Notes under the pieces: model-generated | Databases searched by the model: none | What the model was told of the DNA's origin: nothing | What the model saw: only the letters and a program-made list of their open reading frames with translations | Shown: piece by piece, positions 1-64,000 of the stretch | How positions within the stretch are numbered: the first letter of the stretch is position 1 | How the letters are laid out: each line of letters begins with the position of its first letter | NCBI GenBank assembly: GCA_009869945.1 | Contig: WIXG01000155.1 | Location: 62,001-126,000 of the forward strand | Direction: 5' to 3' | Origin: Mesaphorura yosii | Taxonomy: Eukaryota; Arthropoda; Collembola; Poduromorpha; Tullbergiidae | DNA: 64,000 bases | Program-made: the position numbers and the translations under genes

Positions 1-758
1 GACAAGCTGGGATTGGAATGACAATTACGGTGACGGTGGCATTGACAGTGACGGCTTGGCGCATGGCTCACATTTTCAGGCTTTTAGTGCATTAATGAAT
101 CCTTGGAAATGCCATTGTCATTGAATGAATAGAGAATTGAATATTGCATGAAGAGAGAAAGCTAATTTACAGTTTTTACCTTTACCGGTGCGGATCGAGT
201 TTCCAGTCAACGTAATCAGTGACAGATGGTAATCTAAAACTGATTTAGTTGCACAAAGATCGAAAATGGAAGCTGGGGCCATTTTAACCTGCTGCGTTTT
301 TGTCAATCCTCGACTTGGCAAGAAATTTACCTTTGCCAACTCGGTCTCGATTTTGGGCAGCGAAAGATTTCTTGGCGACTTGGCGCAAACGACAATAAAA
401 GGAGTAAAAGAACGAATATTGTTCACGGGCGAGTGCACGCATGCATCAACATCATGTGTTTTCTGTGCTACTACGCTTTGATGTGATCTTAAATCGCGTG
501 GAGAAAGTGCCGAGGCACGTCACGGCGGCTGAGACAAGAGAGGTTCATTTTCGTGCTCACTGAAGCGGGTATCGGGCGTTGGGCAAGCAAGCACTGCGTG
601 CTCATTTCTCGTTCTCGACTCGTCGCGTCTCCTTTCTTGTCTTTTTGGGATTATTGCATTGTACGAGATTTTAAGCGTGATGCGCTGGCAAAATGAACTC
701 TCACTTGCACTTGCAGCACGAAACACCTTTAATATACCTTGCCCGTCTTATCTTTCAG
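1..758. other. Intronic sequence upstream of the first visible receptor exon
   Basis: No convincing exon seen. The first supported exon of the Ig receptor begins at 759 after a TTTCAG acceptor, so this is probably intron of that gene, whose start lies left of the window. Short open frames on both strands here show no domain, signal peptide or matched splice sites. Confidence 0.5.
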
Positions 759-3700
759 ATAAACCCGTCGTCCTGATCTCGCCCCGGAACATTACCGTCA
801 ACGAGACGACGGACATTCGCATCCGCGTCGACGTCGATGCCAATCCACCGAGCCTAATTCAAGTCAGATGGTAAGCCTAAGCCGAAACCTCACAGCACAG
901 CGCAATAATGCGATTTTAATTGGATTCTTTGAAGTGCTGAGCTGAAGTTATTTAGGATCCTAATCTGAATCTGGGCACTTCTATGCCTTGCTTGTGCTGA
1001 GTGCCAGCTAAGCTACGAATTAGAATTAGAATTACGCGTTTCGCATATGACGTACGCTTACAATAATCGTATTAAGGAAGAAAGCGAGTGGAGAAAAAGA
1101 TTACATAAATTCCACACTTGTAACAAGGACCTTTGGATCTATTTCAATTCCAAGCATTTTTCATTACACACTTGAATGCGGTACTCGAAGGCAGAAAATT
1201 AATGCATTATAGCCAGACACAGACAAAAACGAGGATTCCATTTGCGAATCGCAATTCGACTTTCTCTGTAATACGAAGAATCCATTTCCCGACGTACCTC
1301 AATTTTTTTTACGAGTGCCAGGCTCTAATTACTTTGTGACCGACTACTGCGATTACTCGCGCTCGCGCGGCATTAAGGAATCAATTACTTTGCTATTTTT
1401 GTCATTAATAACCCTTTATTGCTCTCGTCATCGGTGGTCGAGTGCAATTAAGATCCAGAGCCAGGAATCCAGGAAGGCCAACTGAGACTCTGATTCTGAA
1501 ATATTACAAATCATTTAATTCGAATTCCAAACCTCCGAATCATTACACCAGTCATTAATTTATCCGACCACGGCTACAGCCACGACTAGTGCGGCCTCGG
1601 CTACACTTCGACTCATACTGTCATTGATCACTCCTGCTTTCACCAAAGCACAGACACGCACCACAAAGGAACAAACTTTCTCCATGTACGTTTAAGCCAA
1701 CGCAGCATAAACGGTCAGTGCATTGTATTGCATTATATCGTTGTCTTGTCCAGAGGATTGCGATAACGTTCTTAATGGGATCCGCCTGCACTTGATCTCA
1801 ACTCAAGTGCAAGAACTGAACTGAGCTTGGGTTGGATTGCATTGTCGACTGTCCACTTTTGCTGCTATCGCCAAAAATACTTATTATTTATGATACAAGT
1901 GCATTACACAATACGTAATACACACGCATATTGTAATCATCTTTTGTATTACGATGCAGGGGCGATCGCGATTCTTTGTCCTGTTCCCGAAAATGTATTC
2001 CTAAACTGCTTGAAAAGGCTTTTGTTGTGCTGGAAGAAATGAAAGGGTTGATAAATTCAGAAATTCAGGCATTTTCCTTATACGCTGCGCTGCGCTGGCG
2101 ATGATCGGGCTTTACCCCGAAGGGAAAGGGTTGGCTTGGGTTTGCGGTTGTTAGGAGTATTACGATAATAATAGATTACTCATCCCGGCCGGCGGTGGCA
2201 GTGGCAGTAATAATGGCCTGGTCTGGCCTGGCCAACTTTCTCTTGCACCGCACTGCACTGCACGATTTACACCAGCCAGCGCTCATACATTGTTGGGCGT
2301 TCACTTCGAGTGGGATGAATGGCCATCCATCACTGGCGAGTGACAAGTATCATCCTGTGTATATGTACACCACTCAGCATTGTGTATTGTGCATTCTGTA
2401 CGGAGAGTGCGAGCGGAAAGTCACCCCTGCTGTGACCCTTTACCATTACCACCATTGCATTGTGGCGTGGTACGTATCTTGCTTGAATTCCCGAAGAATT
2501 GTGCGTCGCGTCGAGCATCTTCCTCAGATAAGAGCTAAGCGGTAGTTCTGAATCGATATCTTCAGCTTAATTCTGGGAATCCTGCCACGTCGACTACGTA
2601 TTGTGTGGTCATGTCGAGAACGCAACGCAACCCGGATAAAAAGGATATCTACAATGAAGTGATTGTTGATAGTTCCCGTGCCATTTCCTGTTCATATTTA
2701 TCAAAACGCTGCTGCTGTGATAAGAGCTTGCCAGCTGCGTTGCGATGCTGCGAATTGCCAGTGCCAGCGACAGCGTCAGTTGCCGTGTGTTAAGCAATGT
2801 ATTGGAAAGCTATTAAGCTATTTATGACCTGGCAAGGTCTTGCCTGCCTCTATCTTATGGCTTCGTAAGTAATCTTTATTGTTCTGGCGCAGGTACTTGA
2901 ATGGGATGATACTTGACATCACCGACCGGGAGCACTACGATGGAGGAACCCCCGACGAGCCTTCACTGCTGATCCGCAACGCGAGCCGGGACGATTTGGG
3001 CGCGTACCACTGCACAGTGCAGAATCTGATCGGAGAAAGCACGTCCAACACAAAGTCCTACGTCAACATTCTCTACAAGCCCACCGTTCGGCTAACGATG
3101 GACCCCGACGAGCCCGTTCGAGAACAGGATCAACAGAACGTTACGCTCAGCTGCGACGTCATCTCGGGCAATCCAAGCGTCCTGGACTCGGTTCGCTGGT
3201 ACTTGGACGGAATCATCCTGAAAGAGCTCCCCGAGTGCCCCCCTGGGCTGACCTCTTCTGGAAACGCGACGTCAGGTTTGTCGTCAGCGTTTGGCAAGAA
3301 TGACCTCGATGGAGAAGACGATGAGGAGGGCGAGGATGAAGTCGTGTCCTTTAACGAGCTATGCGATATTGACCCAAGCAAGCTCATGCTGCAAGCTGTT
3401 GGTCGAGGGTTCGAAGGGAATTACACGTGTCAGGCGCACAACTCAGCAGGATGGGGCCGTATGTCAGAGTCAAGCAAGCTGCATGTACATTGTGAGTGGA
3501 TTTAATTGAGCTTCGATTAAATGAAGAGAAATTGTTTGGGCCGCATCAAAAATTCACATCGTTTTATTTTAGACCCGCCTGGGCCCGCTAGAATTCTTTA
3601 CGAGCCGACCGAAGTCAGGAAGGGCCACGCTTTAAATATGTGGTGTTCAGTGGAGGAGCCCGGCCGCCCACCAGCCACGAAGTTCCGCTGGCTACGCAAC

Positions 3701-6700
3701 GGTCGCCCAGTAGACATTTCTTCGTACAACTGGACCATATTCCCCGTCTCGCTGGAAACCCGCTCCACCTTCAGCTGCCAAGCGTACAATGACGCAGGCT
3801 ACGGGCAGATGGCAAATACATCCGTAGACGTGTTCGGTAAGCCAAATACCAAAGACCAAATCAAGTCAAGTAATTAAGCTGGGCGGGCGAGTCTTGGAAT
3901 TAAATCCCAGATTGCACGCGCGACGCACTCGTCCGTAAATTCATATGCGAATTAACGGAGCGAAATCGAATGGTGAAGGTGAATTCAATTGGAAACGAGA
4001 AGCTGCAGCGTGTTGGAGAAATCCTTTTCAATTATTTGTCTCTAGTGGCTTGGCTGCTGTGCTGTAGCTCAATTCAATTCGATTTCCAAGTTCTTTGCAG
4101 AGCAAAACAGAGCCAGCGAAGTCAGGCTATCATTATGAAGTTTTATAAGTATTGTGCCTACTCGACTGAAAATCACTCGATGACTTGTTCATGAGCATAA
4201 AAACTTTCTCCAGCGCTGGAAATTTGTGCTCAGTGCGCGTTCGTAATTTGGCTTTACAAATGCCTCAGCTTGAGCGTGAGCCAGGCTCGCATGGAAGGTC
4301 AGATAAAGTTGAAAGTTGCAACCGTGCAGGTGCACAAAATAATTGCAAAAGTTGTGCGTGCAGCGTGTGTTGTGCTGCCATGTCCAATTGTCCATCATTA
4401 CTCATAATTGCCCAATGCTCATGCTCATCGTTTCTTTGTTTTTCCTCGCTCTCACAGCTCCGCCGTCCTTTATCGCGCCCCTGAAGGGCTACCACGGCGT
4501 GCCGTGGAACGCGAAAGAGGTCTCGATCTCCTGCCAGGTCGAATGCGACCCGATTTGCAAGATCAACTGGATGAAGAATGGGAAACCGATCGACCAGGAA
4601 CAGTCAAAGTATTACAGCGTGTTGTCGACGGAGCTCGACGCTGATCCGGCTAAGAATGACTTCAAGTCAGTGGTTTCTACACTGAAATGGAACATGGCAA
4701 TCTGGCCAGGCGGACAGCTGAATCGTTTCTCGGATAATGCAAACTACACGTGTTTTAGCACGAGGAATGATTACGTGTCGGGCGTGAGCAGCACGAGGAA
4801 TAATTACGGGCCGGGCGTGAGCAGCACGACGCAATTTCGCGTTGAGTACCCGCCAGAGGAGATTCGCGTCGTGCCGCCCGTCATTACGGTGAACGAGGGC
4901 GAACACCAGCGGGAGAAGATCGTGTGCGGAGCGAAAGCGTTCCCGGACGTCACGTACACATGGAAATTCGGCAACAACACGGTCAACATCGGTCCCGACC
5001 TCAGCCTGGACTTTCCGCTCGGCAAATCACAGAGCGGTGAATACATTTGCAATGCGAGCAACCCACACGGGAGCATTGTGACGGTAGCGAGAATTGATGT
5101 CCAATGTAAGTCGAAGCCCATCCTGAAAATGCAGAACAGAAAATGAATAACAGGACCGAAGGCCAGAATTTTTATTTTCCTCCGATTTTTAGATTTGCCC
5201 GAATGCGAAATTCGCGCCGAAGACCTTGACGACCAGCGGGTCCTCATCTGCAAGGTGAACGCCAACCCGCCCGTGGTCGATTTCCATTGGATGCTGGAGA
5301 ATAACACATATACGGAGAACATTGTCAGCCGGGGCCTCATCAGTCGCTTGCAGCTGGTGCCGACGCCGGAGAATTTCGGGAAGTACAGGTGTTCTGCGAA
5401 TAACTCGGTCGGCACTTCGCAGTACTGCGAGTACAGCATCTCAGGTAAGAAACTACGTGGAAGCCAGAAACGGGCAGTGGACATTTCGATCTCGTGATTC
5501 CTTCGTGTCTGGTGATGCAGCACCTTTCTCCTTCTTTCTTCAACTTTCTCTTGTCTTGTGTATTCTTCTTAGCTTTCTTGGAGAAAAGTAGTAGAATCTT
5601 TCAAGGTATCTCATTCACTAAAACAGATCAGCTTTCTCTTTCACTTTCTAATCGCTTTCGGTGTTTTCCAGAATTCTAATTCGAAAAATTCCTGATCTAT
5701 GATTATGCCTTAGCTTAGCTTAATCTTCTCACTTCTACAAATCTAATATTTATCAATACTCAAAATTCTTTTTTCTTTCGAGCAGGAAGCTGGATCCGAA
5801 AGTTCTCCGACAACACGCTCGTCATCGTGGCGGCGGTGACGGTGGCCATCATCGCCCTGTTTGTGATTGTCTGCATTGCCATCATGCTCGTCTGCAGACG
5901 GCGGAGAATGAACGAGAAACGTGAGGAATTTTTGATCCCATCGAACAAGTAGTCGTAGCCGCAGTCGCAGTCTGCATTTACCGTTGTTTCACTTTGTGCT
6001 TTGGCCTGGGTGTAAATAGTGAATAGATCATTGGTGTGGAGTGGAATGCAATGCAATTTGATAGTCATCAATAATTTATTGACACACGCGTAGCGCACGG
6101 TGCACGAGTTTCTTAGTTAGAATTGTCGGCATGACCATTATAGTAATCATAATGATGACTGGCTATGGCGATAATCTTCGCGAAATGAGTTCTTGCAAGG
6201 TATTACGTATTGCGCATTTCATATTAAATTACAATGACTCGAATCATTGAACCACATGAATCCCATTACTGGGACCGACCATCATCATTAGATTGCATCA
6301 TTTCCTTCCGCCCAGATTTCCTGATTTGATTCGATTCGTTACTCCTTGTCCAGTCCATGTCCACACGCATTAAGCATTAGGCGGTCGGTGTCCGTTATTC
6401 CATAAAATTGGGAATTCCTGCCGGCTCGCATTCGCAGTCTTGGCCCACTTTCTCCATGCGGCCATGGTCGACGTTCCGGAAAGCGGCTTGGCCATGCAAA
6501 ATGTGAATGACACACGAGAAACCGATTCACGCACGTTTAAGCCAATTTCTGATTTCTGGGTTGATGACCAGATGAGTTGAGATTACGATTGCGATTTCTG
6601 GAGCTCAGCACAATTTAGTATAATACAAATACCGTGATGACCGAATCCCTTCGATCTTTTCGATTTTCTTCGATTTACAAATTCAGAAATGAGGTACAAC

Positions 6701-9700
6701 CAAACGGCGGACAATAATTTATTCGTTTTAAATTTGAATTCGCTCGAAGTCCAAACTATTTCAATAAAACCAAGTCGTCGTCTTTGAGACTTCGGGTGCT
6801 CGAGTCTTGTCCAAGTTTCCAGGAATTTCATGAACGCGTATTTTGGTGAAATTTCGTGGAAAGACGCGGCCGCGATCCGCCATGTCATGCCAAGTAATTC
6901 CCATGTGAGGAGAGTTGTGTGGTCAATACCAATAGGAAGAAGTCGCAGTCAACAGTCGGACATATTTCCAGTTCCTAGAATTCGAACTCGAGCTTGAAAG
7001 CCAATCTATTCCTTTGCCTTTCCCACATATCCGCGTGATTCAAATCGGCATATTACAGATTGGTTTCCCGTCCAAGATAGCCAATGTGCGGGCAGTCAAG
7101 ACGAGATGGACGAGTTTTCTCATTTTCATTCCTATTTCGTATTTCTATTTCTTGTTGTGTTGACCCCCCATGGGGACATTTCTTCGTGTCAGTGTCCAAT
7201 ATGTTCTGAAATGTTGCACCATCACGGCACGGCACTGGATTCATGTAAATCTTGTTAAGCCCGCAGATTTATCGTTTCCCAACGCAGCTGACCTACAAAA
7301 CGAAACACACAATGTATAAATACAAAATATGAATCGTGTGGCTGATCGACTATCGTCTAGCTTTCGCCTTCGCTTTCTAGATTTCATGCCCGGTTGCTTA
7401 CATTTTTGTATTAACGAGTGTGAAAAATGTCGTGCCAGTGTTTAATGTTTAATTTTGCACGTTTGTTTTGTACAGCAGCACCCCCACCAGAGCACGAAAC
7501 CTTGTCTTTGTTTGTTGTGTATTGTTGGAAGCGTTTGAGACTAACACTGTTGAATTTGTGTTCAGACCATGCCCCACAACCGGAGGAGCGCCAAAAGTAA
7601 GTTCCTTCTTGCTATTTGCAGTTTGCTAAAAATACCTGTTCGCATTTAGGCGATTTAGGACCGTCGCGCGTAGATTAGAAAGGGAATGATCGCGATGAGT
7701 CCCCGCGCAGCGCGACGTTGAATTGAAAGGATTCCCCTTGATTTTCATTAACTGATAACTGATTCTTTCTTTCCCTCCCGAGAAGCTGTTTCAATGACAG
7801 AGACTATGAACGGTTCATTCTAAACTTGTATGGACCCGGAGTCGTGGTGTAAGTAACTTACTTTTGATGTCACGTGGCGTAGAATGTTCGTCCGAGTCGA
7901 GTCCGTACCGTCTTCTGTTCGTTCACGTTCACTGTTCTTGTCTTAACCAATGAACATCCGCCTGCAAATGTAAATTCGTATTTGTAACCGTAACTGTAAC
8001 TAACAAAATGGTGCATTAGCATTGATTAATTGCTCATAGTTCATGAATGTCTTGTCTCGAATTTAGTCAAAAACCTCGCAGTCGCAAGCAATAGTTTTGC
8101 ACTAATCACTAATTTGTTCACTAACCCCAAATTAATCCAAACAAAGTTTACCGCCCGCTAACGGCCAACGCCAACTAATTTCAGGGGAATCCTTGCAATT
8201 GTCACCATGTCCATGCCTCCGTCTCCGTGCGTCCATGTTCCGTTAACTTACATGTGTTAGGTTAGGCTTAGAATAGGCTCCGAACTCCGAAGGATCTCCG
8301 ATTGCCGATTAGTTAAATAGCCAGAGCACCAGCTGTAGGAGACGAGCCTAATCTTAATGTAATGTCTGTTCTTTCTATTCTTCTTTCCTGCCGCCTGCAC
8401 TTCGCACTTGCCCCGCTCCTCGCGTGTGTCTATACAAATGGCACCCCTGTCTTAATAGACCCGTACCCGAAGCCCGGGCGTACATTAACACTTACGATGC
8501 TTCTCCGTCAATATCGACAAATTTCACTTCAGCCTCCTACACACACTTTACAGGTAAAAGGAAAAGGGAAACAGGCTATGGTTTTCACTTTTCAGACTCG
8601 TAGTCGTACTTGCTCCGACGTTTCGCTCTTTTGTCTTCTCGCTTTCTCCATCCGGGTATTTTCGTATTTTATGGGCTGTCGTAATTTTCTTAGTCTTCGC
8701 TTATTCCCCTCCGCCGCAAACACAACAGCTCCTCCACTTCTGCTGCTGAAAATGATGAGTTCTCATTTCTCAGTCGCTGATTCTGATTTATTGTAATTGA
8801 TTTCACATTTACCAACTCATAAATTCACCATCCACGGCTTATGCCCGACCACAATTTGAGTTCCCCGTCCAGACCAATTCTGCACCTGCACTTTAGACTT
8901 TAGACGTCTTTCTTGTCGAAGTCGAAGCTTTGCATGTTTGGCGTTTGGCGTACGTTGCTAGTAATTGTGCTGTGTTGCGCTACGGGGCGCGAGTCTTTCG
9001 ACCCATCCAGTCGCAGTCGCCAAATTGACAATCCTGCAGCGGTCCAGACACCGTTTCCCATTTTAAATGTTTAGAAACAGTGTTAGGCAATCAGATTAGA
9101 CCCATGTGTGTTAATTTGTGTATTTATGTTGGTTTGTTGTGGATTTGCTTTATACGATTTTGTGCTTACCCGTCTTGTCTTGTCGTTATCGCCCCCGCAG
9201 CCCTGAAGGCAAAGATAAGTCGAGTTCACTGAACGGGACAACCGGCACCGTTCTGGCAGGGGCTGGCGCCAGTACAGGCATTGGGAACAACAACAGCAGC
9301 AATGACGACTTGCAGCAGCAGACTTCTCCAGACGGCCACGGTGCTCCAGGAGCCAAGTCACCGGCAGCTCCTGTCAACGATTCCCAGAGCGCCAATGACT
9401 CCAGCAAATGGCCGTTCAAGCCAGGCGTGCACTTGCACATTAACGGGTTGCACAGTCTAGGCAAAAGCGTGAGCACTGCTGCGAAAGGGTTCAGTTACGG
9501 GACCAAACATAGCACGAACCAGCTGACGGGCGCGGCCAAGGGCCTGGGCGGCAATGTGATAATTAACACGTGCACTGTTGAGTCGTCAATGCTGAACGGT
9601 AAGGCTGCCGGTCGAGAGATCACTGAAAAATTCTATCTCCTGCCCTCTTCTTTCGGATCTCTTCTTATCTTCGTTCACCGCTCAAAACAGCAGCACAGAT

Positions 9701-12700
9701 CATCTGATCTTCCGATACAGATTCACGTCGTTTCTGTTTTTATATTTTAAGCCTTTAGTCTGTTCCTATTTCATAGTTCCAATCAAGTTAGCATCGCTAT
9801 TTTATTTTGCATGGCTTTTGTTTTGTTTTTTGTTCGTAGAAGTCCAGGTCAGTCAGTCCAACAATCGCAAGCGCAAAAAACCTACCCGAGGTAAGCATTG
9901 CAATTCTGCATGGCTGCCGCAATTTGTCAGAGCATTTGCATTTTACACGTTTGTGGCTTGGCCTTGATGCTTTGCCTTGCCTGTTGTTCGTAAATGACAT
10001 TTGTTCTTCGTTCACTAACCTATTCACATGCCTAATTGAATCACTGTTACTGTCATACTGAAGTTTTGGAAGATCTAATTCTGATTCTAATCTACGCTGT
10101 ATTGTCCACTGTCCAGATCCCAGCCCTGCTCATCGGAAAGGTGACATGAGCGACGACGGGAGAGCTTTCTATGAAAACCTCCCGTTCCACGGACTCCAGT
10201 CCCCCAACAACAAGGTACGTCCCCACCACGCCACGCTTTTAAAGCTACCCCACGTCATTTGATTTCTTATACTTATGTTTGTTGACGTTTGTTTGAGTTC
10301 GTTGAGTTTGATTTTGCTTAACTCTTTTGTTTGCGTTTTGTTTTTATTTCGATTGTGCCCATGCCCCAAAATTACACTTCACACGAGCAGCAACAACCCT
10401 CAGCCCCGATCACCACGTCCATCTCCCTTCCTCCCACGACTGCAGCCTCCTCCGACGTCCGTCCAGCCTCAGGGCTCAGCCACACTGGCTCCTCAGGCTA
10501 CGGCTCCACTCGCAGCCAGAAAGACGCCCAACTCGCGATCGCAATCCAGCGTTCGCAGGATGCCAACCCGCATAAGCCCGTGAATGTCGTCAAGCCCAGC
10601 TCCGAACAGCAGCAGCTCCAGTCAGCTCCAAGTACGCCTGTCAACACCGGCGGAGCGGGTCCGATCATTGGGCCGAAGACGTCCACACCAATTCATCCGT
10701 TCGCGACAAATACTCGAACTGCACTCACCCAGGGACTTTTCTCCAACGTGTTTATCTCAGCATCCCAACTCGTCCCGCCTCCTCCAGCCCCCAAACCCTT
10801 CAATGAAGCAGCTTCATTAACCAACGAGCTTGATCAACAACAGCCCCAATCTTATTCTTCGATTACGAGCACCAGCGCTGGTGCAAACATCAAGTTGGCG
10901 ACAGTGCGCCCACAACGAATCTCGTCAACGAGCAAGACGGGCCGAACTACAAAGTCGGGTGTTACACTCAGCAAGTTCGGGTCGCTCCGTCCATTTCGCC
11001 TGCCAGAAGTCCCCAAAATACTCTTCCAGTCGATGCGAAGCGGCAGCGGCGCTGGCGGTGGAGCGAAGAATGGTGCGGATGCGACCACGTCTGACGCAGA
11101 AGAGGCCGGATTCAGGCCACTGAATCAAAGCAAATTCTACGTGTCGAAAGACATACTGAAGGGCGAACCACGCGCGCGCCAGCACAAACCGCCGCCGTCC
11201 GGGCTTAAGATTCCACCACCGCCTGAGGAAAGTATTTACGCCACAATTGTCGCGTTCAACAACAGCAACAACGCCGGTCGAGTGTCAACCGAAACGAAAT
11301 CGCTTCCTGAGTCGATATCAACGACAGCCGCTGCGCTGGAAGGCGTAGGTGTAGGCACAGGAGTCGCTGGCTCCAAGAAGAACAACAACGTCCGAAGCAC
11401 CAAGCAAAAGAGCAACAGCTCCAAGCAACAGCAGAAGAATAAGCTTCAGGCCACGGAAATCTCGTACCCGTCGCCGGTGATCCTTCAGACATCCGCCTCC
11501 GCTCCATGCACGCTCAGCTCCGCGTACTACGACAATTACTTCATCAGCACCGAAGGCTCAATCGTCCCACTCGCGGCCCCGCGCGCCCACTCGCTCAAGC
11601 GCGGCGGCCGCCGCCACACGTACCAAAATATCCCGTTCACGAGGCGAACCCCAACATGTGAGGTGTAATTTTTGTACAATTTTGCTATTATTTGCCCCTG
11701 CCTTCGTTTCTTCCGTCTTCCCATTCGTAGCACGCACTTTTTTTTTTAGATTTTGAAGTTCCCAGTTCCCGCTTAATAGCTTAGTTCGTAGTTCTTTAAT
11801 CCTTGCTCGCCTTGTAAATGATGCACTAACTCTCGTATGTTCTTTGTTGTTCCTTCCATGTACATAAACTACCTCACCCTGCTGACCTGCCGCACTTAAC
11901 TCACGACTGCTTAAATACTACTACTTAACTACCTCAAGACACTGTTGTCTCCCTTGTCCCTCCAATACCACACGCAACAGCAACAGCAGCATCGGGGCCA
12001 AGGTCATGGGCAGGGGTCGGCCGCCACGATGGGAAACCCCTTCCTACATCACAACAATAGCAGCAATAGCAATAATCATGTTCAGAACCACGCCCAAGCC
12101 CATCACCCACACCCACTTACGATGTTCCGTCAAGCCGCCTCTGCTGCCGATAACCAGTCGCAGTACAGTCAACCTTACAATCCACTGGCGGTGGCAAATA
12201 ATAACAACGGAATGATGTCGATGACGTTGGGCCAGCCGCAGCTGCAGCCGCCATCGTCCCACCGCACGATTCCCTCCAATCAAGCTGACCTTATCTTCTC
12301 CGCGAGCTTGAGTCGCCGAGCGGCCAAAGCCAGGCATAAGAACGGCGGCAGCGGCACGATGGGTGGGCTGGGCCCGGATTTCTACGATGGCCACAACCAC
12401 CGGACGTGGTATGGCGACCCGCGGGACGAGCAACAGCGGCGTGAACGTGAGCGAGAGCGCGATCGTGACCGTGAAATGGAACAGTACAATCATCGAGGCC
12501 AGCAGCACGGCGGTGGTGGTGGCTACATCGGAAACGGGCATCTCCTGCGTGGTGGCAGCGGCTGTGGCGGGCATGAAAGCAATGGTGGGACGGGGACGAG
12601 CAGCGGCGGGAGTGGAGGCAGCTCCAACAGCACGCGTTCCACGGGCACCTCCTCCAATCTCGTGCCCATTTCGATCCCCAGCGCCAAGGAGATTGCAGCG

Positions 12701-13286
12701 GCCCAAAATTATTCAGGCTCACCCGCAGCGCCGTACGTTCGCGGTAACGAGATAAACGTTTGACAATTACAGCTGGAGAACATCCTCGAGCTCAAGAAGC
12801 GGATTCACGAGAAGAAGACGCAACTGACACTGAATTCTCTGAGTCCGAATATTCCGAGCCCAAATTGCCCAAGCATAGAAATGTCGATGTTTAAGACGAC
12901 AGACGAGTGATAGCCTTTAGTGATAGAGATTAGAGTGCAGGCGTACGTGTGAGATTGTACCGTGCGTGTTTGATGTGTAATTACTTACCAAATACCAAAT
13001 ACTAATCAATAATCAAGTTTAATGAAATTAATGATAAGATATTTTGTTATGTACGCTATTAATTTGAATTTACATAGTCTTACGTGTTATGTAGCCATAT
13101 CGCCCTGCGTCCGGCCCTCCGCTCGACTACGCCGACTCCGACTACCGCCAGTGCTACAGCTACGGTCCAATCAACTACAAGGAGGCTTCCGTGCAGGCGG
13201 CACGCGAGAATAACAACCGGCCACGGACGCCAAGTCGCATCACGAGCAGGATTGAAACCCCTGCGATGGAGTCGGAGATGCTCTGA
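759..13286 (+). CDS. Ig-superfamily single-pass cell-adhesion receptor (nephrin/echinoid/syg-2-like), 3' part
   Basis: Partial gene; the 5' end is outside the window. Phase-consistent exons: 759-870, 2893-3491, 3573-3836, 4458-5105, 5193-5444, 5786-5920, 7566-7596, 7786-7848, 9201-9598, 9840-9890, 10117-10214, 10391-11662, about 11939-12736 and 13095-13286. They give about 1636 residues ending in TGA. About six Ig domains are visible, with repeated Cys/Trp and YxC motifs (YHC, YTC, FSC, YIC, YRC) and many N-glycosylation sequons. Exon 5786-5920 encodes one hydrophobic helix followed by Arg-rich stop-transfer residues. The long cytoplasmic tail is rich in Ser, Pro, Gly and Gln. It carries a KWPFKPG motif (9201-9598 exon), the segment FYENLPFH (10117-10214 exon) and Tyr-containing stretches that could be phosphorylated. 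The layout suits a homophilic or heterophilic adhesion receptor at cell contacts. No FN3 domain was seen, unlike classic nephrin. The Ig and membrane exons are firm; tail exons, their order and the last exon choice are less sure. The exact family is not identified. Confidence 0.8.
5921..7565 (+). other. Large intron after the transmembrane exon
   Basis: About 1.6 kb between the transmembrane exon and the first small tail exon. A possible skipped micro-exon lies near 7476-7502, after a TTTGTACAG acceptor and starting CAGCACCCCCACC, but its donor is weak and it is not in the main model. Nothing else was recognised. Confidence 0.45.
7849..9200 (+). other. Large intron in the receptor tail region
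   Basis: About 1.35 kb between the 63-bp exon at 7786-7848 and the long tail exon from 9201. It is pyrimidine-rich in places and has one open frame (8362-8796) with no recognisable domain and no matching splice phase. No gene is called. Confidence 0.45.
12773..12910 (+). CDS. Alternative last exon of the Ig receptor
   Basis: After a CAATTACAG acceptor an open phase-0 frame of 45 codons runs to TGA at 12908-12910. It starts LENILELKKRIHEKK, a short charged, probably coiled-coil stretch, and ends FKTTDE. It has the same phase as the 13095 exon, so the two could be mutually exclusive C-termini. The shared donor would be GTTCGC at 12737, which is weak. Reading through that donor gives a third end, EINV at 12763. 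Which one is used cannot be settled from sequence alone. Confidence 0.4.
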   Translation: MENILELKKRIHEKKTQLTLNSLSPNIPSPNCPSIEMSMFKTTDE

Positions 13287-13412
13287 GCGTGAACATTTGA
13301 GCAAATGCTCCAGTGAAGAGCAGCTGCAGTGATTAAATTATCAGTAAAGTAAAGAAATTGGTCGATTGTAAATTGTAAAATTAATGTTATGTAAAGATTC
13401 GAGGCGTTGACA

Positions 13413-13418
13413 AATAAA
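13413..13418 (+). terminator. Poly(A) signal AATAAA of the Ig receptor gene
   Basis: AATAAA about 125 bp after the TGA at 13286; a second AATAAA lies at 13534-13539. Either could end the receptor transcript. The downstream megasynthase gene is on the opposite strand, so the two converge. Confidence 0.5.
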
Positions 13419-13423
13419 TGTGC

Positions 13424-13924
13424 CTTTCCATTTGTCATTTTGGCTGATTTCTCCTTAATTTGCGCCGATTTCGGTAATTTGCTCCATAAATTCGTGAAAT
13501 ATGCGTGTGAAATCTCGGCTTGAGATCAAAGCCAATAAAGATTTCATTTAAACTGGCATAGATTACGGCGGGCGATGAAATAGGTGTTCGTTTGGTCTGG
13601 ATCAAATTACAACCATCGCAAAAGGTGAAATGTTTAGAACAAAAGGCGAATCAGGTTCTCATCCGTGTCATTAAATCGCATTCGCTTTGTCCTTGCCTTT
13701 GTCATTTACGGAAGACACACAAGGCGAGGGGGTCCGATAAACAATGGAATAATCACATCATCTCTTTTATTCGTCTTTTATTGTCTTGTCTTCAGCTTTG
13801 CACAGTTTTCTGCTGGTGACATCAATGTGAATTGTGACTCGTGAATTGCTTTCCCATAAAATAATTCTAGTGCCACCGATTAGACCAGGCCAAATCAGCC
13901 GAGCACCCGTGTTAAGTCTGCCGT
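13424..13924. other. Convergent intergenic gap
   Basis: About 500 bp between the 3' ends of the receptor gene (+) and the FAS-like gene (-). TTTATT at 13766-13771 is AATAAA on the minus strand and is a candidate poly(A) signal for the FAS-like gene. No coding signal seen. Confidence 0.5.
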
Positions 13925-16900
13925 TTAATCTTTCAGCTTCCGTTCGCCCTCCATCGCCACCAATTTCTCCCACGACAGCTTCCGCACTTCGTCCGTTGTC
14001 AAGCTGACATTAAAATACGATTCCAGCACCTGCTTTGCCTCCACAGCCATCAGTGAATCGAGTCCGTGGTCGATGAGGCAGAGTTTCCGGTTCGACGGAG
14101 GCCCCGTCAGTCCAATTATGCGACAGAGCATCAGGATAATGCCCGAAGCATCTGCAGCGAGTGCTGAGCCGGAGCCGTCGGATTTCGAACCAGCAGCCGT
14201 AGATTTCGGCTTGGCAAGCACCCAAGACGTGACCACAGCTGAGGTCGAGGCGCTCGATCCAGTTCGGAGCAGGGCGTCCAGCACCGAAAGGCAGGACGAC
14301 AGCCGCTGTGGAGTCAGCCCATGCAAATTCGTATCGTTCCCTCCCATGTGGTCGTGCACTATTCCGACGTCTCCGATCGCGCCCCACTGCACGGCAAGCC
14401 CCGGCAGCCCATCTCGCCTCCTTCCCTCGCAGGTTCGTTCCATTCCCGCATTCGCCCACCCGTAATTCGTTTGCCCAAACACTCCGCGACCTGCGGTGAA
14501 GCTAGAGAAGACGACAAAGTGCTCCATTTCGGGAGTCGGGCACAGTTGGCGTGTTGCCCTGTCCAGATGCGTTGTCGTATCCAGTTTGGGCTGCAGCACG
14601 GCTCTGAAATAGTCCTCAGTCTGGTTCTTGAACTGCTTGTCGCGTAGCACCATCGCTGAATTGAAGATGCCTCCGATGGGCCCTTTAGCTTGGGCGATTG
14701 CTTCTCGCAAGAAGCCCTCAGCTCCGGCGGTGGTAGCAAGATCGACCTGTGCCACTTTCACCCAGACGCCAGCACGTGTCCAGCAGCCAATTAGCCAGGC
14801 TTGATATCCGTTCTTGACGCCGGAGCCGGGCCGAGACGCCAGTACGAGCTTCTTGCATCCGCGTTGCTCAACCATCCACCTCGCCAGTTCAAACCCGAAA
14901 CCACCCAGGCCGCCAATGACGACGTACACTTTACTAGGGTCAAAATAAGTGCGACCAACTGCCTTAATTGTGACAGGCTCCATGGCCCGGTCGCCATCAT
15001 TTTCGTCTCGCATCTGAATCAGAACCTTGCCCACATGTTTTCCACTCGCCATGAATCTGAACGCAGACTCAATTTCCTCCTTCGCATAAATCGTTGATGG
15101 CAACGGCTTAACAATACCTGAGTCGATTCCTTCCTGCACGAGCTCCCGAATCCTCTCCCTCTCCCTCGCTCCATTGAAAAGTGAATCAAGTAGGATTCCA
15201 TGCACGCTGATGTTTCGCAGGAAGATTTCCATGCCAAGAGCCCGGTTTTGGGAAAGGTCGTACTTTCCAATCTCCAGAAACTTGCCTCCGCCTGCGAGAC
15301 ATCGCAGTGACGCGTCCAGTTTCTCTTCGGTCAGTGAATTCAAGACGAGGTCTACTCCACGGCCGTATGTTCGCTCCATCACAACGCGTTCGAAAGCCAG
15401 ATCGCGGGAAGATGCAATATTGGCCGGATCAAGCTGAGGAAAGCGTGACAGTAAAAACTGGCGCTTGGTGTCCGAGCCGACGGTTGTGAATACAGTGCAT
15501 TTCATTCTCAAAGCCACCGCAATCGCTGCCTGCCCCACGCCACCGGAACCGGAGTGAATTAGCACCGAATCTCCGGCGCGCATGCCGCCACGCATGATCA
15601 ACGCATAGTAAGCCGTGGAGTAGGCGACGGGCACTGTTGCCGCTTCCTGCAGGCTCCAGTCATCCGGCACGCTCCATGTAAACACGGGGTCAGCGACTAC
15701 TTGTGTGGCCAGCCCTCGAGACTCCAGCATTCCCATGACACGCCTACACCGCTGATCCTTGTTGTTCGTGCTGTCCCAGCCAGAAAATTCGAGCCCAAGC
15801 AGACAGTCGTTGTCTCCTTCTCCAAAGCCGGGCACTGCGTCGTTCCGGAGTTTTCCAGTCGCCAGCATGACGTCCCTAAAGTTTAGTGCGGCGAACGCGA
15901 CTTGAGACTGGCGGGCCGCGGCCAACGCCGGCGACTCGAAGAATTTCAGCGTGGAAAGGTCGCCTTTGGTCTCGTAATTCACGTACGCCGATTCCGTTTC
16001 GATCAACGCACTGCGGATGGAGTCGGCAAGCGGGAAATGACGGTAGGATCCAAGCTGCTGCTGCTGCTCTGTGCTTGCATCGACATCGCCTTCGACTTCG
16101 AACAAATTCATGACCAAATCAGCTTGAAACACGTGCGTGTACATCGTCTCAGGTGAATTAATGTCCAGGGCGGGCAGCGGTCGGGGAGACGCGATGCAAC
16201 GTGCAAGCCGTCCAGCCGGCTCCTGCCGCAAGCAATTCATGAATCCGACGATGCCAGAGTACGGCTGGGCTGAGGCGACTATGTAAACTCGACGGTGGCG
16301 GTGCTCTTCTTCCGGGGCTCCTTCGGCCTCGCGCAACGCGGTCTGCAGTTTCTGGACCCAGCCAAGGTTTTCGTTTCGTACGTGCACGATGGTCGGTGGA
16401 ATTTCCGAGTCGAATTTCTGTACACCGTTGAATAAATGTAAAAACAGTACATTAAAAGTGTTTTTGCTCGAAGTTACATAAGAATGACCGTGTGCTTGCC
16501 TTTCCATACAGCAAAAAATCATGACCGTCGATAGTTCGCTTCTCCGCGACTCGAACGTAGCCTGGCACCGTTGAAATCGCGACCGGAGCCTGGTCAGTGT
16601 GTAGCAGGATAAATCTTGGACCTTTATCAATAAAATCGCCAACCCGACCGACCCCGGCGCTGGCCAAATCTGCGATGAAGTTCGTAACAAATAAATTCGG
16701 GGCTTCGTGATTCCAATATGGGTCCTTCGCCTTCGCTGCTGTTTCAAATTTCAGCTGAATTCCTTGGCCATGTTCCTTAATCCATGCTTCCGTGCCTGCG
16801 TCTGTGTCAGGCGTCTGCGTTGAATGCAGACACAGGCTGATTTCGGCCTCCCGAAGCGGCTGGCACCGCACCCACTTCAAAATTGAAGGTGCCAGTGCGT

Positions 16901-19900
16901 TTTGCAGTCGGTTCACATTCTCTTGGACATGGATTCGATTCCCAGAGCAGTTTTCCAGTATGAGGTCAGTAAAGAATTTGATGGCCAGATCAATGTTCAG
17001 GTTCAGACTCAGGTCAGTGCGCTCCTGGTCAACGTACGCGTATGGCACGAATCGGAGCTCTTCGAGCACAGGCTTTGTCTTGTCCAGACGCTGTGGGAGT
17101 ATGCACATTTTCAATTTGTGAATCTGCAGCCCGTGACTGGCAATCAGGCCCGATTTCGGATCGAAGACAATATCAGCTATGTTTTCTGTGCGGGAAATCA
17201 AGACATTAACTTGAAATTTTAGCGCGTTCAAAGGGAAGGGCAAGTGCTTCAGGCTTCGAACCTTTTAAGTGAGCCAGAAATGCACGAGGGTCAATCACAA
17301 CCTTTTGAATCCCCGTCGGCACTTTTATGCACATGTTCTCGTCGCTGAAGATGTCTAGCTGAAGGGCAGTGTCCAGAAATGCCGTCCAGTTCCGGTTCCA
17401 AACGATTTTGCTCGTATTACCTTAAAATTTCATGCATTATTGCCTTCCCGAAAGTATAAAATCTCATTACGTCACGTAAGTAAAGTTTAAAAATCATACT
17501 CCCGAAGTTAATTGAATGAATTCCTTTGAAAATCCCGTCGTATTCAAAACTCGCCAGCCTCGTGAGTTTGTAAACGTCTTCTGAACTCAGGCAAATGTCA
17601 GCACGAACTTCTTCAGACTCAGGAGTCTCAGAACTTAGAAGTGGTGACCCTGCCCCCAAATCCATTTCAAGGACGTCTTCAGGGTTCAGCGGCCGAATTT
17701 CTCCTCTCACCAGCACCAGCCCTTCCGGCGTCGTAAACTGAAATACTCCACCGTTTCTGCTGGCGATGGCGATCTCGAATGAAGCCGTGCCCACGCCGGC
17801 ATCCTGACGAAAGATGATCGGATTCTCGAAGCAAACATCGCGCAATTCGACCGCCGTGTTTTCTTGCTGCTGCCCTCGCATGCTTGCAAGCTTTCCCCAC
17901 GCGAGCTCCAAGTAGCCCGCCGCTGGAAAAAGAATCCGCCCGTCGATGCGGTGCCCCTTCACGTACGCGTACTCTTCCTTGTTCAAATCTACGTCGATGC
18001 GGGTCTCAGAGCTTGACGCGCAAGCGGCGAACCCGTAGTCCATCAGCTCGAACGTTTGGCTGTGGTCCCATCTGATGAGCGGGGCGATCATCCGAGTGCC
18101 GATGGGGACCGGGATCGAGGACGCGGGCACCTCCCTCTGAATTGCGTTCAAGTCCGGATTGTAGCCCAGCTGGAAAAGGTTGCCCACACATTTGAGGAAT
18201 TGTCTGCGGCAATTTCCATTGCCACGCCGAATCAGCCCGAGAACGGGGCCTGCGGTGCATGAATTTGGTTCGGGTGCCGGCTTTGATTTACGGAGGATCG
18301 AGACGAACAGCGAGTGTGAGGAAATTTCAAGGACCGTGGCGTTGGCAGGAATCTGACGCGTCGCGCCGTAGAACTGAACGGGATCCCGAATGTTGCCGAG
18401 CAGGTACTCAACTGATACCGTCCCGAATTCAGGCGCGTGCTCCTTTCCTTCTGGGATACAAGTGCTTATCCACGTCGGTGATCGCTTGCGTGCACGCATC
18501 GGTGTGGGCTCGCAGCTGGTCTTCGCCAGCTCCTTTCGCACTGCCGCTTCGTACGCGGGAAGAATCGGGTTCAAATATGGCGAATGGTACGAGACTCCTC
18601 CTGTGTCGATCATACGGGCGAAAATTCCTTCTTTCTTCAGTTCCTCCACGAATTTCGTCATTGTCTCGACGGGACCTGAGATGGTCACACTCATCTCGTC
18701 GTTGTGGCAGGCGGCATGGATGCCCGCTGGGCACCGCGCCCGAGCCTCGTCCCAAGTCATTCCGACGGCCGCCATCGACCCACCCGAGCAGGTGAGGACG
18801 CATACGTCCTTGTGGTGAAGGATGCAAAGCAGCTGCTCACGCGTCAGGCACTTGTCGGCGTATCCGCAGCTCAGTTCGCCTGCGCTGTGGCCGATCATAC
18901 CTGCGGGCCGGATTCCAAGCGCCTCCACCGTGTCAATCAGTCCGATCTGCATGGCACCGTACAGCACGCCCATGTTTTGGTTTATCGGCCCGTCATCGGG
19001 ACTGCGGCTCAGCTCCAGCACGTTCAGGCCAAATTGGTCCAGAATTTCGTTGCAGGCGTCGATTGAGGCGGAAAAAGTGGGGATATCCAGCAGGTCATCA
19101 AACATGCCTCGGTAAACGGTGCCCATTCCCGAGAAAATGTACCATAACGGCGCTTCTTGGTCGACGGGTACCTGTTGAACGCTCACGTCGGCCTGGCCAA
19201 GCGCAAACGCGTACCCTCGAAATCTGTGCCCTGGAACGGGAGTCTTTGCGATTTCATTCAACAAGGATTCGAAGCAAGGATCACCGCCATGCTCGGAAGA
19301 TTGAACCTTAAACCGCAAGTGATATAAAAACTTAGTAGCAAGACTTCATTCCCATTCCACGTACACGTGAGTAATGCTAATTTACCTTTTCCAGGGCAAA
19401 TCGAACGCTTTCCTCCGTCACTCCAGAGAACAACACCAAATTACCAGAGCCGGACTCGGAGTTGAGCATTCCATTTTGCTCAGGCTCAACGCATTTCTGG
19501 TGTGGGCGAGGAGCTCCTCTACTGCACTCGAGCACAACATGCACGTTGGAGCCTCCGAACCCGAACGAATTCAGAGCAATCAATCCACGGTCGTATCTGT
19601 CTTGCTGCTCAATGGGTGTATTTTTGCTGACAACCTTCAGCCTTCCGTCAAGCAATGCGGGAATTCCGGGATTCGGTCTCTGGAAATGTAAGTTCGCCGG
19701 AATTATTCCATGCTGAAGCGACAGAACCACCTTCGCAATGGAGCAGAGCCCCGACGCAGCTTCGCTGTGTCCCATGTTGCTCTTTACGGAACCGACGAGA
19801 ATCGGAGGACGGTCTTTGCCTCTGCCACTGCCAGGCAACAGAATGGATGATATCGCGTTTAGTTCTGCTGGGTCGCCTACTGCGGTTCCCGTTCCATGCC

Positions 19901-20892
19901 CTTCAATATAAAATATTTTGTTGACGTCAAAATCCGAATCGGTGTACAATTGGCGCATAAGCGTCATTTGATCTTCCTCCGAAGGAGACGAAATCCCATT
20001 CACGGTGAATCCATCCGAGTTGGTTGCCGACGACAGCAGTGTCGCATAAACCCTTCGTGCGACCGACCACTTTTGGATGAAGATTGCAACGATCGCTTCG
20101 CCTCGCACGTACCCGTTAGCTCCCGCATCGTAAGACTTGCACTTGCCGTCAGGACAAAGCGCTCCTGACTTTTGAATCTGGAGAGCGAGACCCGGATGAA
20201 AGTTGACGTTCACTCCGCCGATGATCGCCGCCTCGCACTCGCCTGCTCGGATCGCCTGCAACGCATTGTGCAGTGCGAGCATGGAACTGGAGCAAAGCGT
20301 GTCCACAGTGTAGCTTGGGCCCTTGAAATCGAACGCGTACGAAATTCTGTTTGCGGCCATGCCCCCAAAACTCCCGGTCGTATCATATGCTGATGTTTTG
20401 TTACTCGATTTCAGTGACGCGTAGTGAGTTTGAGTTTGCGTGGCTCCGACAAATACCCCGACCCGCTTCCCTCGAAGTGTGACGGGATTCACACCAGCGT
20501 CCATTATCGACTCCCACGTCACTTCGTGTAGCGTCCGGAATTGTGGGTCCATCCGCTCCGCTTGTTTTGGATGCACACCAAAAAAGATCGCGTCGAATTT
20601 CGTGAGGTCTGCCTTCAACGTGCCTTTTCGGGTCGGGACTCCATCTGAAATGGAAACATACACAAAAGCCGCACATTTCGGAAAGATTAAGCCTTGACTG
20701 CCTGGGCTGTTTCGAATGTCAAGCGATCTTACCGACGTGGAGCCTCCGCCCCGATTCTTCAGTGACCATATCCACGCCCTGAACCAAATTGGTCCAGAAT
20801 TCTTCCAGGTCGTCCGACTCCGGGAACCGACCCGAAATCCCAGAAATGACGACGTGATCGTCGTCGTCGTCTCGGCCAGTATTCAGATGCAT
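13925..20892 (-). CDS. Animal fatty acid synthase-like megasynthase lacking thioesterase (possible FAS-like polyketide synthase)
   Basis: Six minus-strand exons keep frame exactly: 20892-20733, 20644-19386, 19306-17500, 17420-17262, 17209-16500 and 16417-13925, giving 2195 residues. Domain order is KS, AT, DH, a non-catalytic methyltransferase-like spacer, ER, KR, ACP. KS has its active Cys171 in DTLCSSS and the EGHGTGT histidine. AT has Ser614 in GHSAGE. DH has His924 in HRIDGR, with a downstream [11 protein letters not shown] segment. ER has SGSGGVGQ near 1655. KR has GGLGGFG near 1867. ACP has its phosphopantetheine Ser2153 in LDSL. The layout and many blocks follow cytosolic animal FAS, which builds acyl chains from malonyl-CoA with NADPH. 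Vertebrate FAS is about 2500 residues because it ends with a thioesterase. Here TAA follows 42 residues after the ACP serine, so the chain must be released by another enzyme or route. The exon 5 donor is GC (AAG|GCAAGC) and the exon 4 donor is GTTCGA. A specialised lipid or polyketide product is possible; ordinary FAS with a separate thioesterase is the alternative. Confidence 0.9.
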
Positions 20893-21612
20893 TGTCGACT
20901 AATCCACACGCGAATTCGTCACAATTCTAGATTCTGGATGCCCAAAGCATTCTGAGCCTAGCCAAACGTAAATGGAAGACTAATTTGAATATCGGGTTAA
21001 TTTTATAGCCATGAAATATAATTTAAACAATGGAAGCGTGCGTGGGTCGGCTAAACCTTGGATCTTGGACGTTTCTCTTTCCATTATCTTGTCATTAACC
21101 CAAAATGTTCATTCACACGTCAGTTCGCCAGGCAGTGCGATGCTTCCGGACGTTGAGAGCGGTTTTCACACCATTAACATTGATTGTCTTGGACTTCGCT
21201 TCGCACCTCAGCGAATACTCATTGACCCGATGTCGGCTGCTGGCTAATGATTCAAACGACAAATGCAGAAATGCATAACACTGCATGACGAATTTCCTGT
21301 AATTTTAGCAATTTACCACGGGTTCATTATTTGTTTAATGAAATTAACGGATTTAATCGAGGGCACATGAATTCCAATTCCAACTCCCATTTTAACAGAA
21401 CAAATTGGGTGAGCTCAACAAAGGTATCTTCAGCTATTCATGCTATCAGCTCAACTCAACGCGTTTTATATCGTCACTTTCCTTTTCTCTTTTATAAGGA
21501 TGCCGGCACGAATCAAATACTCAAAAACTCTATGTCTTGCAAAACAACATTTTGCATGCGATTTTGGGTTTGTTCGTGGCCTTAATTGATTTACACCGAA
21601 TTCAGTTTAAAA
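20893..21612. promoter_or_regulatory. Divergent promoter region between FAS-like gene and NDUFA2
   Basis: About 720 bp separate the start codons of two head-to-head genes, so promoters and 5' UTRs of both should lie here. No TATA box or named motif is clear enough to mark. Small open frames show no coding character. Confidence 0.45.
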
Positions 21613-22066
21613 ATGGCAACCAAGTTCGGACCAGCGCTCCGTGAACTCCGAATTCACCTTTGCCAGAAGTCCGCAACGTCAAAAGGAGTCAGGTAATAAT
21701 GTCGATCGAAGTCTTCCACTAGTTCAAATTGTTAAATAACGATGAAGTAATGAGGTACAAATAATAATCAGTAACCTCGTTTTCTAGGGAGTGGATCGAG
21801 CAGAGCTACGTCCCCCTGAAGAAGGCTAACCCCAACTTCCCGATTCTGATCCGCGAGTGTTCTGGAACAACACCTAAGGTTTTTGCGCGTTATGGTAAGT
21901 AGATTTCATTCAGGTTGTTGAAAATCTCGGAGATCGCACTAATTTTCTGCTGTCCCGTAACTGAATGATGCATTGTTTAGATCGAGGACGCGAGAGCAGT
22001 GTTCTACTGGCTGATAAGAGCGCGGCGGAGGTGTCAAGAACCATCGAGTCACTTGCCAAGTCGTGA
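21613..22066 (+). CDS. NDUFA2: NADH dehydrogenase 1 alpha subcomplex subunit 2
   Basis: Three exons, 21613-21692, 21788-21894 and 21981-22066, join in frame to a 90-residue protein. It starts [18 protein letters not shown] and contains [10 protein letters not shown], a pattern typical of NDUFA2 (CI-B8). The family is an accessory subunit of mitochondrial complex I with a thioredoxin-like fold. The two family cysteines are visible, in HLCQ and RECSG. Human NDUFA2 is about 99 residues, so the length fits. Introns are 95 and 86 bp, and AATAAA follows at 22201. It is a conserved housekeeping gene, probably sharing its upstream region with the FAS-like gene. Confidence 0.95.
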
Positions 22067-22503
22067 AACACCAACAGTCGACAAGTCAAATGGTTCAGAT
22101 CATCAACAAACGATTAAGTAGTCGCAGTAATCTAGAACATGTACAAGAAACGAAGAAACCAGTCAATTACTCTGTAAGACTTCGCTTTATTCAGTAGCTG
22201 AATAAATCAAAAGCCGTAATCCAACGATGATTCGAGATTCATTCCATACACGCATATGGGTATGACAACGGGTGTGTAAACCAAATAAATTACGTACGCT
22301 GACTAGGTGGCAAATCAGATCAACAAATGGACTGAACTGGAAATGACTAAACGAACTTGAACTGACACCCGGTCTCACGAGTCCTCAGCAATTTGTAATT
22401 TCATTTTATGATCAGCTCCTGCTCGCGAATTCTTGAATCTAACTTTTCATATTAATCACATAGAAATCTCCATTTAGAGGAGGAGCAGTATTTCATACTC
22501 AAA
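22067..22503. other. Intergenic gap with NDUFA2 poly(A) signal
   Basis: Holds AATAAA at 22201-22206 for NDUFA2 and, presumably, the promoter of the following gene. No coding exon recognised. Confidence 0.45.
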
Positions 22504-25247
22504 ATGGTTCTAGTCAAACGGGCCGCCGTCGCCAAGAAAAAGAAGCCTAAGCCCTTGGCCAAGATTAAAGCTGGAGGGATCAAGAAGAAGAAACGTCCCA
22601 AGAAGGCACCCGCCACGAAGAAAGCTGCGAAGGCAGGAGGTAAGAAAGACAGAGTGAAGAAGGTCGCAGTAATTATCACCAAGAAAAAGAAGCCTAAACC
22701 CGTGACAGCCGACGCTGGAAAGAAGAATGCGCCCAAAACGAAGAAAGTGGCAGAGGTAGCATCCAAGAAGGCAAAGTCTCCAGAAGCCAAGGCCAAGAAG
22801 GACGTGAAGCCGAAGTCACCGGCGGGCAAGAAAGACGTGAAGGCCAAGTCACTGGAAGCCAAGAAGGCGAAATCACGAGCGGCCACGAATAAGTCTACAG
22901 ATGTTAGGGTCAAGAAGGATGTGAAGCCGAAGTCGAAGTCACCAGCAGCAGCAGCGAAGAAGGACAACCCACCGGAAGCCAAGAAGGATATGAGGGCAAA
23001 GTCACTAGCAGCGAAGAAAGCAGCCACGAGAGCGAAGTTACCAGCTGCCAAGAAAGAAACCAAGAAGGCGAAGTCACCGGCTTTTAAGAAAGAAACCAAG
23101 AAGCCGAAGTCGCCAACTGCTAATAAAGCCAAATCACCAGCAGCTAGGAAAGCCAAGAAGGACAAGACACCAGAATCTAAGAAAGTCAAATCACCAGCAG
23201 CCAAGGGAGTAAAGAAGGCCAAATCACCAGCAGCTAGGAAAGCCAGGAAGGACAAGACACCAGAACCTAAGAAAGTCAAATCACCAGCAGCCAAGGAGGC
23301 TGAGTCGCCAACAACCAGCGAGGGTGAGGAGGCGACGTCGCCAGCAGCAAAAAAGAGGAAAAAGAAGAATGGAAAGAGCAAAAGTCATGACACCAGCGGC
23401 ACCAGTGGAAAGTCATCAAAGGTTTCATCTAAGAGCAGGAGCAAATCGAGTGAAAGCCGAGGCACCAGTCGAACCAGCGGAAAGTCATCAAAGGGTTCAT
23501 CCAAGAGCAGAAGTAAATCGAGCAAAAGCGGAGTAAGTTCACTTGAACAACCTGCCTGAAGCGTCTGTGCTTATTTTTGCCAGCCAACGCATGCCTCTTG
23601 TTAATGAGTGCGCTTTTGTGTTCAGGGTCACTCCGGCTCCAGGAAGAAGAAGGGCAAAGGCCGAAAGGGACGGTCACGATCCAAAAAGCGCAAAGGGAAG
23701 AAGGGTAGGAGCAAGAAGAGGACTACTAGAAGCAAAAAACACAGGGGCAAGAAAAGTAGAAGCCGAAAGCGCAAGAAGAAGAAGCGACGTTTGGAAGGTA
23801 GGTCAACGGTCGTCAACGTCAAGCCAAGCCAAGATTTCTTCGGCTCAACCTGAGTTTCTGTAATCCCACTTAATTTTAATTGCGTGCAGAGGGAGAACTT
23901 GAGGAGTCGTTGCTTCTCGAGGCCAACGAACTGAATCTACGCCATTACTCTGTAAACGGCGAGTTATACGACTTTCGCCTGCTGTCCACTCTGCCCAAGA
24001 TTTGTGGAGACTGGATGATCCTCGTAATCGATGATCCTCTCAGAGTGAAGGAGATACTTGACGAAGAGCTGCTTGCGGATCAACAGCTGTTTGGCACGAA
24101 TAGGGAACTGGTCGAGTCAGAGGAAGAGCAGGAGATTGGTGCGAAGGAGGGAGACTCCCAGAAAATGGTAACAGTAAAGTAAGTGCATATCTGAGCTGAT
24201 ATTGCTGATTTAAATTATTTACGTGTTTCTCAATATTGCTATTGCCACCCATTTGATTTCAGTGAGCATGAGCAGATTTTTAAAGACAAGGTGACGAAGA
24301 AGCAAGACGAGATCGAACTACGAACCAGATGGGAGAAGAAAGGCGACAAGAAACTCCTTTCCATCACTGTAGTCCTCCCCGAGCACGCAATTTGGTTTGA
24401 GAAACCCATCCCAGTTCGCTGGAACTCCGAACTCGGCATTTGGTCGACGGACGCCTTCTTCGACGTGAAATTCCTTCCACTGGATATCTCAGTTCGTTTC
24501 TCCACGGATGTTTCCGGCGTGTTCGGGTTCGCAGCTGACCGATGGATCAACTTGCCGTACCGGGGCTGGAAACTGGAATCGGCAGAAAATGGGCTGGTCA
24601 AATTCACTCTTCAAGCCAAACTGATCACCGTGAAATTCACGGTGCGTGACGACCTTATTTGCGTCAATGCGTTGACGGAGGGACCGGCGCACAGCCCGAA
24701 AGTGGAAGAGAAACTGTTGAACGTTTACATGAAGCCCCGAGATCTGATCAAGACTCTTCGCGAATGTGGAATCAACGTTTTCCCAGAACACGACTCCCAC
24801 ACGTACATGGTGGAAGGGGTCCTCACAAAGCAAGCAGACATCGAAGATCGCCTGTATCAGTGCATAGCGATCGTGTATCCAGCCTACCACTTAAGCTGGA
24901 GTAAGTGGAACAGTGAGGCCGGGCGAGATAAGATTGTGCTGCAGGCGCAGTCGAAGACAGGCACAGGCGAATCTGGCAATGTGCTGAACACGTCGAGCGG
25001 CTCCACATTTGTCAGCTGCACCGAAGAGAGTAAAGCATTCTCCGACGCTCCGCGAAGTGGAACTCAACTTAGGGCTGATCTGCTCAATCTTGTAAAAGCG
25101 TTTGGCGGTCCCGACGTGAACGAGCTGATTCCAGTCACTGAGACCGACAACGACGCTGGTACGTCAACGTCTAAGCTATTGTCTACACACGCGGAGGCAG
25201 TGCGGCTACTGCTCCATTCCGTACGACCGCTCTCATATTCAGCGTAA
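22504..25247 (+). CDS. Chimeric protein: histone H1/protamine-like basic N-terminus joined to DNAI7/CASC1-like axonemal domain
   Basis: Exons 22504-23532, 23626-23797, 23890-24178 and 24263-25247 join in frame to 824 residues. Exon 1 (343 residues) is almost pure Lys/Ala/Ser/Pro with repeated KSPAAKKA-like units, as in linker-histone tails, and ends with Ser/Arg/Lys repeats. Exon 2 (about 57 residues) is extremely basic and protamine-like (runs such as KKRKGKKGRSKKR). Exons 3 and 4 change character completely. They are acidic to neutral and globular, with blocks such as GIWSTDAFFDV, FSTDVSG, DRWINLPYRGWKLE and LITVKFTVRDD, which I recognise as the C-terminal part of CASC1/DNAI7, a factor of ciliary dynein arms. 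The usual CASC1 N-terminal region was not seen. AATAAA lies at 25297-25302. Function as one protein is unknown; basic tails of this kind bind DNA or microtubules. All three junctions have canonical GT-AG sites and matching phase. Confidence 0.75.
23131..23303 (+). repeat. Tandem 90-bp repeat in the lysine-rich exon
   Basis: A 90-bp unit starting AAATCACCAGCAGCTAGGAA at 23131 recurs with few differences at 23221, encoding near-identical KSPAARKA...KTPE.KKVKSPAAK units. Shorter degenerate copies of the same theme fill the exon, so it seems to have grown by unequal duplication. Confidence 0.85.
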
Positions 25248-25903
25248 ATAATTAAATGATACTCAACTTATAATGTAGCCAGCCAATCAATCCAGAAATA
25301 AACTGAGCGTGCAAAAATCCGATGAATTGAATCAGCTGACAAAGAAAGTGAGAGTGAATGAATCGTGGGCAGGAAGAAAAAACTGCACCTGTGAATGTGA
25401 ATCTGTAAGCTGCAAACATGCACGTGATTTGAAATCTCTTCCTGTTAGGGAGTTGCTGTTTGTCTAGTCCGGTCGGCGGCTGCGTGATAACTTCATCATT
25501 TGCTGGTGGCATGTGACGAAAGATTTCATCATGTGTTTTATCATCATTCTGCCGTGCTCGTGTTCGGCGGTTCACGCACCTTAATCTGCCGGTCATACTT
25601 ATCGTGGAGAGCACGAGCTAAAGATCATCCTGCCATCCTTTTTAAATAGAAAAGGCAATATTCGAGACAGTAACGCTAAGTTTAGTTAGTAAATCAAATA
25701 ATGTGTAACTGGAATGAGTGCTGTAACCTAGCTAATCATAATTTGTCCACTGATTTCTCAAACTTGGCCATGTGCACTTAATGCGTAAGGATACAGTGTA
25801 GTTCGTCAAGTCGTCATGTTTGATAAACGCTGACTTCTATCTAAGGGACTGCCGATCTTCTACCGGTGAATCTTGGAGACAGTTCAGTTCAATTACATCC
25901 GGT
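25248..25903. other. Intergenic gap before NDH-2
   Basis: AATAAA at 25297 probably ends the upstream gene. The frame of the NDH-2 gene stays open upstream of 25904 back to about 25820 but has no earlier ATG, so any targeting peptide would need an undetected upstream exon. Nothing else seen. Confidence 0.45.
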
Positions 25904-27393
25904 ATGAATACAGCATTACATCGAATTGTGGTTGTTGGCGGTGGTGCAGGTGGGCTCGAACTAGTCACCCGGCTCGGGAGAAGCCTTGGCAAAAACCGGC
26001 TGGGCAGGCCCGTTCTCATAGACAACTCACCGACCCACATTTGGAAACCGCTCCTGCACGAAGTGGCCACCGGGGCCTTGAACACAGGCGAGGATGAACT
26101 GAATTATTTCGCTCATGGCCACCAGAATTTCTTTGACTTTGAATTCGGGAAAATGATTGGTCTCGATCGAAGCCAGAGAACCGTAAAGCTCGACTCGATT
26201 TCCGGCCCAGACGGGGAAGTTGCAGTTCAGCCCCGAACTGTGGAGTATGATACTCTCGTCTTGGCACTTGGAGCAGTTACAAACCACTTCAATACGCCTG
26301 GAGTCGATAAGAACTGTTTCTTTTTGAATACACCTCAAGAAGCTGAAAGACTGCGAATCAAGATTTTACTGCAGGCACTCTCCGTTGTGACTGGAAATAC
26401 AAGAGTTCCTAAATTGAGGATAGGAATCGTAGGTGGCGGCGCCACGGGTAAGTTAAAAAAGTTGATAAGTTGAGTTGCCATTAGAACAGAAAATAAGTTC
26501 ACTAATCAGTACTCCTTTCACAGGTGTAGAACTCGCTGCTGAAATATTTCATACCATCTGTGAACTGAGACAACTAGGAAGTCGCATAATGCAGCATCAA
26601 CTCGAAATCACCTTAATGGAGGGAGCATCAACAGTTTTAGCAAGTGCACCCGCTGCTCTCGGGAAGTACGCAACGGAGGAGCTGACAAAGCGTGGAATTC
26701 GCCTCATGACTAATTGCTGGATCAAATCTGTCGAGCCAGACGGATTCGTTTTTAAGGACGGCTCCAAGCTGGAGGCCGATATCAAAATTTGGACGGCGGG
26801 CATCAAAGCACCTGATTTCCTTGGCACTCTGGGGTTATCAGTGAATAAGATCAATCAAATCCAGACCGACCCATTTCTGAGGAGTTTGGACGACGAAAAT
26901 ATTTATGCAATCGGAGATTGCGCAGCAGTGCCTGCAGACAGTAAAGGCAGTGGGAAGTGCCTGGCGGCAACAGCACAAGTCGCCCATCAGGAAGCCGAGT
27001 GGCTTGAGAAGTGGCTGGCTGGCATGTTTGAGAAGAGCCACATGGTGGCGGGGAATGCTGGTCGTCCTCCGTTCGCGTTCAAGCCTCAAGGGATGCTGGT
27101 GTCGATGGGAGAAGGAAATGCAGCCGCAAACTTGGCGGTAAGTTGTACGAATTCTTGCTTCAATCAATTATTCCAATTGTAGTACAGCCTTTAACCGTCT
27201 TCATTTGCAAATTTCGCAGGCGCTGATCGGTCCCAAACGTGATTACTACTTCCAAGGCCGAAGTGCCAAGCTGCTGTACGCATCACTGTACAGAATGCAC
27301 CAGGCGGTGCTTTACGGCTGGCCGAGAGCTATTTTCCTATGGATTGGTGATAAACTGAGAAAAGTGGCTTTACCGCAGTTAAAACTACATTAA
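25904..27393 (+). CDS. Type II NADH:quinone oxidoreductase (NDH-2), bacterial type
   Basis: Exons 25904-26447, 26524-27137 and 27220-27393 give 443 residues. There are two Rossmann nucleotide-binding motifs. VVVGGGAGGLE near residue 12 should bind FAD, and IGIVGGGATGVE near residue 178 should bind NADH. Between them are the family pattern HIWKPLLHEVATG and VLALGA; later come the second FAD motif AIGDCA and a C-terminal amphipathic region with Lys/Arg. The enzyme passes electrons from NADH to quinone without pumping protons, bypassing complex I. Its overall pattern is closest to proteobacterial ndh as I remember it, rather than plant or fungal NDE/NDI enzymes with EF-hands, which suggests transfer from bacteria followed by intron gain (introns of 76 and 82 bp). 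The ATG at 25904 is the first in frame and leaves almost no room for a mitochondrial presequence; an upstream exon or internal signal is possible. AATAAA at 27578. Confidence 0.92.
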
Positions 27394-27763
27394 CTGGGCT
27401 GGGTCGGGCTAAAGTCTAGCATTTACCCGAAGATCTAATTCACCGACAAGTATTAATTAACGAAGAACATGGAGCTTTAAGCATTTAGTCAATACTTTGA
27501 ATGATATTTATTACCTATCCAATCAAAATCCTGCTAATCATTGCATTGCAATATTTATTCTTGTCAAAGTGCCGTTAAATAAATCGTAAATGAATCCTGA
27601 CAAAAATGTTAATTAAACTGGTCGATCATCCGCATCGATTCTCTTTTCTATTTCTGGTCCAACTTTAATTGACCGATCGCATTTGCCAAATTGCCAATTC
27701 GCTTCGAGGCTGGGTGCCATAAACTAAATCATTTTTTAGCTCATTCATAAAGATTAGTTTACA
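27394..27763. other. Spacer between NDH-2 and its decayed copy
   Basis: AT-rich; contains AATAAA at 27578-27583 for the intact gene. No remnant of the FAD-binding N-terminus of the second copy could be recognised here. Confidence 0.4.
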
Positions 27764-28491
27764 GGTGTCCGGTATCCACTGCTGAATGAAGCTGCTACAG
27801 GTATGATTCGTCTGTGCTCGAACGAAACTCCTGACCTCTGACCACTTTGACAACTTATTCACAGGTGCATTCAACATTTGCGAAGACGAAATCAATTACT
27901 TTGCGCTTGCCTTCAAGTTCAACTATGAATTCAAGCAGGGAGCGATGAAAGGGCTCGACTTGAAGAACAAAGCCATTCGCATCGCCGCCATCACGAACGA
28001 GGCTGGGAGGATCGTCAGCCCAGAAAGAGATTTCCGGTGCGACACGCTGGTCATGGCCTGCGGGGCGATCACAAACAGCTCCGGAACGCCAGGCGCTGAG
28101 AACTGCTTCCAGCCCAACAATTACTACCAGGCTGAAACGCTGCGGCAACGAAGGCAAATTCTGCCTCACCTCCGCTCAAGTCACCCATGAGAAAGTTGAC
28201 TGGCTCCAGAAGAAGATTATGACCATGTACATCCCTGGAAAGAAGGGTACAGCGCCCTTCCTCTACAACGCTAAGGGCATAATTGTCTCACTGGACAACA
28301 CCAAAGCCGTCGGGAGTGTCACGGCCGCAATGCAGAAGCATCTGGACATGGAAGGTCGCATGGCCAAAATCCTGTACTCACTTCTTTACCGGAAGCATCA
28401 GGCATCAGTCTTTAGGTGGGGCCGAACTCTCGTCGTTTGGACGGCCGACAAGCTTTGCCAAGTCGCTCTCCCACAAATTAAACTACATTAG
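27764..28491 (+). pseudogene. Truncated tandem copy of NDH-2
   Basis: A fragment near 27767-27802 reads RYPLLNEAATG, matching KPLLHEVATG of the intact gene next door. It is followed by a GTATGA donor and an acceptor at about 27864. The next frame (27866-28187) reads GAFNICEDEINYFA, then DTLVMACGAITN. It should continue through the NADH-binding domain but instead jumps, with a frame change near 28140-28150, to NEGKFCLTSAQVTHEKVDWLQ, the C-terminal part. It then runs to the same C-terminal ending (RKHQASVF to LPQIKLH, stop at 28491). The first FAD motif and about 190 central residues including the NADH site are missing, so it cannot be an active NDH-2. AATAAA at 28644 suggests it may still be transcribed. 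It is diverged from, but clearly paralogous to, the upstream gene. Confidence 0.85.
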
Positions 28492-30154
28492 TCGTCAATC
28501 GCGTCGCCTGTACAAAAACCTAACTTCGCCTTAAATTGTGTCAAATCGAACTCGTGTCGTGTCACGCCAGACGTGTGCTTGATTTTGATGTACATTTGTA
28601 CTTGAATCTGAAATCTGTGACTGTGATTTAAACAAAGAGAAGAAATAAAACAAAGTTAATTAATTTTTGTGGCACATTAACATATTCTTAACAAATTCAA
28701 CGTCCTGCCAGCGTGCCAGCTTGAAAGACTCGTGCAATGCAAATTAACTTGCTTGACCGGCTGGCTACTAAAGTGCAGATTTATTTACACTTTGTTTTTG
28801 CGTCGGATCTCAATTGCAATTGCAAATTAGTCGAGATGGTGCGATGCGATAATTGTTCGTGCGCGTACGAGACATGAGCTGAAGCTGAAGTTCAAGTTCA
28901 ATAGCACTTTTGTCTTCGTATCTTATCTTATCACATTAGATCGCTGAGGCAGAGCATGAACTCGTCCTTCCGCGTCGAATATGGCATTTGACTTGGTAAT
29001 TTACGTAATTAATTGAAAACTGACTTCTTTGGCTATACTGCTGCAAAGATTTAACGACGAATATCAGGTAAAGACAAATGTAAAGTGCAAATATCGAGGT
29101 AAACCCAGATTAATGCAATTAGTTGAAGATGAGGTCAAGATCGCCAAGATTCAAGATGCACCTTCCTCAGTATCCTCAGATTGATTGACGTGCGGTTCTT
29201 TTCTTAAGTTTCTTTGTTCCAGTTCCAAATTCCATAAATGCTTCTATAAGAAAAGATCTTTGATCTTTCTGGCTTAGCTTCATCTGCAGTGCACCTGTTG
29301 TTCCCCTGTCCTGGTCCCGTTCATCTTCTTTCATACAAAAGACGCAGAGTAGATCACAAGTACGAAGTACATGTACAGGAAGAATGAAAGAAAGCGAAGA
29401 CGCAACGCAAGACGAAGACGCGTTCTCGTTCTGTACCTCAATCTTGTTATCTGCTACTTCACATTCACATACGAAAGTATCACACGGCCACGGCACGACC
29501 GTGGTTTGCATTGATCTCTGCGTCGTTACTCGTTTCGTATCTGTTTACGTGCATTTCGCTGCGCATCGCATCTGTTCTGTGCTTGGTCGGGTTGTCGGGC
29601 TCTTGTACGTTTTGGAGTTGTGGTTGCATTGATTCGCATTCTTTCAAGGCTCCGAGACAAAAGAAATGCGAATAGCAATAGCGAATGCGACCAAGACACA
29701 AACAGCAAAGCAAAAAGTAGACGTTCGTTGAATTGACTTGCTTTGGTTTGGTTTCATTTTCAAATTCGCAGTAAGTAAAATGACGAGAAAGGGTTAAATT
29801 AAATAAAAAGTTGACAATCCCATTATTAAGTCGTAGAGAATCTAACAACAGTGATTTAATTCTAGTGTTCGCATTGGCCAGTAGCCAATTATTGTGTGAA
29901 TGAGTTTTTGAAGTGTCAGATTGACGACAATCAAATTAGCCAGCAGCAGCTAACGGATGAAACTCATAGAACTGGACAATCAGGAACTTATGTGCAATAA
30001 TCTGGAATTTGGCAGCTAACCTTTCAGCTAAGTATTCAGCTTTCTTCAACGTGGCAGCCAACAGAAATTACTAGCAGATGATGTTAAGTTCAGCAGTGAA
30101 TTTTAAGGATAGGACTGACTCCTGAAATTGCCCACACCCTTTCGCAATCCAATA
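28492..30154. other. Intergenic region upstream of cytohesin
   Basis: About 1.65 kb, AT-rich, with AATAAA at 28644-28649 for the decayed NDH-2 copy. Open frames near 29176-29848 on both strands lack any domain or codon pattern I trust. Presumably it holds the distal cytohesin promoter. Confidence 0.45.
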
Positions 30155-33100
30155 ATGTTACGAAATGAATTTGTACGAGTTGTAAGTGGAAACTCATCGT
30201 CAGCAATTGCCAACAATCACAATCAAGCTCAAGCTAACTCAACAATGCCCCCGAATCCCAAATACAACACGTCTTCGTACCAACATGCGCCTGGATCCTC
30301 GTCAGGAGCTCATCTTCACTCGCACTCGACGACGTCGGGCTACAATACCCACAACAATCACAATCACCACAATCATAATCATCATAACCATAATCATAAT
30401 CACAGCCTAAGTCGTGGCGGTGGCGGCCATGGTCATGGATCGTCGGGCGCTGGCGGACACTCACATTCCTACTCGAGCACTATGCTTAATCTACCCGTCG
30501 GGAAAGGTATGCCAATAGCAATAATGAAATTAACTGAGCAATTGGGAATTACAATTCTGTATTCAATGTAAATTCGAATCGTAAAGCAGTAGCATTCACT
30601 TAGGTTAAAGGCAGTTAGACCACAGATCCCGAATTTTGCTGAGTTGACATTTGCTGACTTAATTTTACAAAGCTGAATTCGCCTGCCTACTTGATTATCT
30701 CTGAATTATGAATCCGTTAAATTCTATTGACTAAAACTAAACCCATAACCTAAGAGCTTGCATGTATGGTATAATTTATGTTGTGTATCACGGTCAACCA
30801 TCACCTCGTCACATCTTTCGTGATAAGTTTTGCGTTTTAACGTTTTGCATAGACCCTAATTTACAACTTCCTGCGATGTGCGAGGTGCGATCCATGTCGT
30901 GTCCAAACTAGCCATGCCATGGGAGAGATGAACGAACTCTGACTCCTGTCCTGACTAAGCAGGTGTAGTGGCTACACAATGAACTATGAGCAGGCGGCTC
31001 AAGCAGCATGTGGTTGTAGGCAACAGGTTAATTATAAAACCATAATCACAGCAATCGGCTTGAATAATCAAGTCATGCGTATAGTTTCATCCACAGTGCC
31101 AAGTTGTTAATCGACGGATGGATATGTTCGTGCCGGGATCATTTCATTATTTCATTGCCTGTTCCATCGCCGACGGCTACATTGATTTTTATTAAGTGCT
31201 GACTGACCGGATGTCAGATGTTCAGTTTCAATTCAGGCAGGCAGATAGCTGAAGGACGACTCGGGCTTAGGATTATTAGTCTTTTAAGCTTCCAACTCGT
31301 TTATTTTGGTTCGCTTAGTACAAAAGATTCATTGTACCTATCAGCAGAGGCACAGGATACGGAAAATGGAATCTGAGCCGAGTTCTGAATGACTGACTGG
31401 TTCGCGCAGATAAATCCGAAAGCCCATATTTCGTGCGTGTGCCATGTGCCGTGCTAGAATTGGAATAAGAGTGTGAGATTATGATAAAGAGGACAAGACA
31501 GGAGTTCCTGCTACAAGCTGTAGAAGTAGACGCAGAATTAGGAGCTGAGCATATGCAACTGGAGCTGGAGTGCAGATGCAGATAGGGAACGAACGAGGCA
31601 GGAACGGAACAGAAGGAAGTTTTATGCATTTGGGCCAGGCAGCAGGCTGATCCGAACACGGTTTTATTATGGCACGGGCGCACTATAATTAAGCATAAGC
31701 GAACCGTTTTCAGTTTTTTGTTACAAAGGATCTTTGTCAGTGTGAGTGCGAGTGCGAGAAGTGCGAGTGGTTTATAATAAGAATAGAATTCCGGTTTTGT
31801 TCCCGTCGTGTTCGTCGTTCGTTCCGTTCCCCCTTGCATTCATTTTTGGCAGATGTTCTCTTTTTCTCTGTGCTCGTCAGCTCGTTCTCGTCCCAATGAA
31901 TTCAGTTTTTATTACCGTCAGTTACCATTGCACGTACGAAGTGAACACACAAACACTCGATATTCTCGACATGGTTGTGCTCTCATCGTCTTCGTCCTCG
32001 GCTTCCTCGAGCACGTCGTCGTTGACGGAGGCGTCGTGCTCGGAATCACTGGCGACGGTTCCAGGGAGGGATCCGGACCGCCACGGCAATTTTATGGAGC
32101 AGATTGAGTTAGACGTTGATTTCAACGAGGCTGACACTGAATTCTTAATCCAGAATTGTAATTGCGAATTTCCGAACCGGCGAAGTGGCCAAAGTCAATT
32201 TCGTGAGCTAATTTCATGACTCCGTGCTTTTCCTCAGATTTGACTCCTGAAGAGCTTCAACTCCTCGCAGAGATCCGTCAGAGAAAGGAGGAACTGCTCC
32301 TGGAAATCGAACAGCTTCAAACAGAAATTGATTCTGTGTCGAAAGAGATTGGCCGCGTTCCCCTCGCCGAACATGAAGACAATCTCAGTATTCACTCGAA
32401 TGACTCGAAAGATACGAAGCTCATGAGCTTAGGATGCAAGAAATTCAACATGGACCCCAAGAAAGGAATCGAGTTCCTGACGGGACACGGGTTGCTGGAG
32501 AAGGATCATGAGTCAATTGCACAGGTAAGAGCAAATTGAAAACTGTCCAAGACTTGCAGAATGCAGAATATTTAAGACACACGATTGAATAATAAATGCA
32601 TTAATTTTGTAGTTTCTGTACCGCGGTGAAGGTCTGAGCAAAACTGCCATTGGAGATTATCTCGGCGAAAAGAATGAGTTCAATGAAAACGTCCTCCGCT
32701 CATTTGTCGCTTTGCACGACTTTACTGATCTCATTTTAGTGCAGGTGAGTGACTCATCCGACTTTCCCATGATTTCTGAGTCTCGTGCATATGTTCAGTG
32801 TACAATATTCAAACTCTACTCTTTATGCCTTGTGCAGGCACTCCGTCAATTTCTGTGGTCATTTCGTCTACCAGGAGAAGCTCAGAAGATTGATCGGATG
32901 ATGGAATGCTTCGCGCAAAGATACTGCATTCTTAATCCCGATATCTTCACAAACACCGACACGTGTTACGTGTTAAGTTTCGCAATAATCATGCTCAATA
33001 CCAGTCTTCATAATCCGAGTGTGAAGGTAAGTCAAGTCCGGGCCAGCTGACAAAGGCGACAACGGGAGTTTAGTTAAGTTAAGGTTAAATACTGGTGATT

Positions 33101-33776
33101 GTTTGCAGGAGAAACCCACTGTCGAGCAGTTCATCACCATGAATCGTGGGATTAACAACGGAGAAGATCTGCCCAAAGAGTTGCTCATTAGTCTCTATAA
33201 TAGTATTCAGGCCGAACCATTCAAAATTCCTGAAGATGACGGAAATGATCTCATGCACACATTCTTCAATCCAGATAAAGAAGGTAACCAGGAATTATTT
33301 TAACTTGCCCTTGCACAGATCCGAAACCTAAGACGAAAAGACGTAGGCAATAATTTGAGAATATTTGATCGATTTCAGGATGGCTGTGGAAGCAGGGCGG
33401 TCGCTACAAATCCTGGAAACGGCGGTGGTTCATCCTTAATGACAACTGTCTGTACTATTTCGAGTTCACGACGGACAAGGAACCACGCGGCATTATTCCT
33501 CTGGAGAATGTTGACATCCGCACCGTTTCAGAGCGAAAGAATACCTTCGAAATGTACACGGCACCTGGCGAGCTCATCAAGGCGTGCAAAACGGATTCGG
33601 GTGGTCGCGTCGTAGAAGGCAAGCATGCAGTATACAGAATGAGTGCAGGTTCAGAAGAGGAACGCGATGCGTGGGTGCAGGCCCTCAAAAGCAGTATTTC
33701 GAGGTCGCCATTCTACGAACTACTCGCCAACCGGAAGAAGGCAGCGCAGCAGTTACACAATATGATTAGAAAGTAA
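30155..33776 (+). CDS. Cytohesin (ARF guanine nucleotide exchange factor, Sec7-PH)
   Basis: Core exons: 32238-32524, 32613-32744, 32838-33026, 33109-33283 and 33379-33776. They encode, in order, an N-terminal coiled coil ([18 protein letters not shown]), a Sec7 domain ([19 protein letters not shown], with [10 protein letters not shown] and the NPDIF...MLNTSLHN region) and a PH domain starting [21 protein letters not shown] polybasic tail ends in HNMIRK. Cytohesins catalyse GDP-GTP exchange on ARF1/ARF6 at the plasma membrane after the PH domain binds phosphoinositides. Two first exons fit. Exon 1a (30155-30506, 117 residues, His/Asn/Gly-rich) joins with phase 1 and restores DLTPEE at the junction, a family-typical start. 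Exon 1b (ATG at 31971, or 31896 in the same frame) is Ser-rich, then acidic, and also joins in phase. For exon 1b the donor at 32158 gives an 80-bp intron and is preferred over one at 32203, which would give 35 bp. With exon 1b the protein is about 455 residues. Confidence 0.93.
30345..30415 (+). repeat. His/Asn-coding low-complexity tract in cytohesin exon 1a
   Basis: A CAC/CAT/AAT run encodes alternating His and Asn ([13 protein letters not shown]). It looks like a microsatellite-derived coding repeat within the alternative first exon, followed by a Gly-rich stretch. Confidence 0.75.
30507..31895 (+). other. Long first intron of cytohesin / proximal promoter region
   Basis: About 1.4 kb between first exons 1a and 1b. 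It should contain the promoter for exon 1b. No exon or repeat recognised; a minus-strand open frame at 31315-31839 has no domain and is treated as chance. Confidence 0.4.
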
Positions 33777-33933
33777 AATTAATAGTGTGCAAGTACAAGT
33801 GAAAGTCTTAAAAATCATGTTTATTTATTTGTGCAAGTGCAAGTACAATTTTAATTTACCATTATGACGTGTCAAAACTTGACTAACTGAATGTTATAAA
33901 ATGCTAATAGCAAATAGCAAACATGAAGAGCTG

Positions 33934-33953
33934 CAATAAAATGGTTTTATTTT
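33934..33953. terminator. Overlapping convergent poly(A) signals
   Basis: AATAAA on the plus strand (about 33936-33941) follows the cytohesin stop by about 160 bp. A few bases on, TTTATT is AATAAA on the minus strand and lies just past the stop of the small secreted-protein gene at 33985. The two transcripts may overlap at their 3' ends. Confidence 0.5.
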
Positions 33954-33984
33954 CCTGTGATCTGGTTTCTGGTTACCACTGTCC

Positions 33985-34398
33985 TTATCGCGATTTGCCT
34001 GGTCGCTGGAACGGATTCGTACCGAATCCTCCGAACGGTCCGTCGAAGAAGTCATAGTCTCGACCGTTGAGAGGCCCACCAAACCAGAAAGGGTTGTAGT
34101 CCTTCCTGTGATAAGACCACGACTTGGGAATTCCGAAATGGTTAAAGATGCGGTTGCCGGTTCGCCTGATTGGAGCCGATACCAATTTCGACGATGACGA
34201 AACTGAGGTTGAAACCAGAAGCAACGACGCTGATGCTCCCATCGCCATCGCCGTCAGTGTCAGGACGAACAGAAGAATCGAGATCGTAGTCGTAAATGCC
34301 GGAACCATGACTGGGCTGGCGAGTTTGTGAGTGCGATGATGAAACTGCATAAAAGTGCGCTCTGTCTTTGCGCTTTCTAGTCCAGCTTTCGCTTTCAT
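33985..34398 (-). CDS. Small secreted protein, Gly/Phe-rich, unknown function
   Basis: Single-exon open frame of 137 residues from ATG at 34398, or 107 residues from ATG at 34308. The shorter form begins MVPAFTTTISILLFVLTLTA and looks like a classic cleaved signal peptide, so 34308 is the likelier start. The mature part is short and basic, then aromatic and Gly-rich (FWFGG, FFDGPFGGFG), and ends QRPGKSR. No cysteines remain after the signal peptide. It could be a small cuticular or silk-like peptide or a neuropeptide-like precursor, but no clear dibasic-amidation layout supports the latter. Coding status rests on the signal peptide, the composition and a minus-strand poly(A) signal at about 33948; it is otherwise unrecognised. 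Confidence 0.5.
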   Translation of the reverse strand: MKAKAGLESAKTERTFMQFHHRTHKLASPVMVPAFTTTISILLFVLTLTAMAMGASASLLLVSTSVSSSSKLVSAPIRRTGNRIFNHFGIPKSWSYHRKDYNPFWFGGPLNGRDYDFFDGPFGGFGTNPFQRPGKSR

Positions 34399-34647
34399 TT
34401 TATTTTTAGCACAGCAAATTACGACGATGTTAGAGAGAGAGAAGATTTCTCATTTTGTTCTGTTGTGGCAGTGCAATGGCTGGTGATTTACAACGGGGCG
34501 TGTCGTGTCACCCGTCGTCATGCTCATTGATGTCAGCCGTGAGCCAGAATCAAGCCAAGCAGGAAACTCATTTTGCCATTGCGCGAGCTCAGCGTCTTGA
34601 CTCATGTTAAGATGAAAAGTGTCCTACGCCACGGTACACAGTTTATT
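34399..34647. other. Gap between the secreted-protein gene and the Helitron-like element
   Basis: Likely holds the promoter of the minus-strand secreted-protein gene. No other feature seen. Confidence 0.35.
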
Positions 34648-34661
34648 GGGCGAGCGAAAGC
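34648..34661 (+). repeat. Left 14-bp inverted repeat of the element
   Basis: Sequence GGGCGAGCGAAAGC; its exact reverse complement lies at 37261-37274. Confidence 0.8.
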
Positions 34662-35321
34662 GAAGTCCCTTATACTCGACTGTTTGCAATATTTGTAAAC
34701 AGCAAAACCCCTACTTATATTTGTTGGAGTGACCTCAAATTTGGCACACACATCCTCTGGGGTCTCTAGATGTGCCTTTTGAAGGTTTCATCAAGATCCA
34801 TGGTCAGACTTCTGAGATATGACGATTTTAGTACGTGTATATTTTTTCAGATTTAAATCCATTCAAATCGTGTTTATAAGGGAATTTATCGTAATGGTGA
34901 CTAAAAATGGCGTCTGACCCGTCTTTCACCTCTTGTTTCTCGGGTGCCGTGCAAAATCGCAAAAAATCACTCGGAGGTTATCTACTGAATTAGGAACGAT
35001 TCTACGGACAATCAAAAATATTCATGACGGAATGGCAAGAATGTGAATTGAAAGTTTCTAGCCCACTAAAACTTAAAGTCCGGCTTGAATTCGCAGGAAG
35101 TTGAATATAACATGAAGAAACCACCATTTCGTTGTCTAACTCCACAGGAGGCTGTTTAGTGACTCCTCCTTTGGATGCTTCAGTATTGCAAAGTGGTCGC
35201 CGATGTTTCAAGTTTTTCGATCAACTTCTTATGAGCATGCTCTTAAATTTTTTAAAATATCTGTAAGTGCCAGGTTGGTTGGAACTTTCCCATTTCCATT
35301 TGCTCGTCCATTTCCCTCCTG
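34662..35321. other. Non-coding left part of the Helitron-like element
   Basis: Contains a small palindrome (CTGTTT...AAACAG, about 34679-34702) and AT-rich sequence. No open frame of note. The text around 34730-34850 looks repeat-derived, but I cannot name a family. Confidence 0.4.
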
Positions 35322-36610
35322 ATGCTTATTCTACAAAATCTAGCCACCATGACAGGAGAAACAGCTAAACGGTTTCTTTCAAAGCGAATTGCTAATTCGC
35401 GAATCCTTGGACACACCGTCAGGGGAGTTCAAAATCAGGATTTTGGGCTCAAGTGGACATATCTTGCAATGAGCACCATTTTTCGCTTTATGTGGCTTCT
35501 ACCCTTGGTTTGGAACCGGAAAAGCAATATGCTCGTGTACGTCAGTTGGCGTGAATCACGTTGGACACATATCAAGTGGAGGATCACCATGGGATCTATG
35601 ATTACAGGTCTGCTAGCTGTCACAGTTCAGGGCTTCAAGCAATTCATTTTGGGGAACCAAACTCCTCAAACTGACGATGTGTTGGCGTGTTTCAATCTCT
35701 TGGCTGCTCTATCGTGTGTATTTGTTGTCTCCATTGCAATTCACATCCTCTACCATGTTGAAAATATTGCCAATACATTCCACACAATCCTTCCAATTTA
35801 CGAGCTGTTCCGAAGTAAGTTTTTACTATTCTAAAGCAATGTAGATTTATGATAGTCAATTGTTTTCTAGACGAGTATCTTCGCAGCGTAATGGCTGCGG
35901 AGTCAATCGAAGATGTCTTAAGTGCCGGGATCATCGTGTGCATAAGCGTGTCATTCGCCTTCGGTCAGGCATTACTTGCACTTCTTTTCATTCCAAAGTG
36001 TGACCTCAGCGGAGTGGCCTTAATTTTACCAGTCTGTGACGAGTCGTCCCGAATTCATACCACTTTCCTACTTATGCCTTTCTTGATCATGATTCAGCTG
36101 ACCGCCCACAATGTGATTGTTCAAATTCTTGTTTTGTACTTGATGCTTGCTGTGCTTTCGGTCGTGGTTGGAAATCGAGTTGTTGTTGAATTGGGGTGAG
36201 GACTAGTTGGTATTCATGAATTTAAGTCAAACTCACATTTCTTACGATTTTAATAATTACATTACAGGCGTGGACGTAGGGAGTCTCGACTAAAGCTAAA
36301 GTATCAAAGCGATTAATATTTTTTCCGTCTCTACCGTTTCTTGTACAAGTTCGTTGGATTATGTAACGAATTCCTGCACATGATCCTGCCCCCCTGTTTT
36401 CTGTTGTGGGGAATGCTCATAGTTGTCTGTAGTTTCTACATTTTACGAGCTCGGCTCACTCCGTTCGGCCGGCTGGGCCTGATGATTTTGTTCTTCTTTA
36501 CACTCATCACTTTACTACTTGTGGTCGTTGTGGGTGGCGAAGTGGCCAGTGATTTGGCCGCGAGGTATGTGCTGCTATCTGTTGGCCTTGCCCGTCAGGC
36601 TAAGATTGCG
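35322..36610 (+). pseudogene. 7TM chemoreceptor-like (gustatory-receptor-like) pseudogene
   Basis: Three phase-consistent exons (35322-35814, 35871-36195 and from 36268) encode a multi-pass membrane protein with several hydrophobic helices, for example LAALSCVFVVSIAIHIL, IIVCISVSFAFGQALLALLF and VIVQILVLYLMLAVLSVVV. The third exon hits TAA at 36314. The same frame then continues with YFFRLYRFLYKFVGL and two more hydrophobic helices up to about 36610. This reads as one protein interrupted by a nonsense change, with its end replaced by foreign sequence. Length, helix layout and lack of other domains resemble arthropod gustatory-type receptors; no diagnostic motif confirms the family. It sits inside the Helitron-like element and may have been carried there. 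Confidence 0.6.
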
Positions 36611-36618
36611 ATTTTGGG

Positions 36619-36774
36619 TTGGCTCACCATCTTGTGGACTACACGTACGTCAAAACACATGTGGGGAATTTTCTATGGAAATGGATGGCACCCGAGTCTC
36701 TGAATCAGTTGGATTTCTCGACAAAGTCAGACGTATGGGCGTTCGTTGTGACTCTTTGGGAAACCTTTGGACTC
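36619..36774 (+). pseudogene. Tyrosine-kinase domain fragment
   Basis: One frame reads WKWMAPESLNQLDFSTKSDV then WAFVVTLWETFGL, the activation-segment end and helix F region (kinase subdomains VIII-IX) of a receptor tyrosine kinase. Only about 36 residues of homology remain; the catalytic loop, DFG motif and N-lobe are absent. It begins immediately after the chemoreceptor-like sequence in another frame and stops before the helicase fragment, so it is a captured scrap and not a gene. Confidence 0.75.
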
Positions 36775-36874
36775 AAAAAGGTGTGGTCAATGGCGCTATG
36801 GGCTACGTGCACGACATCATCTTCCGACACCGATCACTCGAAGTTGGAACAATGATGATCAAACATGCACAAGA

Positions 36875-36976
36875 ACCCAGTTTCCTTTGTCACTAACTTG
36901 GGCTATCACAATTCACAAATCGCAAGGCATGACACTTGAGAAGGCAGTGCTGGACCTCGGCCCAAAAGAATTCTGT
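36875..36976 (+). pseudogene. PIF1/Helitron helicase C-terminal fragment
   Basis: The frame reads LSLTWAITIHKSQGMTLEKA followed by VLDLGPKEF, the hallmark C-terminal motif of PIF1-family helicases, including the helicase domain of Helitron transposases. The flanks are unrelated and no upstream ATPase motifs are present. Placed near the right end of the inverted-repeat block, it supports a Helitron origin. Confidence 0.8.
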
Positions 36977-37260
36977 TGGATTTTCATACGTGGGAATGTC
37001 AAGAGTGAAGTCGTGGAAAGGTGTAGCAATTGGCACACTAATCACATTTTAACGTTTGCAGACCATTGGGTGTTCACAACAGCTGAAAGTCAGGTTGGAA
37101 GAGGTCAGGTCATGCACGCCATACGTGGAAATGAGATGAAACTTTTTTTGTAAATATTTTGTAACACTTTAAACAATCAGTAAATTGTATGCACTTCGTA
37201 TTGTATTCGTCTTGTGTGCATGTATTGAAACTTATTGTGTCGAAGTGTGCTGTGTACGAT

Positions 37261-37332
37261 GCTTTCGCTCGCCCTTTTATGACACGGGAATACTTCGGTG
37301 CGAAGTGGCACCATGAAGTCCCGTGGCCCTAG
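37261..37332 (+). repeat. Right inverted repeat plus terminal hairpin and CTAG of the element
   Basis: 37261-37274 is the reverse complement of the left repeat. 37283-37325 can fold as a bulged hairpin with an inner ACTTCG-GTG-CGAAGT alternative (37292-37306). CTAG at 37329-37332 is followed by T. Confidence 0.6.
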
Positions 37333-37515
37333 TGCTTTTACTTCACCAGCATAAAATGAAGACGAAACTCAAGTTGAAGTTACCGCTTCATTGGAATATT
37401 GGAACTGGCGTTCAGAAAGAAAAAGAAACAATTTACCGGAAACAATTGTCTTGGGATAAAATGTTCATTTTTCTATTTCGGACGTCCTGGCCATGTTTTC
37501 TGCTTTATTAGTACA

Positions 37516-38810
37516 TTAGGAGGCTAAACAAGCGAAAACAACAATAAAACCATAGAAAATGATCCAACTAGCATGGATTTTCGGGGCCAGACTCGATCCG
37601 TCCTCAGCAATCGCGACAGCGATCTTGGAATCCGCTGTTCCATAATACAGGAACCATTTGCTCTTGAAGTTCACTAGACCTTCCACGAACACGACATTGT
37701 CCACCTGACCATCCAATTCGTAGTCTTTCTCAGGCGTAATGAAATACTGCTCAGTGCGATTCAGCAGAATCCAAGGCGACGTAGGGTCCAGTAGCACCTG
37801 GCCAGCTGAGTATGTCCCTTTCGGAATATTTGGGTCACCACCACCAATTGGGCTAAGATTTCGAGAGTTGTAGATCAGAAGAATGCCCGCCGGTGTCATC
37901 ATGGCTTGCGGGCCCGGTTCGACGATGTCACTGTCGAATTTTCCTTCTCGCGGTCCGAAAATTGTCGTTATCTCGCTTCCTGGTCGCCCGATTTGATCGT
38001 TGGTCAGCGGAGTCCACGTGCGGAGGTCGGTTGACCAAGCTAGGAAGATGTCTGACTCGCCCCAATACATCCAATATTTGCCGTCAATTTTCCTCGCGAT
38101 GAACTTCCCTTCGTCCGTATGTTCTGTTACAATCGCTCCAGCCTTTGACCAAAGATCCACGTAACCCGCTGCCTTGAAAACGGGGCCGTACTTTGTCCAC
38201 TGGCGGAGGTCAGGGCTTGACGCGACGCAGAGCCGGGCCGTCGTGCCATCGTACGCCGTGTACGTCATGAAGTACTCACCGCCTGACGTTTCCACTATTC
38301 GCGGGTCTTCACACCCGCCTTCCCATTCGTATTCGAACACTTCGTCGTTGTCCGGGTAGAAAATGGGTAGTGGCTCCCGAGTAAAGTGGAGCCCATCGGG
38401 GCTCGTTGCGAGTCCGATCCGGGACGTGCCGTTAAACTTGCCGTCGAAGTCTTCAGCACGGTACAGAAGGTGCACCACTCCATTTCGGACAAGCGCCGTC
38501 GGGTTAAACACGTCTTTTTCCTCCCAAAACACTGTGGCCTGTCGAATGGGGCAAAAGAAACCCGTTTCAGCCTCGGCGCCCATGATTGGATTGACCGAGT
38601 CTTGCTTGATGAACGGCCCGAGTTGCCAATCTGAAATTAGGATCACATCATACGTTTAACAAATTGGGAACCAAACAGTTCCTCAATTTTAAAGGACAGG
38701 TCTTCAATCAATTCACCTTCATTTGTCACCGCCACGCCGTTTCTTGCAGCGAAAATTGTCAACCCAAACCAAAGGGACGAAATTAGTTTGGAATTGGTCG
38801 CAAAATTCAT
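37516..38810 (-). CDS. Secreted GH130-like glycosidase/phosphorylase with C-terminal membrane-anchor signal
   Basis: Two exons, 38810-38717 and 38630-37516, give 402 residues. Exon 1 encodes a signal peptide (MNFATNSKLISSLWFGLTIF). The rest is a five-bladed propeller-type enzyme of the GH130 family as I recognise it: FNPTALVRNG, TSRIGLATS, GGCEDPRIVE, TYTAYDG, KYWMYWGES, EPGPQAMMT, ILLIYNSRN, VEGLVNF and YYGTADSKIAVA. GH130 enzymes cleave or phosphorolyse beta-mannosides; the glutamates and aspartates of the EDPR and VEPGP blocks are present. The C-terminus ends in a hydrophobic stretch (IIFYGFIVVFACLA) at the very end, which suggests a GPI-anchor signal or membrane tail. Close bacterial-style motifs, a nearly intronless body and scarcity in animals suggest horizontal transfer; one 86-bp intron splits off the eukaryotic signal peptide. 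Substrate cannot be assigned. Confidence 0.85.
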
Positions 38811-39486
38811 TTTATTGCCGGCGTTGCGCGTTCGTGTTTTTATGAAAAGGTTGGGAGTACTGGAATTGGAATGGTTCCAGTTCGACTGCCTGCCTGCGAA
38901 TTTACGATTTGCGATTGCGATTCAGTTGACGAAGCTTAAACTAACAGCATTTCGTTGATAATGATAGAAATTGAAGTACTCGTACAGCCCTACTCTGTTA
39001 CATAATTACAACGACAATCGAGAATTTCGAGACCTCACATCGCCATTCGCGATAGGCGATAAGTGCACTCGTAAAAGCGGCGAGTTGTTTCGATGATTGT
39101 GCAATGTTAATTAAATTTAATGTTTCATAACTCCAATTAATTAAGGGGTTGATAGACGGCTGGAAGAACTCAACATCGAACAACGAATTACCAGCGTATG
39201 TACAATGCAGAATGCAAGCTAATCGGCCAGTCCATCTGAATTTCATGTAAAAACCGTCGCCACATTCGCCTGAGCAGGTCGTTTTCTTGAATCCGCTTTT
39301 GCTAGACTTATCTTGACATTAGAAAAAGAAAAAGACATATATCCATTGTTATTATTGGCGTTTTTTTATGTATCGTACAAAGCAAGGGATTCACTTCTAT
39401 TATTTATGAAGGAGTGTGCTTCAATTAATAATTCAGACTGAAGGGAAGTTATAAAGTATTTATATCTGAACGTCCAAGTCCAAACA
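38811..39486. other. Intergenic gap
   Basis: About 680 bp, AT-rich, between the promoter side of the GH130-like gene and the 3' side of the NC1 gene, both on the minus strand. No coding feature seen. Confidence 0.45.
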
Positions 39487-41138
39487 TCAAGCTGAGGCTG
39501 GTCTAATGGTACCGCAATTAGCTTCTCCGCAATCTGGAACGGGTGGGGGACGTTCTCGAGTCGTTGTCGTTATCGGGGTCGTGACTGTGATAGAGACCGG
39601 TGTCGTGGGAGCTGTACTCGATTCCGTCGTGATGATTGTGCGGGATGTCGTAGGCGTTGGCGCAGTCGTGATTGCTTCGGTCGTCGTTGTCGTTGGCGGA
39701 CTGGTCGACGGGCTCGGCGTGGCTATGGTTGTGACGTTCACTGCTTTTGCAGTTGTGCTTGAAGGTTCACCCTCTGTCGGTGTTGGAGTCGGTGTTGGAG
39801 GTTCATCCTCTGTCGGTGTGTGAGTCGGTGTTGGAGTCGTGGGGCTCGAACTTGGCGGACGAGCAGGCCTGTCCGTGCTCTTGGTAGTCGGCGCTTCTGT
39901 ACTATTTGGCTTCCCGATCGACTGCGTCATGCAAACCGTGCACTTGCTGATCGTGTGGTGGTTGCCTGCAGCCGGAATCCAGTATCCATACGCTGAGCTG
40001 AATGGAGTACAGTGCCCCTGCCCTGGGCATTTAATGAATAGCTTTGCCCTGAATTTCTCCAAGCAGGATCCGGGCGACACGAGCGCCTTCTTATACGCCT
40101 CTTTTGATGTTACGGGATCAGTTTGTCCCTGTGTAAGGATAAAAACAGTATTAACCAGTAATATTTCATTTTGACAAGCAGTAGCAAGTGTGCTCTTATT
40201 GGCATACTACTTGAGCATAGCTGAATCCGTTCCAGAGACGTCGCCATCCAAACGGACACGTCGGATATGCGTCGGTGAAACTGTGCAGTGTCTTCACTTG
40301 TGCTTTCACATGGCAAGTGACGCAGCGAGAGGCGTATGGCGAGAAATCGTACAGTGTGAGTGCGTCAGAGCGTGTACTTCCGTATCCATACCCGCCATGC
40401 ACAGTCGGCTCAACATTAGAGTTTAGCCAGTACGCAGTGTAATTCTGCCTCAGATAAGGAATCAGCGTGGTAATGTTACGGTAGCAGCTTCTGTAACTTC
40501 CTACAGCAAAACCATCTTGCATGATAAATTGTTAATCAGTAACGTCCAACACAAACGCCCCTGTTACCTAAATCCTCTCCAGGTCCATCCTGCTTGTCAC
40601 CGTACGCGATCTGCGAAAACGAGTATCCACTCCATTTCAGCTCTGTCCCAATTGGACAGTCGGTCTCTTCGGTGGTTAAGGAATGACGTGCAAAAATGGT
40701 GAACGGTCGCATCGGCGGCGGGGGGGTGGTTGTTACGGGTTTGGGAGGCACTTCTGAAACATCCAATAGGTCAATTGTTCATTAACGCCAGCGCAGTGCA
40801 GTGCCGGGTAAAAAGTCAATTTCGTACAGGAACAGGCAAAGTAACTTACGCGGGTAGGCACCAGAGTAGCAACAGTACAAGTACGCGGGGTATTGATACG
40901 TATTGTATTGATACGGCGAGCTGATGGCAGGATAGTCACCGCCATATTCATAACCACCGGATTGGTACCCGCCACCTCCGCCTCCGAGGTCGATTGGGGC
41001 GTAGGAATACGGGTACCAGTAAGACAGACCAGCTTGTGCCTGTGGTACGAGTTGGGCGTTGAATGCTGAAATCCAGCAAAAATTGAGGGCCAGAACAAAA
41101 ACCAGCACCAGCGACTGAAAGCTGACGAAGATCATCAT
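39487..41138 (-). CDS. Secreted collagen IV NC1-domain protein without collagen repeats, mucin-like C-terminus
   Basis: Four exons, 41138-40850, 40753-40568, 40515-40211 and 40128-39487, keep phase and give 473 residues. An N-terminal hydrophobic segment (MMIFVSFQSLVLVFVLALNF) is a signal peptide. A Tyr/Gly-rich stretch follows, then a tandem C4 (NC1) domain of the type IV collagen kind. Half one has FTIFARHSLTTEETDCPIGT, WSGYSFSQ and YWLNSN...SRCVTC; half two has CPFGWRRLWNGFSYAQ, SPGSCLEKFRA, GYWIPA and SKCTVC. There is no Gly-X-Y triple helix. The last about 150 residues are Thr/Pro/Ser-rich like an O-glycosylated mucin, ending in a short Cys-containing tail (DCGEANCGT). In collagen IV the NC1 domain drives trimer and network assembly in basement membrane. 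Here it may act as a free NC1-type matrix protein. Nearby P4HA is a collagen-modifying enzyme but is separately transcribed. Confidence 0.85.
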
Positions 41139-41733
41139 CTTGAATTCATGCAGCTGCAGTAGTGAACCAGGACCAGAATGCGAATGCGAGCGTGGTCAGC
41201 GAGCAGGAGTCAAAATCTGAAGAGAGACTCAGCCAAAAAATCAGTCTTCACAGGAAGAGTGATTGGTCCATCGTTCTACCTTCGAGAAGACCGTCTCGAG
41301 TACACAGAAGCAAGCACACAAGATATAGCATAGTTTTGTGAATTGTGATTAGTCTCCTTTCAAGGAAAGTGTTGAGAGTCCCACTCCGTAGAAATCTCCT
41401 TACGTAATAACTCAATTTCCGTTAAAGTTAACGGATTTGCGTCAGTTGTCGTTCTATGAGCAAGTGGCCAAAATGAATCTGTGTTGCGTCCACGTCCACG
41501 ATAGACAAGAAAGTGAAGCAACAGACAGGAAGCGAGTACAGGTCAATGCCAACTCCGCCACCAAACCGACAAATGACAAAGTAGCCAGCGAGCCCGAGCC
41601 CACGATACAGCGAGTGAAGAAAATTCGCGAACGCGTACGCCGGATTTTATTTGCAGAGGTTTATTTAAGCCAAAAGTGCATGCGTGCTGTGATTTCCTTT
41701 GAAATAATGCAATACATCATGCATGCATACGAT
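41139..41733. other. Intergenic gap
   Basis: Holds the promoter side of the NC1 gene and the 3' side of the first channel gene, both on the minus strand. A plus-strand open frame at 41437-41769 has no domain and overlaps the channel exon; it is not called. Confidence 0.45.
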
Positions 41734-43146
41734 TCATGTTCTTTTGTTGACACTTTTGAGTATGTTTAGCTGCTCGAATGATATGTTTGTGAAATCCGCG
41801 AGGAGGTAGCCGGTCCAATACGTAATGTTGAACAGACCAAAAATGAGCGGAAAAACTACACGTGAAGCGCGATCGAGGCGCTTTGCCTTCATGAACGCAG
41901 CTTGCTTTGCCTCCAAGTCGTCTTCGAGATGCACGTTGTACTTTTCGTTCTTTCGGCGCCACTGAAAGTGTGCAATGTAATTGACGTAGGCGAACTGGAG
42001 AATAGCACCAAAAATCATCGCCTGGCACGTGGCCGTCCACACATCGAGCGCCTTGATGTAGGACGCAGGCGGGGCGGAGAGGTTGATGCCGTACGTTTGG
42101 GTGACGATCGTCAAAATGGTCGTGACGCCCAAAGAAACCTGAAAGTAATCAAAATCGCTTGAATGAGCCGAAAGTGGATAATTTAGTAATGTACGGCTTT
42201 ATTGACTTCTTACCCGGGCTTCGACGGCCGTCGGCTCCAGAAAAAAGCTGACCCACGACACAATGACCAACATTGAGCACGGGATATAAATCTGAATCAT
42301 GTAGAACCCAAACTCCCGAGCAAATGTGAGATGCAGGAGAAGGCACCCAAAAGTGCCCGTCGTCGTGATGCTCTCGCACAGGACCGTCTCGTGTTTCTTG
42401 AGGCTGAACCGAGCCATGTTGAACTCCCTCGCCATCTGTACGGGATCTTTCCTCCGCCAGCGTAGGACAATGTCGTCTAGCGTCCAACCGTAGCTCGCCA
42501 TGCGCATGGGGCAGAGTTGCTCGTCGAGCGGGTACGATTTGAGGTTCATCGGGCACGAGAGTAGGAGCGAAATGCGGAAACTCTGGGCGACTCGCCCGTC
42601 CGGGTAAATCCTCGTGAAAACGTTCGGGACCATGAGTTTGTGGAGCGTGCCCTGCTTCTCGTTGCTGAAGAAGAGGTCCGGAGCCCAAATGCTCTCGTAC
42701 GCCTCGACCATCTGCAGGAAGTTGATATTCCTGTACCATTGCGAATACTTTAGGCGCGGGTCGACCCATTCTTGCCGAAAGGAGAGCTGCACTTTGTACT
42801 CCATCCGCACGTCGTCAATGTTCTCGATGCTCCGCACGAAGAGGTTCACCTCGACTTCGACGGGGCCCGACCCGTTCAGGCCGATGGGGCGGATGTTCCT
42901 GTCGTAATTGTGCAGGATTTGCTGGAAGATGCGGGATTTGGTCTCATTTGCGTTGATGTCGCGAAAGTGCTCGTCAGAAGGCGACGGCCCTCCGTCTCCG
43001 TCGCTGTTGTGGGCCACCTCCGTTTCTGTTGCGTTCAGGTTCAAGTCAGGATAGTCTTCGGGGCTTGGCCGGAAAGCGGAGGCGGCAGAGGTCGCGGCCA
43101 CCACCAGAATGAAGAGGAATCCCAACGGCGCCCGTGCCATTTCCAT
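41734..43146 (-). CDS. GluCl-like Cys-loop ligand-gated ion channel subunit (copy 1)
   Basis: Exons 43146-42214 and 42138-41734 give 445 residues. There is a signal peptide (MEMARAPLGFLFILVVAATS), then an extracellular domain with INANETKSRIFQQIL, NLFVRSIENIDDVRMEYKVQ, DLFFSNEKQG and the Cys-loop CPMNLKSYPLDEQLC. A second cysteine pair (LCESITTTGTFGC) is typical of glutamate- and glycine-type anion channels. Four membrane segments follow: M1 (FYMIQIYIPCSMLVIVSWVSF), M2 (VSLGVTTILTIVTQTYG), M3, a short intracellular loop and M4. Overall closest to invertebrate glutamate-gated chloride channels. The selectivity filter before M2 reads VEAR where GluCl, GlyR and GABA receptors have P-A-R, a Pro-to-Glu change at -2'. 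The ligand is unknown. The single intron lies between VEAR and VSLG, the same position as in copy 2. Confidence 0.92.
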
Positions 43147-44009
43147 TTTTTTCTGCACTGGAGCACTGCTGGCCTAAGTCTCGAACTCGAACTGGAGTCA
43201 ACAATGTTTTACGACTGACTTGGAATGGAATTTGGGGCGTTTGCGTTTGTATTTGCATTTGTCGCCCTTCAAATCTCAAATGCTAGGAGCTTCGCTTCGC
43301 TTGCATCGCATGGCAAAAGGTCGTGACATTAACCTGGACGTCAATTAATTAGGGCACGGCGCAGCGAGGCGAAAAGCGCAATTCGCAGTTCGCAGTTTTC
43401 GCCCGAATTTCATTGCAATTAAAGCCCGCAGTCGCGAAAATGTCGCACGTCAGTCAACAACAACGTATCAAGGCAAGTTTGACATTTTGCATACGAATGT
43501 CGTTAATTCATGTCAAACTTCAAATTACTTTCAACGTACGTTCGCTGGCTGAACTGAACACGCACGCACTGGAACTTGAATTATTCCGGGCGAGTATGCA
43601 TTATGCAAATTCTTCGGGTCTCGTTAGGCTCGTGAGCATTTGCGAGGCACACCCAAGAACAAGGACCAAACACGACGACATGACACGCAAACCTCGCATT
43701 ACGCCAAATGAGCTACGAACAGTAAGACAGCAGAAATATGGGTTTTCGGGTTAATTAAGCAATACCAGTACTAATGTGCTTACAATGTCATAGGCCATAA
43801 ACCAATAGCCTGTGCTCGTTGAGCCTAGAATTCAGCAGAGTTTCGATTCGCGATGTTTTGCAGCAAATTCTCTTGAAATTAGACATTCGCCGTCACCGGC
43901 CGACTCTGCTCGGTTTAATTACACTTAATTTTGGTGCGGTCGCTGTGAAATCGAATTCGAGTTTCAGGGCCTTTTCTAGCTTGCTATTCGCCTGAAGGCC
44001 GGTCAACAA
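43147..44009. promoter_or_regulatory. Divergent promoter region of the two channel genes
   Basis: About 860 bp separate the start codons of head-to-head paralogues, so both promoters lie here and may be shared. An open frame at 43413-43754 shows no domain. No specific element is clear. Confidence 0.45.
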
Positions 44010-45455
44010 ATGTGGAAGCATACCCGGCCTGGTGTTTGGGCCTGTCTGGCCATTTTGTCGGTGGTGAGCCTTGCCCCTGGCGGGATCGAAGGGCTCAAGC
44101 TGAAGGAGCCGCGTGATATCGAAGGCCAAGAAGACGGCTTTGGTGAAAGTGAACCTGAAGACGCCGACTACGGAATAGGCGGGCAGGAGACGGCCTCCAC
44201 CAGACAAGGCTCACATTTCCAAGACATCAACGCTAACGAGACCAAATCCCTCATTTTCAATAAAATCCTGGAAAAGTACGACAAGAACATCCGGCCGTCT
44301 GGCATCAACGGTTCCGGCCCCGTCGAGATCTCCATCAACCTCTTTGTGCGGAGCATCGAGAACATTGACGACGTGCGGATGGAGTACAAAGTGATGCTCA
44401 GCTTCAGGCAAGAATGGATCGACCCTCGGCTCAGATACTCAAAACTGGCCGACAACATCAATTTCTTGCAGCTTATCGTCGCGGCCAAAATCTGGTCCCC
44501 TGACCTCTTCTTCAGCAACGAGAAGCAGGGCGAGCTGCACAAACTCATGGTGCCCAATCTCTTCACGAGGATTTACCCCGACGGGAGGGTCACTCAGAGC
44601 TACCGAATTTCACTCCTGCTCTCGTGCCCCATGAACCTCAAATCGTACCCGCTCGACGAGCAACTCTGCCCGCTCCGCATCGCCAGCTACGGATGGACGA
44701 CGTCGGACATTCTGCTCAGGTGGAGGAACCGCGACCCGGTGCAGATGGCTCGAGAGTTTCACATGGCACGGTTCAGGCTCAAATCTCACCACACTATTTT
44801 GTGCGAGAGCGCGACGACGGCGGGAGTGTTTGGATGCCTTCAGCTGCAGCTGACTTTCGCTCGAGAGTTTGGATTCTACCTGATTCAGATTTATGTCCCT
44901 TGTTGCATGCTGGTCATTGTGTCATGGGTCAGTTTCTGGTTGGAGCCGAGTGCTGTTGAGGCACGGGTAAGTTTTAACCTATCAAATCAATTACGCGATA
45001 CTTAGAATTAATTCATATAATTCCACGTGGTTGGCTGGCTTGGCTTTCAGGTTTCTTTGGGGGTCACGACGATCCTCACGATCGTCACCCAAACGTACGG
45101 AATCAATCAAAGCGTGCCTCCAGCGTCTTACATTAAGGCGCTGGACGTGTGGACAGCAACGTGCCAGGCGATGGTGTTTGCCGCGATTCTACAGTTCTCG
45201 TACGTCAACTACACGGCCCACTTCAAGTGGAAGGCGCAGGCTCAGGGTCTGTACCCGAACGTGCTCGTCAACCCGGAGGACAACCTCGCCCTCAAGAAAC
45301 TCGCATACGTGAAGGCGAAACGGGTCGACAAACTCTCCCGAATCATCTTCCCTGTCGTCTTCTTATTTTTTAATATCACGTACTGGGCAGGTTATCTGCT
45401 GGCGGACTTTACGAACATTTCCTTCGAGAGAATCAACATTCTGAAGTTTGACTGA
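44010..45455 (+). CDS. GluCl-like Cys-loop ligand-gated ion channel subunit (copy 2)
   Basis: Exons 44010-44966 and 45051-45455 give 453 residues. It starts MWKHTRPGVWACLAILSVVS (signal peptide), then an acidic linker, then the same receptor blocks as copy 1: INANETKSLIFNKILEKYDK, NLFVRSIENIDDVRMEYKV, DLFFSNEKQG, the Cys-loop CPMNLKSYPLDEQLC and the second pair LCESATTAGVFGC. M1 to M4 are intact and the M3-M4 loop is short. The pore entry again reads VEAR and not VPAR. Intron position and phase equal copy 1 (84 bp here, 75 bp there), so the pair arose by inverted duplication of one intron-bearing gene. They could form homo- or heteromeric pentamers in neurons or muscle. Poly(A) signal at about 45623. 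Confidence 0.92.
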
Positions 45456-45659
45456 TCTGGAACTGCATTGCATTGCTAATTTCTTTATTTATTCCCTTCA
45501 CTTCACTCGGGTTCTGCTAATTGCAGTGCTACTTTATCAAGTTTTAATTCGGTCAAGGTCAAGTATTATCAAGTCGAATCTTAATCTAAGTGCTTTACGT
45601 TATTACGTTCGTTCATTGACTAATAAATTCGATTAACGCTTAAGTCAGGGGTCCATTGG

Positions 45660-48112
45660 TCACACGTACGGGTCCAGATCACAAGGTCGAGTCATGAAGT
45701 TTTCGTTGAGGTGAGTCCATTTTGTGGCAACTGAAAAGAAGCACAGGCAAAAGCAGGCGTTAAGATGAGTATTTGTATTCCAACTGAAGTTTAGTGATAA
45801 GCCTAGCAATTTATGTGAATGCTTACTCCATTTGCTGCCCAAAATCGGCGGACATGCTCCATGCAGCATTCTGTTGTCAATTTGGCCGTTCTTCAGCGAA
45901 TCGTACCACAGAATCGCCGAACCCTTCACGGGCCTTACAAAAGTGCCGAGCAGTGGATAAGCAGTGTAGCCGCCACGCTCGACTTCATTTAACTGTAAAG
46001 AAATACAGGCGGTCAGCGTCAGTAATCAAGAACGTCTTCGTGAAAGCTGCAGATTGCAGATTTTGCTTACGTAAATCAGGAAAGTTGTCACGCGATCTCC
46101 TCTCGGGTCGTTTCCTTCACCGAGCGAGTCGACGTGATTCGCGACGTGGCCTCCACTGACGTACGACGCGATCTGGAGGTCAGTGGACGCTTCTTGGCCT
46201 CTCACGTGCAGTCCCGTGATATGTTCGATTCGTAGACTCAGCGGAATCTCGTCAATGTCCTCATCTCGCAGCCACGCGTACGCGGCAGAGCGAGGCGTCG
46301 CCTCCGGCGTGGGTGGTGGTGGTGCATTTGAAATGGGCGTCGCTTTCTTGATCAAATACTGGATCCACTTGTCAGAAATGAACTCGTACATTTGTACTAA
46401 ATATGGCTCGGGATTCAGCAGTTCCATCTTCAAAGGATTGATGTACCAGTACGGATGCTTCTTCCGCTCGTACCAGCAGTACAGCTTTGCCTTTTCCGCT
46501 TCAGTCTAAAGAAATTATCAAAAATCCGTTCAAAACTTCCGCCAGCTCTAGCATCATTTTGTAATCTGTAATAATAATTTCAGGCTTATCTTTTTTATTA
46601 CCTGAGTTGATTCACCGTTGCACAGTGAAATGTAATTGAAATGAGATCGTAGCTCCAGAATCGCGTTGTACCGCTCTACGGCTTCTTCGTCCTCTGGATC
46701 GATAATGGCATCTTCTTCCTCTTCCTCGACTTCGTCCTCTTCGTCCAAATCCGGTGCACCGTTCGCGTAGCTCCGTACGGCATTCACGTCCACATCGTGC
46801 AAAGAGAAATTCTGTTCACGCAATGAGTTCAGGTGCATATTTCGAATTGTTTCGGGGAGCCGGTCGGTTTCGATCCTCTCTGTGTACATGTACAGATTCG
46901 AACTGTTCGCGCCCTGATCGAGTTCTTCGTTGTGCTTCTCGATGTTGTTCCTGTACGCCATCGCGAGCGTGTTGGCCGCAATTTCCTTGCAGTCATCACA
47001 GTTCGTGGCGTTTCGCAGCTTCCAGCTCGTAGCGCCAAGCCAGGCCATCGCGAGCGTGTAGTAATTCGTATACGTCGCGAATTTGGCAATGTGGAACGTC
47101 TGCTTGGCCGTCAGCCCCACACCTGTGTCAACCCCGCCGATTATGCCGGACGTAAACTCCTTGATGTCCATATCGTAAATGTAGTGCACGCGGAGCACGC
47201 CGGCCATCGCCTGCTCGTGCTCGTACACGCCCGGCCACTTGTGACGACCCTCCAGCTTGGTGAGTTTCCCCGTGAATTCTGGAAGTATGTAATAAACTCA
47301 ATGGCCTTGTTCAAGATCTTTCTGCATTCATCGCCCTGTCCACAGTCCAGAATCCTCACCTCGTTCGTGACCACGCTCAAATTCCCTCTCCAGCGCCTTC
47401 ATCTCATTCGAGAATCGCCTCACGACTCGGTACGCCAAGAGCGGATGCGAAGCAACGGCGCTCGCCTTGCTCTGAGGATTCTCTGGCGTGTTCCTAATGT
47501 GGGCGGTGCCCCGCATGGAAGAGTCTTCGTAATCCTTCAGGTAACTGCAATTAAAGTCCAGACTTTAATGTAAGAATTGGTAAAAAAAAATCTAGGCAAT
47601 AATTGAATTTGCAATTAATTGCAATGGGTAATTTGAATTTATACGTACTTTTTGATGATTTTGAGCCTTTTCTCCAGTGCCTGAGCATACTCCGTCATGA
47701 GCGGGTACAATTTCTCCTCCACGCCAGCCAAATGCTTGAGGTAGACGTAGGAGAGCACGTACGGCGGCGGGCTGTCGTCATCTGGATCGATCGGTTGCTC
47801 TCCTTCACCTTCTCCCGGCGGTCCTTCGAATTCACCTTCACCTCGCCGCTGGTTTGGCGGAGGAGGATACCGTACAGGGTAACCCCGTCGCTGCGCCTCA
47901 TACGGATCCTGATGGCTGCTCGGCCCAGGCCCAACTTCAACTTCAGCTGCCAAAGGAATGTTTGGATGCGAAAGCCCTTCGGGCACTTGTGGGAGGCCGT
48001 CGAAGCTGTGAAGCCCGTGCCCGGAGCCGGGTGAAGGAAGTTCCTGCCCGTTTGAGATTAGTACAGTCACTAAAATGAGGTTTATGAGGAAGGACAGCTG
48101 AAGGAATTCCAT
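45660..48112 (-). CDS. P4HA: Collagen prolyl 4-hydroxylase alpha subunit
   Basis: Seven exons close in phase: 48112-47649, 47544-47360, 47278-46602, 46505-46071, 45992-45827 and 45730-45660 account for 665 residues, with the first holding the signal peptide MEFLQLSFLINLILVTVLIS (six exons counted; no further split was needed). The N-terminal P4Ha_N-like helical region follows a Pro/Glu-rich insert of about 90 residues. A TPR-like peptide-binding region and an acidic run (EEDEVEEEEEDAI) come next. The catalytic 2-oxoglutarate/Fe(II) domain has GGHVANHVDS (His-x-Asp), MLHGACP (distal His) and GSKW (Lys for 2-oxoglutarate). It ends RPCDLDPYV. The enzyme hydroxylates prolines of procollagen in the endoplasmic reticulum with a PDI beta subunit. 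Typical subunits are about 530 residues; the extra length is the Pro-rich N-terminal insert and the acidic stretch. No C-terminal KDEL is present, as expected for alpha subunits retained by PDI. Confidence 0.92.
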
Positions 48113-51100
48113 TCTGCTTGACTTTGACAGAAGATTCGCTGCGCTGCGCTGCAGTTGCAACCGTACAAAGAAACGGTGAAGATTGCGTATTCACAAGTGA
48201 AATCGGTCAACAACAAAAACGATCACATCACGTCACAGCGAAGGCATTGACCATGTGAGTCTTGAGTCGTGAGCTTGCGCTATGCTTATGCGTTATGAAT
48301 CTTGTGGGGAAGTCAAGTCAGTGCATTTCACATTTGAAGATGACCAAACACCAACACCTGCACTTAAGCGAAAAACTGAAGTGAAATCGAATCAAAATCT
48401 GTGTTCGCGTTCCGTGTTAAAATTGTGCAGTGATTCACTTTCTTTGATTTGCCCTCTCAACACTTAACACGAGGCAATCACTGAACTGAGCACAAGCACA
48501 GTACAATAATAATTGGGTTAATGCCAAACGTGTGTCGGCTTTAATTAACCATCAAGGGAATCGGCTGATTACTAAATTCACGTAATTCGCGTTAACGTGT
48601 AAACATGCGCTCCGCCTTCGCTAAGACCGGAGCCGGATCCTTTACAATCTGCACTGCGCTTCTGTGACCACAAAAGCGGTAATCAGTTGACGTCGACACC
48701 TGTGCAAATTAGCAATTGGCAAATAACAAATACGCAAACGCGTGAATGAGACAAGAAACTGCACTGCACTAATTTTGACACTGCATCAGTCATACCCAGA
48801 CTCTAAAAATGCACTGCGACTGAGAATGTGTTACTTTACTGCAATTTCTTGCCAAGATCTTGATTACAATGATTACGGCACAGTACAGCAAGGCACGGCA
48901 CAGCAAATGTTAATGCACGCTTGAAGTAATGCTCGTTTTCTTAATGTAATGCTGTTAAGGTGTATAACCTCAAGGCATCGAAAACAAATCTCCGTCTCCT
49001 ACTCTGGTTTTGGCTCTGGCTGGCAAGATTTGAGCAAAAACTCTCGTTTTTCACTTTGACGCTGAATTGGCTGAATATGCTTCAATTTCTACCTTTTATG
49101 ACTGCTCACTGCGTACTGCTCGCTGCTGTCATTGCAACAGTGTTTTGATTCGTATTCGTTAATTCGTACTGTGGAGTCCGTCGGTCGATCATTCACGATA
49201 CCAGTTGCCAGTTGCAAAACCTGTTTTAAACTGAGGCCCAAGCCAGCATGCAGGCATGCAGGCAGGCGTAATAATGCAATGTACGCGTCCAAGGCCACGC
49301 CACCAAATCACCAAAATCAAAATTAAACACACGACCACGAACGAGTAGCAATGGCGAATCAAACTCAAAGCTCAAAAGCGGGCCTTGAGTGCTATTTATC
49401 AATGCAATACCAAAGTCACCTCCACCGTCTTTGCAATATTGCAATGAATGAAGTTTAAGCGTGATGCATAAAATTCTTACTAAACTGCAATACGAATTGT
49501 GAATTGCGTCTTAGCACTTAACACCTTCGTGACTACTGACGACTTGCTGGTAAAGACGCGAAGAAGACGTGACATTGAACACATCGCTCGTCGCTCTCGT
49601 GAAATTGGATCATGGATGGACTAGCAAATGTGAACCAGGGCAGAACACAACGGAACACGTAATCGGAATGTAACACCAGAACAATGACAAGGGGACCTTT
49701 TCACACGCAAAAAATGCGTCTTGCGTCTTGAAGATTTTCCATGTTCGCTTCGGTCGCGCATTGTTTCGAGATTGGAAGATGACTTGACGTTTGCTTTTGT
49801 CGATTCCACCACCACACTGTGAAGAGTGAAGATGTGGTTCATTGATTACCGTACCGAAGGGTAGCGCGGGCAAAAGGTGTGACCGTGTGATTGTGGTTGC
49901 TGTGCACAAAAAGTGACGTAAATAGATTCAAGGCTCTTGAAACCGTATCAGAAGCCACTGCGAATTGACTGCTGATTTTTTTGCGAGACGCATATCGAAC
50001 GATTCTCATTAAGACAGTGGCAAAGGCAATAAAGAGAGCAGCCGGTGATTAATTTCAATTGTTGTCCATATTTGACATGAGATGCAAGACTCACCTGCAC
50101 TATTTTCTTGGAACCTGCGCTCTAAAAATGGAAATTCGGCTTCACACGAGAGAACGATGACAAAAACACTGTTGCGCTGCAAACTAATGCAAGCCGTTAA
50201 AGTTAAAGACCGATCTTCATCTTCAGTGGCGATTTTTAATTGTAGGGCGATTAAAACATATTTTGACCTGTGTCGTCTCGTCATTCGCCGCACCGTGACG
50301 CGTAAATCCTGAACTCGGAATTCGCACTGCTCATCTTCTCTTTTGTCACCTTCATTTCAAACAGAATATTTGCTTTGAATTCTTCAAATCAAACAAGATG
50401 GACTTGTGCGAAAAAATATTAAATTACGTAATTTGGCGTGAAGCGGCAGCGGCGGAACAAACAACTGGTCAAATAACAATCAAATTCTTTTTTGCTGCTA
50501 TGCTTTGATCACTGGGCTGTGAAAATGATAATGACTTCATAATTCTTCCGCACTGTAAACAAGACAAGGCAGGCAATTGGGGAAATTAAAATTAGGCAGG
50601 TCTGCTTACTGCTGCTGGTTTGTTCCGGTACGTTTCCCTCCAGTCATAATTCATAATTTCATAACTCTTACTTTCATTGCACATGCTTTGCAAACTTGCC
50701 ACTTGCCACTTGCTTTGCGAATGGCGAATTGAGATTCGCGATTTTGCGTTTGCCATTTTGCGAACCATAAATTCATTCATCATACTTACAGGCTTGCTTG
50801 CTGTTTAGATTGGCTGTTCCAACAGGCTATACTCTAGACTCTTCGAAGCATGACTACTGTATTCTTGTAGGATATGCCGAACCAAATCAAACCACGTACA
50901 GTTACATGCCGTAGCAGTGATTAAGAACTCATTAAGATTACCAAAATACGAGCCGAACCTGCCACTGAAACTGCAGCTCGGTTTTTCTGTAGAGAATTTA
51001 AATTTTGCAGACGCACGTTGTCTGAATTGTCATTAACCTGATTTACTAATGAAACAAGCTTGAATGAATGAAATACATGCCGAATTTAAGTCGAATGTAC

Positions 51101-51481
51101 AAAGATCGCCAACAATTTTCGCGTCTTGCATTACTCGTCGTCGCCATTTCCATGCGTTTCTAATTTCTACGGCCTTTTCCGGTGCGGCAGTTTCTTCGCA
51201 TTTGAGTCTGGTTGCAAATAAAACGAAATGGCTTTCAAGGTTTTCGGCCTTCGTAGTTTCGTTATTTCGGCTCGCGAAGCAAAAAGCCGTAAACTGGGAA
51301 TCTTTTTCGCCAACATTCACCATAACTTTATAAGTTTCCGTCAGTTCCTCAAACTCTTTTGGTGCTGACGACTGAATTTGTAATCCAATCACCATTCGTC
51401 GGTGATCTGATAAGCCAACTCAGTAGTAACTCAGCAGCAACTTCGGCCGCAGTAAACAGCGATACGCAAAGCAGTGTCAAG
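48113..51481. other. Long intergenic region (3.4 kb)
   Basis: Between divergent P4HA (-) and the RSPH1-like gene (+). AT-rich with many short direct repeats of the TTGCAATT/GCAATTGC type. No open frame has a domain, signal peptide or splice-phase partner. Presumably promoters and 5' UTR introns. Confidence 0.5.
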
Positions 51482-53640
51482 ATGAGTGATGTTTCTAAGA
51501 CTGACGACGAGGACTTTGATGGAGAAGCCGGAGAGGCCGGTGAAGCTGGAACAGCAGCTGCGCGGAATCCAGTTGGGGTAAGAGCTGCAACTAAAGGGAT
51601 AGAACTGGGTACCAGTAACTTGACTTGACCCGCGTGCATTAATTTGGACTGTGCCTTTGATCTTGGCAGTTGTACGACGGCCAGCGCAACAATAAGAATG
51701 AACGGTTAGTGGAGTTCCGATTCGACGCTGCAGTTATCAATAAGTGCCAATTAATTGGTAGTTTGTGTCGCTAATTTAGGCATGGACGTGGCCGAGCTGA
51801 ACTTCCGAATGGAGATTTGTATTTGGGATGCTACTACCGTGGACAGCGTCATGGACTCGGCATTTACCGATACAAGTATGGAAATGGAGCTCGTTATGGT
51901 GGAGATTGGACATTTGGAGAGAAGAAGGGCTGGGGCTCAATGTACTACCCCGATGGAGCTCAGTACACTGGGAACTGGGACCGGAACCTGCGCCACGGCT
52001 GGGGTGTTTACGTTTATCCGAACGGAGATGAATACGAAGGATGGTGGTATTACGGCCGTCGAAATGGACGAGGAATCTATCGCACCAAAGCCAATGGCGA
52101 AAAGTTTGTGGGTGAATGGCGACTTGGGAAACGACACGGACCCGGAATGCTTATGCGAAAGGATCACCGATTTATTGGGCACTGGTTTAATGACGTGGTA
52201 AGTGTATGTTCTTTTAATTAGCACCGTGCTCTTTCGTTGTCTTACATTTGTGAATTTTAGCCGCGAGGACCTGGCGTGTACGTGTTCCCTGAACTTCAGT
52301 GCGAACAGCATGGTCGGTACACTCACATGAAAGTCGCGCCTGGTGGCGAAGATAAGTGGCGGCTGGCTGGTTACCAAGTACGCTCGATTCGTTCAACTCC
52401 ACCATTCCCACTGGATGATCCGCATGCCATTGAGACTCAACACAAAAATGTAATTGAGGTACGAAACCACTGATGACATTGAACGAGTGATGAATGCATA
52501 GGCTTTCATATCGCTAATTGGACACACGGTTTTCCAATTGCAGATGCAAGGTGAAGTCGACGGTGAGGGAAGACTGGAGGATTTGAAGCCAAGAACACTG
52601 TCACCGCCTATCTCAATTGAGACCCGCGTCTTCAATTACATGATGAACATTCTCGAACAGGACGCAGTTGCTGACGACGCCAAAATCTCCGTTGTCCCAA
52701 TGTGGCGTGCTATTCAGATTACTGGGTTGATAACACCAATCCCTGACGACTCAGTTCCACCACCGCCGCTGCCGCCGACCCCTCGACCTCCGACGGAGCC
52801 TGAGCCAGAGGAAAAAGTTGGTCAATATTCCCCTCTGAACCACTGTCTATAGGATTTTATCATTATGTTGACATTTGTTCCCACAGGAAGAGGAAGAAGA
52901 GCTTGAAGGCGAAGGAGAGGGGAAAGGAGAAGGCTACGTCGATCCAATTCTGGAGGCGAGGCGTCTCGCCCAAACTCACGCTCTCCAAGAAACTTACTAC
53001 GACCAAGGTGTTTGCCAACCAGACATGCTTCCAGTCAACCAACCGCCTGATGTTGCGCCGTACGCAAATATCTCCTCCATGAGCGTGAGGAACATGAATG
53101 AAATGAGAGAGAACGTTGAAGCGACGGGTGGACAACTCGAGCCCATCGACATTGAGGCGGCGATGCGAGAAAATCAGTAGGCCACTTATTTCATTGCATT
53201 GCTAGTAGTAATTATTATTGCATAAAGCTGCAGAAATTGAATCTTGTCCCGGTCTTCACAGAGCGCTGATGAATAGTCATGGTCTGGACGTTGAAGACCG
53301 ATGGAGAAATTGCTTGGGCGATGACGACCCAAATTGCCAGTTCCCCGAAGCTCCCGTCACACCGGGCGAACTAATCGAGCTGAAGGAACCCCAACACGAA
53401 GACCGAGCGACTGAACAACATCGCGGGTCACAGAGCCAAAGCCAAGGTCAAAGTCGTGCTGCGCCAGGAACTGGAACATCGGAGCTTCCTGAGACTTCTG
53501 CCATTGACGAAGAGGAATTAAACCTTGTAAGAGCTCCGTCCACCGTTCTTAATGGAAAAGTGACGCGGCTTTCTGTCTTTCAGATGTCCGAAAATGGCGA
53601 CGAAGGAGACGAAGAAGCGTACACTACTGACGACTGTTAA
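51482..53640 (+). CDS. RSPH1: Radial spoke head 1-like MORN-repeat protein
   Basis: Exons 51482-51577, 51670-51704, 51780-52197, 52261-52458, 52544-52816, 52887-53176, 53262-53526 and 53584-53640 give 543 residues in one frame. Residues about 33-210 hold six or so MORN repeats (LPNGDLYLGCYYRGQRHGLG, YPDGAQYTGNWDRNLRHGWG, YPNGDEYEGWWYYGRRNGRG and further units). The C-terminal half is acidic and Pro/Glu-rich. RSPH1 is a radial spoke head protein of 9+2 axonemes, needed for ciliary and sperm-tail beating. Human RSPH1 is about 309 residues, so this one has an extended acidic C-terminus. A TAG at 53178-53180 would end a 437-residue form. I prefer splicing over it, because CAGTAGGCC there is a usable donor and the next two exons keep phase. 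The exon 5 donor is GTTGGT, which is weak. AATAAA at 53729. Confidence 0.88.
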
Positions 53641-53970
53641 ATCACCGCAATTTATTGTCTTCCACAAATAATTAACGTGTGAAAATTCGCTAATTTCGCA
53701 AAGCCTTTGTTATATTAACTCGTGCAAAAATAAAAGCAAGGCCATTGAATACTTGACGAGGCTCTTGATTAATTGTGCATTCGCTCTTTGCTGTTGCAAA
53801 TACAAAACAGGTTTTACTTTAAGTTGTTGTCCCAAATGTGAATGCGACAATTTATTGTGGTCAGATGACGTAAATTCCAAGAAATTAGCGTTGGGACAGG
53901 ACAGTCTTGCATTTTTCCGCTGGCCGAGCTCAGAATATTCAGAAGGTTCTGTTCTATCCGAGACATAGCC
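53641..53970. other. Intergenic gap
   Basis: 330 bp with AATAAA at 53729-53734 ending the RSPH1-like transcript, then the protease promoter. Nothing else seen. Confidence 0.45.
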
Positions 53971-55270
53971 ATGTTAAAAATTGTGATTCTCTTCTCGTTC
54001 GCATTGACTGCCGCCGCCGAGAGAATCAGCGTTACAAGTAAGAATCGGACAACAGGCTGCAATGAAGTAACTGATTGCATGCTAATTAATAATAAATTTA
54101 TTGCAGAATGCAAGGAATACAATAATCTCTATCGCGAAGTGTATCCCGACCCAATCTTTAAGGATGTGTGTGAATATGGCCGGCTGGAGTGCCCCACCTT
54201 CAGCAGCAACCCGACCGTCGTCGGTGGCCGTGACGCGGAGGCGTTTGAGTATCCATCAATGGTATCAATATTCTTGCTAGACTGGGCCGGCCCGGCCCGG
54301 CTCTTGTCGAATTTTTCTTCGACTGACTTCATTCCTTCCAGGTATCGTTGATGTACCCCACCTCGAACGGATCTCTCACCTCCAAATGCGGCGGTGTTCT
54401 GATCAGTGAACAATTTGTTCTATCAGCTGCTCACTGCTTCAAAACTCAGCGGCCGGAAAAGATTACACTTGGAGAACTCACGCTTGCTGCAAGCAGGTTC
54501 AATACGAAACGACTCGACGTTGATATCGCTGAAATTATCCAACACGACCAGTACATGCCAGGCGGTGGGCAGTACGACATTGCCTTGCTGAAGTTGGCAC
54601 GGCCGCTCGTCCTGAAATACGGAGTCAAGCAGCCGATTCGGCCAGCGTGCCTCATGCAGCAAGAACTGCCAGCGATCGTGAACGTCAGTGCGACGGGGTA
54701 CGGAAGGATTGAAGCGTTTGGAGGTTTGGATTGATTGCACGTTTCCTCAGTTAAATGGCCCGGCGGCCAAGGAAGAAGATTCTATCTAGCAGGACTTTTA
54801 TCCTTGCAGCCGTCGCCACATCCCTCCAAACGGTAGACTTGCCCCACTTCGACCGACGAGAATGCAGTGACTTTTATCGCGATGCGTTGGATTTTGAGCA
54901 GCGATTTCCAGGAGTCCCTGAAGCTGAGAGAGACACTGCTTGGGTGCTGCCGTCGAGTGTGCTCTGCGCTGGAGGAATCGAAGATAAAGACACATGCCAG
55001 GTAAGTCGTAATTCGTTCAACAAACTTTCTTTGACCGTGTCGATGTCGTGTAATTATCATCTTTCATGGAATGCTGGAAATGCTGCTTTTCAGGGAGATT
55101 CTGGCGGTCCTCTCTTCTACTCGTCTAACAAGAACTTTCCGTGCTACCGCTACGTCGTTGGGGTCACGTCGTTCGGGTCGAGTTATTGCGGATCAAAAAC
55201 CCCGGGCGTGTATACAAAAGTTTCGGCATACGTGGACTGGATCGAAAAGCACGTTTGGTTCGGCCAGTAA
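53971..55270 (+). CDS. Secreted trypsin-like serine protease (S1 family)
   Basis: Exons 53971-54037, 54107-54261, 54342-54723, 54810-55000 and 55094-55270 give 323 residues. A signal peptide (MLKIVILFSFALTAAAE) and a short Cys-containing prodomain (CKEYNNLYREV, VCEYGRLEC) precede the catalytic domain. The triad is intact: His in LSAAHC, Asp in YDIALLKL and Ser in GDSGGP. Asp six residues before the active Ser (DTCQGDS) predicts trypsin-like cleavage after Arg or Lys. The prodomain resembles a reduced or degenerate arthropod CLIP region and lacks six clear cysteines. The activation junction reads SNPTVVGG, with Thr and not Arg/Lys before VVGG. AATAAA (55270-55275) overlaps the last base of the TAA stop. 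Role may be in immunity, development or digestion; not assignable. Confidence 0.92.
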
Positions 55271-55558
55271 ATAAAGAACGACTCAAAATTTTCGACAAAA
55301 GAGTCCATTTTTATTCTCCAGTTCAAGTTTCATTATACTGCACATTGAGTAAGAATTTGAGACAACCCGATATGGTTAATTAAGTAGAGTGTTGCTTAAT
55401 ATCTGCTGCCGACTGCAGAAGTAGAGTGCTTTAAGATTTGAGAAATAAGAATAGATTAAATTGGTTTATGTTTAAAGAACCTTATGACAGCATGTGTGTG
55501 TGTTTGTGATTTACTTCATAACTTCGTTGCTGAAATCGTTATCGTAGCTGCTTCAAAT

Positions 55559-56847
55559 TTACTTGAGATGGTACTCCTCCGGCTTCAAGTTAACAAACTC
55601 GGCACTCTTCTTCCAAACCCGTTTCGCCAAGTCCATATCCTCGGCCAGGCGAGAGGTCTTTGTCTTTTTGCAGTCTGTCCAATAAAATCCACTTTGACCG
55701 TCAACTTCCTCTGAGACGCACAGATGAACACTCGGTTGGGCTCCCTCCCAAGGAGTCTAGATTATGATAGGATAGCGCTTATATTTACATCACACTGATT
55801 CTTGAATTATTTCGACCTTATTACCTTGAAGAAAAATTGAGACACCATGATCATGTACTTGAAGGTACTCCTTGCATGTCGGAAGATTGCAGTTTTTACG
55901 CCGCCGGGGTTCACAGCATTCGCAAGAATTCCATTCAAGCCAGCTTCCTTCAAGCGTCGTGCCAACTCACGAATGAAAAGGATATTACAAAGTTTGGCTC
56001 GAGAATACAGAAGTTTCGGTTCCCATTTTTTCTCCGAGTTGAGATTATCAACGTCCAGGTCTTTTGTCCAGTTATGTGCCAGTGAAGACACGGAGATAAT
56101 GCGACCGGTACCAGTTTTCTTCATTAGTCCTGTAACATGAATTCTATGTCAGCTAAACATTGCACATTACGCATGACGAAAATACAGGAGACAGGAGTAA
56201 GAACGGAAATACTAACCAAGAAGTATGTTAGTTAACAAGAAAGGTCCAAAATGATTGGTAGCAAACTGCATCTCAAGCCCATCCTCAGTCATTGTCTTCC
56301 TTAGTCCAGCAATCCCGGCATTATTCACGAGAATGTCGAGTCTTGTTTCTTCGGTCAGTACTTCATTGGCAAACTGGCGAACTGATGACATCGAACTGAG
56401 ATCCAAGGCCTTGGGAATCACCTTCTTGCTTCCAGTTTCGCTGCTAATTTGATCTGCGAGCGGGATAATCAATTACCATCGTTTGTTTCATTAGTTATAG
56501 ATACTCAGACTTTCTTTCAGGGGAGACTTGACTTACAGCATGCGTCTTGAGCTTTGGTAATATCACGACAAGCGATGATTACTTTGGCTCCTCGGCGAAC
56601 CAATTCCTTCGCAGTCTCATAGCCAATACCTAAAAATAACCGGTTAACAGCAATTGGATGAAGGCAATGAAAAGGCTACCGAATAAGATTACTTACCACT
56701 GTTGGCTCCTGTCACAATTGCCACTTGTCCATCGATCCTTTTCTTACTCTTACAAATTCCAGTCGTCAGTTTAAAATAGAGCTTGACACCGATTATGACG
56801 GCAATCACGATAATCACGGCAAGGGCCAACAATTGGAGGACACCCAT
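55559..56847 (-). CDS. Short-chain dehydrogenase/reductase, retinol dehydrogenase-like
   Basis: Exons 56847-56697, 56629-56537, 56453-56217, 56129-55825 and 55756-55559 give 327 residues. An N-terminal membrane anchor (LLALAVIIVIAVIIGVKLYF) is followed by a classical SDR: cofactor motif TGANSGIG, ACRD, NNAG, catalytic Ser in SVSSLAH and YSRAK (Tyr-x3-Lys). Then come NPGGVKT and the C-terminal TPWEGAQPSVHL and SGFYW...DCK blocks typical of RDH11-14-type enzymes. Such enzymes use NADP(H) to interconvert retinal and retinol or reduce lipid aldehydes in the endoplasmic reticulum. The ARG-type second-helix residue (ACRD) fits NADP preference. All introns are short with GT-AG ends. It converges on the protease gene. 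Confidence 0.93.
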
Positions 56848-57508
56848 TTTGCAGTGCAATGGTAACTCGAACTTGTCCTGGCTTGGCTAGTTGCTCACTG
56901 AATACTGAATTCTGAAACTGAAACACAAAACACTGAATTACAATACGATTCCTGTTTAGGAGCCAAATTACAAGTCCAATCAAAATCAAAGGCCATACAT
57001 ACCCACTTCACTTCAAATCACGATGCTAAAAATGTCAACCCGCACAACGCAGCGTGGTGCTAACCACGATCACAGTTAACTAGTCTTTAACTCAACTGTC
57101 GCTTGGCACTTGGATCTTTGAACTTTAATCATGAACCATCGAGCGAGGAAAGACGCGACGTTCGACGAGCAATCGACGAGCAATCAACGAGCAAATAACA
57201 TAGACTGCGAATTTAATATGAGGTCTGAGTCTGAAATGGTAACCCACTTTCAGTCGAACTGTCATGAGCAGCCAGCCAAATGCAAGTAAACGCAAACGCA
57301 AATCGCAAAGGAAATGATGAACTGAAATGATAACCGGTTCTGCTCTTTCTCCTCATCGCTTCGCTTCGGTATGGTTCTCATCATTCGCACGTGATGCCAC
57401 CAAAGGTTCTTCAGCGGAAAGATGAAAAACACAAAGCAGAGTTTTTAGCCTTGGACGATAATTTTAATTTTAAGTTAGGACAAAATTCTCTCTCAGTGAC
57501 CCTGCACA
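56848..57508. promoter_or_regulatory. Divergent promoter region between the SDR and NAA60 genes
   Basis: About 660 bp between head-to-head start codons. A short open frame (57391-57612) overlaps the NAA60 start in another frame and is treated as chance. A repeated CGACGAGCAAT word occurs near 57162-57187. Confidence 0.4.
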
Positions 57509-58333
57509 ATGGCGACCACGCTCCTGTTCAGTCAGCCACCAGCACAGAGCACAAATTACTCCTCCAACTCCAGTTTGCAGTCGCAGACGTCGACCGAGTC
57601 GGACCTTTGTGATTTTAGCAACACTACTTCATCAAGCAGAGGAAGTTATCAGGCGAGTGATCCTTTATCATCGCCTTGTCTGCCGCCGGGCACAACTCCG
57701 CCAAACAAGGAACTGCAGCTCCGATTCCTGACTCCCTCCGACTATGGACAAGTCTACTGTTTGTGCACGGAGTGGTTCCCCGTGGAGTACCCCGACCAAT
57801 GGTATGAGGCCGTGACAGGTGGAAACGATCAAAGCCTTTTCTCGCTTGCCGCGTGCCTCGGAGACAAGATTGTGGGACTTATTGTTGCGGAGCTGAAGCC
57901 TGGACATAGTTTGGGACGCGATGATCTGGATTTGATTTGCGATTCCCAGAAAAAGTACGGCGTGGCGTACATCTTAAGTTTGGGGGTTGTGGAGGAGCAA
58001 CGTCACCATGGAATTGCCTCGCTTCTTCTCACCAGCCTTCTCCAGCACCTTCGCCATTCGACCGAATGCCGGGCAGTCTATCTTCACGTCCTCACGACCA
58101 ACTCGCCTGCACTTCGTTTCTACGAAAAGCACTCGTTTCGCGTGCACAAATTCCTCCCGTACTACTACACCATCGACGGGCAGGCGAAAGATGGGTTCAC
58201 TTACGTGCTGTACATAAACGGCGGTCACGGACCCTGGAATCTCTTTGATTACGTGCAGAGCTATTATGGCGAAGTGTGCGAGCTTGGAAGATGGGTGGTG
58301 GACAGGGTGAGAAGGGCACTGGGAGCTACTTGA
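57509..58333 (+). CDS. NAA60: N-alpha-acetyltransferase 60
   Basis: Uninterrupted frame of 274 residues. After a Ser/Thr-rich N-terminal extension of about 65 residues comes a GNAT domain with WFPVEYPDQWYEAV, FSLAA, VAYILSLGVVEEQRHHGIAS (acetyl-CoA binding Q/R-x-x-G-x-A), YLHVLTTNSPALRFYEKHSF and the very characteristic FTYVLYINGGHGPW. These identify NAA60, the Golgi-associated enzyme that acetylates N-termini of transmembrane proteins. The C-terminal amphipathic region that anchors the human protein to membrane is followed here by a basic end (VVDRVRRALG). No intron is present, unlike most neighbours. Human NAA60 is 242 residues. Confidence 0.95.
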   Translation: MATTLLFSQPPAQSTNYSSNSSLQSQTSTESDLCDFSNTTSSSRGSYQASDPLSSPCLPPGTTPPNKELQLRFLTPSDYGQVYCLCTEWFPVEYPDQWYEAVTGGNDQSLFSLAACLGDKIVGLIVAELKPGHSLGRDDLDLICDSQKKYGVAYILSLGVVEEQRHHGIASLLLTSLLQHLRHSTECRAVYLHVLTTNSPALRFYEKHSFRVHKFLPYYYTIDGQAKDGFTYVLYINGGHGPWNLFDYVQSYYGEVCELGRWVVDRVRRALGAT

Positions 58334-59027
58334 TAACCTGGAGGAGCTGCACTACTGCACCCACCTTCGTCGTTCGACCAATTTTGTATTGCCAAATACT
58401 CTGCCGTTTCGTTCGACACTGCTTCGTTACCTCAAAAGACTTGACGTGAAGTGAGGAACCTTATTTTAACACTGAACAATGATTTTATGAATTATTAATC
58501 AATTGTGATTCGCAAATAGCTTGCTATTTTGCTTTAGTCTTGAGTGGTATAGTTTGATCACTGCGCGATATTCTTCTGCGTCTGCCAGAATCAGAACCAC
58601 CGTGCCAAGAGATTCAAACAGAAACAAAATGATAAATGACATTAGATAAAGATAAGGCTTTATCGTAACTGTAAAGAAACTTGATCTGTGGTGAAGAATG
58701 GGACCCGAATTGATAACGGATCAGTGGATCAGTCACAAGTCTTCATAGTTAGTTATTTGCTATTGACCCGTTAACTGCTTACTTAATCTAGAATCTAGGC
58801 CAGCGTCGTGCAGCACATCCACCCAAGCTGAATTTAAACTAGTTTCAACGTAAATCAAGTTAACTCTATGAATTCCGTCGCAAAATTTGACCTCATTGAA
58901 ACGGAAACGGAAGGATGGGATGTTTTGGTACGTTTCCACATGTACAATAGCGATCCATTAATTTTACTTCACAAATCCATTTTTGCATTAAATATTCATA
59001 TCTACATTCTTAATTTTCGTAAAAAGG
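58334..59027. other. Gap after NAA60
   Basis: About 690 bp. A short open frame from ATG 58868 ends at a good donor (GTACGT, about 58929) and might be a first exon of the following broken gene, but the phase does not restore its frame. Otherwise nothing recognised. Confidence 0.4.
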
Positions 59028-59451
59028 TTCAAGCGGAAGAAGAAGAAGCAGACTGTCGTAGCTGTAGCTGCCGCCAACAAAAACCTAGTCAAGGAATTCT
59101 TCGATCGTGTCATCATTCGAAAATGTGTCAACGACCTTGGCGAATTTGTCGATTCCCCCCCAGTACATCGAGTGCGATCTGCTCATGAAGGACAGGTTCA
59201 ACGAGCTGAAAGCCTAGCTCGCGAATTGGTGCACACTCCGTGATGAATTTTACTACCGAATAGAGCAGATCGCGGCAGACTCCGACGCCGACTCCAACCT
59301 CGTCTGGGTGCACACCAAGTGCATACTGACCAGCGGAAAGAACGCTGCGTGCGTCGACATTTTCCGGATCCTGAGCGGCAAGAGTGTCGAACACTGGGAC
59401 GTGACACAATTCGTGCCAGAGGATGCGACGAGCAAGCATCCGATGGTTTAA
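59028..59451 (+). pseudogene. SnoaL-like (NTF2-fold) protein pseudogene of bacterial type
   Basis: Frame one reads NKNLVKEFFDRVIIRKCVND and EFVDSP. After a C7 run at about 59155-59161 the frame shifts, giving QYIECDLLMKDRFNELKA. It then hits TAG at 59215, and continues open with LANWCTLRDEFYYRIEQIAA, NLVWVHTKCILTSGKNAAC, VDIFRILSGKSVEHWDVTQF and a TAA at 59449. The last block (VDIFR..GK.VEHWDV.Q.VPE) is characteristic of bacterial SnoaL-like polyketide cyclase or aldol-condensing families. One frameshift plus one nonsense codon make it a probable pseudogene, though the C7 count could be a sequencing error. No introns are evident. This looks like a transferred bacterial gene now decaying. Confidence 0.65.
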
Positions 59452-60927
59452 CCTTTAACTACGAGGAAGATTTAGCAATTAGCACATGAACATGTGATAA
59501 GAATTCCAGTGCATTCCGTATAGTTTTTATTCATTTATCTGATTTTCTTACAAAAATTCATTTTCTCTGTCTGCTCTGCTGCTTGCCTGAACTGTACTTG
59601 GCCTCTTAAGCCCAAAGATGGTTTTTGGTTTTAGATTCTAGAAATTCAATTTCAACCAACTGAAAAAGCACCTAATTCAATGTGTGTAGTGTTAAGGACA
59701 ATTTAAGTCAAACAGTAGTTCGTGTATTTGTAGTTTATTAAGTACAAAGCCTCGCTATGAATATCAAAACTGTAATGCAAACTGCAAACTGTTGCTCAAC
59801 ACGTGACGGTGACGAGAAATTTCCAGTATTAATTTAGCTTTTAGTCGCGAAAACGTCAAGCCAAGGTGCATGCTTCTTTAGTACAGTGTGTATGTGCAAT
59901 TGTTCTGAGATTTATAAAATTCATGCAAGATGCAATGCAATGCAATTTATTATTGTAACAAGTCTGCCATTAAGTTACCATTTACTTTAGTTTTACTTAT
60001 TAAAGCTGCCTGCGAACAATTTCAAGTGCTTTTCTGGCCGTCTGGCATGAATACAAAAGATAAATGCACATTTTCTGAATTGAACCGAGCCGCTCCTTTC
60101 GCATTCATACTCGCACTCGCACTGCACTGTAATTGTAATTAAATATTAAATTAAGTAGTACGCATTTAGCAACTAAAAGAGTATTTGGGTTTCAGTCTCC
60201 GCTTCTTCCGCGCAAAGCGAATAATAAAAATCAATCAACAAATTAAGTAATTCATGCTAAATGGCTACAATAAATTAATCTTTGGAATCGCAAATACGTA
60301 AATCGCGTATCTTAAAACACTTGGAATACTGAACTGGAATAACTGAACTAATGAACCGCACCGGATGAACAAATTCAATACGAATAAGCCTACGACTAAT
60401 TAAATGGCAGTATAAATTAACAAATAGTTTAACGAGCACGAGCCACGGCCGTCTAGCAAAGCAAATGAACATGAACACAAATTCTAGACAAGCAATTGCA
60501 ATTGCTAATTGTCGTTAATCAACTAAAAATACGTACGAGTTCTCAAAATTAATGCTGCTCGCTCATTCATTCTGCCTGCACGCACTAAAATACTAAAAAA
60601 TCTTACACCTAAAAAGTTGTATGTTTTGTTTTGTAGCAATTGCAGCAATGGCCTTCGTAATAAGAGTGGAGCAGTCAATAGTCGAATAGTCAAGACTTAC
60701 ACTAATACAAATTTAAATAAATTCTTAAAAACAATTTGCTTGAGATAAAATGTTGAGTTGCTTGTCATCGTCGTCATCCTTATTCGTAATATGTTTCAAT
60801 TATTGATTGTTCTCTTCTACTACTCCACCTACGCCTTATCGTACATACCAGCTAAATTACTTGCCTTTGCCTTACTTACAATTAGCGTACTTAAATTATT
60901 ATTAGTTATTAATTGTTTGGTTTATTG
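59452..60927. other. Intergenic / 3' UTR region
   Basis: About 1.5 kb, strongly AT-rich, with repeated GCAATGCAATGCAATT words (about 59932-59947) and AATAAA-type motifs on both strands. Part is probably a long 3' UTR of the minus-strand gene that stops at 60928. No coding signal seen. Confidence 0.45.
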
Positions 60928-63665
60928 CTAACACTCGCTCTCCATTCGTACCTTCTGCCGACGACGATACTCGAAAAACTCCTCCTTCATGGCAGCGACG
61001 CGGGCTTCCATGCTTTCGTACCGGTCACGAGTTCTCCTGAAGCGGGATGTGATCGAGCCTGCGCTCGCGGTGCTCGACATGGGCCCAGGAATCTGGGACG
61101 CGATCTCTGGCGAAGTGTCTGGCAGCACGGCGTCAAATTCGTACGGGTCATCGACTGACATGTCCAGCAGCGTTCTCGTGCTGGGACTTGGCTCAGAGGT
61201 CGGAACGGTAAGCGCTGCCGCTGCCTGCGGTTGAGGGAAAAGACCAGCGGCCCCGCTGACAACTTCCTCGCCCATCAGGCTCGACACCTCAAACTGGGAT
61301 GACGGAGACCGAGCCGCCATGGTGTACACAGGCGGAGTGTAAATCTCCCTCCGCGGCCAGTTTTCGTACGTTCGAGGTGGCAACGTGCGGTAGCTCGGAT
61401 GAATTTGAAATGGTGGGCGGTACGGATGCGTGGCGTAAAGTGACTGCACGTGCGGTGGCTGTTCGGGCAGCGCAATTGCTCTGATGAGCAGTTCACCAGA
61501 AGGCGACAGTCCCAGACTCGTTCGTGAAGGCAGTGTCGACATGGTTTGCTTGCTCCCGCTTTGAAATCCTGAGCTCGACGACCGTTCTTGGAATCGTGAC
61601 ACTGTTCCAGACAAACTCCGGTCACGCGGGGAGTGAATTGGTGGCTGGGGGTCGACGGGATACCGAAGAAATGATGGCACTTGTCTCTCTAAGTAGTCCA
61701 AGTCGCGTGCGAGCGTATCGCGAATTCGTTCCGCTTCCCACGGCGGTGGCGTCGGACCGGTTAGAACAGCTTGAGGAATAATATGGCGTCGGCCTCTCCT
61801 GCCGGTCGTCGTCGTCCACACGTACTCTTGTGGCTCTTCCTGCTGTTGATGTTGGTGCACCTGAACAAGCACGGGGAAGCGACTCATGGGACTGAGATCA
61901 TAGTTTGGTCCAAGAAACCCTGCGCGGGAGACGGGGCGGGGCAACGGTGAACTGGCGAGTGGACGAGGTACGAAACGTTCTGGTCGAAGTTGAGTCGTTG
62001 AAGGTATGAAGCTGCCTGGAAGCACAAGATTGAATCTTCGCCGACCGCGTGGGTAGTAGCGGAGTGGGCGTGGAGCGAGGAAGCCGCCGTCGTCGGAGCT
62101 TTCGTCGAGTACGTCTGCAAATGAAGTTAATCATTAAATACTTGGTCCACAAACTCAAGACTCGGAGAAGTGTTAGAAAGCAGTGGGTTCGGGTCCATCG
62201 ATGTCGGTGCTTGTGCTCATGTGCAGTGCATGCAAGAAGTGCACATGAAAACGGGAACGCGATTTACCCCATGGAAGAGTTATAGACGTAGAAGTACTGA
62301 TGAGCTTAGTACCTCTAGGTGGTCCAGGTGGCGATGTCAATTGCAAGGAGGGGTGACGTCGGATGGCGTGGATCGTGGAGGGGTGACCGATGTCGCCCAG
62401 GGAGAGTGTGATGCTGGTGATGGATGGGGGGCGGCCTTTCCTCGTCGTCAAAATGACCGCGTGACCTTAAATTCACAAGACATTCATGTGCTACACTAAA
62501 CACGGGTAAACACAGAATAAAAATTTTGCTGCTGCAACACATGCATTGTATTGTTATAGTGCAGCGAGTGCAGCTGCACAAACAAGAAACGTTGTAAAAG
62601 TTTCAAGCTTTTTAAACTTGTCCTCTGCACGACCAGCTACAAAATCTTTTTCAATTTGTTGAGAAGGTTAGGTTTTAGTGCAATTAGCATCGCTGTGTTA
62701 ACTCACGTCGAAGGCGGAGATCCAATAGGTCTACAAATACAAACATTGCAAAAATTCTGTTAGTCATGAGCCTTTCTATGTGGAGTAAGATTAATTTGGT
62801 GCTTACGAATAATGGAGAGTCCCACCACGCGACCCACCTGCAAATGTAATGAATTCGTTATAATCAGTAACCCGAAACTGTTACGCGTAATTAAAATGGA
62901 ATAATCAGGAAGATTACGCACCCACTGATACATTTTCTTCGCCCACGAAATCACAACGAGTACTCGGGCGGCTCCACTCCTAAAAAGAAATAGTAGTGAA
63001 ATATATATTAGCAAATGCGTCCAATCAAATTTACCACACCATTCTCAACATGAACATGCAGTGCCTGTCGATCTTCGATGCTAGCTAGTCAAGTGAATAA
63101 TGACATCAAGACAGGAGGTCAAATAACAAAAGTGTAGGCAGACTCTAAATGAAAATGCTTTAATACATTATGTAATCTGTAATTTATCTTGGAATCGGAA
63201 TCCGGAAGTGAACGAACACAAACACAACGTAACATGCAAAACGCCAGCAATCGAATAAATAGCCAACAAATCAAGATTTTCTAGAAACTGGATTCAAGCG
63301 TCCAACTCGTTAATTTAATTAATTGAGACCAAACATAACACAACACATAATTGCTTCGTGCAAGCCACACCACACATGATGATAGTATTGTTAACGACTT
63401 AACTGCTCCACTGCTCTTGTGTCGGCTAAAAACATTAACACGATTATTAGAACACCGAAACACGAACGCGGTTAATGACATGAAAATCACATGGCGAAAT
63501 CCCATCATCATCATAAATCGGATGTCAATGTAAAAAAATACAGATTTCGGCAGATGCGAGAAAGAACTTACTTTTTAATGGGGATTTGAGGCTGAGTCGG
63601 GATTTGCCCTCCATTTCTGGCAGTGTTTCTAGCATCAGTCAAACGACAGGCTACCATATTGTACG
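60928..63665 (-). CDS. Unidentified Pro/Ser-rich protein, 3' part of a gene
   Basis: Exons 63665-63572, 62979-62922, 62837-62807, 62730-62707 and 62114-60928 join in perfect phase, and the gene continues to the right. A donor-like AAAAAG|GTAAAC at the window edge (about 63989) could end the previous exon. The visible start reads YNMVACRLTDARNTARNGGQ, then a short hydrophobic stretch (ARVLVVISWAKKMYQWVGRV and VGLSII). The long last exon (about 395 residues) is Pro/Ser/Arg-rich and probably disordered. It ends in a charged, likely coiled-coil segment (RDRYESMEARVAAMKEEFFE) and stops after MESEC. The small exons (58, 31 and 24 bp) are unusually short but all splice sites are canonical. I do not recognise the family. 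Confidence 0.65.
62115..62706 (-). other. Intron of the unidentified gene
   Basis: About 590 bp. Open frames on both strands at 62170-62581 have no domain and are not called. Confidence 0.45.
62980..63571 (-). other. Intron of the unidentified gene
   Basis: About 590 bp, AT-rich, no exon or repeat recognised. Confidence 0.45.
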
Positions 63666-64000
63666 CTGAAAGCATAAAACAAACAGCACACACGCGTGTA
63701 AGACAATGATAAACCACGTAGGAGGTTTAATAACAGAAATATCCGAATCCTTTCTCCATTTGATTGATTGAACTTGTCAACCGTCTCTGTACGGCACGGT
63801 GGATCTGATTTCCACTTCACCATACCGAGACTCGAGAGCGAGAGAGATACAAAATCCATTTCCTGCTCTCAGCCTGGGACCGGAACGCGAGCAAGATTGT
63901 GTCTCTCGTCAGTCTCTTGCGTGTACGTTGCGGAGAAAGACAAAAGATTCGGTATAGATTTGTAGCCGACTGATGGACGAGCGTTTACCTTTTTCTTGTT
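63666..64000 (-). other. Intron and possible upstream exon end at the window edge
   Basis: The acceptor for the 63665 exon lies here. A sequence near 63983-64000 reads on the minus strand as AACAAGAAAAAG|GTAAAC and may be the donor of the preceding exon. It is too close to the edge to test. Confidence 0.35.

Follow-up and report, generated by a model that had tools for sequence, protein, structure and literature searches.

Genes at the locus

The analysed stretch of DNA (64,000 nucleotides of contig WIXG01000155.1 from the collembolan Mesaphorura yosii, hereafter the window) carried genes that looked animal by eye. Its central feature was a four-exon gene (Table 1) whose predicted product joined a 400-residue basic tail, encoded by exons 1 and 2, to a 424-residue DNAI7-like part, encoded by exons 3 and 4. 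The end of an L51_S25_CI-B8 gene, NDUFA2-like by eye, lay directly upstream of it (21800-22066, +; E 3.8e-15). On the other side, at 25904-28491, two pyridine nucleotide-disulphide oxidoreductase genes stood in tandem; one of them, the first, matched Pfam Pyr_redox_2 in both exons tested, and the second was assigned by eye. By eye, this pair resembled type II NADH dehydrogenases, which are unusual in animals.

Several other genes were recognised in the window. An animal-type fatty acid synthase gene (13928-20882, -) was judged by eye from its frames, and two Cys-loop channel genes were found on opposite strands at 42205-45452, the first with a Neur_chan_LBD match (E 2.4e-45) and the second alike by eye. 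A MORN-repeat exon (51778-52215, +; E 2.2e-14) resembled by eye RSPH1, which is also an axonemal gene, and lay some 27 kb away from the DNAI7 paralog. Additionally, an open frame of 378 codons (37522-38655, -) matched Glyco_hydro_130 with an E-value of 5.2e-43. Among the best 80 of 101 prokaryote relatives of this GH130 frame, the leading ones were a KSB1 MAG (56% identity) and a Chitinophagales MAG (55%), making the frame a candidate for horizontal transfer or for contamination. Outside the window, telomere-like TTAGG repeats were present on small contigs (e.g., C1051:11606-11690). A 25-base TTAGG pattern gave 26 forward and 14 reverse matches in the genome, overlaps counted, and the reversed control gave none; TTAGG is the telomere unit typical of arthropods.

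Table 1. Predicted parts of the chimeric gene and associated signals (positions within the window)
Feature	Position	Strand	Description
Exon 1	22504..23532	+	Residues 1-343; KSPxxK-type repeats of Lys/Ala/Ser/Pro, and a stretch rich in Ser/Lys/Arg; open frame with in-frame repeats; net charge +96
90-bp tandem duplication in exon 1	23128..23296	+	Tandem Repeats Finder; 1.9 copies, 97% matches, frame offset 0
Intron 1	23533..23625	+	Phase 0; 93 bases; GTAAGT..TTCAG; best-scoring of 32 in-frame pairs
Exon 2	23626..23797	+	Lys/Arg cluster, net charge +34 over 57 residues
Intron 2	23798..23889	+	Phase 1; 92 bases; GT..AG; where the tail meets the DNAI7 half; best-scoring of 20 in-frame pairs
Exon 3	23890..24178	+	NELNLRHY motif at the start of the DNAI7-homologous region; acidic linker
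Intron 3	24179..24262	+	Phase 2; 84 bases; GT..AG; not matched by any intron of the C178 model; best-scoring of 44 in-frame pairs
Exon 4	24263..25247	+	Casc1_C domain (protein residues 557-752) through stop codon; PF12366 E 1.2e-15; 8j07_k3 E 4.1e-30
AATAAA, likely polyadenylation signal	25297..25302	+	50 bases beyond the stop codon

Structure of the chimeric gene

When joined, the four exons formed 2475 bases that translated into 824 residues and one terminal stop, with no internal stop. The introns were evaluated by a simple home-made consensus score applied to the in-frame, stop-free GT..AG pairs around each junction, and all three predicted introns ranked first. Upstream, TAA codons at 23871 and 23877 closed the frame of exon 3, whose earliest ATG in frame (24015) was located downstream of the conserved NELNLRHY motif. 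In a scan of positions 21701-26000, AATAAA occurred at 22201, 22284, 23122 (within exon 1) and 25297, and none was found between the last two. The weaker variants ATTAAA (22564, 25251) and AGTAAA (23208, 23512, 24173, 25029, 25688) were also present in the scanned region.

Given the intron ranks, the closed frame of exon 3 with its late ATG and the placement of AATAAA, a single transcript was the simplest reading. An earlier, sequence-only reading had proposed an 824-residue frame across four exons with canonical splice sites, and this frame stood up to the analysis. The same reading took the tail and the domain for a fusion; judging by the frame, the intron scores and the position of the poly(A) signal, they most likely belong to one gene with the predicted splice junctions.

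The C-terminal half is homologous to DNAI7

Residues 557-752 were recognised as the Pfam Casc1_C domain with 57.9 bits against a cut-off of 26.2 (E-value in Table 1). It was the sole Pfam family listed for the whole protein at E-values up to 10, a search in which the HMMER filters drop most weak matches. The C-terminal half on its own also gave a sub-threshold DUF6205 match (E 0.058), which was set aside. The Casc1_N domain was absent, as the Pfam profile search found no PF15927 match in the 824-residue protein.

Searching the PDB at E-values up to 10 returned seven sequences, four of which were DNAI7 or IC97/Casc1 chains. The IC97/Casc1 chains came from 8glv (E 4e-12), which we take to be a Chlamydomonas structure, and from 9e5c (E 0.0022). 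DNAI7 in 9fqr matched with an E-value of 5.2e-25, and this chain was taken as mammalian because it shared 205 of 253 residues with the human chain. The fourth match, human DNAI7 in 8j07 (8j07_k3), was aligned over DNAI7 residues 423-692; the structure is named as human in the accessible text of PMC10886578. On the strength of these profile and structure matches, the C-terminal region is a genuine C-terminal region of DNAI7/CASC1/IC97, as the sequence-only reading had suspected.

Properties of the basic tail

The 400 residues of the tail included 127 Lys, 29 Arg, 26 Asp and Glu and no Cys, which corresponded to a net charge of +130 and a pI of 11.45; about 400 basic N-terminal residues had indeed been expected from the first inspection. 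Exon 2 was the most basic part, with Lys and Arg at 35 of its 57 positions (14 of them Arg), no cysteine and a pI of 12.0, presumably the ceiling of the pI program. Arginine clusters and a pI of 12 or more, as in protamines, did not characterise the tail as a whole, and exon 2 alone came nearer to them. Tandem Repeats Finder detected repeat units of 33, 36, 57 and 90 bp, so that the proposed 90-bp duplication was present as one of several.

Two motifs were enriched in comparison to shuffled tails, K[ST]P with 11 occurrences (1.54 in shuffles) and [ST]PxxK with 8 (1.57 in shuffles), and none of 2000 shuffles reached either count. SPKK-type [ST]P[KR][KR] sites were not observed in the tail (0.76 in shuffles), nor were [ST]Px[KR] sites (1.9 in shuffles), and the number of KK pairs was at chance level, being reached by 414 of 2000 shuffles.

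Relatives of the tail were searched with composition filters that could hide low-complexity sequences. With this limit, the tail matched no Pfam family at E-values up to 0.01 and no PDB chain at E-values up to 1, and in its own genome both matches at E-values up to 1 (90 candidates scored) were to the gene itself. The globular winged-helix domain of linker histones (PF00538) was likewise absent from the Pfam matches of the tail at E-values up to 0.01. The genome had four linker-histone matches above the profile cut-off and one below it. Against two of these five H1 proteins, the tail scored 1.7 and 2.1 SD above shuffled tails, with 23 and 8, respectively, of 300 shuffles scoring as high. Since these scores were near the shuffled level, an H1 origin of the tail was not supported, and calling it histone-like is mainly a statement on composition. 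The description of the tail as sperm-chromatin-like was thus not borne out.

A conventional DNAI7-like gene on another contig

The genome search covered 93 Mb in 1127 contigs. The sole Casc1_N match found was on contig C178 (E 1.2e-4; 27.3 bits, just below the cut-off of 28.2), and the same contig carried the only other genomic match of Casc1_C (E 1.1e-4; 27.2 bits, above the cut-off of 26.2). About 10 kb separated these two matches, which were on the same strand. In comparison with the genome, exon 4 of the chimeric gene matched its own locus and four stretches of C178. The model of the C-terminal part of the C178 gene was open over 389 residues and ended with SVRPLSFS, versus SVRPLSYSA in the chimera, and 152 of 373 aligned residues were identical between the two. 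A small exon placed in the linker of C178 by spliced alignment was considered doubtful, and another acceptor gave the open 389-residue model. The N-terminal pieces of C178, joined by hand, matched DNAI7 chains weakly (E 0.043 and 0.046, with an unrelated chain at 0.051). Judged by these matches, the C178 gene is a conventional DNAI7-like gene with both halves, its Casc1_N match falling below the cut-off. We also saw, by eye, Tc1/mariner transposase-like frames on the - strand of C178, at about 75.8-74.8 kb, in the interval that separates its Casc1_N and Casc1_C parts.

The two copies could be compared over 302 aligned codons, with 125 identical residues (about 41%). The nucleotide identity was 0.53, 0.67 and 0.37 at the first, second and third codon positions, respectively. 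When exon 4 was randomly mutated at 10, 20, 30, 40 and 50% of its positions, 18, 1, 0, 0 and 0 of 500 copies remained free of stop codons. The fair levels for one lineage were 20-30% because the total divergence was shared between two lineages. Both copies evolved mostly as coding sequence.

Origin of the chimera

In an unrooted tree of five sequences, the two Mesaphorura copies were separated from those of mammals and Chlamydomonas with a support of 0.98. Because the C-terminal regions of both copies grouped together, the tree indicates that, relative to vertebrates at least, the chimera arose from DNAI7 by a lineage-specific duplication. A lineage-specific derivative had already been suspected from the locus itself. 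Neither the conventional gene with both halves elsewhere in the genome nor the lack of its introns in the DNAI7 half of the chimera had been noticed at that point.

Namely, the C178 model had seven introns in its C-terminal part (the first placed by hand, the other six by spliced alignment) that were missing from exons 3 and 4 of the chimera, and the one intron that the chimera had in its DNAI7 part (intron 3) was in a stretch with no C178 counterpart. Parental introns were thus absent from the copied part, as in a processed retrogene, and this pointed to a cDNA step, that is, a retrocopy or a conversion by cDNA. The acceptor of exon 3 was in phase 1, as was the acceptor that looked best for the homologous C178 exon, and the two were at approximately corresponding places. 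The C178 acceptor was selected visually from nine candidate AG sites, two of which were in phase 1, and for this reason we hold with moderate confidence that intron 2 may be common to the chimera and the C178 gene, i.e., that the border intron may be ancestral. If it was, then the tail would have been joined by exon shuffling through this intron. The chimera may have started as a retrocopy that recruited exons, or as a duplicate made at the DNA level that then lost introns mainly towards its 3' end. Alternatively, the seven introns may have been gained by the C178 gene.

Possible function and alternative explanations

H1 is known to stabilise sea urchin flagellar microtubules, which we did not use as evidence, and IC97 reportedly interacts with tubulin, going by the title of a 2009 paper. 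In the accessible parts of the sources cited here, DNAI7/IC97 is described as an intermediate chain of the inner-arm dynein f/I1 (PMC11656769) that binds the IC-LC (light-chain) tower of this dynein (PMC10266980, PMC10886578). In Chlamydomonas, IC97 is needed for the localisation of FAP120 and for normal motility and is dispensable for the assembly of dynein f/I1 (PMC11656769). The earlier statement that CASC1 acts in ciliary dynein assembly was inaccurate in this respect. In Drosophila, the homolog CG15373 is given as testis-only (PMC6367277), and cylicins provide an example of lysine-rich repeat proteins of sperm that can be cytoskeletal (PMC10684152). A 2024 review notes that IC97 still has no known functional role (PMC10886578).

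The explanation that we favoured, with confidence about evenly balanced, is that one chimeric gene encodes an extra DNAI7 variant of the sperm flagellum, which would be expressed in sperm, take a place in the axoneme and grip microtubules. DNAI7 (IC97/CASC1, the third intermediate chain of dynein f/I1) would have been duplicated within the lineage, with only the C-terminal part kept, and the introns of this part would have been lost, probably via cDNA. The phase-1 intron would join the copy to the two exons encoding the polycationic tail, which would have grown by in-frame repeat duplication. The folded Casc1_C part would then hold, or compete for, a place in the base of dynein f/I1, while the tail would bind the acidic surface of axonemal microtubules with its net charge of +130. 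Gene structure, homology, duplication, the intron difference and charge were read from the sequence, and from these we infer the rest of the mechanism. Some considerations weigh against the axonemal reading. A strongly basic tail would also help a protein to enter the nucleus and to bind DNA or RNA, and a protein with Casc1_C only might fail to dock on the light-chain tower or on tubulin. The tail also had neither SPKK-type sites nor an excess of KK pairs. Moreover, there were two RFX X-box-like sites per gene in 1600 bases, none of them convincing.

The composition of the tail could also fit a sperm nuclear basic protein, whose tail would act on sperm DNA like that of a linker histone or protamine and whose DNAI7 part would be a passenger, be cut off or anchor the protein at the head-tail junction. 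Lys and Arg made up 156 of the 400 tail residues, with exon 2 as an extreme case, and insect sperm basic proteins can derive from cleaved precursors, as stated in the available portion of PMC12216123. However, the same text ties protamines to arginine clusters and a pI of 12 or more, whereas Lys prevailed over Arg in the tail and its pI was lower. Since, in addition, there was no linker-histone domain, the likeness to H1 was mostly compositional, the attached 424 residues were acidic (net charge -20) and their C178-aligned part was under constraint, we considered a nuclear role unlikely. It was also possible to imagine a sperm cytoskeletal protein similar to cylicins, with a tail that forms or binds the calyx, a dense fibre or the head-tail coupling and with Casc1_C recruited away from dynein. 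Cylicins are characterised in the accessible text of PMC10684152 as testis-specific, with lysine-rich repeats in units of up to 41 residues and an isoelectric point above 10, and the repeats (33-90 bp) and pI of the tail would agree with this. But the tail repeats were KSPxxK-type rather than KKD/KKE, and no Pfam family or PDB chain was matched by the tail within the thresholds given above, so that we found such a role distinctly improbable. Very little credence was given to two further readings. In one, a single protein would link sperm chromatin, or the base of the nucleus, to the axoneme, its tail binding DNA or nuclear material and its Casc1_C part flagellar dynein or microtubules; in the other, the chimera would be a precursor cut into chromatin and flagellar proteins.

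Other alternatives concern the gene itself. One has a basic protein encoded by exons 1 and 2 and a DNAI7-like transcript of its own for exons 3 and 4. In its favour, exon 2 read 53 bases into intron 2 until a stop codon at 23851, so that an isoform ending there is possible. But exons 3 and 4 had no in-frame ATG ahead of the conserved motif in a frame closed upstream, just 92 bases separated exons 2 and 3 with a donor and acceptor that were the best of 20 pairs, and no AATAAA lay between those at 23122 and 25297, though the AGTAAA variant was present at 23512 and 24173. We therefore judged two separate genes to be highly improbable. A decaying, functionless retrocopy, open by chance, would account for the paucity of introns in the DNAI7 half and for the missing N-terminal half. 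It would not be expected to show conserved second positions with divergent third ones at about 41% amino-acid identity, no stops, and good consensus sites at all three introns, and we regarded it as scarcely credible.

The gene seems to offer a clear example of chimerism at the level of exons, in which half of a conserved intermediate chain, a regulatory subunit of dynein, has been re-used together with a polycationic repeat tail, with a conventional copy persisting. If it is expressed in sperm, it would offer a testable handle on the rapid diversification of flagellar proteins as well as on the abilities of a DNAI7/IC97 C-terminal half that lacks its N-terminal partner.

Comparison with known systems

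Jingwei-type chimeric retrogenes pair a copied segment that is poor in introns with upstream exons of other origin, and the chimera resembled them in both respects. The differences were that retroposition is what we infer here and that the border intron is possibly shared with the parent, and a plain retrocopy would not have kept it.

With respect to the tail, the Lys/Ala/Ser/Pro-rich composition and the KSP motifs resembled the C-terminal tails of H1 and protamine-like sperm nuclear basic proteins. In contrast to these, the tail had no globular H1 domain, its alignment score was close to that of shuffled tails, and it was dominated by Lys rather than Arg. The long lysine-rich repeats and the pI above 10 were reminiscent of CYLC1 and CYLC2, which are sperm cytoskeletal proteins in mammals (PMC10684152). 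However, cylicins, here compared by description rather than by sequence, have KKD/KKE repeats, and the accessible part of that source mentions no DNAI7 domain in them. In the excerpts available from the open-access literature on DNAI7/CASC1/IC97 and on basic or lysine-rich sperm axoneme proteins, we found no DNAI7 fused to a basic tail. Among the closest known proteins was DNAI7/IC97/CASC1 (LAS1) itself: the chimera shares its Casc1_C region but is without the Casc1_N half and carries a 400-residue polycationic tail at its N-terminus.
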